Positions 1 to 64,000 of a stretch of 64,000 nucleotides of DNA are shown here, one piece after another (the stretch's first letter is position 1; each line of letters begins with the position of its first letter). The stretch is from NCBI GenBank assembly GCA_022827095.1, contig JAJDTP010000004.1, positions 186,001-250,000 of the forward strand, read 5' to 3'. Under the pieces are notes generated by a model that saw only the letters and a program-made list of their open reading frames with translations, searched no databases and had not been told where the DNA came from. Both the position numbers and the translations under genes were made by a program. This DNA comes from Dehalococcoidia bacterium. GTDB taxonomy: Bacteria > Chloroflexota > Dehalococcoidia > Lucifugimonadales > UBA3495.

Positions 1-138
1 CAGCACGTTGAGGTTGCGGAACGGCAGGAACCTGCTGGCCGGATCTTCGGCCTGCCGGAGTATCCAGTCCTCGTCGCGACGCTCGGTCTCGCCGCGATTG
101 ATGGGGTTGTCGGCGAAGATATGAGGTGGGTAAGTCAT
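1..138 (-). CDS. NUDIX hydrolase / NADH pyrophosphatase-like N-terminus, truncated by window edge
   Basis: Reverse strand from ATG at 138 reads MTYPPHIFADNPINRGETERRDEDWILRQAEDPASRFLPFRNLNVL, resembling the NudC-type N-terminal domain (FAgNPldR...aDP.aRFLPl). Not in the ORF track because it is truncated. Confidence 0.6.
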   Translation of the reverse strand, partial: MTYPPHIFADNPINRGETERRDEDWILRQAEDPASRFLPFRNLNVL

Positions 139-483
139 CTAAGTTCACCTGGCCGGTCATGCTCGGGTGCCGTTGGCTCACGGCGGTGCGTCATGGAGCG
201 TTTTATAACCCAAGCTTGCCAGTGCGACAAGGACTGGAGCGGTGTCGCGGATTTTCCGGTCGTCGCTGCGTTCTCGGCTGGCCGGATCAAGCTTTGCTTC
301 AACGGTGGCAGACAGCCTGATGACGTTGCGGTGTACCGGGGACGCCACGAATTCTTCCTCAGGTGAACTCGAATGGCTCGAAACGCGTGTTGCCCGGCCA
401 CCACCAGCCAATTAGAATGCCCTCACACCCAAGCAATGGCATTCCCGGTGGCAGGATCACACGCGATTAAGGAGGCCGGACAG

Positions 484-1866
484 ATGGCGCTTTGGAGACC
501 CGACCCCACCTTTTACCCTTCGGCGCGGCTGGCGATGGAGGCTCCGCAGGAGCGTCTGGCCTACGTCGCCGTCCTCAACCCAGGTTCGGGCGAACCGGAC
601 GCGATGACCGTGGTGGACTGCGACCCCAACTCGGCCTCGTATTCCCAGGTGGTCCACTCGTTGGAAATGCCCAACGTGGGCGACGAGCTGCACCATTTCA
701 ACTGGAACGCCTGCAGCGCGGCGCTCTGCCCGTCTTCGGCTCATCCCCATCTGGAGCGTCGTTACCTGGTGGTTCCTAGCCTGGCCAACAGTCGCATCTA
801 CATCATCGACACGCAGCCCGACCCGGAGCGGCCGCGGATCGTCAAGACCATTGAGGCCGAACAGGTGCACCGGGCCGGCTACAGTCGACCCCATACCGTT
901 CACTGCGGGCCGGACGCGATTTACGTCAGCGCCCTGGGCTCCGCGGAAGGAGATCGCCCCGGGGGCATCATGCTGCTGGACCACTATACCTTCGAGCCCA
1001 TCGGGCCCTGGGAATTGGACCGCGGGCCGCAAGAACTGGCCTACGATTTCTGGTGGCACATCGGCATCGACACCATGATGACCAGCGAGTGGGGAACTCC
1101 TGAGATGTTCGAAAGCGGGGCCCGACTTGAGGACGTGGTTGGCCAGAATTATGGCCACGTCCTGCACTTCTGGGATATGCGCCGCCGCGCTCACCGCCAG
1201 GCAGTCGACCTGGGAGCGCAGCATCAGATGGCCCTGGAGCTGCGCCCGGCCCACAACCCGACCCGGCACTATGGCTTCTGCGGGGTGGTCGTGAGTACCG
1301 AGGACCTGTCGGGCTCAATCTTCCTGTGGCACCGCGACGGCGACCAGTGGGCCGCGACCAAGGTGATTTCCATCCCCGCCGAACCTGCCGACGCCTCGGA
1401 GTTGCCACCGGCGTTGCAGCCTTTAGGCGCGGTACCTCCCCTGATCACCGACATCGACCTGTCGCTGGACGACCGTTTCCTGTACATCTCGTGCTGGGGT
1501 ACCGGCAAGCTGCTGCAGTTCGACGTTTCGGACCCCTTCAACCCCAAGCAGACCGGCGAGTTGGAAATGGGTGGTGTCGTCCGCCAGGCTTCCCATCCCA
1601 ACGGAGTCGCCCTGACCGGCGGGCCGCAGATGGTGGAAATCAGTCGTGACGGTCGTCGGGTTTATCTCACCAATTCCCTGTATTCCTCCTGGGACGACCA
1701 GTTCTATCCTAACGGTCTGAACGGTTGGCTCAGCCGCATCGACGTGAACCCTGAGGGCGGGATGTCGGTCAACCCCGATTTCTTCGTCGATTACGGTAAG
1801 ACACGCACCCACCAGGTGCGGTTGCAGGGAGGCGACGCCTCGTCCGACACTTACTGCTTCCCATAA
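484..1866 (+). CDS. Selenium-binding protein SBP56 family / methanethiol oxidase
   Basis: Full-length SBP56 motifs (HHFNWNACSAALC, RRYLVVPSLANSRIYIIDT, YDFWWHIGIDTMMTSEWGTP, GRRVYLTNSLYSSWDDQFYP). Start chosen at MALWRPDPTF. Confidence 0.93.
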   Translation: MALWRPDPTFYPSARLAMEAPQERLAYVAVLNPGSGEPDAMTVVDCDPNSASYSQVVHSLEMPNVGDELHHFNWNACSAALCPSSAHPHLERRYLVVPSLANSRIYIIDTQPDPERPRIVKTIEAEQVHRAGYSRPHTVHCGPDAIYVSALGSAEGDRPGGIMLLDHYTFEPIGPWELDRGPQELAYDFWWHIGIDTMMTSEWGTPEMFESGARLEDVVGQNYGHVLHFWDMRRRAHRQAVDLGAQHQMALELRPAHNPTRHYGFCGVVVSTEDLSGSIFLWHRDGDQWAATKVISIPAEPADASELPPALQPLGAVPPLITDIDLSLDDRFLYISCWGTGKLLQFDVSDPFNPKQTGELEMGGVVRQASHPNGVALTGGPQMVEISRDGRRVYLTNSLYSSWDDQFYPNGLNGWLSRIDVNPEGGMSVNPDFFVDYGKTRTHQVRLQGGDASSDTYCFP

Positions 1867-1903
1867 GGGAGGCAATCACGTCGGCTTTTGGGCCGTCGGA
1901 GCG

Positions 1904-2623
1904 GTGATGCCGGCAGTGCTGCTGCACGCCCTCATCCCCGACCCGGCGGCCCTTGCCTCGCTGGGGCCGTGGCTGGGACTGGCGGCGCTGGGCCTGTTCC
2001 ACGGTCTGAACCCGGCTATGGGGTGGCTGTTCGCGGTGGCCCTGGCTTTGCAACGGCAACGTCCGATCCAGTTGTACACGGCCACGGGATACATCGCCGT
2101 CGGCCATTTGGCATCCGTGGCCGTGGTCATGGCGGCCCTGTTGCTGGCCGGCGCGTTCCTGCCGCTGCGGTGGGTGCGGATCGCCGCCGGCGCGATGTTG
2201 CTGGGGTTTGGCCTGCTCCGATTGGCGCTCTACTACCGGCATCCCCGGTGGGTGGGTATGAACGTGGACGGCCGGGACTTGCTCGTGTGGTCGTTTTTGA
2301 TGGCGACAGCTCACGGCGCAGGACTGATGCTGGCGCCCGTGGCGTTGGCCCTGACCGGACCGGGCGTTCAGTCGGGAATAGCCGGCGACCTGGGCGAGCA
2401 CGGCGGCTTTCTCTCCTTGGAGGACGCCCCGATATGGTGGCTGGCTGGTCTCCTGATGCACACCATAGTCATGCTTATCGCAATGTTGGCAGCAGCGGTG
2501 GTGGTCTATTATCGGGTCGGCCTGGCGTTTTTGCGCAGGGGGTGGATCAACCTTGACCTGCTGTGGGCCGGCTCTCTGGTCGCGGCCGGCCTGATCACGC
2601 TGGCATGGGCGCTGGCAGGTTAG
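1904..2623 (+). CDS. Polytopic membrane protein, possibly translationally linked to SBP56
   Basis: 239 aa with several hydrophobic helices; motif LGLFHGLNPAMGWLFAVALALQ; starts 38 bp after SBP56 stop. Confidence 0.7.
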   Translation: MMPAVLLHALIPDPAALASLGPWLGLAALGLFHGLNPAMGWLFAVALALQRQRPIQLYTATGYIAVGHLASVAVVMAALLLAGAFLPLRWVRIAAGAMLLGFGLLRLALYYRHPRWVGMNVDGRDLLVWSFLMATAHGAGLMLAPVALALTGPGVQSGIAGDLGEHGGFLSLEDAPIWWLAGLLMHTIVMLIAMLAAAVVVYYRVGLAFLRRGWINLDLLWAGSLVAAGLITLAWALAG

Positions 2624-2867
2624 CGGCCGATCCGGGGGCCGGCCGCTGCAAACGTGGGCGGATCGGTTCGGGTGTCTCGGTTGTCGGGCCGCCTGTCAAC
2701 AAGCTCAGCGGATGCTTTGCACGTCAAACTGTTCATGGATGGCCGGCTCAAGGGTTGCCTTGGCGGCGCCAGATCGTCAGGTATCGCGAGGCCCCAGGCC
2801 GGGCGTGGCGAAGTCTTCGTCACCGACCGGGCGGTATTGCACCCGGCGGGGTCCGGTCCGTTGGCCG

Positions 2868-3674
2868 TCAGTCGGCAGCCGCCGATGGGTATTCCGGCCG
2901 GCGGCGTTCCCGCAGCGCCGCCAGGCCCTCTTTCACGTCGTCGCCGAAGAAGCCCAGGGCCTCGGCCAACAGCGAGTAGTCGAAGGAGGTGTGGCCGGCC
3001 TGACGGAGCCATTGGTTCAGGGCGCGCTTGGTGAAGCGGATGGCGGGCTGGGGGCCGTCGGCCAGGCGGCGGGCCACGCGCATGGCAGTTTCCATAAGCT
3101 CATCGCGGGGAACGGCGATGCTGACCAGCCCGATGCGCTCCGCCTCCTTGCCGTCCAGGAAGTCGCAGGTGAGCAGGTAGTACTTGGCCTTGGCCATGCC
3201 GCAGAGCAGCGGCCAGATGATGGCGGCGTGGTCGCCGGCCGCGACGCCCAGGCGGATGTGCCCGTCGGTGATGCGGGCGTCCTCGGCGGCGATGGAGATG
3301 TCAGCCATGAGGGCGACGGCCAGCCCCGCGCCCACGGCCACGCCGTTGATGGCGGAGATGACCGGCTTGTCCAGGTTGAGGATGTTGTAGACGATGTCGC
3401 CGGCCTCTTTGGTGTTCTGGGCTACGATGGCCGGATTGTCGATGGCCTGCTCGATCATCTCGAAGTCGCCGCCGGCCGAGAACGCCTCGCCGGCGCCGGT
3501 GACCACGGCGACCCGAACCTCGGGATCGGCGCCAATGTCCAGCCAGATGCGGCTGAGCTCATTATGCAGGCGGAAGTTGGTGGAGTTCAGGGTCTCAGGA
3601 CGGTTCATCGTAAGGGTGATGATGCCGTCGGACTTTTCGATGAGCAGGTGCTGGTACGAGGAGTAATCGGTCAT
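2868..3674 (-). CDS. Enoyl-CoA hydratase/isomerase family protein
   Basis: Crotonase motifs: [38 protein letters not shown]. Start at [11 protein letters not shown]. Confidence 0.93.
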
Positions 3675-3708
3675 TGCGAATATCTCACGGGCGGGTCGTC
3701 GAAAGATG

Positions 3709-4089
3709 TCATTCTCCGCTGTCAGTTTGCGTCGGCTCAAAATCGGGCGGCAGGTCAAATGTAGGGCGCCCATCCGGACGGTGACTGTGGGACAGAATGG
3801 CCATCATAAGTTGGTAGTGGTTGCGCTGCATTTGTAATTGCATCTCCGTCACCGTGTTCTTCACCTCGTTGATGGAGGTTTGCAGCGCCGCAGTCTTCTC
3901 GTTGATAGAGGTCTGCAGTGCCTCGGTCTTTTCGCTGATTGATGTCCGATTGCCGGCTACTTCCGCGTCCAATCGGCCGATGTCGCGCAGGATACTGCCC
4001 ATTCGGCTCCACAGGGCGGCAAGGGCGCCGAGGATAAACAAAAGAACGTCGCCATAGATGATTGAAGGGATGAGTTCGGTTATCGGCAT
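3709..4089 (-). CDS. Short membrane-anchored coiled-coil protein with 11-residue repeats
   Basis: N-terminal hydrophobic segment then TSISEKTEALQ/TSINEKTAALQ/TSINEVKNTVT repeats. Confidence 0.6.
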   Translation of the reverse strand: MPITELIPSIIYGDVLLFILGALAALWSRMGSILRDIGRLDAEVAGNRTSISEKTEALQTSINEKTAALQTSINEVKNTVTEMQLQMQRNHYQLMMAILSHSHRPDGRPTFDLPPDFEPTQTDSGE

Positions 4090-4132
4090 TTTGAATTCCT
4101 TTGCCCTGCGGGTTGCGCAGTGATCGAGAATC

Positions 4133-5341
4133 CTACCAGACTATGCGCGCTTCCTGTAGGCTGGCGAGTTCAGTTTCATCCATGCCCAAGAGGCCGCAGA
4201 AGACCTCGTGGTTGTGCTCACCGAGGTCGGGGGTCCAGCGCAGGGGGTCGGTGGGCGTTTTGGAGAAGCGCCAGGGTGGGGCCACGGCTCGCTGCTCGCC
4301 CTTCTCGGCATGAACCGTGGTGGGGAAGGCTTCGCGTTGGGCAAGGTGCGGGTCGATCATGAGCTGGTCAGCGGAGAGGGACGGGAAGGCGGCGATGCCG
4401 GCTGATTGCAGCAGGTCTGTAATCTCTCCCGCCGTCCGCGTCGCCGTCCATTGGGACACGCGCTGCTCCAGGCCGTCCTGGTTCTGCCAGCGCAGGAAGG
4501 CGTCGCCGTATTCGTCGGCGTCGGCCCACATGGGGTTATCCATGGCCTTTTTGAGTGAGCGCCATTGGTCGTCGTCCGCCACCGTGATGGTCACCCACTG
4601 GTCTTCGCCGAGGCAGGGGAACACGCCGTGGGGCGCCATGGTGTCGTCCCGGTTGCCCAGGCGCGCGGCGTCCCGATCGTTCATGGCAGTGTCCATCAAG
4701 GCATGACCCATGAAGGCCGTGGCAATGTCCCGCACGGCGACGTCCGCGCGCTGGCCTACCTGGTGGCTGCGGTGAGCGCACAGGGCGGCGACCGCCGAGA
4801 AGGCCGCCATCATGCCGCCGGTGTGGTCCATGGCGTGGCGCAGCTCCACCGGCGGCCCGTCGGGATAGCCGGTCAGATAGCCCAAGCCGCCCAAGGCCGC
4901 GAACATGGGGGCGTATCCGGCGTAGCGGGCCTCGGGTCCGGTCTGACCGTTGGACGACAGTGACACCATGATGATGTCGGGCTTGATCTCGCGCAATTGC
5001 GGGTAACCCAGGCCCAGGCGGTCCATAACGCCGGGGCGGAAATTCTCCAGCACGACGTCGGAGATGCGCACCAGGTCGTAGGCCAGTTCCAGCGCCCGCG
5101 ACTCCTTGAGGTTGAGGGTGACCGAACGCTTGCTGGCGTTGACTTGCTCGAAGGACGAGGGCGGTTTGCCGTACATGGCGTGAGGCCGGCGCGTAATGTC
5201 CAGGCGCGCCGCCGATTCCACTTTGATCACGTCGGCGCCCAGGGACGCCAGGATCATGCCGGCGAAGGGTCCGGCGGCATGGACGGAGAAATCCGCCACG
5301 CGCACGCCGGAGAGGGGAGCGGATGCGTTGGTCATGGTCAC
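4133..5341 (-). CDS. CaiB/BaiF (family III) CoA transferase
   Basis: GVRVADFSVHAAGPFAGMILASLGADVIKVES; NLKESRALELAYDLVRISDVVLENFRPGVMDRLGLGY. Confidence 0.93.
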   Translation of the reverse strand: MTMTNASAPLSGVRVADFSVHAAGPFAGMILASLGADVIKVESAARLDITRRPHAMYGKPPSSFEQVNASKRSVTLNLKESRALELAYDLVRISDVVLENFRPGVMDRLGLGYPQLREIKPDIIMVSLSSNGQTGPEARYAGYAPMFAALGGLGYLTGYPDGPPVELRHAMDHTGGMMAAFSAVAALCAHRSHQVGQRADVAVRDIATAFMGHALMDTAMNDRDAARLGNRDDTMAPHGVFPCLGEDQWVTITVADDDQWRSLKKAMDNPMWADADEYGDAFLRWQNQDGLEQRVSQWTATRTAGEITDLLQSAGIAAFPSLSADQLMIDPHLAQREAFPTTVHAEKGEQRAVAPPWRFSKTPTDPLRWTPDLGEHNHEVFCGLLGMDETELASLQEARIVW

Positions 5342-5441
5342 CGCCTGCCGGCTATGCGGCCGTCGAGCCGTTCTGGTATTTCCACACTACTCCAATCCCG
5401 GCGACAGCGAAATGGCCGCCGCCGGGAAGTTCTGTCCGCGG

Positions 5442-6260
5442 TTAGTAATACACGGCGCTGCCGGTGCCGCCGCCGGCCGCGATCAGCTCGCCGGTGATGG
5501 CCCACGCCTTGTCGGAGGCCAGGAAGGCGGTCAGGTAGCCGATCTCGGAGGCGTCCACCATGCGGCAGATGTGGTTGCCGCGGGCCGAGCCGGGGGAGAA
5601 GTCCTGCGCCTCGGCCTCCTCCGGCGAGACGCCCAACTGCTCGGCGCGGGCGGCCAGCAGGCTGGGCGTGCGCTCGGTGCGGGTGGTGCCGGGATGGATG
5701 CAGTTGACGGTGATGCCAAACTGGCCCAGCTGGGACGCCAGGGTCTTGGTCATGTGCACCAGCGAGGTGTTGCGCGCGCCGCCGCTGAGGTTGCCGGCGT
5801 TGCGTGCGTTCAGGCCACTGATGTTGATGATGCGGCCGTAGCCTTGGGCCTTGAGCAGGGGGATGGCGGCCCGGGAGCAGCGCAGCGCGCCGACGAACTT
5901 CACGTCGAAGTCGCTGATGAGCTCCTCGTCGATGAGGTCCTCGATGGGGCCGGTGGCCGACGGCGAACCGCCCGGCAAGGATGCGCTGTTAACCAGGATG
6001 TGCAGTCCGCCCAGAGTGTCGGCGGCCTCGTTGATGACGCGGTCAACCTGCTCGCGGTTGGTAGCGTCGAAGGACATGGGGATGGCGCGGCGGCCGGTGG
6101 TCTCGGCGATCTCGGCGGCGGTCGCTTCGAGGTCGGGCATGGAGCGCGAGCCGACCACCACGTCGGCGCCCTCGCGGGCCAACTCCAACGCAATTGCCTT
6201 GCCGATGCCGCGGCTGGCGCCGCCCACAAATGCCAGTTTGCCTTCAAGTCCAAAATCCAT
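5442..6260 (-). CDS. SDR family oxidoreductase
   Basis: GGASRGIGKAIALELAREGADVVVGSR; NISGLNARN; start at MDFGLEGKLAFVGG. Confidence 0.92.
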   Translation of the reverse strand: MDFGLEGKLAFVGGASRGIGKAIALELAREGADVVVGSRSMPDLEATAAEIAETTGRRAIPMSFDATNREQVDRVINEAADTLGGLHILVNSASLPGGSPSATGPIEDLIDEELISDFDVKFVGALRCSRAAIPLLKAQGYGRIINISGLNARNAGNLSGGARNTSLVHMTKTLASQLGQFGITVNCIHPGTTRTERTPSLLAARAEQLGVSPEEAEAQDFSPGSARGNHICRMVDASEIGYLTAFLASDKAWAITGELIAAGGGTGSAVYY

Positions 6261-6436
6261 GGGGAATAGCCTCCGTTGGGATGCGAACGCGCCTGACGGG
6301 CACGTCCGCACGAATGGGGGCATTATACAGCCGCTGTGGGCCGTTACCGCGTAGGACAGTTCCGAAGACAAAATGACCTAGAGCCAGGGTGGCCAGACAC
6401 TCCTTGGAAGCTAAATCAGAAGAAGCAAACGACGTG

Positions 6437-6661
6437 TCAAAGAATGTTTCCGCCACGAAACCACCAGTCGGTTTCTGGGTTCGCTTCGCCTTCTTCGATA
6501 TAACGAGTGTATGCCTCAAGTTGATCCAAGTCCGTGAATACTCTAAACCCTGCCTGACTCGCTTGTTGGATGATTTCTTCGTCCGGATCGAACAAAAACG
6601 CAACGGGTTCGCTTATCCTAAATTGCAGCCCGGAAGGCCAAGCCACATCTAGCAGAACCAA
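6437..6661 (-). CDS. Hypothetical short protein, possibly the C-terminal remnant of a larger gene
   Basis: Protein-like composition (LVLLDVAWPSGLQFRISEPVAFLFDPDEEIIQQASQAGFRVFTDLDQLEAYTRYIEEGE); only a TTG start; frame extends a few codons upstream before a stop. Confidence 0.35.
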   Translation of the reverse strand: MVLLDVAWPSGLQFRISEPVAFLFDPDEEIIQQASQAGFRVFTDLDQLEAYTRYIEEGEANPETDWWFRGGNIL

Positions 6662-6916
6662 ATTTCTGCCGGGAACGTCTAGGGGAACCCCGTGGCATTT
6701 TCAAAATCGTTTCAAACTAACACCCAAGGTTATAACCCGTTGTCCGCTCCGAGACCGGCGCAGCCGTCAGCAGGGCAGAAGCAGCGGTGGAAGGGTTCAT
6801 CGAAACTACTAACCGGGATCGACGGGCGTTCGCCGCGCAAGTGCTGTTCACTACCAGACGTTAATCAGGACGGAGCCAGTTACAGCCATCGCAATGGGAT
6901 GGGCAACAATGCCAAC

Positions 6917-6939
6917 GGGGGCGCTGCTGTTGCGCCCCC
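6917..6939. terminator. Hairpin GGGGGCGC-tgctgtt-GCGCCCCC, candidate terminator downstream of the 6971-7858 minus-strand gene
   Basis: 8-bp perfect GC stem with 7-nt loop; weak T-tract only. Confidence 0.45.
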
Positions 6940-6970
6940 GCTCTCTTTGGGCTACGTGCGTCGCTGACGG

Positions 6971-7858
6971 CTACACGGCCACGGCTTCCTCGTAGGTTAC
7001 GCTCCCCACCTGCTCTTGGGGGAAGATTTCCCAGTCCAGCATCCAGCGGTGGGTACGGTCGAACATCTCCTTGGTGTAGGGCTCGAAGACCAGGCGCTCG
7101 CCGATGCCGGCGCGGCGGTGGTCGAACAGCGGGTGGTAGCGCTGGGGCAGTTCGTTCAGGAAGTAGTGCTGGTAGCGCTCTTTGGCGGCGTCGATCTCGC
7201 GCTGGGCGCGCTGCAGGGCGTTGAAGTAGGCCCGAAGCTGGTCATCGGTGGCGTCGCCGTTGATGAGGAACCCGATCATGAAGCTGGTGTCGACCAGCTT
7301 GCGGAAGCCCTGCTGCTCCAGGACGTAGCCGGGGGCGCCGAAGACGTTGGCGGCCGGCACGCGGCGATCCAGCGCCAGTTGCAGCCGGTCCAGGGGGCCG
7401 CCCACAAACTGGAGCTTGATCTGGTCACGGGGCAGGATGCTCTCCAACGCTTGCAGGGCGGAGAAGTGGCTGCCCGAATGCCAGCCCACGGCGACCTCCA
7501 CGCCGGCCAGGTCCTCCGGCGTCTGCAACGGCGATTCGGGGGCGACCCAGATGCCGCTGGGAGTGACGGAGTAGGCGTGGCCCCACATGCGGCCGTGGGC
7601 GGCGCTGGCGGCCATGCCCACCGCCCAGTGGCAGGCGGAGCTGATCTCGCAGGCGCGGCCAGCCTCCATGGACTCGAAGGCGCCGCGTTTGATCTCCATG
7701 GGCGCTTCCTCGGCAGAGTCGACCGAGGGGTTGAGGGGTTCGCTGGGCCGGTTCGACGCGACGAACTCGTAGTCGAGGCCCTCGTCGGCGAAGTAGCCCT
7801 GGGCCTCGGCGACCCATTCCTGCAGCCGGCCGTGGGGCACGATACGGAACTTTGACAT
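6971..7858 (-). CDS. ABC-type substrate-binding-like protein (NMT1/THI5-like fold)
   Basis: MSKFRIVPHGRLQEWVAEAQGYFADEGLDYEFV ... GIWVAPESPLQTPEDLAGVEVAVGWHSGSHFSALQALE; no signal peptide. Confidence 0.6.
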   Translation of the reverse strand: MSKFRIVPHGRLQEWVAEAQGYFADEGLDYEFVASNRPSEPLNPSVDSAEEAPMEIKRGAFESMEAGRACEISSACHWAVGMAASAAHGRMWGHAYSVTPSGIWVAPESPLQTPEDLAGVEVAVGWHSGSHFSALQALESILPRDQIKLQFVGGPLDRLQLALDRRVPAANVFGAPGYVLEQQGFRKLVDTSFMIGFLINGDATDDQLRAYFNALQRAQREIDAAKERYQHYFLNELPQRYHPLFDHRRAGIGERLVFEPYTKEMFDRTHRWMLDWEIFPQEQVGSVTYEEAVAV

Positions 7859-7979
7859 CGGGAGCCTCCATGTAGCGCGGTTTCGTAGCGTGATTATCCC
7901 GGATGCTCACCCTTGTTTCAACTTGGTGTTGCCAATATGATGACGCTTACACAGGATCACCAGGACAAGGCGGTAACGA

Positions 7980-8897
7980 ATGGTCAAGTACTCTTTCCGG
8001 TTGCCCAACGCGGACTACCTGGGTTTTGAGGCGTCGGCGCAGGGCATCCTGGACACGGCGGTCAAGGCGGAGGAACTGGGGTTTGACGCGGTGTTTGTGA
8101 ACGACCACGTGATCGTGGACGACGGAGCGCGGAGCGAGCCGTGGCGACAGGTGTACGACCCGCTGATGTCGCTGGCCTACGTGGCGTCGCGCACGTCGAC
8201 GATCAAATTGGGGACGTCGGTGCTGATCATGCCGTACCGCAACCCGGTGGTGACGGCCAAGATGGTTGCCACGCTGGACCAGATGTCCGACGGGCGGGCC
8301 ATCGTGGGCGTGGGCTCCGGCTGGAACGAGACCGAGTACGCCGCGCTGGACCTGCCGCACCGGGAGCGGGGGGCGCGCACCAACGAGTACCTGAGGCTGT
8401 GGAAGGCATGCTGGGAACCAGACCCAGTGTCGTTCAGCGGGCGGTTCTTCTCCTTTGACGGGCTGTACACCAGCCCCAAGCCGGTGCAGCAGCCGCACCC
8501 GCCCATCTGGATCGGCGGCTCCAGCCACGCCTCGCTGCGGCGGGCCGCCCGGTTCGCGGAGGTGTGGCAGCCGACGCCCACGCCGCTGCCCACTCTGGTA
8601 AGCAACTGGCAGTACCTGAACGACGTATCCGCCGAGATTGGACGGGACGAGCCGCCGCGGGTGCGGATGAGCTTCCGGGTTAACATCAGCAGCATCTCGG
8701 GTCACTCCGTCTCGGACAGCGACCGGCCGACGGGCTACGGCACCACCGATCAGATCGTGTCGGACATCAACCGATACCGGCAGGAGTCCGGCCTGGACGA
8801 GTTCCAGATCAACTGCCACGACTGCGGCAACCTGCAACAACTGTTGGACACCATGGACGCGCTGGTGCAGGACGTGTTTCCCAAGGTGGATGAGTAG
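7980..8897 (+). CDS. LLM class (luciferase-like) flavin/F420-dependent oxidoreductase
   Basis: ELGFDAVFVNDH, LGTSVLIMPYRNPVVTAKMVATLDQMSDGRAIVGVGSGW, PKPVQQPHPPIWIGGSS. Confidence 0.93.
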   Translation: MVKYSFRLPNADYLGFEASAQGILDTAVKAEELGFDAVFVNDHVIVDDGARSEPWRQVYDPLMSLAYVASRTSTIKLGTSVLIMPYRNPVVTAKMVATLDQMSDGRAIVGVGSGWNETEYAALDLPHRERGARTNEYLRLWKACWEPDPVSFSGRFFSFDGLYTSPKPVQQPHPPIWIGGSSHASLRRAARFAEVWQPTPTPLPTLVSNWQYLNDVSAEIGRDEPPRVRMSFRVNISSISGHSVSDSDRPTGYGTTDQIVSDINRYRQESGLDEFQINCHDCGNLQQLLDTMDALVQDVFPKVDE

Positions 8898-8913
8898 GAT
8901 CGGGGCATCGACC

Positions 8914-9023
8914 TGTCATTGCGAGGCGCTTGCGCCGTGGCAATCTCGATGCCGTAGCAGCAACGTCTGCCCCAGAGGACTCACCTACGCCAACGAGATT
9001 GCCGCGCTTCGCTCGCAATGACA
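8914..9023. repeat. Palindromic CATTGCGAG-family repeat, paired copy
   Basis: TGTCATTGCGAGgcgcttgcgccgtgGCAATCTCG ... CGAGATTGCcgcgcttcgCTCGCAATGACA; arms are inverted copies. Confidence 0.85.
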
Positions 9024-9043
9024 CTTACCATGAGCGATACATC

Positions 9044-10219
9044 ATGACTGGATTTCCCTATGAACGAGCGGAAAAGCGTCGCGTCCTGATGGATGCGGTG
9101 GAGAGCGTGCGGGCCACGCTGGAGGCGGGGGCCGAGGAGTCGGAGCGCATCGGGACACTGGCGCCGGCGTCGGTGGACGCGCTGTACGAGTCGGGACTGC
9201 TGCGGCTGAAGATGCCCCACGCGCTGGGCGGCGCGGAGGCTGACCTGGTGACACAGCTGGACGTGCTGGAAGCGGTGAGCCGCATCGATCCGGCCTCAGG
9301 CTGGTGCCTGATGATCGGGGCGGCCAGCGTGGGCAGTCTGGCCGCATTTCTGCCTGACGAATCAATCGAGGAAATATTCGTGGGCGGGCAGCCTCCCAAA
9401 ACGGCGGGTGCGGCCGCGCCTTCCGCAACCGCGACACCGGTGGAAGGGGGATACCGGGTCAACGGGCACTGGAGGTTTGGCAGCGGGATCATGCACGCCG
9501 AGTGGGTCTCGGCTGGCGCGCGTGTGGTTGGCGACCTCGAGGGCTATCCGCGGCAGGTTCGGATGGCGATGCCTCGGCACAAGGTCAAGGTGCACGACAA
9601 CTGGCACGTGATGGGCCTGCGCGGCACGGGAAGCTGCGACTTCTCGGTGGAAGACCTGTTCGTGCCCGACGGGTTCGCGTGGGACTCGACGCTGACGGAA
9701 CCGCTCCGGGGCGGCCCGCTGTACCGGCTGGGCCGGCCGGCCTTTGTGACCAACGAACACTCGGCCTTCGCGCTGGGGGTGGCGCGGCGGGCGCTGGACG
9801 CGGTGACTGAAGCCGCGGCGTCCAAGACACGGGGTTACAACTCGGTGAACCTGGTGGCGAACCGTCCGGCGTTCCAACGGGCGCTGGGCGAGTGCGACCT
9901 GCGGCTGCGGGCGGCGCGGTCGCTCAACGTGGAGATCCTGGAAGAGGCGTGGCGGTCGGTGTGCGCGCGCCGGACTCCGCCGCCGCCCTTGCAAGCGCAG
10001 ATGCGGAGCTGCGCCACCTACACCACCGACGTAGCCGCGGACGTGACGGCCCATGCCTTCCGCTACGGCGGCGGCGAGGCGCTGTTCACGCCCAACATCC
10101 TGCAACAGTGCCTGCGGGACATCAACGCGGCGGCCCAACACCAGATGGTGAGCGACACGGCCTACGAGAACCACGGTCAGTTCCTGCTGGGGCTGCCGGA
10201 CGCGCGGGTGATGGAATAG
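9044..10219 (+). CDS. Acyl-CoA dehydrogenase-fold flavin-dependent monooxygenase/dehydrogenase
   Basis: LRLKMPHALGGAEADLVTQLDVLEAVSRIDPASGWCLMIGAASVG; WHVMGLRGTGSCDFSVEDLFVPDGFAW. Start at MTGFPYERAEKR. Confidence 0.88.
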   Translation: MTGFPYERAEKRRVLMDAVESVRATLEAGAEESERIGTLAPASVDALYESGLLRLKMPHALGGAEADLVTQLDVLEAVSRIDPASGWCLMIGAASVGSLAAFLPDESIEEIFVGGQPPKTAGAAAPSATATPVEGGYRVNGHWRFGSGIMHAEWVSAGARVVGDLEGYPRQVRMAMPRHKVKVHDNWHVMGLRGTGSCDFSVEDLFVPDGFAWDSTLTEPLRGGPLYRLGRPAFVTNEHSAFALGVARRALDAVTEAAASKTRGYNSVNLVANRPAFQRALGECDLRLRAARSLNVEILEEAWRSVCARRTPPPPLQAQMRSCATYTTDVAADVTAHAFRYGGGEALFTPNILQQCLRDINAAAQHQMVSDTAYENHGQFLLGLPDARVME

Positions 10220-10254
10220 CGGAGTTGGTGCGTATCCAGGTTGGGGCGAGGGAT

Positions 10255-10364
10255 GTCAGAAGCAGGATTTTCAAGATTTGCGGATTATCAGGATTGGAGC
10301 CGTTATGTGCTGAAGATCTTCCAATCATGTCAAATCATGAAATCCCGTAAATCCTGCTTCTGAC
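10255..10364. repeat. CAGGATT-family inverted-repeat element, copy A
   Basis: GTCAGAAGCAGGATTTt...cgTAAATCCTGCTTCTGAC. Confidence 0.92.
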
Positions 10365-10408
10365 GATTTACACAAGCGAGCACACGCGGGAATAACGGAG
10401 GTGTAGAC

Positions 10409-11437
10409 ATGGCTACCTATCTGTACGTATCGCTGCAAGGGGACGACGTCATCGCCCGGTATGACCTGGATCAGTCCACGGGCGGGCTCTCCAACCGAAC
10501 CGAGTTTCCGCTGGCGGGGATGCCGGCGCCGATGGCGACGGATCCGGAGAAACGCTACCTGTTCGTGGGACGGCGTCGGGCCGGAGAGTACGGGCTGACG
10601 TCGTTCAGCATCGACGGCGGCAGCGGCGACCTGGCGCGGATCAACGACATCAATCTGGGGGGCAATCCGGTGCATATCTCGGCGGACCGCACCGGTAATT
10701 ACCTGCTGTCGGCCTACTACTACCAGGCGCGGGTGGGCGTGCACGGCTTCGACAACGGCCGACTGGACCCGACGCCCATCGAGTGGCGGGAGACCGGCAT
10801 CGGCGCGCACTACATCCAGACCGACGCCTCCAACCGCTACGCCTTCGTGCCGCACATCGCCGAGGGGTCGCAGACCGGACCCAACGCCATCTTCCAGTTC
10901 CGGTTCGACGAGTCAACGGGCCGGCTGACGCCCAACACGCCGGACCGGGCGAACCCGACGTCGCCGGAGGGGCCGAGGCACGTCTGCTTCAACCCCGACC
11001 TGGACGTGGTGTACTCGTCCAACGAGCAGGGTTGCAGCGTCACGGCGTACCGGTTCGACGCGGACACGGGCACGCTCAGCCCGTTCCAGACGGTGCCGAC
11101 GCTGCCGGAGGATTTCACCGAGCGCAACACCTGCTCGCAGATCCAGATCACGCCGTCGGGTCGGTTCCTGTACGCGCCCAACCGGGGGCACAACAGCGTG
11201 GCCAGCTTCGCGGTGGACGCGGACGATGGCAGCCTGACCGCCATCGGGCGGGTGGCGACGGAGGCGGTGCCGCGCGCCTTCAGCCTGGACACCACGGGCA
11301 ACTACCTGTACTCCTCGGGCCTGGAGACGGGCCGGCTGGCGTCCTACCGGGTCAACCAGGACAGCGGGGAACTGGAGCCGCTGGAGGTCTACGACATCGG
11401 GAGTGAGCCGATGTGGGTGCTGATCATAGACCTGTAG
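10409..11437 (+). CDS. Lactonase-family beta-propeller (YncE/6-phosphogluconolactonase-like)
   Basis: Repeated YxxxxGxL/ITPSGRFLYAPNRGHNSVASFAVD motifs. Confidence 0.9.
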   Translation: MATYLYVSLQGDDVIARYDLDQSTGGLSNRTEFPLAGMPAPMATDPEKRYLFVGRRRAGEYGLTSFSIDGGSGDLARINDINLGGNPVHISADRTGNYLLSAYYYQARVGVHGFDNGRLDPTPIEWRETGIGAHYIQTDASNRYAFVPHIAEGSQTGPNAIFQFRFDESTGRLTPNTPDRANPTSPEGPRHVCFNPDLDVVYSSNEQGCSVTAYRFDADTGTLSPFQTVPTLPEDFTERNTCSQIQITPSGRFLYAPNRGHNSVASFAVDADDGSLTAIGRVATEAVPRAFSLDTTGNYLYSSGLETGRLASYRVNQDSGELEPLEVYDIGSEPMWVLIIDL

Positions 11438-11521
11438 CGGCGCGTGGCCGGATATCGCGGCTGGGTGGTAGTATGAAAGGGCGGTCGACGCGGCCGCCAT
11501 GGGTCCATAAGGACTCGGCGT

Positions 11522-11596
11522 GGGGGCTTAGCTCAGTGGGAGAGCACCTGCTTTGCAAGCAGGGGGTCACGGGTTCGAATCCCGTAGCCTCCACCA
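11522..11596 (+). tRNA. tRNA-Ala (anticodon TGC), CCA encoded
   Basis: GGGGGCTTAGCTCAGTGGGAGAGC ... cctgcTTTGCAAgcagg ... GGTTCGAATCC ... AGCCTCCACCA cloverleaf. Confidence 0.97.
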
Positions 11597-11618
11597 TTTT
11601 CCGTGACTTCGCGGGAGC

Positions 11619-12050
11619 CTAATCTTCCAGGTCCACTTGCCTGAGACCGCCGTTTCTCAGAACCCGATATACGAAAGGGCGCGGCGTAGTGCGGACCGCT
11701 TCAACCATCCTGTCGTAGGCGCTCAGAAAGCACCGCATTTTTTCGTGTCCGGGCTGGTCACCGCCCCATAAGTAAAAGCAGCCTATGCCGTGATCCTGGA
11801 TAGCCTGCCTCTCTAACGGACGTGTATGGTGATGACGGTCGTGTCCAATTACAATCCATCCCCGACTGCCTACTTCAGCCATCCAGAGATCATCTTCCGC
11901 TGCTTGGGCAAAGTGTTCTTGATGGATCTCCACGCGCGTGGGCAGACCCAAGTCTCGCAACCGTCGGGGGAGAAAAATACCGACATCCCTATCGAAGAAG
12001 AATACCGGATCATCACTGTCAGAGGGTTGGATAAGACCGGCGGCACTCAT
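11619..12050 (-). CDS. PIN-like toxin (VapC45-like)
   Basis: DDPVFFFDRDVGIFLPRRLRDLG ... GWIVIGHDRH; immediately downstream of a DUF433-type partner. Confidence 0.55.
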   Translation of the reverse strand: MSAAGLIQPSDSDDPVFFFDRDVGIFLPRRLRDLGLPTRVEIHQEHFAQAAEDDLWMAEVGSRGWIVIGHDRHHHTRPLERQAIQDHGIGCFYLWGGDQPGHEKMRCFLSAYDRMVEAVRTTPRPFVYRVLRNGGLRQVDLED

Positions 12051-12770
12051 TCAACTCGCTGCCACCAACTCATCGTCGCGAACCCCTTCAAACCTCAACC
12101 CGTGAAGCACGTCGTCCCCAGTCAAGCCATAGTCGTCTTGAATGTTGTGAACGGTTTCCCCCGCGTCCCAACGACCCTTCAATATCCAAGTGGGGACACC
12201 ATGGACAGCAGGGGCACCAAACGAGACCCGAGGATCGATCGAAACAGGGATGTTCCTGTTTACGAGGTGCCAAACTAGGGCGATACCATGCTGATAATCG
12301 AACTGTTCAAACCGTTCCGCGACTACTCCCTCCCAGCCCACTTGCCCATCAAGGTCTGCGGCCACCAGCTTGCCAACCTCCGCATCTACCTCTAACTCGC
12401 GCATTTCGAGCATCAGGTGAAAGCCCTCGGTTTTCCATGCGTACTGGGCAAACGGATACTCAGAGTTCAGCGCGTGAGCCGCAAAGGCGCGGGCTTTACG
12501 AATTTTTTGCAGGGAAAGGCCCAATTTCCGAAACGTAGCTACGAACGCGACTTCGACGATCTCGTAGTAAGACAACGGATGGCCAGCCTCACGGCCTGGC
12601 AGCACCGCCGGACGATTCAGACCACTCCGATGCCAATATCCCACTGTTCGTGTAGGAATGCCGGCGTACCTGGCAGCATCTTGGACTCGATAAGCCGGGC
12701 GATCCAAGCGACGACGCCAGCCAGCGGCATCTTGTAGCGCGTGTGCGGCAGACATCTCCACCAGTCTCAC
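12051..12770 (-). CDS. HTH + DUF433 domain protein, probable antitoxin partner (VapB45-like)
   Basis: N-terminal YRVQDAARYAGIPTRTVGYWHRSG (HTH) and C-terminal SIDPRVSFGAPAVHGVPTWILKGRWDAGETVHNIQDDYGLTGDDVLHGLRFE (DUF433). Confidence 0.7.
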   Translation of the reverse strand: MRLVEMSAAHALQDAAGWRRRLDRPAYRVQDAARYAGIPTRTVGYWHRSGLNRPAVLPGREAGHPLSYYEIVEVAFVATFRKLGLSLQKIRKARAFAAHALNSEYPFAQYAWKTEGFHLMLEMRELEVDAEVGKLVAADLDGQVGWEGVVAERFEQFDYQHGIALVWHLVNRNIPVSIDPRVSFGAPAVHGVPTWILKGRWDAGETVHNIQDDYGLTGDDVLHGLRFEGVRDDELVAAS

Positions 12771-13147
12771 TAATCAGGTCAAGTTACAACATACTCCCCA
12801 CGATGATATTTTGGCAATCCTGCCCATTGAGGCATAACCCGATCCCCGGTCAAAGGCGGATTGTTCAGCCCATGTCCGACCGCCAACGAGACTGCCGATG
12901 ATGTTCATGGCACATGAGTCCATTCCGCGCCCCTGTGCGGTGACTGGTGCAAGCACGGGTCGTACGCCCATGACCCACACGGGACACAATCCGCGCAAGG
13001 TGATAGGCTACGGGCGATTTGCGGCCACGGCCCGGCCATCCACCGGTCACATGACTGGAGCGGCCGGCCGGTTTGCGCTTCAATCACGACACATGCCAAT
13101 CAACAAGTAACTGCAAGCAACGCATATTTACCGCAGGAGGCCACAGG

Positions 13148-14710
13148 ATGAAGTACGACTATATCGTGGTGGGCGGGGGTTCCGCCGGATGCACCATTGC
13201 CAGCCGGCTGTCGGAGGACCCCGACCGTTCCGTTCTGCTGCTGGAGGCGGGGCCGGACTATCCGGTCTTTGAGACTCTGCCCGACGACCTGAAGCTGGGC
13301 AACAACGTCTGGCTTTCCGCCTACGGGCCGCACAACTGGGGCTACACCGCCAAGATCACCGAGGAACAGGACAACCTGACGATCCCGAGGGGCAAGGCCA
13401 CCGGCGGCTCCAGCGCGGTGAACGGTCAGGTGCTGTTCCGGGGCATTCCCGAGGACTACGACCGCTGGGCCGAGTGGGGCAACGACGAGTGGAGCTTTAC
13501 CCGGTGCCTGCCCTACTTCAACAAGCTGGAGACCGACCTGGACTTCGGCGGTGACGACTTCCACGGATCCGATGGGCCCGTGCCGGTGCGCCGCGCGCCC
13601 CGCAACGAGTGGCTGCCCCACGCCGTGGCCTTCGAGCGGGCCTGCCTGGACGAGGGCTTCCCCCAGGACGAGGACCAGAACCATCCCGAGTCCACCGGCG
13701 TCTCGCCCCGGGCCCGCAACACCATCGACGGCGTGCGCATGAGCATGGCCATCAACTACCTGGACATCGCGCGGCACCGGCTGAACCTCACCATCCGGGG
13801 CGGCGTGACGGCGCGGCGTATCATCTTCGACGCTGATTCGACAGGCTCACCACGCGCCGTGGGCATCGAGGCCGAGAGCGGGGGCGAGGTCTTCACGGTG
13901 GAGGGCGGCGAGATCATCGTGAGCAGCGGGGCCGTGGCGTCACCGCAGCTGCTGATGCTGTCGGGCGTGGGTCCGGCGGAGCACCTGCGCAGCATGGGCA
14001 TCCCGGTGGTGCACGACTCGCCGGGCGTCGGCAAGAACCTGCGCGACCATCCGGCGGCGTCGGTGCTGTACCGGGGCAAGGGCGAGAAGCCCGACGTGCA
14101 GGCGCCGGTGATCCAGGTGGGGCTGCGCTACACGGTGGAGGGCTCCGACCTGCGCAACGACATGCAGCTGAGCCCCAACCTGATGACCAGCGAGCACCGG
14201 CCGGCCCACGTCGCCATCGACGAGGACCTCAATTACCTGGGCATGGGCGCGAGCCTGCAACTGGCGCTGGGCCAGGGCGAGCTGACCCTGCAGTCCACCG
14301 ACCCGCACGTCCAGCCATTCCTGAACTACAACTACTACCAGGAACCGGAGGACCTGCGCCGGATGCGGGAGGCGATACGCTTGGGCGTCCGGATGGCGGA
14401 GCGGCCGCCGTTCTCCGACCTGATCGAGGAACGGATCATGCCCACCGACGAGGAGCTGGCGTCCGACGAGCTGCTGGACGACTGGCTGCGCAAGAACTCC
14501 GGCACGTCGCACCATATCTCGGGCACGTGCAAGATGGGGCCGGACTCGGATCCCCTGGCGGTGGTGGACCAGCGCCTGAAGGTGAAGGGCATCGATGGCC
14601 TGCGCGTGGCCGACGCATCGATCATGCCGGACTGCATCCGGGCCAACACCAACGCAACGACCATCATGATCGGCGAGAGGGTGTCGGACTACATCAAGGA
14701 AGGGCGGTAG
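13148..14710 (+). CDS. GMC oxidoreductase (choline dehydrogenase-like)
   Basis: YDYIVVGGGSAGCTIASRLSEDPDRSVLLLEAG; GKATGGSSAVNGQVLFRG; HHISGTCKMG; ADASIMP. Confidence 0.95.
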   Translation: MKYDYIVVGGGSAGCTIASRLSEDPDRSVLLLEAGPDYPVFETLPDDLKLGNNVWLSAYGPHNWGYTAKITEEQDNLTIPRGKATGGSSAVNGQVLFRGIPEDYDRWAEWGNDEWSFTRCLPYFNKLETDLDFGGDDFHGSDGPVPVRRAPRNEWLPHAVAFERACLDEGFPQDEDQNHPESTGVSPRARNTIDGVRMSMAINYLDIARHRLNLTIRGGVTARRIIFDADSTGSPRAVGIEAESGGEVFTVEGGEIIVSSGAVASPQLLMLSGVGPAEHLRSMGIPVVHDSPGVGKNLRDHPAASVLYRGKGEKPDVQAPVIQVGLRYTVEGSDLRNDMQLSPNLMTSEHRPAHVAIDEDLNYLGMGASLQLALGQGELTLQSTDPHVQPFLNYNYYQEPEDLRRMREAIRLGVRMAERPPFSDLIEERIMPTDEELASDELLDDWLRKNSGTSHHISGTCKMGPDSDPLAVVDQRLKVKGIDGLRVADASIMPDCIRANTNATTIMIGERVSDYIKEGR

Positions 14711-14741
14711 TCTCCGGACTTTCGCTTCCGAGCGCGGGAAT

Positions 14742-14848
14742 GTCAGAAGCAGGATTTCCCGGATTTGAGGATTTTCAGGATGCGGCCGGCTGTCACATCA
14801 ACCAAACTAATCCTGCCAATCCATCAATCTGGTAAATCCTGCTTCTGA
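14742..14848. repeat. CAGGATT-family inverted-repeat element, copy B
   Basis: GTCAGAAGCAGGATTTcc...gTAAATCCTGCTTCTGA. Confidence 0.92.
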
Positions 14849-14870
14849 TTACACGGGGAGGTTCACAGCA

Positions 14871-15347
14871 ATGGAAGTCCAATGGATGAACCACACCGGG
14901 TTTGTGGTCAGCGACATGGAGCGCTCCCTGGCGTTCTACCGCGACCTGCTGGGCCTGAGCATCGAGCGCGACCAGGTACTTGAGGGCGACTTCATCTCGG
15001 AGGTGGTGGGGTATCCCGACGCGCGGCTGCACATTGTGTACCTGGGCGTGGGCGACCAGCGTCACTCGGTAGAGCTGATCCAGTACCTGAACCCGCCGGG
15101 CGACACCGTCGCGCTGCCGCAGCGGCACCAGGTGGGCGCGAGCCACCTGGGCATCATCGTCGACGATCTGGACGCCTCCTACGCCGACCTCAGCGCCAGG
15201 GGCGTGCGGTTCGTCAGCCCGCCGGCGACCCGGCCCAACCCGGTGTATCCGGCGGCCAGCAAGGGGTGCTACATGGAGGACCCGGACGGGAACTGGCTGG
15301 AGTTGCTGGAGCGGGGACCGGCGCCGCCCGACGCGACCTCGGTATGA
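14871..15347 (+). CDS. VOC family (glyoxalase/dioxygenase-like) protein
   Basis: MNHTGFVVSDMERSLAFYRDLLGL ... SHLGIIVDDLDASYADL ... CYMEDPDGNWLELLE. Confidence 0.9.
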   Translation: MEVQWMNHTGFVVSDMERSLAFYRDLLGLSIERDQVLEGDFISEVVGYPDARLHIVYLGVGDQRHSVELIQYLNPPGDTVALPQRHQVGASHLGIIVDDLDASYADLSARGVRFVSPPATRPNPVYPAASKGCYMEDPDGNWLELLERGPAPPDATSV

Positions 15348-16720
15348 CCACCGTCATCGCCAACGCAACCATCGTGACCGGCAACGCCGGCCGGGAAGTT
15401 CTGCACGATGCCGCCATCGCCATTGCGGAGGACCGGATCGCCGCCATCGGGCCGACGGATGACGTGTGGCCGGCGCACCCCGATGCCGAGGTGGTGGACG
15501 GGCGGGGCAAGGCGGTGTTTCCCGGGTTGGTCAACTGCCACACCCACCTGCTGGCCACGGGAGACCGGGGGATACTGGAGGACTTCGGGTTCCCGACCCG
15601 GCTGACCTTCCCGGTGTCGGCGCGGGGACTGCTGACCGACGAGGAGCGCCGGATACTGGCCCTGCTGGGCGCCCTGGAGTCCATCCGCAGCGGCGTCACC
15701 TGCCTGCTGGAAATCTCGTCCAACGTGGCCGGCTACGCAGCCGACCTGGCGGCGACGGGGCTGCGGCTCATCCTGTCGGAGAACATCAACGACGTGGACG
15801 AGGCGCGAGCGCGGGACGGCGTGTACGAATTCGACGAAGCGCGTGCCGACGCCGGCCTGCAACGCAGCGCCGACCTGGTGGAGGCCTGGCACGGCCGCGA
15901 AAACGGGCGGGTCAACTGCTTCCTGGCGCCCCATGCGCCGGAGACGTGCTCGCCGGACCTGCTGCGCCGCACGCGGGAGATGGCGGAGCGCCTTGGCGTC
16001 GGTTACACCATCCACCTGTCCCAGAGCCGCGAGGAGATCGAGGCGGTCATGCGGGTCAGGGGCGCGCCGCCGACCCATTACCTTTTCGCCAGCGGCTTCC
16101 TGGGACCGGACCTGCTGGCCGCGCACTGCCGGTACGTCAATCCGGCGGAGATCGCGCTGCTGGGGCAGACCGGCGTCAAAGTGACCAACAACGCCGCCAT
16201 CGCCGCGCGCCGGGGGGCTGCTGCGCCGGTGCGGGAGTTGCAGGCGGCGGGATGCGTCATCGGCATGGGCACGGACAACATGGCCGAGGACATGGTGGAG
16301 GTGATGCGCGCGGGACTGTTCCTGGAGCGGGTGCGCCGCAACGACGAGGTCTGGCCCCAGCCCGAGGACGTGCTGGAGTGGGCCACCATCGGGGGAGCCA
16401 AAGCCCTGGGGATGCAGGACATCACCGGCAGCCTGGAGGTCGGCAAGAAGGCCGACCTGTTCGTGGCGGACCTGATGCGGCCCCACCTGGTGCCCAGCCT
16501 GCGCCCCGTATCCGCCTTCGTGCACAATGGGCAGCCGGCTGACATCACGTCGGTGATGGTCGACGGCCAATGGGTCATGCGCGACGGCAGGGCGCGGACC
16601 ATCGACGAGGAGGACATCGTGCGCCGGGCGGAAGCGGTGGGACACGTGTCCTGGCGCCGGCTGCTGGAGCGCTACCCCAACGTGCCCTTCCCCATCAACA
16701 TTCCGCCGGCCATCACCTGA
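15344..16720 (+). CDS. Amidohydrolase family protein
   Basis: [64 protein letters not shown] overlap with the upstream gene. Confidence 0.92.
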
Positions 16721-16766
16721 GCCGGGTCACATCGGGGGGTCGCCGCAGATCACGCGCGCGGCAAAG

Positions 16767-16793
16767 CGGGCAGGTTCTTTTCGAGCCTGCCCG
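16767..16793 (+). terminator. Rho-independent-like terminator after amidohydrolase
   Basis: CGGGCAGGTTC-tttt-cGAGCCTGCCCG followed by T-rich tgtttgt. Confidence 0.65.
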
Positions 16794-16832
16794 TGTTTGT
16801 ATGTATGGCGTCGTTTCCCGCCATCGGGCGGT

Positions 16833-16848
16833 GTAACCCGTCGTTTAC
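16833..16848. promoter_or_regulatory. Candidate nitrogen-regulator operator upstream of urtA
   Basis: Inverted repeat GTAA-cccgtcgt-TTAC, ~123 bp upstream of urtA start. Confidence 0.3.
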
Positions 16849-16970
16849 GCCGACGCAACTTCGCGATCATAGAGTTGCAATTTGCCGGTAACACCGTGGG
16901 ACTAGCGTATTTGGTATCGACACCGGCGACCTGCCGTTGGCGAAACACTCCAGAGGAGGAAACACTCACG

Positions 16971-18284
16971 ATGTCTCTAACCGGTTTAGCAAAACTGCCT
17001 GTACTGATGCGGTTCGCGCTCATTGGCGCGGCCGCCGTTATCATGCCCCTGATGCTGGCCGCCTGCGGTTCCGAGCCGCCCCCGGCGCCGGCCGCCACCG
17101 CCGCTCCCGCGGCCAGCGCAGCCTCCCAGCCGGCCAGCCCGCCCACCGCCGCTGAGTCCGACACCATCAAGGTGGGCATCCTGCACTCCCTGTCCGGCAC
17201 GATGTCGATCAGCGAGACCGCGGTGCACGACGCCGAACTGCTGGCGATTGAGGAGATCAACGCCAGTGGCGGCGTGATGGGCAAGCAGATCGAGGTCGTT
17301 ATCGAGGACGGCGCGTCCGACTGGCCGACCTTCGCTGAGAAGGCTCGCAAGTTGCTCCAGGAGGACGAGGTTTCCGTGGTCTTCGGCGGATGGACCAGCG
17401 CCAGCCGAAAGGCAATGCTGCCGGTCTTCGAGGCCAACAACGGGCTGCTGTTCTACCCGGTGCAGTACGAGGGACTGGAGACGTCGCCCAACATCTTCTA
17501 CACGGGCGCGACCACCAACCAGCAGATCGTGCCGGCCATCGAGTACCTGCTGCAAGAGGGCAAGACCAAGTTCTACCTGCTGGGCTCCGACTACGTGTTC
17601 CCCCGCACGTCGAACCTCATCATCAACAAGCAGCTGGCCGCCGTCGGCATCGAGGCCGTGGGCGAGGAATACACCCCCCTGGGTCACACCGAGTACAGCA
17701 CCGTGATCACCAAGATCAAGGCCGCCGACCCGGACGTGGTGTTCAACACGCTGAACGGCGACTCCAACGTTGCCTTCTTCAAGCAGCTCAAGGACGCCGG
17801 CATCACGGCCGAGGAACTGCCCACGATTTCGGTCAGCGTCGCTGAAGAAGAGATCACCGGCATCGGCGCGGAGAACATCGCCGGCCACCTGGTAGCGTGG
17901 AACTACTTCCAGACCACCGACACGCCCGAGAATGTGAAGTTCGTCAGCGCGTTCAAGTCCAAGTACGGCGAGAACCGCGTCACTGACGACCCCATCGAAG
18001 CGGGTTACTTCGGCGTGTACCTGTGGAAGGCCGCCGTTGAGAAGGCCGGGTCCACCGACGTGGCCGCGGTCAAGGAAGCCGCCAAGGGCATCCAGTTCGC
18101 CGCGCCGGGCGGGATGGTGACCATCCACAACGAGAACCAGCACGTGTCCAAGACCGTCCGCATCGGCACGGTGCGCGACGACGGACAGATCGACGAGATC
18201 TGGAACTCCGGTTCGCCGGTGGTTCCGGACCCCTACCTAGACAGCTACGAGTGGGCCGCCGGCCTGCGGGAGCTGGCCCAGTAG
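16971..18284 (+). CDS. urtA: Urea ABC transporter substrate-binding lipoprotein
   Basis: Lipobox [65 protein letters not shown]. Confidence 0.95.
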
Positions 18285-18292
18285 CATCAACC

Positions 18293-18401
18293 GTCAGAAG
18301 CAGGATTTGCCGGATTGAAGGATTGACAGGATTGGCTGTTCTCCTCCACCGGATGACCGCAATCCAGTCAATCCCGAAATCCTGAAAATCCTGCTTCTGA
18401 C
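18293..18401. repeat. CAGGATT-family inverted-repeat element, copy C (between urtA and urtB)
   Basis: GTCAGAAGCAGGATTTgccgg...cctgaaAATCCTGCTTCTGAC. Confidence 0.92.
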
Positions 18402-18465
18402 AACAACCCATAGGCGCGGATAACGTCCGCGCCTCCGCCTCCTCAAACTCCTTTATGGCCACGAA

Positions 18466-19362
18466 ATGGAAGTTTGGGCTCTACAACTGTTCAACGGGCT
18501 CAGCCTGAGCTCAATCCTGCTGCTGATCGCGCTGGGTCTCGCGCTGTCCTTCGGGTTGATGAACGTCATCAACCTGGCCCACGGCGAGTTCATCATGATC
18601 GGCGCGTACACCACTTACGCGCTGCAGCAGGCGGCGCTCAGCTTCACCGGCGACCCGCAATCGGGGGTCACGTTCCTGATCGCCATTCCCGTGTCCTTCG
18701 TGGTTGCCGGGGCGGCGGGGTACGTGGTGGAGAACGCGCTGATCCGTTTCCTGTACCGCCGCCCCCTGGACACGCTGCTGGCGACGTGGGGCGTCGGCCT
18801 GTTTTTGCAGCAGCTGGCGCGGTCGATATTCGGCGCGCCCAACGTGCAGGTGGTGGCCCCGCCGTGGCTGGGCAGCGCGCTCACGGTCACGAGCGACCTG
18901 GTTCTGCCCATAAAGCGGGTATTCATACTGGCGCTGGTCACCGCGTGCATCGGCGGGCTCTACTGGTACATGTACCGTTCCAGCGAGGGGCGCCGGATGC
19001 GCGGCGTGATGCAGAACCGGGAAATGGCGGCCAGCCTGGGGGTATCGACCCGGCGGGTGGACAGCTTCACCTTCGCGCTGGGTTCAGGACTGGCCGGCAT
19101 CGCCGGGTGCGCGCTGACGCTGATCGGCCCCATCGGGCCGTCGCTGGGCACCTTCTACGTGGTGGACGCCTTCATCGTCGTGATCCTGGGCGGGCTGGGA
19201 CAGGTCCCCGGCACCATCCTGGCGGCGCTGATTATCGGGATGCTGAACACGATGCTGGAGTTCGGCACCACCGCGGTGGTGGGCAAGGTGCTGGTGTTCG
19301 CCATGGTGATCCTGTTCCTGCAGTGGCGTCCCGCCGGCCTGATGCGGGCCAAGGGACGGTAG
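18466..19362 (+). CDS. urtB: Urea ABC transporter permease
   Basis: NGLSLSSILLLIALGLALSFGLMNVINLAHGEFIMIGAY; GLGQVPGTILAALIIGMLNTMLEF. Confidence 0.94.
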   Translation: MEVWALQLFNGLSLSSILLLIALGLALSFGLMNVINLAHGEFIMIGAYTTYALQQAALSFTGDPQSGVTFLIAIPVSFVVAGAAGYVVENALIRFLYRRPLDTLLATWGVGLFLQQLARSIFGAPNVQVVAPPWLGSALTVTSDLVLPIKRVFILALVTACIGGLYWYMYRSSEGRRMRGVMQNREMAASLGVSTRRVDSFTFALGSGLAGIAGCALTLIGPIGPSLGTFYVVDAFIVVILGGLGQVPGTILAALIIGMLNTMLEFGTTAVVGKVLVFAMVILFLQWRPAGLMRAKGR

Positions 19363-19368
19363 CCGGCC

Positions 19369-20511
19369 ATGACGACCATGTCATCCATCATCACCGTGGT
19401 GCGCAACGCCTCCGCCCCGGTCCGGGTGCACGACCGCATCGGCTCGTGGATCGCGCCGGCAATCATGCTGGCGGTGCTGCTGGCGGCCCCGGCGGTGCTG
19501 TCCGACTTTCGGATTGCGCTGCTGGGCAAGTTCCTGACCTTTGCCATGCTGGCGATCTCCCTGAACCTGATCTGGGGTTACGCCGGGATGCTCAGCCTGG
19601 GTCACGGCGTGTTCTTCGGGCTGGGCGGATACGCCATGGCCATGTACCTGAAGCTGGAATCGGCCGGCGGCAAGCTGCCCGACTTCATGTTCTGGAGCGG
19701 TTTGACGGAGTTGCCCTTCTTCTGGGCGCCGTTCAAGTACGCCTGGTTCGCCATACCCATGACCTTCGTCGTGCCGGCGGTACTGGCCGGCGCGCTGGGG
19801 TACCTGGTGTTCCGCAGCCGCATCACCGGCGTGTACTTCGCGCTGATCACCCAGGCGCTGGCGCTGATCGTCAGCATCCTATTCATCGGGCAGCAGGCGT
19901 ACACCGGCGGCACCAACGGGATCACCAACTACACGACCATATTCGGCTACGCGCTGAACGCGCCGTCGATGCAGCTGACCTTGTACTACGCCAGCGTGGC
20001 CGCGCTGACCGTCGCCTACCTGCTGTGCTGGTGGCTGATCTCATCCCGGCTGGGCCGGCTGCTGGTGGCCATGCGCGACGATGAGAACCGGGTGCGGTTC
20101 TCCGGCTACGACCCGGCGGTGCTGAAGACGCTGGTGTTCTCGCTGTCGGCCGGCATCGCCGGCGTGGCCGGCGCGCTGTTCACGCCGCAGGTGGGCATTA
20201 TCTCGCCCACGATGATGGGGATCGTGCCGTCCATTGAGATTGCCATCTGGGTGGCCGTGGGCGGACGCGGCGTGCTCCTCGGGGCAGTAATCGGCGCGGT
20301 GGTGGTCAACGGGGCCAAGAGCGGCCTGAGCGAGTCGTTCCCGGCGGTGTGGCAATACTTCCTGGGCCTGCTGTTCATCGGGGCGGTGCTGCTGTTCCCT
20401 TCGGGCATCATGGGGCTGCTGCGCGGCGAAGGCTGGCAACGTCCGTGGTGGCTGTCACGCGAGCAAATTCGCGGGGCAATCAGCCGCCTGGTTCCTGGAG
20501 CGACACGATGA
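19369..20511 (+). CDS. urtC: Urea ABC transporter permease
   Basis: [67 protein letters not shown]. Confidence 0.94.
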
Positions 20512-21380
20512 TTGGCAATCTGAACAACCCAGCCTCGCGCAACGGCTCGCGCCCGACGCCGGACCTGAGCCAGCCCATCCTCTCCGTGGAGAACCTGACG
20601 GTGAGCTTCGACGGCTTCACCGTGCTGGACGAGCTGAACTTCGCCATCGGCTACGGAGAGATGCGGTTCCTCATCGGCCCCAACGGCGCGGGCAAGACGA
20701 CGCTGATCGACGTGATCACGGGCAAGTCCAAACCCAGCAAGGGGCGCATCATCTTCGACGGCACGACGGATTTGAGCCGGCGGCAGGAGTACCAACTGGT
20801 GCGGCTGGGAGTGGGCCGCAAGTTCCAGACGCCCTCGATATTCGCCAGCCTGACCGTCTACCAGAACCTCGAAGTGACCCTGGGGTTCCGCAGCAGAATC
20901 ACGCGATTGTTGGGCAAGCCGCGGCGGGGTGAGAGCGACCGGATCATGAGCACGCTGGAGGAAGTTGGCCTCCAGCACCGGGCGCAGGACGTCGCCGGCG
21001 GCCTGTCCCACGGTGAGAAGCAATGGCTGGAGATCGGGATGCTGCTGGTGCAGGAACCGAAGCTGCTGCTGCTGGACGAGCCGGTGGCCGGCATGACCCG
21101 CCGCGAGCGCGACCGCACCGGGGAGTTGCTCCAGTCCATCGGCGGCGAGCGGTCGGTGCTGGTGGTGGAACACGACATGGACTTCGTGCGGCAGTTCGCC
21201 CAGACGGTCACCGTGCTGCACTTGGGCAAGGTGCTCAGCGAGGGCACGATGGAAGACGTGCAGCAGGACCCGGAGGTTATCCGGGCGTACCTGGGCAACA
21301 GCCGGTCGCAGCGGCCACAGGCCGGCCGGCTCAACGGGCGGCGCGAGGCGGAACACGCCGCGCCGGTCGCCGCGGACTGA
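20508..21380 (+). CDS. urtD: Urea ABC transporter ATP-binding protein
   Basis: Walker [58 protein letters not shown] overlap with urtC. Confidence 0.94.
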
Positions 21381-21391
21381 GAGTCAGGGCC

Positions 21392-22114
21392 ATGTTCCGC
21401 CAACCCGATCCGTTCCTGACCATCAAGGGCCTTTCCGTGGGCTACGGGCAGAGCCTGGTGCTGACCGACGTGGCATTGGACGTGCCGGAAGGGCAGGTGG
21501 TATGCCTCATGGGGCGCAACGGCGTGGGCAAGACCACGCTGCTCAAGGCGATCATGGGGCTGCTGAACCCTAGGGCCGGCCAGATCCGGTTCGGGCAGTC
21601 GGACATGACCCGATGGGCTCCGCACAAGCGGGCCAAGGCCGGGTTCGGCTACGTGCCCCAAGGTCGGCACATCTTCCCGTACCTGACGGTGCACGAGAAC
21701 CTGCAGATGGGTCTGGAAGCGTTCGCCGGCAAGCAAGGGCGCGCCGAAGCCGTCGAGAGGATGTACGGCCTGTTCCCCGCCTTGAAAACCTATGCGAAGA
21801 AGGTCGCCGGCACGCTCAGCGGCGGGCAGCAGCAACAACTGGCCCTGGCCCGCGCCCTGGTGCGTCAGCCGTCGCTGCTGCTGCTGGACGAGCCTACCGA
21901 GGGCATACAGCCGTCCATAGTCCAGGAGATCGAAGAACTGCTGCACCGGCTGCGGGAGCAGAACGAGACGACGATATTGCTGGTCGAGCAGTTTTTGGAC
22001 TTTGCCCTGGGCATCGCCGACTACTGCTACGTGATGGAAAAGGGAGCCATAGTGCTGGAGGGCGCTGCCCGGGACCTGGACCACAACCTGGTCCGGGAGT
22101 ACGTGGCGGTGTAG
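21392..22114 (+). CDS. urtE: Urea ABC transporter ATP-binding protein
   Basis: MGRNGVGKTTLLKAIMGLLNPRAGQIRFG; LSGGQQQQLALARALVRQPSLLLLDEPTEGIQPSIVQEI. Confidence 0.94.
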   Translation: MFRQPDPFLTIKGLSVGYGQSLVLTDVALDVPEGQVVCLMGRNGVGKTTLLKAIMGLLNPRAGQIRFGQSDMTRWAPHKRAKAGFGYVPQGRHIFPYLTVHENLQMGLEAFAGKQGRAEAVERMYGLFPALKTYAKKVAGTLSGGQQQQLALARALVRQPSLLLLDEPTEGIQPSIVQEIEELLHRLREQNETTILLVEQFLDFALGIADYCYVMEKGAIVLEGAARDLDHNLVREYVAV

Positions 22115-22148
22115 GTTCCGGCATAAAACCCGAACGTGAGGAATAGCC

Positions 22149-23486
22149 ATGACAACTGAGACAGCCGCCGCCCGGGACTTCGTACTGCGTACCGCGCGGG
22201 ACAACGACGTCAAGTTCATCCGCCTGTGGTTCGCCGACATCCTGGGCAAGCTGAAGGGATTTGCGGTGACGGCCGACGACCTGGAGGACGCGCTGGAGCG
22301 TGGCGTGGGTTTCGACGGCTCGGCCATCGACGGGTTCGCTCGCCACCACGAAAGCGATATGCGGGCCTACCCGGACCCATCCACCTTCACGCTGCTGCCG
22401 TGGCGTCCGCGCCAGAACGCCGTGGCCCGGATGTTCTGCGACATCCGCCAGCCGCGCGGGCAGACCTTCTCCGGCGACCCGCGCCACGTCCTCCGGCGCA
22501 ACCTGGACAAGGCGGCGGAGCTGGGCTTCACCTACAACGTGGGCGCGGAGCTGGAGTTCTTCTACTTGAAGAGCGCCGGCGCGCCGGAATTGCTGGACCA
22601 CGACGGCTACTTCGACCAGCTTTCCAGCTATCCCGCCTCCGACCTGCGCCGGGACACCGTGCTCAACCTCGCCGAGATGGGCATCCCGGTGAAGTACTCC
22701 CACCACGAGGGTGCGCCCAGCCAGCACGAGATTGACCTGGAGTACACCGACGCCCTCACCATGGCCGACAACCTGATGACGGCCAAGCTGGTCATCAAAG
22801 AACTGGCCCAGCTGCAGAACGTGTACGCCACCTTCATGCCCAAGCCGATTTCCCGCATCAACGGGTCCGGCCTGCACCTGCACCAGTCCCTCTTCGCCGG
22901 GGAGGACAACCGGTTCTACGACGCTGACGACGAGCAGTACCTGTCGATGCTGGGCAAGCAGTTCATCGCCGGGCTGATCGCCCACGCGCCGGAGATAACG
23001 CTGGTAACCAACCAATGGGTCAACTCCTACAAGCGGCTCATTCCCGGATACGAAGCGCCGGTGTACGTCTCGTGGACCCACGTCAACCGCTCCGACCTTA
23101 TCCGCGTGCCCAGCTACGAGCGTGGTGAGGAAACGTCCATCCGCATCGAGTACCGGGCGCCGGACCCATCATGCAACCCCTACCTGGCCTTCAGCGCGAT
23201 GCTGGCCGCCGGGCTCAAGGGCATCGAGGAGCAGTACCAGGTGCCGGCCCCGGTGGTGGGCAACGTGCAGGAGATGTCACCCCAGCGTCGCCAGTCGCTG
23301 GGCATCCGCACGCTGCCGTCCAGCCTGGGCGAGGCGATCAACCTGGCCGAGACCAGCGAGCTGCTCTACGAGGCGCTGGGCGACCACGTGTTCAACAGCC
23401 TGATTGAGAACAAGAAGCTGGAGTGGGACGAGTACCGCTCGGAGGTCACCGACTACGAAGTCTCCCGCTACCTCTCCACGCTGTAA
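22149..23486 (+). CDS. Glutamine synthetase (type I fold)
   Basis: [78 protein letters not shown]. Confidence 0.95.
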
Positions 23487-23503
23487 GCACGAGGCAACCC
23501 ACC

Positions 23504-23806
23504 ATGATGCTCACTCCACGGGAATCGGAAAAGCTGCTGATCTACGTCGCCGCCGACTTGGCGCGCAAGCGGCAGGGTCGCGGCCTGAAGCTCAACGTGC
23601 CCGAGTCGGTGGCGCTGATCACGGAGTCGATCCTGGAGGGCGCGCGGGACGGCCGGACCGTCGCCGAGGTCATGGAACTGGGCCGCCAGGTCCTGCGCCG
23701 GGAGGACGTGATGGAAGGGGTGCCGGAACTGGTGGACATGGTGCAGGTTGAGGCGACGTTCCCCGACGGCACCAAGCTGGTGTCGGTGCACGACCCCATT
23801 GTGTAG
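23504..23806 (+). CDS. ureA: Urease gamma subunit
   Basis: [59 protein letters not shown]. Confidence 0.97.
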
Positions 23807-23836
23807 AGCATTGGGCATACGCGGCTATTGGATATC

Positions 23837-23943
23837 GTCAGAAGCAGGATTTGCCGGATTGGAGGATTATCAGGATTGAATCGGCGGTATCGGGAATACC
23901 AAAATCCTGATAATCCGATAATCCTGTGAATCCTGCTTCTGAC
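23837..23943. repeat. CAGGATT-family inverted-repeat element, copy D (between ureA and ureB)
   Basis: GTCAGAAGCAGGATTTgccgg...aatcctgtgAATCCTGCTTCTGAC. Confidence 0.92.
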
Positions 23944-23972
23944 GTTCCCCGGATAAACAGGGCAAAACAGTT

Positions 23973-24377
23973 ATGAGCAATCCCAGCGAGCGTTACATCA
24001 TCGCCGACGAGCCGGTTGAGATAAACGCCGGCCGGCCCACGTGCACGCTGTCGGTCTGGAACACGGGCGACCGAGCGATACAGGTGGGATCGCACTTCCA
24101 CTTCTTCGAGGTGAACCGAGCGTTGCGGTTCGACCGGGAGGCCGCCTTCGGGATGCGCCTGGACGTGCCGTCCGGGACTGCCGTGCGTTTCGAGCCAGGC
24201 GACCGCAAGGAGGTGACGCTGGTGACCATCGGCGGGGTGCGCCGCGTGCGTGGACTGAACGGCCTGACCGACGGCAGCCTCGACTCGCCGGTGGTGCGGG
24301 CCCAAGGCCTCGAAACCATCTCCAAGCGGGGTTTCCTCAACCAACCGTCGAACCAACCGGACACCAGCGAGGCATAG
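23973..24377 (+). CDS. ureB: Urease beta subunit
   Basis: [49 protein letters not shown]. Confidence 0.96.
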
Positions 24378-24381
24378 CGAC

Positions 24382-26100
24382 ATGGCCCGAATCAGCCGTC
24401 GGCAGTACGTGGACCTCTACGGCCCGACCGTGGGAGACCGGTTCCGGCTGGCCGACACGTCCCTGATCTGCCAGATCGAGCGGGACCTGCTCACCCACGG
24501 CGACGAGCTGGTGTTCGGCGGCGGCAAGTCGGCCCGGGACGGCATGGGGCAGGCTTCGGAGGTCACCAACCGCAACGGCGCGCTGGACCTGGTCATCACC
24601 AACGCCATCATCATGGACCCGGCTCTGGGCATCATCAAGGCCGACATCGGGGTGCGCCACGGGCACATCGTGGCGGTGGGCAAATCCGGCAACCCCGGCG
24701 TGATGGACGGCGTGCATCCCGACCTGGTGGTGGGGCCGGGCACCGAGGTCATCGCCGGCGAGCACCTGATCGCCACGCCCGGCGGGGTCGATGCGCACAT
24801 CCACATGATCGCGCCGCAGCAGGTGTACCACGCGCTGTCCAACGGCATCACCACCATGATCGGCGGGGGCACCGGGCCGGCCGACGGCACCAACGCCACC
24901 ACCTGCACGCCGGGCCCGTGGAACATCGCGCGGATGCTGGAGGCCGCCGAGCCGCTGCCGGTCAACTGGGGCCTACTGGGCAAAGGCAACGCCAGCGACC
25001 CGGCTCCCCTGGAGGAGCAGATCGCCGCCGGGGCCAGCGGCCTCAAGCTCCACGAGGACTGGGGCACCACGCCGGCGGCCATCGATTGCTGCCTGGCCGT
25101 GGCCGACCGGTTCGACGTGCCGGTGGCGATCCATACGGACACGCTGAACGAGGCCGGGTTCGTGGAGGACGCCATCGCGGCCATCGGTGGGCGGGCCATC
25201 CACACCTACCACACCGAGGGCGCCGGCGGTGGCCACGCGCCGGACATCATCCGCATTGCGTCCGAGTTGAACGTGCTGCCGTCGTCCACCAACCCCACGC
25301 GTCCCTACACCGTCAACACCCTCACCGAGCACATGGACATGCTGATGGTGTGCCACCACCTCAGCCCGCGGGTTCCCGAGGACGTGGCCTTTGCCGAGAG
25401 CCGCATCCGGCCGGAGACCATGGCCGCCGAGGACGTGCTGCACGACCTGGGGGTCATCAGCATGTACGCGTCGGACTCGCAAGCCATGGGGCGGGTGGGC
25501 GAGAACTTCACCCGGCTGTTCCAGACGGCGGACAAGATGCGGCAGTTCAAGGGCAAGCTGCCCGAGGACTCGCCGGACCACGACAACTTCCGCGTCCTGC
25601 GCTACCTGGCCAAGCTGACCATCAACCCGGCCATCACCCACGGCATCTCTCACCTGGTGGGCTCGCTGGAACCGGGCAAGCTGGCGGACATCGTGCTGTG
25701 GCCGCTGGGCAGCTTCGGCGCGAAACCCAAGCTGATCATCAAGGGCGGCATGATCTGCTGGGCGGTCATGGGCGACCCCAACGGCTCCATACCCACCGCC
25801 GAGCCGTCGTTCTATCGACCCATGTTCGGCGCAATGGGCAAGGCGGTGACGAATACGTCGCTCACCTTCGTCTCCCAGGCGGCCTACGACGCGGGAGTTC
25901 ACCGCGGTCTGGGGCTGACCCGGCGGGTCGAGCCGGTGCGCAATTGCCGCGCCATCACCAAGCGGCAGATGGTGCGCAACGACGGGATGCCGGTGATCGA
26001 GGTCGACCCGGACACCTACACGGTGCGCGTGGACGGCGAGATCGCCACCGTGCCGCCCGCAGAGCGGCTCAGCCTGGCACAACTGCACTTCCTGGTGTAG
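24382..26100 (+). CDS. ureC: Urease alpha subunit
   Basis: [70 protein letters not shown]. Confidence 0.98.
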
Positions 26101-26103
26101 CGG

Positions 26104-26826
26104 ATGCAAACTATAACGAGCATAAACGGCGGCGCCAGCTTTCTGGCCGCCTTGCAGTTGGCCGACTCGTTCTTCCCGTCCGGTACCTACGCTCACTCCC
26201 AGGGACTGGAAGGAATGGTGACACGAGGCTGGGTCAGGAACGCGGACGACCTGGAGGAGTACCTGCGCAACTTGCTGATCTGGTCGATCCTTCCGTGCGA
26301 CGGGGTCGCGTTGCGGAGCACCCACCGCGCCGCGCAAGACGCGAACCTGACGACGCTGGTTGACATCGACTGGCGCGTGCACGCGATGAAACTACCCGAC
26401 GAACTGCGGATGGCCTCCTGCCACGCCGGCCGGCGCATCCTGGACGAAACGGCGCCGTTGCTCTCGGGAGCGATCGGATGCGCAGTTCACGGCGAGTTTC
26501 GGCAGCTGGTAATGGACCGCGAGGCTCCAGGTACGGGGGCGGTCGCGTTGGGCGTAGCGTCCTGCGCGGCGGGCATCGAGGCCCAAACCGCCCTGCTGAT
26601 GTTCTGCCACAGCTTCGCCGTGGGCGCGCTGGGCGCGGCGCAACGGCTGCTGCCCATCACTCACTCGGAGGCGCAGCATATCCTGCGGTCGCTGCACGAA
26701 CCCGTGATCAGCGCGACGATGGCGTTGCAGCACCGCGACTGGCGCGAGATGACATCCTTCGCGCCGCAGACCGACATCGCGTCCATGCTGCACAAACACG
26801 ACGAAGTGCGCATGTTCGCCAGCTGA
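26104..26826 (+). CDS. ureF: Urease accessory protein UreF
   Basis: LQLADSFFPSGTYAHSQGLEGMV; position after ureC. Confidence 0.92.
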   Translation: MQTITSINGGASFLAALQLADSFFPSGTYAHSQGLEGMVTRGWVRNADDLEEYLRNLLIWSILPCDGVALRSTHRAAQDANLTTLVDIDWRVHAMKLPDELRMASCHAGRRILDETAPLLSGAIGCAVHGEFRQLVMDREAPGTGAVALGVASCAAGIEAQTALLMFCHSFAVGALGAAQRLLPITHSEAQHILRSLHEPVISATMALQHRDWREMTSFAPQTDIASMLHKHDEVRMFAS

Positions 26827-26913
26827 CGGCGCAACCGCAATGGTCAAACGCGGCGCAGGTATAATCTACTCTACAGCCCACCGCTTTGCCGACCCGCCAC
26901 GGAGAGTTTCAGC

Positions 26914-27651
26914 ATGACCACCGCCAAAACGCCGAAATCTCCTCCCACCTTCCGGCTCCCGGACCCTCCCAAATCTCCGGACGAGAAGATGACCGCCGCC
27001 AAACAGTTGACCGACACCGGGCACGCCCATCACCTGGCCCTCCACCTCGGCGAGCCCGAGACTACCATCGTAACCACCGAACGATACATCACCCTCGTGC
27101 CCATGTCGGAAAGAGCCGACATGACCGGCGTCCTCTACCCCGACCTTCTGGTAGCCTTCAACGTCGACCCGACCGCTTTTGAGGAGCACAACGGGTACGT
27201 GATATCCGAACAGGGCAAGCCGCCCGACTTCGTGCTGGAAATCGCTTCCCGCTCCACCGGCCGCGCCGACACCGGCGAAAAGCGCGCCGCCTACGCGGCT
27301 CTCGGTATCACTGAATACTGGCGTTTTGACGAAACCGGGCAGTACCACGGCTCCCGCCTGGCCGGCGACCGGCTGGTGGACGGAAGATATGAACCCATCG
27401 ATATCATCGAGCTGCCGTCCGGCAGCCTTAAAGGACACAGCGCCGTCCTCGGTCTGGAACTCCGCTGGACCGACGGTTCCCTGGGCTGGCATGACCCCGA
27501 CAACGGCGAGCACATCGCCACCTTTGACACCGAGCGGGAGGGTCGCCTCGCCGAGCGCCAGGGTCGCATTGAAGAGCGCGAAGCACGCCTCCAGGCCGAA
27601 GCCAGAGTGCGAGAGCTTGAAGAGGAACTGCAACGATTGCGGGGCAACTGA
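26914..27651 (+). CDS. Uma2 family (DUF820) PD-(D/E)XK nuclease-like protein with C-terminal coiled coil
   Basis: YPDLLVAFNVDP ... PPDFVLEIASRSTGRADTGEKRAAYAALGITEYWRFDETG; TATAAT at 26860-26865 upstream. Confidence 0.92.
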   Translation: MTTAKTPKSPPTFRLPDPPKSPDEKMTAAKQLTDTGHAHHLALHLGEPETTIVTTERYITLVPMSERADMTGVLYPDLLVAFNVDPTAFEEHNGYVISEQGKPPDFVLEIASRSTGRADTGEKRAAYAALGITEYWRFDETGQYHGSRLAGDRLVDGRYEPIDIIELPSGSLKGHSAVLGLELRWTDGSLGWHDPDNGEHIATFDTEREGRLAERQGRIEEREARLQAEARVRELEEELQRLRGN

Positions 27652-27709
27652 TACCCGAGCAAACGCGCCGGGACGTGCCGGGTTACCGCGCAAATAGTGG
27701 AGAGAAACC

Positions 27710-28333
27710 ATGAGAAGTGTTCCCCGAATTGGCGTCGGCGGGCCGGTGGGCTCCGGGAAGACCACGCTGGTTGAGCGGCTAGTGCCCATGCTGTTGGCAC
27801 GGGGCCGGCATCCGGTGGTCATCACCAACGACATCTTCACCAGGGAGGACGCCGACCACGTCACTCGGACCCTCGAGGGGGTTTTCGACACCGGCCGCAT
27901 CCGCGGCGTCGCCACCGGCGCCTGCCCCCACGCGGCGGTGCGTGAGGACCCCAGCCTCAACCTGCTGGCGGCGGAGGAGTTGACCGAGGAATATCCCGAC
28001 TCGGATATCGTCCTGATCGAAAGCGGTGGTGATAACCTCACCCTGACCTTCAGCCCGGCGCTGGCGGACTTCCAGATCTACGTGATCGACGTAGCGGCCG
28101 GCGACAAGATCCCCCGCAAGCGCGGACAGGGCATCACCCAGACCGACCTGCTGGTGGTGAACAAGACCGACCTCGCCCCCTACGTGGGCGCGGACCTGGA
28201 CGTGATGCGTCGCGACCTCAACGTCGTCCGGGGCGAGCGTCCCTACGCGTTTACCAACTGCCGCACCGGTGAGGGGCTGGAGGCGGTGCTGGACAGAATC
28301 CTCGATGCTGTTGGCCCTGAACCCACCTGCTGA
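27710..28333 (+). CDS. ureG: Urease accessory GTPase UreG
   Basis: RIGVGGPVGSGKTTLVERL; VITNDIFTREDA; GVATGACPHAAVREDPSLN; VNKTDLAPYVGADL. Confidence 0.97.
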   Translation: MRSVPRIGVGGPVGSGKTTLVERLVPMLLARGRHPVVITNDIFTREDADHVTRTLEGVFDTGRIRGVATGACPHAAVREDPSLNLLAAEELTEEYPDSDIVLIESGGDNLTLTFSPALADFQIYVIDVAAGDKIPRKRGQGITQTDLLVVNKTDLAPYVGADLDVMRRDLNVVRGERPYAFTNCRTGEGLEAVLDRILDAVGPEPTC

Positions 28334-29207
28334 AGCCGGCTCACCCGGGCAAAACGGCTCAGTCGAGCTGGTTCTGGAGCAGAGAGCCGGCCAAACCCGG
28401 CTGACCCATTGCCGCACCCGGCCGCCGCTGCTGGTCCAGCAGGCGCTGTATCCGGACGAGGCCGCGCCCGACCTGGCCCACGTGTTCCTGGCCAACCCCA
28501 CTGGAGGGCTGCTGCAAAACGACCGCCACCACATCGCGGTGAGCGTCGGTGACGGCGCCAGGGCCCACGTGACCACCCAGAGCGCCACGAAGGCATACAC
28601 GATGCCAGAGGGCGTCGCCGAGCAGCGAGTTAGCCTCAATGTCGCATCGGGCGGGTACCTGGAATACCTGCCGGACCCGCTGATTCCCTACCAGGACGCC
28701 AGCCTGATCCAGGAAATCGAAATCACCTGCGAGCCGGGTGGTGCGCTGCTGTTCAGCGACGTGATAGCACCCGGCAGGGTCGCGATGGGAGAGTCCTTCC
28801 GGTTCCGGCGCCTCTCCAATCGGCTCACGTTATGGGGACGGGGCGGCCGGCCGGTCTATCGCGAAGCCTTCGACCTGGACCCGAGGGCGGGCGACCTTAC
28901 CGGGACAGGCGTATTGGGCTTCGGAGGCCGGCAGGATGCGGATGACGCGTCCGCGCGCACTCTGGGTTCAATGCTGATTGTGTGCGACAGCCGATGTGCG
29001 GTTTCGATGCTGGATCAGGTCAGGCACGCACTGGGACAGTGCCCAAGGGTCCGAGCCGGCTGCTCAATGCTGCCCGACAGCCACGGGGTGGGCGTCAAGA
29101 TGATCGGCCGGGATTGCGCGTCGGTTCAGACGGCTCTGAAACGCGTCTGGTCGATTGCGAGGTGGGAGTTGCTTGGTGTGGCCGCACCAGCCCTGCGGAA
29201 ATATTGA
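28305..29207 (+). CDS. ureD: Urease accessory protein UreD
   Basis: FLANPTGGLLQNDRHHIAVSVGDGARAHVTTQSATKAY; YLEYLPDPLIPYQDASL; overlaps end of ureG. Confidence 0.93.
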   Translation: MLLALNPPAEAGSPGQNGSVELVLEQRAGQTRLTHCRTRPPLLVQQALYPDEAAPDLAHVFLANPTGGLLQNDRHHIAVSVGDGARAHVTTQSATKAYTMPEGVAEQRVSLNVASGGYLEYLPDPLIPYQDASLIQEIEITCEPGGALLFSDVIAPGRVAMGESFRFRRLSNRLTLWGRGGRPVYREAFDLDPRAGDLTGTGVLGFGGRQDADDASARTLGSMLIVCDSRCAVSMLDQVRHALGQCPRVRAGCSMLPDSHGVGVKMIGRDCASVQTALKRVWSIARWELLGVAAPALRKY

Positions 29208-29293
29208 GGCGAGAACGTTTAGACCGGCAGAGAGGCCCGGCGCCCCCGGATTTGCATGTCTGTATCGAGGACGCGTCCTGGAATTAGCAGTCC

Positions 29294-29328
29294 TTGATAT
29301 ATTGCATTGCGATATCGTTATTGATATC
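29294..29328. promoter_or_regulatory. AT-rich GATAT repeat array upstream of hicA, candidate operator
   Basis: TTGATATATTGCATTGCGATATCGTTATTGATATC: palindromic GATATC twice plus GATAT, directly before the GTG start. Confidence 0.45.
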
Positions 29329-29339
29329 ATACAGATAAT

Positions 29340-29603
29340 GTGATCGAGGTAACTCGGATAGAAATGCCCTGTGTCATCGACACTCTGCGTCGGAATCCTC
29401 GAGGGGTAAGGTTCAATGAATTAGTGAGGATATGCGATCAATTCTTCGGCGAATCCCGCCGGAACGGCACAAGCCACAGGGTGTATCACACACCTTGGCC
29501 GGGTGACCCCAGGGTGAACATCCAAAACGACCGGGGTATGGCCAAAGCATATCAGGTGCGTCAGGTCGTACGGACCCTTGAAAAACTAAATGATTATGGC
29601 TGA
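29340..29603 (+). CDS. hicA: HicA-type toxin
   Basis: RNPRGVRFNELVRICDQFFGESRRNGTSHRVYHTPWPGDPRVNIQNDRGMAKAYQVRQVVRTLEKL. Confidence 0.9.
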   Translation: MIEVTRIEMPCVIDTLRRNPRGVRFNELVRICDQFFGESRRNGTSHRVYHTPWPGDPRVNIQNDRGMAKAYQVRQVVRTLEKLNDYG

Positions 29604-29922
29604 TCATTACACATACCGGGTTACATGGTCCGCCGAGGACGAGGAATTCGTCGGACTATGCACCGAGTTTCCTTCGCTGAGCTGGCTGGCCCTGACGCAC
29701 GATGAGGCGTTCGCCGGCATCCGCGAGTTGGTGGCGGACTGCGTGGCGGACATGGAGGCCAACGGCGAAACTCCGCCGGAACCGATGGCAGACCGCGCTT
29801 ACAGCGGGAGGTTCGTAGTTCGGCTCCCCCCGGAAACCCACCGTGCACTAGCCATGAAAGCCGCCGAGGAAGGGGTGAGCCTGAACCGGCTCATCAGTGC
29901 CCGACTGGCAACCGATCTGTAG
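29590..29922 (+). CDS. hicB: HicB-type antitoxin with C-terminal ribbon-helix-helix
   Basis: YTYRVTWSAEDEEFVGLCTEFPSLSWLALTHDEAFAGI ... GRFVVRLPPETHRALAMKAAEEGVSLNRLISARL; overlaps hicA. Confidence 0.9.
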   Translation: MIMADHYTYRVTWSAEDEEFVGLCTEFPSLSWLALTHDEAFAGIRELVADCVADMEANGETPPEPMADRAYSGRFVVRLPPETHRALAMKAAEEGVSLNRLISARLATDL

Positions 29923-30075
29923 CGATGACGTCGGACCGCCAGCCGGGAGTTCCACATATCGTTGAACGTGGTGTCCGCTGCAAGATAGTCAGCGTACTTT
30001 CGCTTGCGCATCGTCGCAGGATCGCGCGACCGATGGACCGCTCGGCAATCCTGCGGCGGTCGTTGATCTGTAAAG

Positions 30076-30420
30076 TCAGCCTTCCGTGACTACGGCGGCG
30101 ACCGCCTCCGCCCGCGAGGGATGGATTTCGATGAGTTGGTCGAAACCGCTGGTCTCGAACACGGCGCGCACATCGCTGGACAGGGAGCATAAGGCCAGGC
30201 TGCCCCCCTGATGCTGCATCTTGCGAACGGCCTGCATGATCGCCCGGAGGCCGGCGCTGCTGATGTAATCGAGGCCGTTCATATCGATGACCACGGCCGG
30301 GCTGGCGGCTTCGGTGACCAACTCCAACTCTTCCTGGAAAGCCCCGGCATTGGAGCTGTCCAAGCGATGCTCGGCCAGCACCAATATGGTTGCGCCGTCT
30401 GGGAGGGCATCGATAGCCAT
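30076..30420 (-). CDS. STAS-domain anti-sigma factor antagonist
   Basis: VVIDMNGLDYISSAGLRAIMQAVRKMQHQGGSLALCSLSSDVRAVFETSGFDQLIEI. Confidence 0.9.
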   Translation of the reverse strand: MAIDALPDGATILVLAEHRLDSSNAGAFQEELELVTEAASPAVVIDMNGLDYISSAGLRAIMQAVRKMQHQGGSLALCSLSSDVRAVFETSGFDQLIEIHPSRAEAVAAVVTEG

Positions 30421-30709
30421 GAGTCGAACCTCGGCAGGTGGCAAATGTATGGAATAGGAAGCGTCAACAGTCGGCCGTATGAGTGAACCGGCGCGGGATG
30501 CTGCCGACGTTGAACGATTCTGGCGGCCGGGAGGAACGATTCGCAAGATAATGCCGTAGGAGTTTTCGACGATTTGCAGCGCCGGTCGGCATTGTCGCGG
30601 CGCGACCGGTTCGGGCATTCTTCGACTTTGCAGAGCGCAGCGCCGGATGGTGAACGTCCCCGCAGGACGTTCACCCACCCGATGCCTCCGCTGAGCAGAA
30701 GCCGCCGTG

Positions 30710-31696
30710 TCAGCCAGTGAAACCGGCCCACACATCCGGCAGGCGGGCCATGGCCTCCTCGGGCAGCGGTCCCCTGGCGGCAAATTCGACGGACTGCTCC
30801 AGGTGATCCATGCTGGAATAGCCCACCAGTACGCTGCTCACGCCGGGGTTGGTCAGCGCGAACCGCAGCGACGCCTCCACCAGGCTGCCGGCGTAGCCCT
30901 CCTGTTGCAGGAACCGGAAGCCCTCGGCTCGCGACTGGTCCTGGTCGTAGTCGCGGCCGGAGCCGATGGGTGCGACGCTGGGCACGGCCACGGGATGGCG
31001 CGTAGGCTCCCCGCTCAGCGCGCCGGCGGCCAGGACGCGGATCACCAGCACGCCCATCCCGTTGTCGGCGGCGCGCTGGATCTGGTTGCCGTAGTCTGGC
31101 ATATCGAACGCGGCCGGTACGGACGCGCCAGCGCTGGGGTTGACCAGGTTGTACACCGACTGGATGGTGTTCAGAGCGCCCGAGTCGATGACGTGGTGCA
31201 GGGCGGCGGTCTCGCCCACGGCGGTCATCCCCCAGAACCTGACCTTGCCCCGGTCGCGCAGGTCTCGGAGCGCGTCCACCACCTCGCCCAGCGTCTCCTC
31301 GGGAGTGACCGAGCCGCCGTCGGCCACCGACTCGACGTGGTTGTGCATCTGGATCAGGTCGACCTGCTCCCGCTGCATCCTCGCTAGGCTTTCCTCCACC
31401 GCCGCGATGACGTTGCCGCGGATGCGCCCCGGCTCATGGGTGGTGACACGAAACTTGGTGCCGACATAGACGTCCGCCGATAGCTCCTTCAGCACTCGCC
31501 CCAGATTGGTTTCCGACTGGCCGTCGCCGTAGGAGGAGGCGGTGTCGAAGTAGTTGATGCCCAGTTCTATGGCCCGGGCCACGGCGCTGACCTGGTCGCG
31601 GTGCTCGCCGCGGATCATCAGGCCGCCAACGTTGCCGCAGCCAAAGCCGATCTGGGACACGTTGATTCCGGCGCTGCCCAGTGGTCGATAATCCAT
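30710..31696 (-). CDS. Aldo/keto reductase
   Basis: MDYRPLGSAGINVSQIGFGCGNVGG; INYFDTASSYGDGQSETNLGRVLKE. Confidence 0.94.
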   Translation of the reverse strand: MDYRPLGSAGINVSQIGFGCGNVGGLMIRGEHRDQVSAVARAIELGINYFDTASSYGDGQSETNLGRVLKELSADVYVGTKFRVTTHEPGRIRGNVIAAVEESLARMQREQVDLIQMHNHVESVADGGSVTPEETLGEVVDALRDLRDRGKVRFWGMTAVGETAALHHVIDSGALNTIQSVYNLVNPSAGASVPAAFDMPDYGNQIQRAADNGMGVLVIRVLAAGALSGEPTRHPVAVPSVAPIGSGRDYDQDQSRAEGFRFLQQEGYAGSLVEASLRFALTNPGVSSVLVGYSSMDHLEQSVEFAARGPLPEEAMARLPDVWAGFTG

Positions 31697-32088
31697 GACG
31701 TCTCCTCGCCTAATCCGCTGTGTGACACGATGATATGCGCCAGTGGGGTCCAGGGCAATCGCTGGGCTTTGCGGAGACGGACTTGATCGGGCGATGCGAC
31801 GGCGCGGCTGTCGAGATGGAACATAGGACCGGGCGGTCGAGCAGCAGATACACACTGCTGACCGCAAAAATCACCTTGGTATAGCCCGATTATCACCATT
31901 CCTCACAGGTAGTCCAACGGGACGGGCGGCATGCGTGTACACAGCGGGAATCCGGCCGGCTCCGGCCGGACATCACGCAGTGGCTACATCTATGATAGAG
32001 ATATGCGCGAAAGTGCATCAAATATGGGATATTAGATCACAGATTGTGCTTCGGCGAACCAGCGCTGTTCGCACTCCACGAGGTACTC

Positions 32089-32658
32089 ATGCCAAAGTAC
32101 AAAGATCGTCAGCTTGAATTGATCGACCTGATAGACCGCTTTGAAAGCTCGCCAAGCTGGAAGCACACACGCGACGCTCGCGCGTTGATCGGTCGGCTCA
32201 GAGACGACGGGTTAGTGTTATGGGATGAAGGTTCTTCTCAGCTAGCCCAATGGCGTGAATACAGCGACGACTTGTGGGTATTCATGAACAATCTGAGGGA
32301 ACGACGCGACTCGAAAAAGCAAGACTTGCAAACCGCACTCCGAGAGTTTATCCAATTGTTCGAACATTCCGAACGGCGCATGGATCAGTTGTTGCACCAG
32401 TTCGCAGAACGTCCTGCATTCGATTCTGAACGAGTTCGCATACGTGACTGGACACATTTAGTGTTCCGCATTTGTACTTATGCTATCGCGTCGTCCTGGA
32501 TCGACGACAAGCAAGAGGAAATAACGACCACGATTACGATCAACATCATGACCGGTGAACGTACGGAGGAAGGAAATCGGATCGAAATGCAGGTGCCGCA
32601 GAAATACAGGTCCGCCACCAAAAAATTCTGGCTGAAGAGCAATGGCCGTCCCAAGTGA
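32089..32658 (+). CDS. Hypothetical protein
   Basis: 190 aa, lower-GC charged protein (MPKYKDRQLELIDLIDRFESSPSWKHTRDARALIGRL); no family recognised. Confidence 0.7.
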   Translation: MPKYKDRQLELIDLIDRFESSPSWKHTRDARALIGRLRDDGLVLWDEGSSQLAQWREYSDDLWVFMNNLRERRDSKKQDLQTALREFIQLFEHSERRMDQLLHQFAERPAFDSERVRIRDWTHLVFRICTYAIASSWIDDKQEEITTTITINIMTGERTEEGNRIEMQVPQKYRSATKKFWLKSNGRPK

Positions 32659-32685
32659 ACACCATAGGTGCTCGGAACCCCTGCC

Positions 32686-33081
32686 TTATGTGGACAGCCT
32701 CAACCGGGCGATGCCCTCAACAAAGTCGAAATGCCGGTCGGCCGAGACCAGTTGCGCGTCGGTTTCCATGGCGTGAGCGGCGATCCACACATCGTTGGTG
32801 GGGACCGGAGTACCGTTGGCTCTCAATGCTGCGGCGATCCTCGAATAGTGCTCAGCGGTGGCCTGTCCTACAGGCAGCAATGACACGTAGGGGTTTGCCA
32901 AGAACCCTTGAAGGTCCGTAGCGTTTCTTTGATAGCGTGATCCGTGTCGAAAACCATACAGTAACTCGCCTATGACCACCGCCGACATAAGGATCGCGGC
33001 GGCACCGCGCACGATGGCGACGGTTTGATCGTCACCTCTCATCAGCAACGAGTAGGCATTAGTGTCCAGCAATATCCTCAT
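32686..33081 (-). CDS. vapC: VapC PIN-domain toxin
   Basis: MRILLDTNAYSLLMRGD ... VPTNDVWIAAHAMETDAQLVSADRHFDFVEGI. Confidence 0.93.
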   Translation of the reverse strand: MRILLDTNAYSLLMRGDDQTVAIVRGAAAILMSAVVIGELLYGFRHGSRYQRNATDLQGFLANPYVSLLPVGQATAEHYSRIAAALRANGTPVPTNDVWIAAHAMETDAQLVSADRHFDFVEGIARLRLST

Positions 33082-33341
33082 TGCCAGGAGGTTTCGTCTA
33101 CGGTCTCGAATTCCTCGATCGCAGCGTCGAACTCGTCCGCCTCGTCACTGGTCCAACCGCCGATGTATTGATCCAACGACGAACCGACTTTAGGCTGCTC
33201 CCCTGCTGGTATTAACACGCCGGCGCCGATACGAAGCAACTCGCACGCGGCCCGGCTCAACGAGGTGCCATCACGCTCGGCCAGCTTGCGAATAACTTCT
33301 TCCAGTTCGTCGTCCAAACCGTGTATGGTGATCTGATCCAC
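33078..33341 (-). CDS. vapB: VapB/FitA-like RHH antitoxin
   Basis: MDQITIHGLDDELEEVIRKLAERDGTSLSRAACELL; 4-bp overlap with vapC. Confidence 0.88.
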   Translation of the reverse strand: MDQITIHGLDDELEEVIRKLAERDGTSLSRAACELLRIGAGVLIPAGEQPKVGSSLDQYIGGWTSDEADEFDAAIEEFETVDETSWQ

Positions 33342-33521
33342 AATTCGTCTCCTTCGGTCGCGGCCCGAACGTGATGATTGTTCGCATCGTAGTGAACCGC
33401 CACGTCCTCGTCAACGGCCGCTAATCTACAGGTGACTATCGATCCCACATGATCGGGATGTAGGTCATGTTATCATCGCCCCGCATTCCGAGTACCTGAA
33501 CCACTTTCTGGAGGCGCACTG

Positions 33522-33938
33522 ATGACTACCAAACCGGCACTCACAACCGAACAGGTCAAGGCGGCAATGGACGCCATGCTGGCCAAGGCCAACGAGACCC
33601 CTGACGCTCCGGTGGCCATGGCCATCGTGGACGCCGGCGGTGAGCTACTGGCTTACTTCACCATGGAGAACCTGCGGGTCTTTAGCCGCCGTCACGCCCG
33701 GCGCAAGGCCTACACCTCCGCCATCATCGGCCGGGACTCCGGCGAGCACGCCGCCGGGTTGGCAGCGCAGGGCCGGGGCATCGCCGACATGGGCGACCCC
33801 GGGTTCACCTACGGCCAGGGCGGGCTGGTCATCATGAAGGACGGCGTGATCCTGGGCGGCATCGGGGTGGGCGGCTACCCCAGCGGCCAGGCCGACGAGG
33901 ACCTGTCGCGAGTGGGTCTGGAGGCGTTGAACCTGTAA
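33522..33938 (+). CDS. GlcG/HbpS family heme-binding protein
   Basis: APVAMAIVDAGGELLAYFTMENLRVFSRRHARRKAYTSA ... GGLVIMKDGVILGGIGVGG. Confidence 0.9.
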   Translation: MTTKPALTTEQVKAAMDAMLAKANETPDAPVAMAIVDAGGELLAYFTMENLRVFSRRHARRKAYTSAIIGRDSGEHAAGLAAQGRGIADMGDPGFTYGQGGLVIMKDGVILGGIGVGGYPSGQADEDLSRVGLEALNL

Positions 33939-33962
33939 TCGCCCGATAAAAGCCGAACGCAG

Positions 33963-34030
33963 CATGGGTGAACAGGATGTTCGGGATCATGGATCCAGTA
34001 TCCGTATCCCGTCCATCCTATTTATCCATG
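33963..34030. repeat. CAGGAT-type inverted-repeat element, divergent short variant
   Basis: CATGGgtgaAcAGGATGttCGGGAT ... ATCCCGtcCATCCTatttaTCCATG. Confidence 0.7.
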
Positions 34031-34055
34031 CCGATTTAACTACGGAGGTGACTCG

Positions 34056-34934
34056 ATGGGGGAATGGGATTTCACGCACCGCACGGCGCGGGTGAACGGG
34101 GTCAACATCCATTACGTGATCGAGGGCGACGGGTATCCGGTGGTGCTGCTGCACGGCTGGCCGGAAATGTGGTTCTCGTGGCGCAAGCAGATTCCCGTGC
34201 TGTCGCAGGACTACCAGGTGATCGTGCCCGACATGCGCGGATTCGGTTCATCGGAGAAGCCGTTGCAGGACTACCGGACACGCACGGCGGCGACGGACAT
34301 CTACGAGCTGGTGCGGCACCTGGGGCACGACAAGATCGCCATCGTGGGGCATGACATCGGCGTGCGCGTGTCTTACCGCTACTGCCTGGACCACGAGGCC
34401 GAGGTGGACCGGCTTACGCTGCTGGACGGAACGCATCCGCTGGAGCAGCTGGGCCCGCAGACGCCCGAGGGTGTCCGTGAGCGGTGGCATTCGTACTTTC
34501 ACCAGATACCGGACCTGGCGGAGCACCTGGTGCGCGGCAACGAGGAGGCCTACCTGCGCCACTTCTACCGCAACTGGTCGGTGAACCAGGCGATGATGTC
34601 CGACGAAGAAGTCGCGGTGTATGCCACGGCCTACTCGCAGCCGGGCGCATTGCGGGGCGGCTTCTCCTACTACCGCGCCGCCGCCTACGAGGACCCACCC
34701 GACTGGCGCGCCGACGCGGACCGGGTGCTGGACATTCCCGTGCTGTACCTGTGGGGCGAGCGGCGGCAGCGCACCTCGACGGCCGGCGGTCTGGATCCCG
34801 AGGCGTCGTGGCAACGGGCGGCATCCAACCTGCGGACGCAGTTCATCGCCGGCGGCGGGCACTTCCTGCACGAGGAGAAGCCGGACGAGGTGAACGCGGC
34901 TCTGCTGGCGTTCCTGGGGGAGATTGGTGCCTAG
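34056..34934 (+). CDS. Alpha/beta hydrolase (epoxide hydrolase-like)
   Basis: YPVVLLHGWPEMWFSWRKQIPVL; IVPDMRGFGSSEKP; IAIVGHDIGVRVSYRY. Confidence 0.94.
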   Translation: MGEWDFTHRTARVNGVNIHYVIEGDGYPVVLLHGWPEMWFSWRKQIPVLSQDYQVIVPDMRGFGSSEKPLQDYRTRTAATDIYELVRHLGHDKIAIVGHDIGVRVSYRYCLDHEAEVDRLTLLDGTHPLEQLGPQTPEGVRERWHSYFHQIPDLAEHLVRGNEEAYLRHFYRNWSVNQAMMSDEEVAVYATAYSQPGALRGGFSYYRAAAYEDPPDWRADADRVLDIPVLYLWGERRQRTSTAGGLDPEASWQRAASNLRTQFIAGGGHFLHEEKPDEVNAALLAFLGEIGA

Positions 34935-34972
34935 CGCAAGTGCTATGCTGTCCTCGAGGAGGTAGCATTGCG

Positions 34973-35356
34973 ATGACCACCCCACAACCTCGACCGCTGC
35001 TTACCCGTGATGACCTTCCGCTGGACGCCATCGCCGAGATCTGCCGGCGCTGGGGCGTGCGTGAGATGGCGATTGACCCCAGCCAGACCCGCCCCCCTCC
35101 AAATCCGTTCCCGTTCATGCCGGATGACAACCCCTTCCGGTCCATTGACCTTTACCTGATTGTGGATTTCGGCCCCGGGGAATACCACTGGGGCTGCAAG
35201 AAGCATCACATGGACGTGATTGAAGATTTGTATACCCTGCTGGATCGCCACGTCTGGATAGAGGACAAAGGCATCCTAGAAATGAACATCGCCGATGGCT
35301 CGGCATGGGCGCAGAAGGAAATGGACGGTCGTGAGGTTATCTATACCGCCGAGTGA
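34973..35356 (+). CDS. Divergent MNT (minimal nucleotidyltransferase)-like protein, catalytic motifs degraded
   Basis: IAEICRRWGVREMAIDPSQTR...NPFRSIDLYLIVDFGPGEYHWG...LYTLLDRHVWIEDKGILE resembles MntA, without GSx10DxD. Confidence 0.6.
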   Translation: MTTPQPRPLLTRDDLPLDAIAEICRRWGVREMAIDPSQTRPPPNPFPFMPDDNPFRSIDLYLIVDFGPGEYHWGCKKHHMDVIEDLYTLLDRHVWIEDKGILEMNIADGSAWAQKEMDGREVIYTAE

Positions 35357-35702
35357 ACGCGGCCCCAATGCATCCAACAGACTGAGACAGGTGCAACATT
35401 GGTGTGAGGTAGTAGAGTGGTTGTGTACGCATCACGAGGATGAATACCGCATCGGTGATCTCAGGACGCGCCTGACTATCTATCACGCAATCGGTCTGAT
35501 TGTGGACTCGGTCAAAGGGTTGTCGGATGAAACGCGCGCTGCGATACGAAACGTTGACTGGCGCTGGCTATCGAGAACGCGGGCTATCCTGGTTCATCAG
35601 CCTTGGCGGGCCAATTCCCGAATTGTTTGGTCAACGGCTACATCAGACATACCAGTGTTGTTGGCAGAGGTGCGTCGACTGAGGGCAGAAGGATCAGCCT
35701 AG
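35331..35702 (+). CDS. HEPN-domain (DUF86-like) protein, partner of upstream MNT-like gene
   Basis: NRLRQVQHWCEVVEWL...IYHAIGLIVDSVKGLSDETRAAIRNVDWRWLSRTRAILVHQPW...IVWSTATSDIPVLLAEV; Rx4H = RAILVH. GTG start assumed. Confidence 0.6.
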   Translation: MRLSIPPSERGPNASNRLRQVQHWCEVVEWLCTHHEDEYRIGDLRTRLTIYHAIGLIVDSVKGLSDETRAAIRNVDWRWLSRTRAILVHQPWRANSRIVWSTATSDIPVLLAEVRRLRAEGSA

Positions 35703-35720
35703 ACAGTCCTCATCTCAAAA

Positions 35721-35746
35721 AAGGCCCCGCCGGTGAGCGGGGCCTT
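35721..35746. terminator. Bidirectional rho-independent terminator
   Basis: AAGGCCCCGC-cggtga-GCGGGGCCTT flanked by A-run on the left and ctgctttt on the right, between convergent genes. Confidence 0.9.
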
Positions 35747-35770
35747 CTGCTTTTGGGGTCAGGCAGGTGG

Positions 35771-36853
35771 TCACTCCCGCAAGGCCGGGCCAACCTCCTC
35801 GGCATAGAGGCGGATGGACTTCTGCACCCGCTCGGCTGGGACGGTGCCGCCCAGGTTGGGCTCCATGATGAACCCGGTCAGGCCCAAGTCGTCGCGCAGG
35901 GAGATCAGGCGCTCGGCCACCTGATCGGGCGTGCCGTAGGCGACCCGGTCCACCAGCAGGTCGTCGTAGGTGGTATTGAGGAGCTGCTCGGCGCGCTGGC
36001 GACGCTCCGCGGTGGCGTTGGCTCCCTCGGCCTCCACGGTGCGGATGTAGGTATCGGCGGTGCGGCGGAAGGCGCGCATGGTGCTCTCTTCCGTGTCCGC
36101 GCGAACCTCTTCCATGGAGTCGCCGACGTAGATGGGCATACGCACGTAGGCGTCGTCCACATCGTGTCCGCTGGCGGCGGCGGTCTCCCGGTAGATCTTC
36201 AGGTTGCTGGCAACCTGCGGGATGCCCTGGCCGCGCACGCCGGTAACCAACGGGAAGCCCAGCTCGCCGATGATTCGGAAGGTATCCACCGAGTTGGCGG
36301 CGATGCGGATGGGCGGGTGGGGCTGCTGGTAGGGGCGCGGCGTCACCACCACGTCGTCCATGTTGTAGTAGTGGCCGTGGTGATCGAACCGGTAGTTGTT
36401 CCACGCCTTGAGGATGATCTCCAAGGCCTCGGCGAAGCGCTCACGGCTCTCGTCGTAGGGCACGTCGTAGCCGTGGTAGGAGCGGGGGAAGCTGCTGCGC
36501 CCGATGCCGAAGTCCAGTCGGCCGCGGGACACGTTGTCCACGATAGAGGCTTCCTCAGCGAGGCGAATAGGGTGGGCCAGAGGCAGGACGCTCACGCCGG
36601 TGCCGACACGCACCCGCTCGGTGCGGGCGGCGATGATGCCGGCCATCATCAGTGGGACCGACGAGATCGACGGGATGCCGGCTCCGCCCGGGTCGGTGGG
36701 CATAGCCGGCGCGGCGAAGTGGCGTTCGGCCAGCCAGACCCCGTCGATGCCCTTTTCGTCAGCAAGTTGGGCCACGGTGAAAGCCTCTTCGAAGGCTTCG
36801 TCCTGGGTGCGACCCTCGCGGTAATCGCATTCCATTACCAGACCGACGTGCAT
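35771..36853 (-). CDS. LLM class flavin-dependent oxidoreductase
   Basis: GIDGVWLAERHFAAPAMPTDPGG; RVRVGTGVSVLPLAHPIRLAEEASIVDNVSRGRLDFGIGRSSFPRSYHGY. Confidence 0.93.
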   Translation of the reverse strand: MHVGLVMECDYREGRTQDEAFEEAFTVAQLADEKGIDGVWLAERHFAAPAMPTDPGGAGIPSISSVPLMMAGIIAARTERVRVGTGVSVLPLAHPIRLAEEASIVDNVSRGRLDFGIGRSSFPRSYHGYDVPYDESRERFAEALEIILKAWNNYRFDHHGHYYNMDDVVVTPRPYQQPHPPIRIAANSVDTFRIIGELGFPLVTGVRGQGIPQVASNLKIYRETAAASGHDVDDAYVRMPIYVGDSMEEVRADTEESTMRAFRRTADTYIRTVEAEGANATAERRQRAEQLLNTTYDDLLVDRVAYGTPDQVAERLISLRDDLGLTGFIMEPNLGGTVPAERVQKSIRLYAEEVGPALRE

Positions 36854-36940
36854 GGTGATCCTCCCATCGGTTCGTTAAAAGAGACTTGTGCGGATGAGGC
36901 GGCGGGGCTGCCGCGCGGCGCTCGCAGTGATGCGAAGCTG

Positions 36941-37150
36941 CTAGCTTTCGATGAAGGTGTTGGGCGCCGTCAGGAACCGGGTGCGGCACTGTAGCGTGCA
37001 GAAATAGTACCACTCGCCGTTGAAGAAGCTGCGGGTGCCGGCGTTGGGGTCAACCTCGTTGGCGCCGTACATGGTCTGGCCGGTGGTGGCGCGGGCGCTG
37101 TCCTCGTTGATTACGGTCTTGCAGACGGGGCAGACGGGATCGGCGGGCAT
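36941..37150 (-). CDS. YHS-domain-like small metal-binding protein
   Basis: DPVCPVCKTVINEDSAR ... RSFFNGEWYYFCTLQCRTRFLTAPNTFI. Confidence 0.75.
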   Translation of the reverse strand: MPADPVCPVCKTVINEDSARATTGQTMYGANEVDPNAGTRSFFNGEWYYFCTLQCRTRFLTAPNTFIES

Positions 37151-37181
37151 TGTAGGCTCCTGTTGGGATTCTGGGTTAGAC

Positions 37182-37209
37182 CGAGATTGCCACGCTGCGC
37201 TCGCAATGG
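37182..37209. repeat. CATTGCGAG-family repeat, half copy
   Basis: CGAGATTGCCACGCTGCGCTCGCAATGG. Confidence 0.75.
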
Positions 37210-37223
37210 CAAGCAGCGTACTC

Positions 37224-38399
37224 TCAGGCGACGGCTTCGATGTTCATGCCAAGGCGGACCCGGCCGGGCTGGGCCAGCAGGGAGCGGGCGACCCGGGCGC
37301 GGTGCTCAAAGCTGGTGCCCAGGCGCATGGTCCAGGCGGTCACGCGCCGGTACCAGAGGTGCAGGTCGAATTCCATCATGAAACCGATGCCGCCGTGGAT
37401 CTGCTGCGACGAACGCACCGTGGCCTGGCATTTGTCGTTGGTGAAGGCCTTGGCCTGGGACACCTCGACGCTGTAGGGCAGGCCGGCGTCCAGCTTCCAC
37501 AGGGCCTCGTAGGTGAGCAGCTGCGCGCCGTCCACCGCGACGATCATGTCGGCGCAGAGGTGTTGGATGGACTGGAAGCCGGCGAGCGGGCGGCCAAAGG
37601 CGACGCGGTTCTTGGCGTACTCGATGGCCATCTCGGCGTCCTTGCGGGCCGCGCCGATGATCTGGGCACACAGCAGGGCGGTGCCGGTGTCCAGCATTTC
37701 GGAAGTGGCCGGCCAGCCCTGACTGATCTCGCCGATGACGTTGCTCAGGGGGATGCGGACGTTCTCCAGAGCGATCTTGCTCTGGGAGTCCTTGGCCAGA
37801 GTGGTGAGCCGGGTTTCGGTGATGCCGGCGGAGTTGGTGGGCACGATGCACAAGGTGATGCCGGCGCTCTCGTCAGTTGGTTCTGCGGTGCGCACGGCCA
37901 TCACCACCAGCTCGGCGGCGGAGAAGTTGTCCACGAAGTGCTTGATGCCGTTGATGACCAGGCTGTCGCCGTCCACCTCACCGCGGCATTGGACGGCGTC
38001 GGCGCGCAGGCGCGGGTCCTGTTCCTGCACCGCCCAAGTCATGATGAGATCGCCGCGGGCGACGCGGGGCAGGATGGTTTGCTTCTGCTCGTCGGAGCCG
38101 TTGTTAACGACGGCCAGGGCAGCGGTGGCAGTACTGTGGAAGGGCACCGGGGCGATGGCGCGCCCGCACTCCTCCAGGATCAGGCCGAGGTAAGTGACGG
38201 GCAGGCCGCCGCCGCCGTAGGCCTCGGGCAGGGAGATGCCAAACCAGCCCAGGCTGGCCATCTGCTCCCAGAGCTCCACGGAGTAACCGCGCTCGTCCTG
38301 CTCCATGGCGCGGGCGAGGCCGGGCGGGCATTCCGCGTCCAGGAACTCCCGGGCGGCGTTCTTGACCATCAACTCTTCTTCGGCGGGTAGTACGTTCAT
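37224..38399 (-). CDS. Acyl-CoA dehydrogenase
   Basis: SLGWFGISLPEAYGGGGLPVTYLGLILEECGRAIAP; QIHGGIGFMMEFDLHLWYRR. Confidence 0.94.
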   Translation of the reverse strand: MNVLPAEEELMVKNAAREFLDAECPPGLARAMEQDERGYSVELWEQMASLGWFGISLPEAYGGGGLPVTYLGLILEECGRAIAPVPFHSTATAALAVVNNGSDEQKQTILPRVARGDLIMTWAVQEQDPRLRADAVQCRGEVDGDSLVINGIKHFVDNFSAAELVVMAVRTAEPTDESAGITLCIVPTNSAGITETRLTTLAKDSQSKIALENVRIPLSNVIGEISQGWPATSEMLDTGTALLCAQIIGAARKDAEMAIEYAKNRVAFGRPLAGFQSIQHLCADMIVAVDGAQLLTYEALWKLDAGLPYSVEVSQAKAFTNDKCQATVRSSQQIHGGIGFMMEFDLHLWYRRVTAWTMRLGTSFEHRARVARSLLAQPGRVRLGMNIEAVA

Positions 38400-38497
38400 C
38401 GTGCCTCGGTTTGGGAAAGTTCAGTCTATTGTCATAGTCAGCGGGCGGAATATCAGTGCATGCCGCCCGCAGATAGTCGCCAACGCACCGGTTGGAC

Positions 38498-39700
38498 TTA
38501 AACGCGGGGCATGCCCAAGCCGCGGCGGGCCACCTGGTCGCGCATGACCTGGACGCTGCCGTGGTTGATGCCGCTCTGGAAGGCCCCCATGAGGTTGTGG
38601 GCGAATACCCCGCTCTCGATGGCGTCCTCCGACCCGTTCAGAAGCTGACCGTAGGGCCCAAGCATCTGGGCGATGGTCTCGGTGGTGCGCACGCCGTGCT
38701 CGGGGGCGAAGACCTTCTCGGCGGAACCCTCGTAGGTGAAATTGCCGTCGGTCTCCACGATGGACATGCTGCGCATGGTCATCAGGCGGCAGACCTGACC
38801 CTCGATCCACATATCTGCGAGGCGGTCGCGGAGGGCGGGGTCTTCGCGCATGGCGTAGCCCTCGATGTCGTTGTCCTTGACCCAGTTGACGATGTCCTCG
38901 TCGCGCTGGATGGAGATCAGGTAGCGCGATGCTCCCACCCGGTCGAGGTTCAGGCCCATGGCGCCGACGTACCAGCCCTGGTTCTCCTCGCCCAGCAGGC
39001 AGGACGCGGGGACGCGGACGTTCTCAAAGAAGGTCTCGTTGGTGCGGTTGTCGCCGTAGGTGGTGCCCAGGGGAGCCGGCGGGTCGTTCTGGATGGTCCA
39101 GAGGGGACGCACGGTGATGCCGGGGGTGTCCATGGGGATCAGGAAGATGCTGATGCCGCGATGACGGGGAGCGTCGGGGTCGGTGCGGGCCATCAGGTAG
39201 ATGTGCGTGGCGTAGTGGGCGGCGGTGGTGTACATCTTCTGGCCGTTGATGACGTACTCGTCGCCGTCTCGGACGGCGCGGCACTGCAATCCAGCCAGGT
39301 CGGCGCCCGCCTGGGGCTCGGTGAAGCCCAGGGCGAAGCTGATCTCGCCGCGGATGATGCCGGGCAGGAACTCCTGCTTCTGCTCCTCGGTACCGGCGGC
39401 GAGGATGGCCGGAGCGCCGGAGCCGGCGCCGCCCACGGTGATGCCGGCGCGGGCGAACTCCTCTTCCACGATGTACTGGTCGATGCGGCTGCCGGCCTGG
39501 CCGCCGTATTCCTTGGGCCAGGAAATGCCGATCCAGCCCCGTTCGGCGATCTCCTTGTACATCTCGCGGGTCTTGGGCCCGCGGCGGCGGATGCCGGTGT
39601 CCTCAAGCTCGGCGACGATTTCGGGGGTTACGTTTTCCGCAATGAATTGCTGGACTTCGACGCGCAGGGCTTCTTGTTCGGGGGTGAATGCGAATTCCAT
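38498..39700 (-). CDS. Acyl-CoA dehydrogenase
   Basis: MEFAFTPEQEALRVEVQQFIAENV; GWIGISWPKEYGGQAGSRIDQYIVEEEFARAGI; GFTEPQAGADLAGLQCRA. Confidence 0.94.
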   Translation of the reverse strand: MEFAFTPEQEALRVEVQQFIAENVTPEIVAELEDTGIRRRGPKTREMYKEIAERGWIGISWPKEYGGQAGSRIDQYIVEEEFARAGITVGGAGSGAPAILAAGTEEQKQEFLPGIIRGEISFALGFTEPQAGADLAGLQCRAVRDGDEYVINGQKMYTTAAHYATHIYLMARTDPDAPRHRGISIFLIPMDTPGITVRPLWTIQNDPPAPLGTTYGDNRTNETFFENVRVPASCLLGEENQGWYVGAMGLNLDRVGASRYLISIQRDEDIVNWVKDNDIEGYAMREDPALRDRLADMWIEGQVCRLMTMRSMSIVETDGNFTYEGSAEKVFAPEHGVRTTETIAQMLGPYGQLLNGSEDAIESGVFAHNLMGAFQSGINHGSVQVMRDQVARRGLGMPRV

Positions 39701-39812
39701 AGCAACGCTGCCTCGTGAAAGAGTGTGCCGTTCGTTTACGCCGTGCAATTATAGCGGGTCGCGCGGTAGGTGTCATTCCGGGGGTGGACCTGTAATTGTT
39801 CAGACTTGCGGG

Positions 39813-39905
39813 TGTCATTGCGAGCGAAGCGCGGCAATCTCGTGGTGGCAACAGGGTCTCTTTCCGCAACGGGATCACGACGTCGCTACGCTCCTCGCGA
39901 TGACA
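39813..39905. repeat. CATTGCGAG-family paired palindromic element
   Basis: TGTCATTGCGAGCGAAGCGCGGCAATCTCG ... cgtcgctacgctcCTCGCGATGACA; flanked by 18-bp direct repeats GTCATTCCGGGGGTGGAC (39772-39789 and 39923-39940). Confidence 0.85.
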
Positions 39906-39976
39906 AACTGGGTAGGCGTGAGGTCATTCCGGGGGTGGACGGGCCAGGTGATAAAATCGCGGCACGGAGGCTTGCA

Positions 39977-40726
39977 ATGACTACCGCCAAACACGGATTC
40001 AAGATACTGCCCTACCAACGGGGCGGCGAGATTGACTATGCCAGCCTGGAGTTTAATCCTGACCGGAGGGACGGGCCGCCCGACCATATGGACCAGATTG
40101 ACGAGATCGACGAAATAATGGGCCTCCTCCGCGCCCGCTTCTCCGACTTCGGGCAACGGCCTGACGTTTTTCTGAACCGTGAAACGTTCATCTGCTATGA
40201 CCGGAGCAACCTCAACGTGCGGGTGTCGCCGGACATCTACCTGGCTTTCGGGGTTGACTCCCGGGCGATTACGCCGCGACGACTGTACCTGCCCTGGGAA
40301 GTGGGAAAACCTCCGGATTTCGCGCTGGAAGTGGCGTCGGGAAGCACGGGAAGGGAAGACGTCAACCGCAAACCCGGCATCTACGCCGCTATCGGCGTGC
40401 CGGAATACTGGCGGTTCGACCCGTCCGGAGGCGAATATCACGATGCGCCGCTGAGTGGGGGGCTGCTGGTTGACGGCGCGTACCGCCCCGTTGAGTTGAC
40501 TACCGAACCCGACGGCATTTTGAAAGGGTACAGCCCCCTGCTGGAACTCAGCCTGGCCTGGGATGAGGGCTGGCCGCGGCTGTACGACCCGGCCACCGGA
40601 ACCTACCTGGAGGGCTGGCGGGAAGTGTGGCACGCCCGGCTGGCTGCCGAAACTCGCGCCCTCGCCGCCGAGACTGAAGCGCAGGTGCTTCGGGAGCAGT
40701 TGCGACGGCTGCAATCCGGGAACTGA
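39977..40726 (+). CDS. Uma2 family (DUF820) PD-(D/E)XK nuclease-like protein
   Basis: VSPDIYLAFGVD ... PPDFALEVASGSTGREDVNRKPGIYAAIGVPEYWRFDPSG; coiled-coil C-terminus. Confidence 0.92.
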   Translation: MTTAKHGFKILPYQRGGEIDYASLEFNPDRRDGPPDHMDQIDEIDEIMGLLRARFSDFGQRPDVFLNRETFICYDRSNLNVRVSPDIYLAFGVDSRAITPRRLYLPWEVGKPPDFALEVASGSTGREDVNRKPGIYAAIGVPEYWRFDPSGGEYHDAPLSGGLLVDGAYRPVELTTEPDGILKGYSPLLELSLAWDEGWPRLYDPATGTYLEGWREVWHARLAAETRALAAETEAQVLREQLRRLQSGN

Positions 40727-40768
40727 CTATTCCCCGGTTGCCTCGCACTCGTTTGCCACTGAGGGATC

Positions 40769-40878
40769 GTCAGAAGCAGGATTTTCAAGATTTGCGGATT
40801 GTCAGGATTGGAACCGTTCCGTGATGCAGCTTTCCCAATCCTGTCAAATCACAAAATCCCGTAAATCCTGCTTCTAAC
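40769..40878. repeat. CAGGATT-family inverted-repeat element, copy E
   Basis: GTCAGAAGCAGGATTTtc...cgTAAATCCTGCTTCTAAC; between convergent genes; internal sequence very close to copy A. Confidence 0.92.
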
Positions 40879-40907
40879 GAACTCCGCGAGGCGGTTGCGT
40901 TCGGGGG

Positions 40908-42902
40908 TCAGCCCAGCAGTTCCTGGACCGCCTCCTCGACCGCGGCGCCCTCGGATGACTCGCGGAGCCACTTGCGCAACTCGCGGCGGGCGATGGTCAC
41001 GGTCAGCTTGTCGCCACGCTCGGCGCGCAGTTGCTCCAGCCGTTCCGCTGCGCCGGCCGCCGCCTGCTCCCCGGCATCGGATATGCGAGCGTGGAGTGTG
41101 TCTGCGGAGTCGAACTCGGGGATTGGCAACTTCCAGAGGTGCTTGTGCAGGTGGCGCGCCCCGAACTGCCCTTTGGACATCAGGGGTTGCACCGCTTCAT
41201 ACAGAGCGTCACTGTTGATAATTGCAAGCAAATAGTTGGCTTCATGCATGTCTTTGCAAGGAAGCCAATATAACGTTTCGTCGACGATTGCATCGTGGTC
41301 TACGAGAATTGCTGCTGTCGGTACACCCGCTTCAGTTTGCACAACCCGGATCGGTCTACCGCCTGAGCGGTGTTGCCAATGCAACTGTGATGACAGCTTC
41401 CCGTAGTGGTCTAGATTTTCAACGAGATTTAGCTTGTTTGCCGGCGCTTTGTTCTCTTCCCAAATGTCGTTGATGACTTGCCACCGTCTCCGCATCCGCC
41501 GGTCCAAACCGTCGAGCCGAATGCCGCCAGGCCCTTCGGGTTGCGTAGGAAGTTGGTACTCACCCCGTCGCACCGGTAACACAGCTCGCAGCGGTTTCAG
41601 AGTCACAAATGGCACCACCGTTTCGCCTAGATATACGTCGTACAAATGCTTGCGCTCAACAGTCTGTTCGGTAATCGAGGTCAATTTCAAGGTACGCCAG
41701 GGCACCTTATCCTGAGAACCTTCGCGCGGGTTAACGGTTATCGTCTGCCCCGCCTGCACGACGGCCGTATTCTCGGCTTCCTCCACGAATATTAACCGCC
41801 GTGGCCGGATTGGCGCGCCTTGCCGCGCGTGGACAGCGTAGGGTGAATCTCCACTCCCTGACGTATCGGTGATGGTGCTGGACACTCGGCGCACTTCGTC
41901 GGTGCCCGTCGCGCCCTCCCAACGTTCGGCTGATCCGCCCAGGTGCGTTCCGTCGGTGTTCTCCCCAACTCGTTCGGCAAAAACCACGCAGGCGGGGATG
42001 GGAAAGAAGGTGTTGGGATCCAACCGCTCCAAGTCCCACGAGGTCTTGTGTCCGAAATCAACCGCCAAGGTGCGCACAACCGTCTTACTCAGGTTGCCTT
42101 TTGGCGTGAAACTGCGCTGCTCCCATTTACCGGTGCGCCACTTAGCGTACTGACCAGCCTGCAACGCACTGTGGGGCAGCACCATGCCGATCCTGCCACC
42201 GTCCGTGAGGTACAGGTCAACACTGCGAGCATAGAAAAGGCCGGCCACGTCCTGGTTGCTGGCGTAGCGTCCGCCCTGCCAGATGCCGTACAGGCTCTTG
42301 CTCTGCCTTTCCAGCTCATCGCGGAGGATGTCGGCAGTCTGGTTGTAGTTGAGCCAGGGCGGGTTGCCGATGATCACGTCGACTTTCGTGCGGCCCAGGG
42401 CGACGGGGCGGACCAGGTTGCGGGTGTAGTAGGCCCAGATGTGGTTGCGGCCCTCGTCGTGGAGGCGTTGCAGGGTGGCGATGGTGGCGGCCAGGGTCTG
42501 CCGCTCGTTGGGATCATCGATGCCGTGGTCGTCCAGGGCGATCAGGGGATCGTCGCCGGCCTCGATGTCGGCGGCGACCTGGCTCATCAGGGAGTCGAAG
42601 GTGTCGGCGCGGTCCACCAGGGAGATGGGGAAGGTCAGCTCGGAGTTGGCGTCGTCATCCACCTGGATGGTGACCTGCTGGCCGGCGAAGAGGTCGCCGG
42701 CGTTGAACCGCAGTTGCAGGGCGTCGCCCAGGTAGACGGGCACGGATCCGGAGGCGTCGTAGCCGGCGTTGACCACGGCCTCGATGGCGGGCCGCGCGGC
42801 CAGGGCCCAGGCGGCGCGGGCCAGGTGGACGGCCACCGGGTGCACGTCGATGCCGGTGACGGCGACGCGCAGGCGGTCGAGCAGTTCCTTGGGTTCAAGC
42901 AT
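40908..42902 (-). pseudogene. C-terminal part of a Type IIG-like restriction-modification protein (N6-adenine MTase motif IV + target-recognition region)
   Basis: GIDVHPVAVHLARAAWALA; motif IV DVIIGNPPWLNYNQ; same frame as 43005-44174 (offset 2097 = 3x699). Confidence 0.85.
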
Positions 42903-42911
42903 CCCTGAGTT

Positions 42912-43021
42912 GTCAGAAGCAGAATTTGCCGGATTGTCGGGATGTTCAGGATTGAGTTCGCGTGGACTGCCGGCGTGCCCAATCCCGCTAATCCCGTAAT
43001 CCCGCTAATCCTGCTTCTGAC
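42912..43021. repeat. CAGGATT-family inverted-repeat element, copy F, inside the restriction-modification gene
   Basis: GTCAGAAGCAGAATTTgccgg...gctAATCCTGCTTCTGAC; read on the minus strand it supplies codons ...QKQD-TAG. Confidence 0.92.
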
Positions 43022-44174
43022 GATTCACCGCCGCCGCCAGGAAATGCCGCACCGCCTCGGCGATGAAGGTTCCGGAGCCGCAGGCGGGGTCCAGGACGCG
43101 CTGTTGCAACGGGTCGTCCACCAGCTCCGTGACCATGGCCCGGGCCAGCCAGGCCGGCGTGTAGTACTCGCCCAGGGTGCGGCGTTCGTCGGGCGGGATG
43201 ACGGCCTCGTAGAGGATGGCGGCGATGTCGGGTGGCGCGTTCTGCCAGTCGAACCGGGCCACGCGGCGGGCCAGGGCCCTCAGGAGGTCGTGTCCGCCCA
43301 CCTCGTCGGGCCAGGCGAAGAAGTCCGACTCGATGATGCCGCTGAGTCCGGTGGCGTCGCGGAAGCGCCGGCCCTGGAGCAGGTCGGACGGTTCGATTTC
43401 GGCCAACTGCCGCAGGTCGATGCCGAAGGAGGCCTGGACGGCCATGCCGATGACCAGGCTGAGGTAGGTGTGCCGGATGAACAGGTGATCGAGCTCGGCG
43501 GGGTCGCGGGCGATTTCGCCCAGGGCGGCGCGCAGCAGGTTCTCCCACAGCCGGCGCTTGACCTTGACGGTCTCGTACTGGGCGGCCTGATCGTACAGGC
43601 GGGCGAGGACGTCGATGTCGCGCTGGTAGGTCGGGCTGCCCGGCCCCAGGTACTGCTCCACGTTGGAACGGTCCGCCGGGATGCTTTCCAGCGATATGAG
43701 GGCGCTGTCCCGCAGCCACTCGTAGAGCAGCAGCCACTTATCCGCCGCATCCAGGACGAAACCGTAGGGCGGCGACGTACGCACTTCCCTGGCCTCGGGC
43801 CAGCGCAGCAGCCAGTACCTGCCGTCGGTGAGGATACCGGTGCGGACGCCGTGACCCTCGGACTTTGACTCGTTCAGATAGTCGTCCAACTGCTGGACGT
43901 TGGCCGGATCGGGGTCGAAGCCCTCGTTGGTGCCGATGCGACGCTTGACCTCGATGAAAGTGTCCAGGGCCGTCAGGTCGACGGCGCGCCGGCTGTGATC
44001 GCTGGGCGGGTTCTCCTCAACGATCTCTTCGGCCCGGGCCAGCCCGGTCTCACGGAGGAAATCGCGTACGGCGGTGGTGATGTTGGCCTCGGGTTCATTG
44101 TTCTCGTGCCGGTGCAGGATGGAGGCTGCCGCTTCCCGGTACTTCGGGTCGTTAATGTCGAGGTGGGTGGTCAT
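43005..44174 (-). pseudogene. N-terminal part of a Type IIG-like restriction-modification protein (PD-(D/E)XK nuclease-like + MTase motif I)
   Basis: [18 protein letters not shown] (D...ExK); LGEYYTPAWLARAMV; motif I RVLDPACGSGTFIAEAVRHFLAAAVN then repeat-encoded RQKQD*. Start at MTTHLDIND. Confidence 0.85.
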
Positions 44175-44197
44175 GGGCCGATTGTAGCATCGGGGAC

Positions 44198-44226
44198 GGG
44201 ATTGCCACGCTGCGCTCGCAACGACA
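44198..44226. repeat. CATTGCGAG-family repeat, half copy
   Basis: GGGATTGCCACGCTGCGCTCGCAACGACA. Confidence 0.7.
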
Positions 44227-44297
44227 AAGCGGGGGTAGGGCACGGGCTGCCTGTGCTAAACTGGCCCAAACTCAGCCAAACTGGCCAGGACATCACC

Positions 44298-45284
<987 letters not shown>

Positions 45285-45308
45285 GGTAGGGAGCGGAGTG
45301 GTTTCGAT

Positions 45309-45614
45309 ATGTACACCTTTGACGTTCTGGTTTGGGAAGGCGAGTTGTCCGACGGTTCGACCTGCTACGCGGCGTGGTGCTCGTACGTGTATGGAGTATG
45401 GGGGCAAGGCGACACAGAGGAGGAAGCTCTGACAGAAGTCAGGTTGATGATAACTGACGTCATAGAAGATCCAGCAGACCTGGCCGAAAGCCTGGTCGAC
45501 TCCAAGGCGGCAGCAGCGGAAATCGCGGACATGATCCGCGAACGCGAGGCCGAAGGAATCTCCTGCTGGGTACGGCAAGTATCCGTTGCAGACCCCGAAC
45601 TGGCCGGCGTCTGA
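45309..45614 (+). CDS. HicB-like antitoxin, copy 1
   Basis: MYTFDVLVWEGELSDGSTCYAAWCSYVYGVWGQGDTEEEALTEVRLMITDVIEDP; paired with HicA-like ORF. Confidence 0.75.
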   Translation: MYTFDVLVWEGELSDGSTCYAAWCSYVYGVWGQGDTEEEALTEVRLMITDVIEDPADLAESLVDSKAAAAEIADMIREREAEGISCWVRQVSVADPELAGV

Positions 45615-45886
45615 TGCCGCGATACGCCAATGTGAGGCCAACGGAACTTCACCGTTTGCTGTCGCGGATGGGATTCATCGAAACCGCAAGAAATCACCAT
45701 CGCCACTATCACCATGATGGGCTTGGTCTCCGCACCCGGGTATCTTTCGGGAATAAGGAAATCGACGCGGATACCATGGGCGACATCATCACCAAGCAGC
45801 TACGCATGACGGTCGACGAGTTTCGCGAAGCACTGAGCGGCAATATACCGGAACGGTTCACCAATCCGGAGCATTGGAACGAGTAG
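45614..45886 (+). CDS. HicA-like toxin, copy 1
   Basis: MPRYANVRPTELHRLLSRMGFIETARNHHRHYHHDGLGLRTRVSFGNKEIDADTMGDIITKQLRMTVDEF. Confidence 0.82.
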   Translation: MPRYANVRPTELHRLLSRMGFIETARNHHRHYHHDGLGLRTRVSFGNKEIDADTMGDIITKQLRMTVDEFREALSGNIPERFTNPEHWNE

Positions 45887-45955
45887 CATTGGAAGTCGGT
45901 TGCTTGGGCACCCGTTCGCACGTAGCGCGGCGACAGGCTAAAGCGAGATCACAAC

Positions 45956-46261
45956 ATGCACACCTTTGAAGTACTGGTTTGGGAAGATCCATCGGAGGAT
46001 GGATCCATGGGATATGGAGCGTGGTGCTCCTACGTCGTAGGAGTATGGGGGCAGGGGGATACGGAAGAAGAGGCTTTGGCGGATATCACTTCGGTGATGA
46101 CGGATGTAATCCTGCACCCGTGGGATGATGGCGTTTCTTTGGCAAATGCCGAGGAAGCCGCGACCGAAATGGCCGGGATCATCGAGGAGCTTTTATCTGA
46201 GGGTATCCCTTACAAGATGCACCAGGTATCGATCTCGACTGAACTACCCGCCAGCGTCTGA
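45956..46261 (+). CDS. HicB-like antitoxin, copy 2
   Basis: MHTFEVLVWEDPSEDGSMGYGAWCSYVVGVWGQGDTEEEALADITSVMTDVI; paralogue of 45309-45614. Confidence 0.75.
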   Translation: MHTFEVLVWEDPSEDGSMGYGAWCSYVVGVWGQGDTEEEALADITSVMTDVILHPWDDGVSLANAEEAATEMAGIIEELLSEGIPYKMHQVSISTELPASV

Positions 46262-46533
46262 TGCCGCGATACGCCAATGTCCGGCCGCGTGAGCTACGAC
46301 GTTTACTAGCCAGGATGGGGTTCGTCGAAACCGCCCACAACGATCATTGGCGTTATCGTCACCCGGGCCTCGGCTTACGTACTAAAGTGTCCTTTGGCAA
46401 CCAAGAGATCCGAGCGGCCTTGATGGGCGAAATTATCACTACACAGCTAGGCATGACCGTTAACGAGTTTCGCGAAGCTATGAACGGGAATATCCCGGAA
46501 CGGTTTACCAACCCTGCATTCTGGAACAACTAG
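46261..46533 (+). CDS. HicA-like toxin, copy 2
   Basis: MPRYANVRPRELRRLLARMGFVETAHNDHWRYRHPGLGLRTKVSFGNQEIRAALMGEIITTQLGMTVNEF; paralogue of 45614-45886. Confidence 0.82.
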   Translation: MPRYANVRPRELRRLLARMGFVETAHNDHWRYRHPGLGLRTKVSFGNQEIRAALMGEIITTQLGMTVNEFREAMNGNIPERFTNPAFWNN

Positions 46534-46546
46534 AGGGTTGTTCGCC

Positions 46547-47872
46547 ATGATCAAGTCTTTAATCAGCCAACACCGGCGCAAAATACTGTTCAGCCTGCTG
46601 ATCCTGGCGGTGCTGTTCTACTCGCTGGGAACCGGCTTCTCCTTCTTCTACCGGTTGCTGTTCACCCTCGTGCTGTTGGTCATAATCGGTTACGGCTGGG
46701 CCTGGCTCAACCTGCGCGGCATCGACGTGCGGCTGACCCGGCTGGGAACCCGTGGCCGCGTCGGCGATTACCTGGAAGGGCAGATCCAGCTGATCAACCG
46801 CACCCGAATGCCCAAGTCCTGGCTGGAGGTGGTGGAGGACACCGACCTGGCGGAGCCGGGCGGTCGCACCGTGGCGCTGGTGAAGGGGCAGGTACGCTCC
46901 TTCCGCATCGCGACTTATCTGTCGCGGCGGGGCATTTATCGCACCGGGCGGGTGCGGGTCACGGCCCACGACCCCTTCGGGCTCTTTCGCCTGAGCCGGA
47001 CGTTCCTCAACGACCAGTCCTACACGGTGCTGCCCAAAACCGTTCCGCTGCCTGATCTGGACCGTCGCTTCGCCAACCTGCCCAGCGACTCGGTCTTTTC
47101 CCGCCGCACGCCGGCCATCACCCCCGAATCTTCCACGGTGCGGGACTACGCCCACGGCGACAGCCTGCGCCGGATCCACTGGCCGTACACCGCCCGGATG
47201 AACCGCCTGATGGTGAAAGAGTTCGACATCGGCGTGTCGGCCCAGGCCTGGGTGCTTCTGGACATGGACCGGCGCTCCCATCTGGGCGATCCGCCGGACA
47301 ACACGGAAGAACTGGCCGTGACCGTTGCGGCATCGTTGGTGCAGCACTGGGATGAAACGGCCGTGCCCGTCGGCCTGGCCGCCAATTCCGCCGACCTGTG
47401 GATGTTGAATCCCGACCGCAGGCCGGCCCAGCTGGGCATCCTGATGGAGACCCTGGCCGGCATTCGCGCGGACGGGACGCTGTCGCTGGAGCGGTTCATC
47501 TACGACCTGCGCCCCCACCTGTCGGGCTTCAACACGATCATGGTCATCACACCCTCGCGCCGTCCGGAGTGGACCTCCGCGCTGGTCAGCCTGCGCCGGC
47601 AGGGGATCAACGTCACGGTATGCTACGTGGACCACACGTCGTTCACCGATCCCGGAGGGGAACCCAGCACCGGCACCACCGGCCAGGCCGTCGCCGAGTA
47701 CCTGGCCCAGCACGACATACCCATCTACATCGTGCGGCGCGACGGGGACATCAACCAGGCCCTGTCCCGTCCGCTGGCGGTGGGCGGCGCCAGGACGTCC
47801 GAAGGTGTCGGCACTCCCCCGGACGCTGCGGATACCGCCGTCGCCGAGCCGGTAGCCGGCCGGGTTGCGTAG
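46547..47872 (+). CDS. DUF58 domain membrane protein
   Basis: RVRVTAHDPFGLFRLSRTF; TVRDYAHGDSLRRIHWPYTARMNRLMVKEFD. Confidence 0.92.
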   Translation: MIKSLISQHRRKILFSLLILAVLFYSLGTGFSFFYRLLFTLVLLVIIGYGWAWLNLRGIDVRLTRLGTRGRVGDYLEGQIQLINRTRMPKSWLEVVEDTDLAEPGGRTVALVKGQVRSFRIATYLSRRGIYRTGRVRVTAHDPFGLFRLSRTFLNDQSYTVLPKTVPLPDLDRRFANLPSDSVFSRRTPAITPESSTVRDYAHGDSLRRIHWPYTARMNRLMVKEFDIGVSAQAWVLLDMDRRSHLGDPPDNTEELAVTVAASLVQHWDETAVPVGLAANSADLWMLNPDRRPAQLGILMETLAGIRADGTLSLERFIYDLRPHLSGFNTIMVITPSRRPEWTSALVSLRRQGINVTVCYVDHTSFTDPGGEPSTGTTGQAVAEYLAQHDIPIYIVRRDGDINQALSRPLAVGGARTSEGVGTPPDAADTAVAEPVAGRVA

Positions 47873-47919
47873 CGATACAATGCCGCCGGCACGGAAAGAT
47901 GACGTAAAGCATCCAGGTC

Positions 47920-50460
47920 ATGGCTACGATAACCGCCCCGTCCCCTACCTTGGCACAGCCCACTCCGGAGGCAAATCCGGCGTGGAGCGGAGCCGGCGCC
48001 GCGCGCTGGTTGCTATCGGTCTTGACTGCGCTACGGCCGCCGGACGGGTGGGTCGCTGCCGGCTTGCTCCTCCTCAACATGATCATCGTCGTATGGTCGG
48101 TGGAGGTGGCGGACTGGGCGCCAACCCCGTCGCTGGTGCTGGTCATGATCCTGGCGGTGCTGACCGCCATTCCACTGACGCGCATACGCTTGTGGACCCC
48201 CGTGGTCCTGCCCATCGGGCTGCTCGTCGGCATCGGCGTGATCATCTGGCAGTTGGTTATAGCGGCTCCCGACGAGTTGCAGGTAGCCACCGCTGGAGAA
48301 CTATTCCATCGGCTGGGCCTGTGGGTACTGGCAGCCCGCAACGAAGGGATCAGCGTGGACCCCCTGCCCTTCGCGGTGGGCCTTATGATGGCCGCATGGC
48401 TCTCCGGCTACCTGGCGGGATGGGTATTCTTCCGCTACCGGAACTTCTGGGGCGTGTTCGCCCTGGGTGCGGTGGGCCTGATGTCCAACCTCACCTTCCT
48501 GCCGGACACTGCCAGCATCTACCTGGCGATCTACGTTTTCACCGGCCTGCTGCTGGTGGGCTGGGTCCAGTCGATGCGCTCCCGCCAACGCTGGGACGCG
48601 GAGGGCCGCATCTACGACGGGCACCTGGGCATCCTGACTGTCAGCGACACATCGATAGTGGCCATCGTGGCGCTGGTGATCGCCTTCCTGCTGCCGGTGG
48701 GAGGGCAGTGGGGCCCAGCCAACGCTTTCTACTCCCTGACCCGGGCTCCGCTGGTCTCGTGGGAAGAGGACTTCAACCGGCTGTTCGCCGGACTGCCGGC
48801 GCGGCGCCCGCTGCCTTACCGCATCTGGGGCGACACCATGGCCTTCCAGGGCACAATCAACCCCACCGACACACCGGTGCTGCAGGTCAACTCCCCGGTG
48901 CCGTTGTACTGGAAAGCGCGTTCCTACGCGACCTACACGCACGAGGGGTGGCTATCCGACGGCACCGTGCTCCGGGAGCCCGGCTGGGCGCCTGAGTACA
49001 GCGCCCCCGACCCCCACCAGGAACGGTTCAACGTGACCTTCGAGGTCATACCCAACTACGACAGCCGCAGCCTCTTCGCCGGCGGGCAGGTGATCGGCGC
49101 CAATCGCGACGTGCGTGTCGAAACCTTCGATTCCCCCCGGTACGTCATCGACCCGACCCTGGATAGCGAGACCGATCTGTTGCCGTCGGCCCTCCGGCTG
49201 GCGGTGGACGGCCTGCGCGACGCCGTGTCCGCGGACGCCTTCGCCGCAGCGGAAACCGTGGCGGGCGCGCTGCCCACATCCTTTGTGCTGGAATCGATCG
49301 AGCGGGATCCCTCCGGCAGCGTCGTCAACGCCGTGATCGGCGAAATCGTGCCCTCCGAGCCGGACGTGCTGGCCGTGCGCGCGGCCGGCGGCGCCGCTGA
49401 GGCCGGCGAACCCTACCAGCTAACCGCTTCGGTGTCCTCCGCCGAGCCGGAGGAGCTGCGCACCGCTGGCGAGGAATACGCGCCCTGGCTCTGGGCCCGG
49501 TACACCCAGTTGCCCCCAGACATGCCGCCGCGGGTGGCGGAATTCGCGCAGGCGATCACGGGCGGGGCGGAAACGCCCTACGACAAGGCGGTGGCAATCG
49601 AGCAATATCTCAAGAGCAACTACACCTACAACCTGGCCATCGATCCGCCGCCCTTCGGTTCGGACGGCGTGGACTACTTCCTGTTTGAAAGCGGTCAGGG
49701 CTACAGCGAATACTTCGGATCCGCCATGACCGTCCTGATGCGGAGCCTGGGAGTGCCGGCCCGCATGACCACCGGCTACACCACCGGAAATCTCGCCGAC
49801 GGTTCGCACATCTACGTGGTTACGGACCGGCACAGCCACGGCTGGACCGAGGTGTTTTTCCCCGGCTACGGCTGGATCCCGTTTGAACCCACGCCCGGCA
49901 GGGACATCCCGGTGGCCATCCCCCCCGAAGAACAGGCCCGAAGAACATCGGCGGCCACCGACACCAGCGATGTCGACGATCTGCTCTGCGAGATCGAAGA
50001 GGAATGCGAAGATTTCGAAGACGGTTTGGACGAATCCGACCTCGTAGCCGGCGACGCCGTCGACACCGGTTGGACCTCCACCGCGCGTAACTTCCTGCCC
50101 TGGATCGGGGGCGTCGCAGCGGTCGTGATGGCGTCGGCGACCAGCGCCTGGGCGCTGTGGCGGTGGCTGTTCGCGCCGCCCAGGGACGTGCCGGGCGCGT
50201 ATCGTCGCCTGCGCCGGCTGGGCCGCTTGGCATCGATCCCGCTGCGGGAACACCAGACGCCACACCAGTGGGCGGGAATGCTGGCCGCGGCTGTGCCGGA
50301 GCAAGCGCCGGACATCGGGCGGATCGTCAATGCCTACGCCCGCCATACGTATGCCGGGCGCGAGGCCCCCCACGCGGATGCCGACTCCGGAGTGGTCGAA
50401 GCCTGGAAGACGGTTCGCGGCCCGCTGGCGTGGTATGCCCTGCGCCGCCGGGAAGTCTGA
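47920..50460 (+). CDS. Transglutaminase-like (TgpA/DUF3488 type) membrane protein
   Basis: Multiple TM helices; YDKAVAIEQYLKSNYTYNL; GYSEYFGSAMTVLMRSLGVPARMTTGYTTG; HSHGWTEVFFPGYGWIPFEPTPG. Confidence 0.93.
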   Translation: MATITAPSPTLAQPTPEANPAWSGAGAARWLLSVLTALRPPDGWVAAGLLLLNMIIVVWSVEVADWAPTPSLVLVMILAVLTAIPLTRIRLWTPVVLPIGLLVGIGVIIWQLVIAAPDELQVATAGELFHRLGLWVLAARNEGISVDPLPFAVGLMMAAWLSGYLAGWVFFRYRNFWGVFALGAVGLMSNLTFLPDTASIYLAIYVFTGLLLVGWVQSMRSRQRWDAEGRIYDGHLGILTVSDTSIVAIVALVIAFLLPVGGQWGPANAFYSLTRAPLVSWEEDFNRLFAGLPARRPLPYRIWGDTMAFQGTINPTDTPVLQVNSPVPLYWKARSYATYTHEGWLSDGTVLREPGWAPEYSAPDPHQERFNVTFEVIPNYDSRSLFAGGQVIGANRDVRVETFDSPRYVIDPTLDSETDLLPSALRLAVDGLRDAVSADAFAAAETVAGALPTSFVLESIERDPSGSVVNAVIGEIVPSEPDVLAVRAAGGAAEAGEPYQLTASVSSAEPEELRTAGEEYAPWLWARYTQLPPDMPPRVAEFAQAITGGAETPYDKAVAIEQYLKSNYTYNLAIDPPPFGSDGVDYFLFESGQGYSEYFGSAMTVLMRSLGVPARMTTGYTTGNLADGSHIYVVTDRHSHGWTEVFFPGYGWIPFEPTPGRDIPVAIPPEEQARRTSAATDTSDVDDLLCEIEEECEDFEDGLDESDLVAGDAVDTGWTSTARNFLPWIGGVAAVVMASATSAWALWRWLFAPPRDVPGAYRRLRRLGRLASIPLREHQTPHQWAGMLAAAVPEQAPDIGRIVNAYARHTYAGREAPHADADSGVVEAWKTVRGPLAWYALRRREV

Positions 50461-50502
50461 CAATCGGGTCGAGTTTGACCGGGAGCACGGGATGGCGGCG
50501 CG

Positions 50503-51039
50503 ATGAGTTCGATTACGGGAGCGCGAGAAACGATTCACTACTGCCTGGAGGAAACTCCCTTCGGTTGGCTTGCTCTACTGGGTTCCGCGCGGGGCCTGCT
50601 CCGGGTCAGCCTGCAACCTGAACCGCAGCCGGCCCTGGACGGTCTGGGCGACGCGTTGGACGGTGCAACGGAAAACACCGAGGTCTTCTCGGATGCATTG
50701 GCGGCGTTCAACGAGTATTTCGCGGGCAATGTCACCGCCCTGGATCAGATCCCCCTGGACCTCTCTCACGCCTCTCCGTTCTTCGGCGCGGCGTGGGTAG
50801 CGTGCCGCGGCATACCGCCGGGCGAGACCCGTTCCTACCAATGGCTGGCCGAGGCTGCCGGGAATCCCAGGGCGTCCCGCGCCGCCGGCCAGGCGATGGC
50901 CAGAAATCCCTTCCCGCTGATCATACCGTGCCACCGGGTAGTGGGCAGCAACGGCGGTCTGCACGGGTATGGAGCCGGGGGCGTCGGCGTGAAGGCGCGC
51001 CTGCTGGAGATGGAGCGCAACCGGGGCACGCTGCTATAG
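50503..51039 (+). CDS. Methylated-DNA-[protein]-cysteine S-methyltransferase
   Basis: GETRSYQWLAEAAGNPRASRAAGQAMARNPFPLIIPCHRVVGSNGGLHGYGAG. Confidence 0.95.
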   Translation: MSSITGARETIHYCLEETPFGWLALLGSARGLLRVSLQPEPQPALDGLGDALDGATENTEVFSDALAAFNEYFAGNVTALDQIPLDLSHASPFFGAAWVACRGIPPGETRSYQWLAEAAGNPRASRAAGQAMARNPFPLIIPCHRVVGSNGGLHGYGAGGVGVKARLLEMERNRGTLL

Positions 51040-51048
51040 CCGGAGCAA

Positions 51049-51180
51049 CTTTACATCGATATACAGGATGGACAGGATCAACTGATTGCCGTGAAGGTAT
51101 AACCGTTCCAAACGGTGGTATGGATTGAATGGTTCTTCGGAATCGTCAACATCCTGTAAATCCTGTCCATCGATGTAAAG
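51049..51180. repeat. CAGGAT-type inverted-repeat element, TTACATCGAT-ended variant
   Basis: CTTTACATCGATataCAGGATggaCAGGAT ... ATCCTGtaaATCCTGtccATCGATGTAAAG. Confidence 0.85.
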
Positions 51181-51338
51181 GCAATTGCCGGCAGGCGTTG
51201 GCGGTGGTACTCCTTGCGGATGAACTACCTGACGGGTATTCTGTAGCGCGATTGAATCCCCTCTGATCAGCAACAACGATTCCAACCAGCAACGACGATC
51301 GCGCTATCCAACCGCGCCGCCGGCAGGAGGTTACGACG

Positions 51339-51788
51339 ATGGCAGGACAGAAATTCACATCCTGGGTACACGGCTCCGCGATGACCGGCGAGTACCTAAA
51401 CCGTGTCACATCGGTACGCCACTGCGGGCCTTTCGCCCGCATCGAGGGCAACGAAGGCCAGAACGCCTGGATGCACTTCGCCATACCCACGCCCACGGTG
51501 CAGAACGGGAACCGGACCAAGGCCGAGTCGGTATCAGTTTCCTTCCGCGCGCGGTCCCATGCCAACGTCGCCGAGGTGTTGGTGTACGACGGCGAGAAGA
51601 TCATCGCCGAGCATCTGGGCATGGCCATCAAGGGCGATAACCTGGACGCCAGCTTCGAGATCCCCGGCGCGCCGGAGGTGGACCGGGGCATCAACGTGGT
51701 GGTGGGCGTCACCTTCGACGCGGGCGCGCCGGACATCCGCTCGATGCAGGTGGAGATTGTGGGCGTGGGCGTGGACTTCGAGGGATAG
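51339..51788 (+). CDS. Conserved hypothetical protein (DUF6623-like)
   Basis: MAGQKFTSWVHGSAMTGEY ... RIEGNEGQNAWMHFAIPTPT; clear coding ORF, family name tentative. Confidence 0.75.
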   Translation: MAGQKFTSWVHGSAMTGEYLNRVTSVRHCGPFARIEGNEGQNAWMHFAIPTPTVQNGNRTKAESVSVSFRARSHANVAEVLVYDGEKIIAEHLGMAIKGDNLDASFEIPGAPEVDRGINVVVGVTFDAGAPDIRSMQVEIVGVGVDFEG

Positions 51789-51814
51789 CAACAGCCGGCA
51801 ATAAACGGTTTCAG

Positions 51815-51835
51815 GGGCGGGTTTGAAACCCGCCC
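51815..51835. terminator. Terminator hairpin between convergent genes
   Basis: GGGCGGGTTT-g-AAACCCGCCC followed by taatttta. Confidence 0.8.
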
Positions 51836-51840
51836 TAATT

Positions 51841-52245
51841 TTATGGCTGCCAAAGCCGACCTTCGGACCGCGCAGCCCGGCGCAGCCTGTTGTCCAGCGT
51901 GGCCATCATTACGTCACGCCGCAGGGCAAGTTCCAAATACACCGCGTCATAGATCGACAGGACATACGCTTTGGCTAACTCGTAGGCCGCATTCAGATCG
52001 GTCTGGTCGTCGGTGTCGATTGGCAGAGCGGTCAACGTCTTCAAGTGCTGAGCGGCTCGAGACGACGACATCCGGTTTCGCCTCTCGGCGGTGAGCAAGA
52101 CATTACGCATCTCCATGTGCCAGAAGCGGGGAACCAACCAGCCGGAAATCAGAGGTGATACGAAGGCGGCGTCAGCATAAGGTTCGCTTTCATCATCAAG
52201 AACCCACGCCGCCGCCACGGAGGTGTCCAGAGCGATGGCAGGCAT
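51841..52245 (-). CDS. VapC-like PIN-domain toxin
   Basis: MPAIALDTSVAAAWVLDDESEPYADAAF ... AYVLSIYDAVYLELALRRDVMMATLDNRLRRAA. Confidence 0.92.
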   Translation of the reverse strand: MPAIALDTSVAAAWVLDDESEPYADAAFVSPLISGWLVPRFWHMEMRNVLLTAERRNRMSSSRAAQHLKTLTALPIDTDDQTDLNAAYELAKAYVLSIYDAVYLELALRRDVMMATLDNRLRRAARSEGRLWQP

Positions 52246-52526
52246 CAGCGGCGCCCGTATCGTCGCCAATCCATGATGTCCCGCAAGCTGTCGGAGACGG
52301 TCTCCCACGGCTCCGGCGACCTGTCATCGCTTTCTTCATATGCCTTTTCGTTCTCCTCCAAATGGTTACGCGGCGATTCCAAAGTCGGATCAGGAAGAGG
52401 AGCGGGACAGAGATGCGCAACCGGCTGGCCGTGGTGGGTTATCACCACCGTTTCACCCTGTCTTGTCGCCTCCAACAGCTCGAAAAGGATGAATTTGGCA
52501 TCGTAATCCTCAACTTCGCGCATCAC
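52245..52526 (-). CDS. Phd/YefM-type antitoxin
   Basis: MREVEDYDAKFILFELLEATRQGETVVITHHGQPVAHLCP; overlaps the toxin start. Confidence 0.9.
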   Translation of the reverse strand: MMREVEDYDAKFILFELLEATRQGETVVITHHGQPVAHLCPAPLPDPTLESPRNHLEENEKAYEESDDRSPEPWETVSDSLRDIMDWRRYGRR

Positions 52527-52541
52527 TGAGCCTCCGCCGCG

Positions 52542-53393
52542 CTAGACTTGATCGGGCGACAGGCCGTGCTGCCGGAGTTGCTCTTCCAGGGCACGGGCGC
52601 GGGCTTCGGCTTCCTGGCGGGCATCTTCGGCGGCGTCACGGGCGGCCTCAGCTGTTTCCAGAGCGACTTCAGCGGCGTCTCGCTCGGCCTCAGCGGCCTG
52701 GCGGGCAGCCACTTCCTCGGCCAGGTAGCTGAGCCAGGTTTGAGCCTCCGGGTCGTAAAGACGGAGTTCACCGTCGGGACGCTGGCAGACTTCCAACTCC
52801 AGCACCTCGCTGTACCCGCGGAGCATGCCGTCGTCGCCCAACCCGATTTCAATGGGTTCGTATTCGCCATCCTGGGCCAGCTGCTCTCCGACCAGGGCCG
52901 GGGAGAAAAGCTGACCGGTGGGGTCAAAGCGCCAGTACTCGGTCACTCCCAGCGCCGCGTACAGGGCGCGCTTCTCCGTCATATCGCGCACGAAGGTGCT
53001 GGGCGAGGCGATTTCGAGAACGAAATCAGGCGTCTTGCCCTCCTCGCGCCAGATGATGTACGAACTGCGGAGGTGATCCTCCACGCCGAATACCACAAAC
53101 ACGTCCGGAGCCAGCCGCACCGTGTTGTCGTTCATGCGGTAGTAGATCAGCAAGTCTCCGGAGACGTAGACGTCATCGCGGTCCGCGTAGCGCTGGCGCA
53201 GGGCGAGCACGGTTTCGGTCAGTGGGTAAAACTGGGCGTCGGTTTCTGCCATTGGGTTCCCGTCCGATTCGGGGTAGTAGATGTCCAGGTCGTCCTCGGA
53301 CAGCGGGCGATCCAGACCTTCCCGGACGAACCGGTTGACCAGTTCCTGGACCCTGATGCGCGGGCGGGTTTTTTCCTCGGTTGCGGTGGTCAT
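52542..53393 (-). CDS. Uma2 family (DUF820) nuclease-like protein with long Ala/Glu coiled-coil tail
   Basis: LAPDVFVVFGVEDHL ... TPDFVLEIASPSTFVRDMTEKRALYAALGVTEYWRFDPTG. Confidence 0.93.
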   Translation of the reverse strand: MTTATEEKTRPRIRVQELVNRFVREGLDRPLSEDDLDIYYPESDGNPMAETDAQFYPLTETVLALRQRYADRDDVYVSGDLLIYYRMNDNTVRLAPDVFVVFGVEDHLRSSYIIWREEGKTPDFVLEIASPSTFVRDMTEKRALYAALGVTEYWRFDPTGQLFSPALVGEQLAQDGEYEPIEIGLGDDGMLRGYSEVLELEVCQRPDGELRLYDPEAQTWLSYLAEEVAARQAAEAERDAAEVALETAEAARDAAEDARQEAEARARALEEQLRQHGLSPDQV

Positions 53394-53422
53394 GCTGGTT
53401 TCGCTCCCGTGCCGTGGGGCGT

Positions 53423-53710
53423 TTAGACGCCCTCCACGATCATCACGTTGGAGATGGTGGAGGCGATGCGCAGTTCCTTGGGCCCAGCGTAGTCGTCGGA
53501 GTAGTACCAGCCGTTGGCCTTCTCGAGGCTGTCGAACTCCAGGATGACGGTACGGCGGACCGGCTGGTCGCCCTCCACCACTGTCACGTCCCCGCCGCGG
53601 GCCAGGTAGCGCCCGCCGTGCTTCTCGATGGTGGCGGGAACTTGTCCGCGATAGACCTCAAATTTTTCCGGATCAGTAACTTCAATTGTCGCGATGATGT
53701 AGGCGGCCAT
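53423..53710 (-). CDS. DUF1330 family protein
   Basis: MAAYIIATIEVTDPEKFEVYRGQVPATIEKHGGRYLARGGDVTVVEG. Confidence 0.92.
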   Translation of the reverse strand: MAAYIIATIEVTDPEKFEVYRGQVPATIEKHGGRYLARGGDVTVVEGDQPVRRTVILEFDSLEKANGWYYSDDYAGPKELRIASTISNVMIVEGV

Positions 53711-53885
53711 GGGTTATCTCCTTGATGAATACCAGCCGGCAGCGCGGCAGACTCTACGGTATTTGCCATTCTAACCCGCCGGCATCGTCAACCGCCACGC
53801 CGCTTGCCGTGGGTTGCCCCCGGTAGTATTCTGATTCGCACTCGCCAACCGCCGGAGGCGGACGGACACAGGAGCTCCAACCACG

Positions 53886-55382
53886 ATGCCCACCACCGAA
53901 GTTCGTACACACAACAACTTTATCAACGGCCAGTGGACGCCCTCTGACTCCGGCCGCACTTACTCCGTGTACAACCCCGCCCACAAGGACGTGCTGCTGG
54001 GGCACTTCCAGTTGTCCAACCCGGAGGACACCCTGCGCGCCGTGGCCGCCGCCGCCGAAGCCGCTGAGGGATGGGCGGACACGCCGGCGCCGGTGCGTGC
54101 CCAGGTGCTGTTCCGCGCGCTGGAGATCATGGAACGCCGGGCCGAGGAAATCGCCCGCACCATCACCGAGGAGGAGGGCAAGCCGCTGCCCGATGCTCGC
54201 GGCGAGGTCAAGCGGGCTATGAACATCATGGAGTACGCAGCCGGCGAGGGCCGGCGGATGTTCGGCTACACCACCCCGTCGGAACTTCCCAACACGGTGG
54301 CCTACACGGTGCGCCGGCCGCTGGGAGTGGTTGGCATCATCACGCCGTGGAACTTCCCCATCGCCATCCCCGCATGGAAGATGGCGCCGGCGCTGATCTG
54401 CGGCAACGCGATCATCTTCAAGCCGGCGTCCAGCACCCCGCTGTGCGCGGTGAAACTCACCGAGGTGTTCGAAGAAGCCGGCGTGCCGCCCGGCGTGCTG
54501 AACCTCATCACCGGACCCGGCGGCAGCGTGGGCAACGCGCTGGTGGAGTCGCCCGACGTGTCCGGCATCTCCTTCACCGGTAGCACCGAGATCGGCACCG
54601 ACCTGTACACCCGCGGCGCTTCCCTGCTCAAAAAGATCCAGGCGGAGATGGGCGGGAAGAACGCCGTCATCCTGCTGGCCGACGCCGACCTGGACAAGGC
54701 TCTGGGCGGCATCGTGCAGGGCGCTTTCGGCTCCACGGGCCAGCGCTGCACCGCCACCAGCCGGGTGATTGTCGAAGATGGGGTGTACGACCAGTTCATG
54801 GCGGAACTGATCGAGCGCACGTCCAGGCTTACCATCGGCGACGGGCTGGAGGACGGCATCGACGTGAGCCCGCTGTCCAGCGAGTCGCAGCAGCGTACGG
54901 TGTCGGACTACATCTCCGTGGGCCGGGACGAAGGGGCGACGGTGGCCTTCGGCGGACGGACGCTCTCGGGCGGCATCTACGACGAGGGCTGGTACGTGGA
55001 GCCGACAATCTTCACCGACGTGACGCCGGACATGCGTATCGCCAGGGAAGAGATCTTCGGGCCGGTGCTGACGGTGTTCCGCGCCCGCGACCTGGAGCAC
55101 GCCGTTGAGATCTCCAACAGCGTCAAGTTCGGGCTGTCCTCATCGGTGTACACGCGGGACATTCCCCGGGCCTTCAAGTACATCAACACCGTCGACGCCG
55201 GCATGGTCCACGTCAACGCGCCGACCCTGGGCGGCGAGGTCCACCTACCCTTCGGCGGGCTGAAGGCTTCCGGCGTGGGCCAGCGGGAGCAGGGCGTGGA
55301 GGCGGTGGATTTCTTCAGCGAGGTCATCACCGTCTACATCGATTACGCCGACGAGGCCCGAGCGCAGGCGCGGTTCATCTAA
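53886..55382 (+). CDS. Aldehyde dehydrogenase family protein
   Basis: FINGQWTPSDSGRTYSVYNPA; GVVGIITPWNFPIAIPAWKMAPAL; ISFTGSTEIG; GSTGQRCTATSRVIV. Confidence 0.96.
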   Translation: MPTTEVRTHNNFINGQWTPSDSGRTYSVYNPAHKDVLLGHFQLSNPEDTLRAVAAAAEAAEGWADTPAPVRAQVLFRALEIMERRAEEIARTITEEEGKPLPDARGEVKRAMNIMEYAAGEGRRMFGYTTPSELPNTVAYTVRRPLGVVGIITPWNFPIAIPAWKMAPALICGNAIIFKPASSTPLCAVKLTEVFEEAGVPPGVLNLITGPGGSVGNALVESPDVSGISFTGSTEIGTDLYTRGASLLKKIQAEMGGKNAVILLADADLDKALGGIVQGAFGSTGQRCTATSRVIVEDGVYDQFMAELIERTSRLTIGDGLEDGIDVSPLSSESQQRTVSDYISVGRDEGATVAFGGRTLSGGIYDEGWYVEPTIFTDVTPDMRIAREEIFGPVLTVFRARDLEHAVEISNSVKFGLSSSVYTRDIPRAFKYINTVDAGMVHVNAPTLGGEVHLPFGGLKASGVGQREQGVEAVDFFSEVITVYIDYADEARAQARFI

Positions 55383-55395
55383 CCCTACCAGCCCC

Positions 55396-55423
55396 GTCAT
55401 TGCGAGCGCAGCGCGGCAATCCC
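55396..55423. repeat. CATTGCGAG-family repeat, half copy overlapping the start of 55400-56173
   Basis: GTCATTGCGAGCGCAGCGCGGCAATCCC. Confidence 0.8.
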
Positions 55424-56173
55424 GCCGGTCTGACGGCGGTCTGGGTTGCCGCGCTGCTTTTGCTGTCGGCGGCAGCGTGCGGACCCAACGACGCTGAGCT
55501 GGAGGCGCGAGTCCAGCAAGCGGTGGCGGATGCCGTCACTGAGGCCGCGACGCCGCACCTGGCTGCCGTTTACCAGCGGGCTTGGCCGGCGGTGTTCTAC
55601 ATTGAGCCAGCGGATGGGCAGCATGGTACCGGCTGGCTACTGGAGCCCGGGGTAATCGTTACGGCGGCCCACGTGGTATCCGGCAGCGCGGAGGTCACCG
55701 TGCGGCAGGCGGCCGCGCCGGCATTCGTCGCCACGGTGGCCGGTCTGGACGAGCGCAGGGACGTCGCCCTGCTCCGGTACGACGGCGGCACGACACAACT
55801 GGGGGCAGGCGCGACCCCGCTGGCGCTGGGTGACGCGGACATCCACGACATCGCCAAAGAACTGCTGGCCCTGGGCTACTCGGGCAGCGGCGTCAAGGGC
55901 GACGGCCAGGTGGGCTCGTCCAAGGCCAACGCCGGCATCCTGTCCCAGATTACCAACTTCGGCGCGCAGCGCTACGGCAGGAACTTGGAGATGGATGCCC
56001 CCATCGACCCGGGCGACAGCGGCGGGCCGGTGCTCAACACGGCCGGCGAGGTCGTCGGAATGGTCCGCGCTGCCGCTCGCCGAACGCCGGGCGGCGTGCC
56101 GGTGGTGGGCACCTTCTACGCGGTGCACGCGGACGAGATACGTGCGGCGGTGGAGGGGATCAGAAGTCCCTGA
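55400..56173 (+). CDS. Trypsin-like serine protease, predicted lipoprotein
   Basis: Lipobox LLLSAAAC; triad VTAAHVV / DVALLRY / PGDSGGPV; TTG start lies in the repeat. Confidence 0.82.
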   Translation: MRAQRGNPAGLTAVWVAALLLLSAAACGPNDAELEARVQQAVADAVTEAATPHLAAVYQRAWPAVFYIEPADGQHGTGWLLEPGVIVTAAHVVSGSAEVTVRQAAAPAFVATVAGLDERRDVALLRYDGGTTQLGAGATPLALGDADIHDIAKELLALGYSGSGVKGDGQVGSSKANAGILSQITNFGAQRYGRNLEMDAPIDPGDSGGPVLNTAGEVVGMVRAAARRTPGGVPVVGTFYAVHADEIRAAVEGIRSP

Positions 56174-57386
56174 AATCCGGGTCCTCGGCGATGGCGTTGA
56201 GGATGCCCTGGGCGACGTAGATCTGCGTGGGTCCGACTCGCTCGACCTGCGTGAGTATTCCGGCGTCCACCAACCGGGCGATGTGGCTTCGTGCGGACGG
56301 ATGGGAGCTTCCCAACAAACCCTGGAAACGCCGTCCGGTAGCGTAGGGGAGCTCAAATAGCGCGTCAATCAACTGAAACGCTGCCCCTGCGGTTCTGTGG
56401 CCGCTTACGCGCTCCTGATAATCGGCGCGAACCGCCAGCAGATTCTCTACGCGGCCAAGAGCGTCAGCAGCAACGGTAGCGACTGCAGCCAGAAAAAATC
56501 GCAGCCACTGGTCCCACTCGCCGCGCAGACTGACGCCCAGCAGTAAGTCCAGATACTCCTGGCGATACGCAAGGAAATAGTCACTGAGGTACAACCAGGG
56601 ATGACTCAAATATCCTTGCTCGCACAGCAACAAGGTTATCAGCAGCCGCCCAGTGCGACCGTTGCCGTCCTCAAACGGATGGATGGCCTCGAATTGATAA
56701 TGAATCAAGGCCAGTTGCACCAGCAAGGGGATGTTGCAGTCGGAATGAAAAAACTGCTCCATTTCGTACAGTGATGCCAGCATCTCGGTGGGAGGCGGCG
56801 GAACGTGACGCGCGTATTGAATGCCACGGCGGCCGCTGCCGATGATGACTTGGCTGGTACGGAACTCTCCCGGCCGCCGTTCACTGCCGCGCACGCCGGA
56901 CATCAATACCTGATGAACTTCGCGGAGCAACCGCAAGCTCATTGGCAGCCGCTCCAATCGCTCCAAACCAAACTGCAACGCCCGAACGTGATTGTCTATT
57001 TCCTCAGCGTCATCGCGGTCTCTTGCCAAGCCGTCAAGCTGGTACTGGTAAAGCTCGGCAATGGTAGAGGTTGTGCCCTCAATGCCGCTTGACGCCACCG
57101 CCTCGCGAGTAGACAGCGGGCGAATTAGCAGGTAAGGGTTGGGCAAAGCGGCGGCGCGTCCATTCAGCTCACTCAACGAACGATCAGCTTTGGAAAGCGA
57201 CGCCACAGTGTCATCGCTCCACGCCATGGAGGGCGGAAGCGGATTTGGCACAAAAGCCGGCCAGTATTTCCCGTCCAGCGTTTCGGCTGACACCAGTCGG
57301 CCGGGACTGGCTGCGGTGAAATCCGTTTCCCGCACGGTCGCTTGCTCCCGTGTCCCGTAATTCCCGCTGCCTTGGCGCGGGTGCAA
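56160..57386 (-). CDS. Fic family protein with N-terminal inhibitory motif
   Basis: Fic core IHPFEDGNGRTGRLL; inhibitory-like SSGIEG; C-terminal winged-helix-like region. Confidence 0.93.
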   Translation of the reverse strand: MHPRQGSGNYGTREQATVRETDFTAASPGRLVSAETLDGKYWPAFVPNPLPPSMAWSDDTVASLSKADRSLSELNGRAAALPNPYLLIRPLSTREAVASSGIEGTTSTIAELYQYQLDGLARDRDDAEEIDNHVRALQFGLERLERLPMSLRLLREVHQVLMSGVRGSERRPGEFRTSQVIIGSGRRGIQYARHVPPPPTEMLASLYEMEQFFHSDCNIPLLVQLALIHYQFEAIHPFEDGNGRTGRLLITLLLCEQGYLSHPWLYLSDYFLAYRQEYLDLLLGVSLRGEWDQWLRFFLAAVATVAADALGRVENLLAVRADYQERVSGHRTAGAAFQLIDALFELPYATGRRFQGLLGSSHPSARSHIARLVDAGILTQVERVGPTQIYVAQGILNAIAEDPDFRDF

Positions 57387-57391
57387 GGAAT

Positions 57392-57512
57392 GTTACATCC
57401 GTCCGACAGTGATGTAAAGAAAACCTACAACATTTACATCGCGCCGGAGGTAATGTGAGGAACCTTGCATTGACACGGCGTAAATGCAAGTTTTGACCGT
57501 TTTACTTACATT
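57392..57512. promoter_or_regulatory. Upstream region of fic with clustered TTACAT/ATGTAA words
   Basis: tgTTACATCcg, gtgATGTAAag, ttTACATCgc, ggTAATGTga, ctTGCATTGAC, TAAATGCAAG, ctTACATTGAC within ~120 bp. Confidence 0.45.
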
Positions 57513-57535
57513 GACAGCGGGCAGGGTCCCGGGGC

Positions 57536-57934
57536 TTACAGCGGCCGCCGGCCGGCGAAGCCGGTGTCGGTGGGGTGCCACCAGCCTATGGACGGTTCGC
57601 CGCGCTGCCAGCAGAGGTACACTACTTCGCCCTCGCGGCGGAACGGGAAGTCCACCAGGCCGCGGCCGATGTCGCGCACCTGGATGCCCCGCTCGGTGAT
57701 CTCGCGCACTGCCTCCTGCAGGCGCTGGGTCAGCTGGGAGACGATGCGCTCAGACTCGGCGATGTCTTCCTCGCTGCTGGAGTGGCCGTTGCTGCGGCGA
57801 TGGCGCAGCAGGGACAGCAACTCCTCCTGCTGGCGCACCAACTCGGCCCGCAGCGGCGCCATGGCCTCGAACCGCTCTTCCAGCCACGGCACCAGGTCGT
57901 TGGCCTCTTCCCAAGTGAACATCCGCTCCTGCAT
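57536..57934 (-). CDS. DUF2203 family protein
   Basis: MFTWEEANDLVPWLEERFEAMAPLRAEL ... GIQVRDIGRGLVDFPFRREGEVVYLCWQRGEPSIGWWHPTDTGFAGRRPL. Confidence 0.92.
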   Translation of the reverse strand: MQERMFTWEEANDLVPWLEERFEAMAPLRAELVRQQEELLSLLRHRRSNGHSSSEEDIAESERIVSQLTQRLQEAVREITERGIQVRDIGRGLVDFPFRREGEVVYLCWQRGEPSIGWWHPTDTGFAGRRPL

Positions 57935-57942
57935 AACGGCGG

Positions 57943-57949
57943 TATAATA
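57943..57949. promoter_or_regulatory. Symmetric -10-like element TATAATA in a 20-bp divergent intergenic gap
   Basis: 57935-57954 = aacggcggTATAATAcacca between starts at 57934 (-) and 57955 (+). Confidence 0.55.
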
Positions 57950-57954
57950 CACCA

Positions 57955-58848
57955 ATGACCTCTCCAGACGATGATGCCAGCAACGATCAGGATTGCAACG
58001 GGGCTGAGCCCTCGGCGACGACGGAGGCTGATGCTGGCGACCGCAGCCGGTTCCACGCGGGAGAACTGGCCCTGTTCCTGGACCGCAAGGGCCGCACCTA
58101 TCAAGAGACCCTGACCCCGGGCGGCGAGTTCCACTGCCACCTGGGATGGCTGCCCCACGACGACGTGATCGGGCAGCCCGCGGGCGGCTGGTACACCACC
58201 AGCCGCGGCCACGTGATGCTGGGCATCCGGCCGACCCTGGGCGACTACGTACGGCTGATGCCGCGGGGGCCGCAGGTAATCTACGCCAAGGACCTGGGCA
58301 ACATCGTGTCCATGGCCGACATCTTTCCCGGGGCCACGGTGGTTGAGGCGGGGCTAGGCTCCGGCGCGCTGACCACGGCTTTGCTCCGCGCCGTTGGTCC
58401 CAACGGGCGTGTGCACTCCTACGAGATCAACGAGGCCGTGGTGAACAAGGCGCTGTCCAACGTCCGCTCCGTGATACCAGACACCTCGCGCCACGAGGTC
58501 ACCGTCGGCGACATCTTCGAGGGCATCTCCGACACTGAGGTCGACAGGGTGATCCTGGACCTACCGGAGCCGTGGCACGCTGTGGACGCCGCCGCCAACG
58601 CGCTGATCACCGGCGGCATCCTGCTGTCCTTCCTGCCGACCGTTCTGCAGGTGCAGGAATTCGTGCTCGCATTGAATGCCGACGGCCGTTTCGCGCGGGT
58701 GGAGACCGCCGAGACCATGCTGCGGGGCTGGAACGTGTCCCGGCGCAGCGTGCGCCCGGCCCACCGCATGGTGGCGCACAGCGGGTTCATCACCACGGCG
58801 GTGCGCTGCGTGCCGCCGGGTCGTGAGGGCTACGCCTCCAGGCCGTGA
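57955..58848 (+). CDS. trmI: tRNA (adenine-N1)-methyltransferase, TrmI family
   Basis: MADIFPGATVVEAGLGSGALTTALLRAVGPNGRVHSYEINE; VDRVILDLPEPWHAVDAAANALITGGILLSFLPTVLQV. Confidence 0.93.
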   Translation: MTSPDDDASNDQDCNGAEPSATTEADAGDRSRFHAGELALFLDRKGRTYQETLTPGGEFHCHLGWLPHDDVIGQPAGGWYTTSRGHVMLGIRPTLGDYVRLMPRGPQVIYAKDLGNIVSMADIFPGATVVEAGLGSGALTTALLRAVGPNGRVHSYEINEAVVNKALSNVRSVIPDTSRHEVTVGDIFEGISDTEVDRVILDLPEPWHAVDAAANALITGGILLSFLPTVLQVQEFVLALNADGRFARVETAETMLRGWNVSRRSVRPAHRMVAHSGFITTAVRCVPPGREGYASRP

Positions 58849-58877
58849 ACCGGCTGGAGTTGGAACGGCATTTGCGG

Positions 58878-59930
58878 CTAGCGCAGGGGCGGAGCGTATA
58901 TTAATCCGCCGTCCGTCCAGAGACGGTTCAACCCCCGAGGCATCGAGAAAGACTCCCCGTCGGGTCCCATGTAGCGGTTGTAAATCTCGCCGTAGTTTCC
59001 AACACCCTTGATGACGTTTACGGCGAAATCCGCCTCCAGTCCCAGGGCAGACTGACCGAAGTCATCCCCGGCGCCAAGCATCCGACGCACCTCGGCGTTG
59101 CCGCCGGTCATCATGGACTCCACGTTGGCCTGGGTAACGCCCAGTTCTTCGGCGCTGATCAGCACGTGCATCACCGTGGCAACTATGTCCGTCCACTGTT
59201 CGTCACCGTGGGGAACCAGGGGGCTCAGCGGCTCTTTGGAGATAATCTCCGGCAGCAGCGCGTGTTCGTCCGGGTTGTCGAAAGTGTGCCTGACTCCCTG
59301 CAGCGCCGATACATCGTCGGTTACAGCGTCGCAGTCGCCGTTTGAGTAGGCAGTGTATGCGTCCCGGCGGTCTTCAAATACCGCGACCTCCAAGCGCAAC
59401 GCGTTCTCCTTGAAATACTCCTCCAGATTCTTCTCCGTGGTAGTGCTGCCGGTTACGCACACCTTTGCGCCGTCCAGGTTCAGCGCGCTGTCATGACCGT
59501 CCCTTTCCCTCACCATGAAGCCCTGGCCGTTGTAAAACATAATCGCAGTGAAGTTGCCCCATCGCGCGCTGCGGCCGCTGGTCCACGTGGTGGTCATGGA
59601 GAGCACGTCGGTATCCCCCGACTCAATCGTCTCTTCCCTTTGGGCGAAAGTGCGCGGCAGGACTGCCGTGGCGCCCGGGTCGCCCAGCGTGGCGGCGGCC
59701 ACGGCGCGGCACAGGTCAATGTCAAAGCCCCGGTACGCTCCGACGGCGTCCCGATATCCGAAACCGGGAAAGTCGATGTGTGAAACGCAGTTCAGCACAC
59801 CGCGCGCCCGCACGGTCTCCAGCCGGCTCTCTGCCGCCCCAGAATCCATTGGGCTATCTGCCTGGCAGCCGGCAAGGGCCAGCAACGCCGCGGCCAGGGC
59901 CGCCGCTATCGAAACGGCTCGAAAATTCAT
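58878..59930 (-). CDS. Amino-acid ABC transporter substrate-binding lipoprotein
   Basis: Lipobox LLALAGC; VRARGVLNCVSHIDFPGFGYRDAVGAYRGFDIDLCRAVAAATLGD; GDTDVLSMTTTWT. Confidence 0.92.
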   Translation of the reverse strand: MNFRAVSIAAALAAALLALAGCQADSPMDSGAAESRLETVRARGVLNCVSHIDFPGFGYRDAVGAYRGFDIDLCRAVAAATLGDPGATAVLPRTFAQREETIESGDTDVLSMTTTWTSGRSARWGNFTAIMFYNGQGFMVRERDGHDSALNLDGAKVCVTGSTTTEKNLEEYFKENALRLEVAVFEDRRDAYTAYSNGDCDAVTDDVSALQGVRHTFDNPDEHALLPEIISKEPLSPLVPHGDEQWTDIVATVMHVLISAEELGVTQANVESMMTGGNAEVRRMLGAGDDFGQSALGLEADFAVNVIKGVGNYGEIYNRYMGPDGESFSMPRGLNRLWTDGGLIYAPPLR

Positions 59931-59985
59931 CTCAGCTCTCCCGATTTGCCGCAGGGGGCAGATTGCGCCCTGCCCCGACCAGGTG

Positions 59986-61113
59986 TTACGCCTCCAGGCG
60001 GTGAACCGGGAACACGGCGTCCCGGATGGCGGCCACGCTCTCGGCGGCCAGCGCCTTCGCGTCGGCCCGGATGTGGTCAGGGATCTCGGGTATTTCGGTG
60101 TCGCGCAAGGTGGTGCGGCCCAGCCGCTCGATGGCCGGCGTGGGGATGCGATCCGGCCAGTCCGCGCCGCACATGACGCCGTAGGCCAGGGTCCAGCAAC
60201 GAGCCACCGCGCCGATGTCATATCCGCCGCCGCCGGTGGCCAGCCACGGGTAGCCGAGCCCGCCCAGCCGCGTGACGGCGGCGATGAACCCTCGACTGGT
60301 GACCTGCAGGTGGGTCAACGGGTCGGTGTGGTACGAGTCGATGCCCAGCTGGGTGAGCAGGACGTCGGGCGCGAAGGCTTCGAGCAGTGGCGGCACCACG
60401 GCCTCGAAGGCCTCAAGGTAGATCTCGTCGTCGGTGTAGGGATACAGGGGCAGGTTGACGGCATAGCCGACGCCATCGCCCGAGCCGACCTCGCCGGCGA
60501 AGCCCGTACCGGGGAAGAGGTAGCGGCCCGACTCGTGCACCGAGATGGTGAGCACGCGGGGGTCGTCGTAGAAGGCGTCCTGCACGCCGTCGCCGTGGTG
60601 GGCGTCGATGTCCACGTAGGCGACGCGCAGGCCGCGCTGCAGCAGGTACATGATGGCGACGACGGGGTCGTTGAAGACGCAGAAGCCGCTGGCGTTGCGG
60701 GCCGCCGCGTGGTGCAGGCCGCCGCTGATGTTGAACGCCGCCGGGACCTCGCCGTCGGCGACCATGCGGGCGGCGGTGAGGGTCGCGCCGGTGCTGAGCA
60801 TGGCGGCCTCGTACATGCCGGGGTAGGTCGGGTTGTCGCCGCCCTGGGCGAACCCGAAGCGTTGGGGCTGGAATCCGGTGAGGCCCAGGCTGAAGGTCCT
60901 CACAGCGGCCATGTAGTCGCGGGAGTGGAAGGCGCCGACGCTGGTCTCGTCGGCCAGCGTCGGAGTGACCAGCAGCGAGTCAACGCCGTCAAACGCTCCG
61001 TAGGCTTCCAGCAGTTCGTAGGTGTTCCGCAGCCGTATGGGCCGCATGGGATGGTCCTGGCGCAGCACGTGCTGGCTCATGGCGTCGTCGTAGACGAAGG
61101 CGGCGCGGGGCAT
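59986..61113 (-). CDS. Histone deacetylase / AcuC family protein
   Basis: HHAAARNASGFCVFNDPVVAIMYLL; VAYVDIDAHHGDGVQDAFYDDPRVLTISVHESGRYLFPGTG. Confidence 0.94.
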   Translation of the reverse strand: MPRAAFVYDDAMSQHVLRQDHPMRPIRLRNTYELLEAYGAFDGVDSLLVTPTLADETSVGAFHSRDYMAAVRTFSLGLTGFQPQRFGFAQGGDNPTYPGMYEAAMLSTGATLTAARMVADGEVPAAFNISGGLHHAAARNASGFCVFNDPVVAIMYLLQRGLRVAYVDIDAHHGDGVQDAFYDDPRVLTISVHESGRYLFPGTGFAGEVGSGDGVGYAVNLPLYPYTDDEIYLEAFEAVVPPLLEAFAPDVLLTQLGIDSYHTDPLTHLQVTSRGFIAAVTRLGGLGYPWLATGGGGYDIGAVARCWTLAYGVMCGADWPDRIPTPAIERLGRTTLRDTEIPEIPDHIRADAKALAAESVAAIRDAVFPVHRLEA

Positions 61114-61256
61114 GGTTGAATCCTTGGGCTCGAAGGTTTTGGTGCCAGTCGTACAGTATCACGGAATCTGCACCAGGCGTTGCCGCTGTCTACCTCGTCA
61201 CGAATGAGCGCCAACCATGTTCCTGGCCGGAGACAATCGTGTTCCGGGCACCTGCG

Positions 61257-62231
61257 TCACGGCATTCTGCGTACCTCCATGGCGTGCCAAGCTTCACCGG
61301 GGCACCTCGATCCCACGGGAAATTCTCGGCCGGGCGCCTGGCCTCCCCCAAGCGCGACGTGATCGCCCGTGTGGGCGATCACGCTGCCGCCGCCGTTGAC
61401 CATCACCGACTCGCCATCCCGCATCTCCACGCCGAAACCCGGAGGCCAGACCACAACAATCCCCTCTGGCTCCCATGTGGTCACCACACGAAGGCATTCT
61501 CCCTGCAACTCCAGGCGTCCTTCCAGCAATGCTGCCATGCTCACTATCGGCCCGCGCTGGTGCCCCAGCGTGGGAAAGAATATCTCACCATCGGTATCGG
61601 CGTTGGAAGATTCGCTGACGCCTGCGCTCACCTCGTCGCCAACCAGCCAATGGGTTCCACCACAACCCGCCCCGGGCTCACCATCCCAATCCCACTCCGG
61701 CGCTTCTCCCACGGGGTGACGCGCCTTCCGGCCCGAAAGACGGACGGTATCACCGGTTGTGGCCAATATCCGACCGTCCGAGTCCGCCACGTGCGCGACA
61801 TCATCCTGAACAACCGCACTGAAGCCCGGCGGCCAGACCACCAACAACCCTTCCCGCGTCAGCTCCGGAGACACCTGGTCTCGGTAGGTAACCCGCAGGC
61901 AACTGCCGGACTGGAAAAGTTCCCCGAAGACATACTGATCGCCGGAGTTGATGACCGGCGGCTCATGGTGGCGGGGGAGCGTCACGTCGACGTTGTCTGC
62001 CGGCGTTTCACCCTGGGGCGGGAGCGTCACGCCAACGCTGGCCGCCGGCGTTTCACCCTGGGGCGGGACTACCGCATCGTCAGACCCGCATCCAAATGCG
62101 GCCACCAGCAGTAGGGCACAGAAGAACCACACCGACACCACGGGCGCATATCCCACCCGACTGAAGAATCGCGGGCGCCGTCCGTTGTACCGAACGGGCG
62201 GCGCCTTTCCAAGTCGTTTACGGCTATTCAT
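61257..62231 (-). CDS. Predicted lipoprotein with two related repeat domains
   Basis: Signal/lipobox-like LLLVAAFGC; 15-aa linker repeats VTLPPQGETPAxxVx; two copies of a CLRV...VVWPPGF...GD.V.L unit. Confidence 0.75.
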   Translation of the reverse strand: MNSRKRLGKAPPVRYNGRRPRFFSRVGYAPVVSVWFFCALLLVAAFGCGSDDAVVPPQGETPAASVGVTLPPQGETPADNVDVTLPRHHEPPVINSGDQYVFGELFQSGSCLRVTYRDQVSPELTREGLLVVWPPGFSAVVQDDVAHVADSDGRILATTGDTVRLSGRKARHPVGEAPEWDWDGEPGAGCGGTHWLVGDEVSAGVSESSNADTDGEIFFPTLGHQRGPIVSMAALLEGRLELQGECLRVVTTWEPEGIVVVWPPGFGVEMRDGESVMVNGGGSVIAHTGDHVALGGGQAPGREFPVGSRCPGEAWHAMEVRRMP

Positions 62232-62254
62232 GTGAGCCGGAAAGAGGCAGTCGA

Positions 62255-62674
62255 TCACTCTTCCATCAGGCCGGAGCCGTCGCGCTGCAGCAGTTCGATG
62301 CGGACGTCGTCGGGGCCGCGGACGAAGGCGATGCGGACGCCGGGGCGGATGGTGCGCGGCTCCACGTAGATCTCGGCGCCTTTGCTGCGCAGGTCCTCGA
62401 CGGCACCGTCAATGTCGTCCACGCGGAAGCCGAAATGGTCCAGGCCCAGGTGCGGGTCGCGCGGGCTCAGGTCGATGTGCTCCTCGGGCGGAACCGAGGC
62501 GATGAAAATTGCCAGGCCGTTCACGTCCAGGTCGACACGGGGCACGCCGTCGCTCTGGATCAGGCGCAGGACCTTTGCGCCGAACATGGTCTCGAAGAAG
62601 CCGGCCATGCCCTCCGGGTCCTTGGTGCGCACGTGGATGTGGTCGTACGTGTAGGTGTAGACGGGGGTGGTCAT
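62255..62674 (-). CDS. VOC family (glyoxalase-like) protein
   Basis: YDHIHVRTKDPEGMAGFFETMFGAKV; LGLDHFGFRVDDIDGAVEDLRSKG. Confidence 0.92.
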   Translation of the reverse strand: MTTPVYTYTYDHIHVRTKDPEGMAGFFETMFGAKVLRLIQSDGVPRVDLDVNGLAIFIASVPPEEHIDLSPRDPHLGLDHFGFRVDDIDGAVEDLRSKGAEIYVEPRTIRPGVRIAFVRGPDDVRIELLQRDGSGLMEE

Positions 62675-62854
62675 GCCGAAGGCCTCCTCGGAGCGGGTCG
62701 CGTCCGATGGGATGGTATTTTCTGTCACTATACATAGCAAGGAGCGCAGTCACATTGCAACTGCGCTCCTGCGCGATTACCGCCATTCGCTCCTGATGCC
62801 ACGAGGGATCACGCCCGTCACAACCCGACGGGTGGCCCGGTTACAACAGTCCGG

Positions 62855-64000
62855 TTACTGGATGGGGCCGGGCGGTGACACCTGCTCCATCAGGTCGTTG
62901 TCCCATTCGCCCTCAGCGACGAGGATAGCCTTGGCGTCGAACGCGAATGCCTCGACGAGATTGTGGGACAGGTAAACGTACGTTCCCGACTGGCGGATGG
63001 TGGAGATGGACGCGCCGGCGGACCCGGCGGCGATGACCCACGTCTCCAGGCCGGTTTCGGGCGCGTCGGAGAAGCTGCCACGCTCCCAGACGTAGTCGCC
63101 GTGTCCGCCGATCAGGTGGGGATAGGACTGCCGGTTGGCCTGGGAGTGGACGATGAGGACGTTGTCGCCCACGTTGGCGGTCAACTGTCCGTCGCCCTGG
63201 AGCGCGCCGGTGACGCCGTTGAACACGATGTGTGTTGGGACCAGCGTCTTCATCGCTTCCAGGTCGTCCACGGCTGATGCTGCGGCGCTGTCGTAGCGCT
63301 TGAACTCGCCACTCTCATACCGGGGGATGTAGTAATCCTGCTCACCCACGTAGTAGGCACGGTCATAAGTGATCGGGTTGCCGGCGGGGTCTTTCAGGCC
63401 GCCGCGAGGCAGCACCATGATGGCGCCGTTCATGCCGTGGGTGACGTGCCAGGGCACCATGGTTCCGCCGGGCGCGCAGTGGTAGATGAACACGCCCGGC
63501 TTCACCGCCCGGAAACGCAGCACCACCTCCTGGCCCGGGCCGACGTTGGTCAGCGCACCACCGCCTAGGGCGCCAATAGAAGCGTGGAAGTCGATGTTGT
63601 GCAGCAAAACGTTGCTGGCGGGATTGGCCAGGGTCAGTTCCACGTAGTCGCCCTCGTGAACCACGATCATGGGCCCGGGGACGGAGCCGTGGAACGTGAA
63701 GGCCCACATGAACACGCCGGGCGCGACCTCGATCTCCTTCTCCTCGATCTCCATGCGAACCTCAACGACTCGGGGTTCGCCGTCGTAAACCTGCTCGTGC
63801 TCGGGGAAGAAGGTCGGGGCCACCAGCTCCTGGGTCACCCGCTCCAGGGTGCTGACGTCCTCGGGTTCCCAGGTGCGCGGGCCTTCCCAGGTGGAGGGCA
63901 CGGTGGAAACCACGGCCTCGCTGCCGGCGCCGGGGGCCGGCGCTGCCTCGGGGCTGGGCAGGGCGGTGGGCAGGGAGAACTCCTGGGTCACCGCGGGCAT
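62855..64000 (-). CDS. Copper-containing nitrite reductase-like multicopper oxidase, N-terminus beyond window
   Basis: [94 protein letters not shown]. Confidence 0.88.

Follow-up and report, generated by a model that had tools for sequence, protein, structure and literature searches.

Until now, most examples of palindromic repeats read in frame within genes have come from Rickettsia, Wolbachia and REP-rich proteobacteria. The Rickettsia palindromic elements are palindromes of 105–146 bp, lying between genes and, in some cases, in frame inside conserved genes; one gene product carrying such an element is still an active enzyme (PMC2229807). Among REP sequences, different ones are found at about the same recB site in two Xanthomonas species, and the CGTC REPs have no dedicated transposase (PMC3733652). 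A phase-variable Type IIG gene of Campylobacter jejuni can be switched off (PMC4889913).

Here we analyse a Type IIG-like gene, C14, in a window of 64,000 nucleotides (the whole stretch of DNA examined) from a Dehalococcoidia genome, G000, and named after its contig in that genome. The gene is split by one TAG within a palindromic element, here called type A. As with the Rickettsia elements, to which it is likened by behaviour and not by family assignment, type A is a dispersed palindrome found in frame in a conserved gene, which stays open in a paralogue, C21; it differs from them in belonging to another phylum, in sharing one loop with several other repeat types, and in the single stop gained by its C14 copy. 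Unlike the GTAG and CGTC REPs, it is longer, consists of 9-nt AGGATT-type units and has no CGTC or GTAG stem-loop; of the two further repeats that the relative G001C9 has in this loop, the second is similar to a CGTC REP dimer, and in this recalls the CGTC REPs within coding genes. The enzyme itself is organized like the Type IIG/IIL enzymes MmeI, DrdV and BpuSI, with nuclease, helical, N6-adenine methyltransferase and recognition parts in one chain, but the C14 chain is interrupted, and sequence identity to these enzymes is low (10–13%). Compared with the C. jejuni gene, the change in C14 is of a different kind, being a nonsense substitution in a dispersed repeat, seen in the one assembly that represents G000 (3.79 Mb in 35 contigs, 97.65% complete).

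The interrupted gene and its element

An earlier note on this DNA had described two open reading frames, 43005–44243 and 40908–42902, both on the reverse strand, as parts of one gene. They do share one frame, with 2097 nt from stop to stop, and the 34 codons from the TAG to the ATG at 42902 contain no further stop. When the TAG is read as X, a single frame of 1,088 residues results from the ATG at 44174, which, being the start used in relatives, is probably the true one, rather than the GTG at 44243. Motif I, the NPPW motif and D...EVK were likewise recovered where they had been placed (Table 1).

Table 1. Features of C14 and its surroundings (window coordinates)
Feature	Position	Strand	Evidence
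5' half: PD-(D/E)XK-like nuclease region, helical region, methyltransferase motif I; ends at TAG	43005..44174	-	
PD-(D/E)XK-like D66...E75-V-K77	43944..43979	-	sequence; model beta strands 65-69, 72-76
Motif I DPACGSGTF	43065..43091	-	sequence; Pfam N6_Mtase 5.3e-13
Type A palindromic element, copy F (GTCAGAAGCAGGATT ... AATTCTGCTTCTGAC, gene orientation)	42912..43021	-	
In-frame TAG within the element, derived; C21 has TTT	43005..43007	-	
Recombination segment common to C14 and paralogue C21	42878..43060	-	23/25 informative sites; 0/20,000 permutations as good
3' half: remaining methyltransferase and target-recognition/C-terminal part; in-frame ATG 42902 directly after the element	40908..42902	-	
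Motif II-type GIDVHP (strand beta 2 and its end)	42837..42854	-	
Motif IV NPPW	42354..42365	-	
Further type A element (copy E), just past the C14 stop codon	40769..40878	+	

C14 is matched by the Pfam families N6_Mtase (5e-13) and Eco57I (2e-8), and by the PADLOC Type IIG model (6e-55), the best stretch of which is the methyltransferase part. Motif I and the NPPW motif IV of N6-adenine methyltransferases fall within one fold, as expected of a Type IIG restriction-modification enzyme, both in the read-through frame of C14 and in the intact C21. The N-terminal nuclease, for which a Pfam search of C14 returned no domain, is suggested by the D...EVK motif on adjacent strands of the structure model. 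We call C14 Type IIG-like, cutting and methylation being predicted functions.

The structure model, built for the read-through frame with the TAG as a residue and with 49 relatives, has a mean pLDDT of 86, and a fold search with it matches CamA, DrdV, MmeI and BpuSI. The insert site is the loop that follows the helix behind motif I and leads to the short helix preceding motif II. Residues 399–423, with a pLDDT of about 42, lie between helices 369–394 and 428–438 and leave the fold intact; the insert is accordingly predicted to be a disordered stretch in a surface loop.

Besides copy F, the window holds the five further full copies of type A reported in the earlier note (at 10255, 14742, 18293, 23837 and 40769). 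At least 40 loci are found in the whole of G000, a figure far beyond chance and, like the other element counts per genome, a lower bound, obtained by scoring the best candidates. Among 60 relatives, 14 genomes carry the element; they belong to four genera, and most of them to that of the window. It begins GTCAGAAGC, is a palindrome with clear inverted ends, and as RNA would fold at -67.8 kcal/mol (z -7.2); comparison of arm complementarity within and between copies was dropped, being confounded by the unequal spacing and orientation of the units. Searches of Rfam with the element, of plasmids, and of the literature for the letters of the repeat gave no match. Mobilization by a RAYT was dismissed, as a search for the Y1 transposase (PF01797) found none in G000, while the control genomes gave matches.

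The other candidate type A copies inside genes, at L082 (upstream of an ilvC-type domain), L085, L073 and L080, appear intergenic or unproven. Copy E adjoins a gene for a Uma2 nuclease, a domain (PF05685) present 83 times in the 3.8 Mb of G000 and not significantly close to the elements; an association of the element with such genes was discarded, as the 6 of 40 copies no more than 2 kb away compare with an expectation of 2.9 (p 0.08). A type A copy is also found just upstream of C21 (L038, 7198–7305), mirrored by copy E just downstream of C14.

Insertion, probable spread to a paralogue and later origin of the stop

The distance between motif I (PxCGSGxF) and motif II (GIDxHPx) was measured in 80 loci fetched from genome collections; related loci belong to Dehalococcoidia, SAR202 and other Chloroflexota genome bins, some of them, going by their names, presumably sponge-derived. 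The spacing is 46 residues in 59 of the 80 loci, which span Chloroflexota, Latescibacterota, Actinomycetota and Cyanobacteria; a further 12, distant loci have a spacing of 40. In C14 and C21 it is 85, which identifies the element as an insertion. The two ends flanking it are adjacent in the relatives with the 46-residue spacing, and this bears out the proposal that an ancestral Type IIG-like enzyme took up the element in frame. The net gain of C14 is 117 nt (39 codons), made up of the 110-bp repeat, not itself a multiple of 3, and 7 nt. Judged as a possible MITE, the element has the inverted ends, and comparison with the nearest empty site, that of G008 (AAKPSPLDPKELLDRL), revealed no clear target-site duplication.

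Homologues in which two natural genes meet at the C14 site were not found. Half-length reading frames at G010:C58, G001:C38 and G001:C1 were set aside because they run to contig ends, and C11, a more distant Type IIG paralogue of G000 (L091, G000:C11:289800-293400; 130-1926 + 1709-3439), because it is broken at another site, by a frameshift near residue 555. Together with the TAG of C14, this frameshift brings to at least two the interrupted Type IIG genes of G000.

C21, the second gene of the same genome, is 66% identical to C14 and free of stops over its 1,103 codons. Its type A element sits precisely where that of C14 does and is 90% identical to it, while the other copies of the same length that were compared reach at most about 75% identity to either. 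The tree, which includes homologues from relatives of the same genus, places C14 in subclade 1 with G001C9, G010C8, G008 and G007b (support 100/99 and 97/94), and C21 in subclade 2, where it is closest to G001C45 over most of the gene (mostly 79–96% identity in the N-terminal part outside the segment considered next). Over the segment listed in Table 1, C21 departs from its own subclade and matches C14, G001C9, G008 or G010C8, and proxy donors from other subclade-1 genes yield nearly the same tract. These comparisons reveal a recombination tract between a C14-type gene and C21. The element thus arrived in C21 by recombination with some 35–40 bp of flank on each side, and the transfer would have run from the window's subclade to C21. 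The bounds of the tract rest on G001C45, the nearest relative, as reference, because G006C94 picked a different stretch (nt 1–118, 3/3000) and G010C65 a wider one (43158–42822).

The suggestion that the element brought the stop along is not supported, as C21 has the same element copy open. Where C14 has TAG, C21 has TTT, nearly all repeat copies differ from C14, and the A that the TAG needs at element position 16 occurs in 2 of 64 arms. The TAG is thus derived and later than the insertion, and in C14 the order of events, as read from these sequences, would be insertion first and nonsense mutation afterwards. Relative to TTT, the C14 copy has two adjacent substitutions in its first variable spacer. 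A tandem-repeat search finds the first array unit of C14 now identical to the third (GGATTAGCGGGATT twice), so that local copying from the third unit onto the first may perhaps have made the stop.

Present state of C14

The reading we favour, with a probability of roughly 0.6 for the account as a whole, starts from the in-frame insertion of a dispersed palindrome of about 110 bp into the surface loop after motif I of a Type IIG-like enzyme. The insert would at first have been readable, probably as a disordered linker of about 39 residues; it counts against this initial readability that C21 is the only copy to show the element open, and that a full-length copy is stop-free in a given frame just 13% of the time. 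With its short flanks, the insert would then have moved from the subclade of C14 to C21 by homologous recombination, and the substitution of TTT by TAG would later have turned C14 into an OFF allele, the product of which, if started at ATG 44174, would be a 389-residue fragment ending after motif I. Of the three fates offered for the gene in the earlier note, inactivation is in our judgement the likeliest, C14 being most likely a recent null allele.

Neither half of C14 shows decay: dN/dS against G001C9 is 0.175 before the stop and 0.173 after it, resembling intact pairs, and in the methyltransferase core beyond the TAG all 16 changes private to C14 are synonymous, with 0 nonsynonymous. Either the stop is recent, then, or the 3' half continues to be produced, and the strong purifying selection downstream would also fit translation as a second protein. 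The two halves might in that case be produced separately, by a restart behind the hairpin, and reassembled into a split enzyme: the ATG at 42902 is the first in-frame start, right behind the element, and the break falls in a loop modelled as disordered and exposed. This ATG, however, has no spaced Shine-Dalgarno sequence, an AGGG abutting it directly, and the restart would have to occur about 100 nt beyond the stop; moreover, no homologue was found with separate natural half-genes at the site, and the sole other broken gene examined, C11, is frameshifted elsewhere. We hold such a split enzyme to be improbable. Slightly less so, and still unlikely, is that the TAG is a sequencing or assembly error and the real gene open like C21; the integrity of both halves would then be expected, and an element built of 9-nt units and present in more than 40 copies is a place where assemblers and polishing can err, but the C14 copy is distinct from all others except that of C21, and the difference consists of two adjacent substitutions and not of a homopolymer indel.

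Amber readthrough to a full-length enzyme, another of the fates proposed, found no support and is in our view very improbable. In its favour, the TAG is the single stop in 1,088 codons; against it, no tRNA with a CTA anticodon is present among the 54 tRNA matches in this 97.65% complete genome, and TAG, which ends 33 of 71 coding-like reading frames, is the commonest stop in the sample. The loop might also act as a true ON/OFF switch, the stop being gained and lost time and again through conversion, either inside the array or between C14 and its paralogue C21. The recombination tract joining the two paralogues and the 9-nt and 21-nt tandem arrays of the loop are compatible with such a device, and copying of one array unit onto another could create a stop; the units, however, are whole codons, so that slippage keeps the frame, and we give this idea little credence.

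Other repeats in the same loop

The loop is lengthened by other material in four further genes of subclade 1, three of which carry other dispersed repeats. Motifs I and II are 122 residues apart in G001C9, 68 in G010C8 and 58 in G007b, and the gains of C14, G001C9, G010C8 and G007b (39, 76, 22 and 12 codons, respectively) all preserve the frame. In G001C9 the loop contains first the left arm of type B, a second dispersed repeat (GCATGGATG...), then a CGTC-REP-like palindrome and finally five tandem LEPKELL units, the last being 21-bp units at L039 1574–1670, on the 3' side of the loop. Type B is also found in the loop of G010C8 and in that of G006C31, a gene left out of the tree for its shortness and damage, and assigned to subclade 1 by its 80–91% identity alone; here the reading frame ends in TGA right after the repeat (L045, reverse strand, about 310–250), unrelated sequence following. 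Its 5' part is damaged too. The extra stretch of G007b is non-repetitive.

Type B gives 18–66 matches in each of seven genomes of the same genus and one in G008, a control search with the reversed pattern giving none; the CGTC-REP-like palindrome represents a third family, for which a first look gave between 33 and 217 candidates per genome. At least two insertions, of the window's type and of the CGTC-like type, appear independent; whether the number is two or three is uncertain, because the type B repeats of the three relatives may be one insertion common by descent.

Several repeat families thus strike one loop of a defence gene within one Chloroflexota genus and, as far as sequences and model indicate, this is a permissive surface loop repeatedly gaining in-frame repeats. 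More tentatively, it may be a hot spot, at which at least two and perhaps three unrelated palindromic families insert in frame and spread between paralogues by very short, insert-centred tracts; if so, mobile repeats would keep supplying a defence gene with new linkers and with ON/OFF alleles. The empty site, the open copy, the stopped copy and the truncated copy form a natural comparison series, in which one may ask whether repeats choose the site or selection retains those falling in a tolerant loop, and which also bears on how a Type IIG gene gets switched off.

The window itself contains a copy of type B, apparently intergenic and with 9-nt GGAT units, at 33963–34031 (GCATGGGTG... / ...TTATCCATGC). 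It also holds, at 24543–24832 on the reverse strand, an Rfam match to 5_ureB_sRNA (57 bits), unexpected there, and, at 45309–46533, two tandem gene pairs, about 70% identical at the DNA level, which we take to be HicB/HicA-like.
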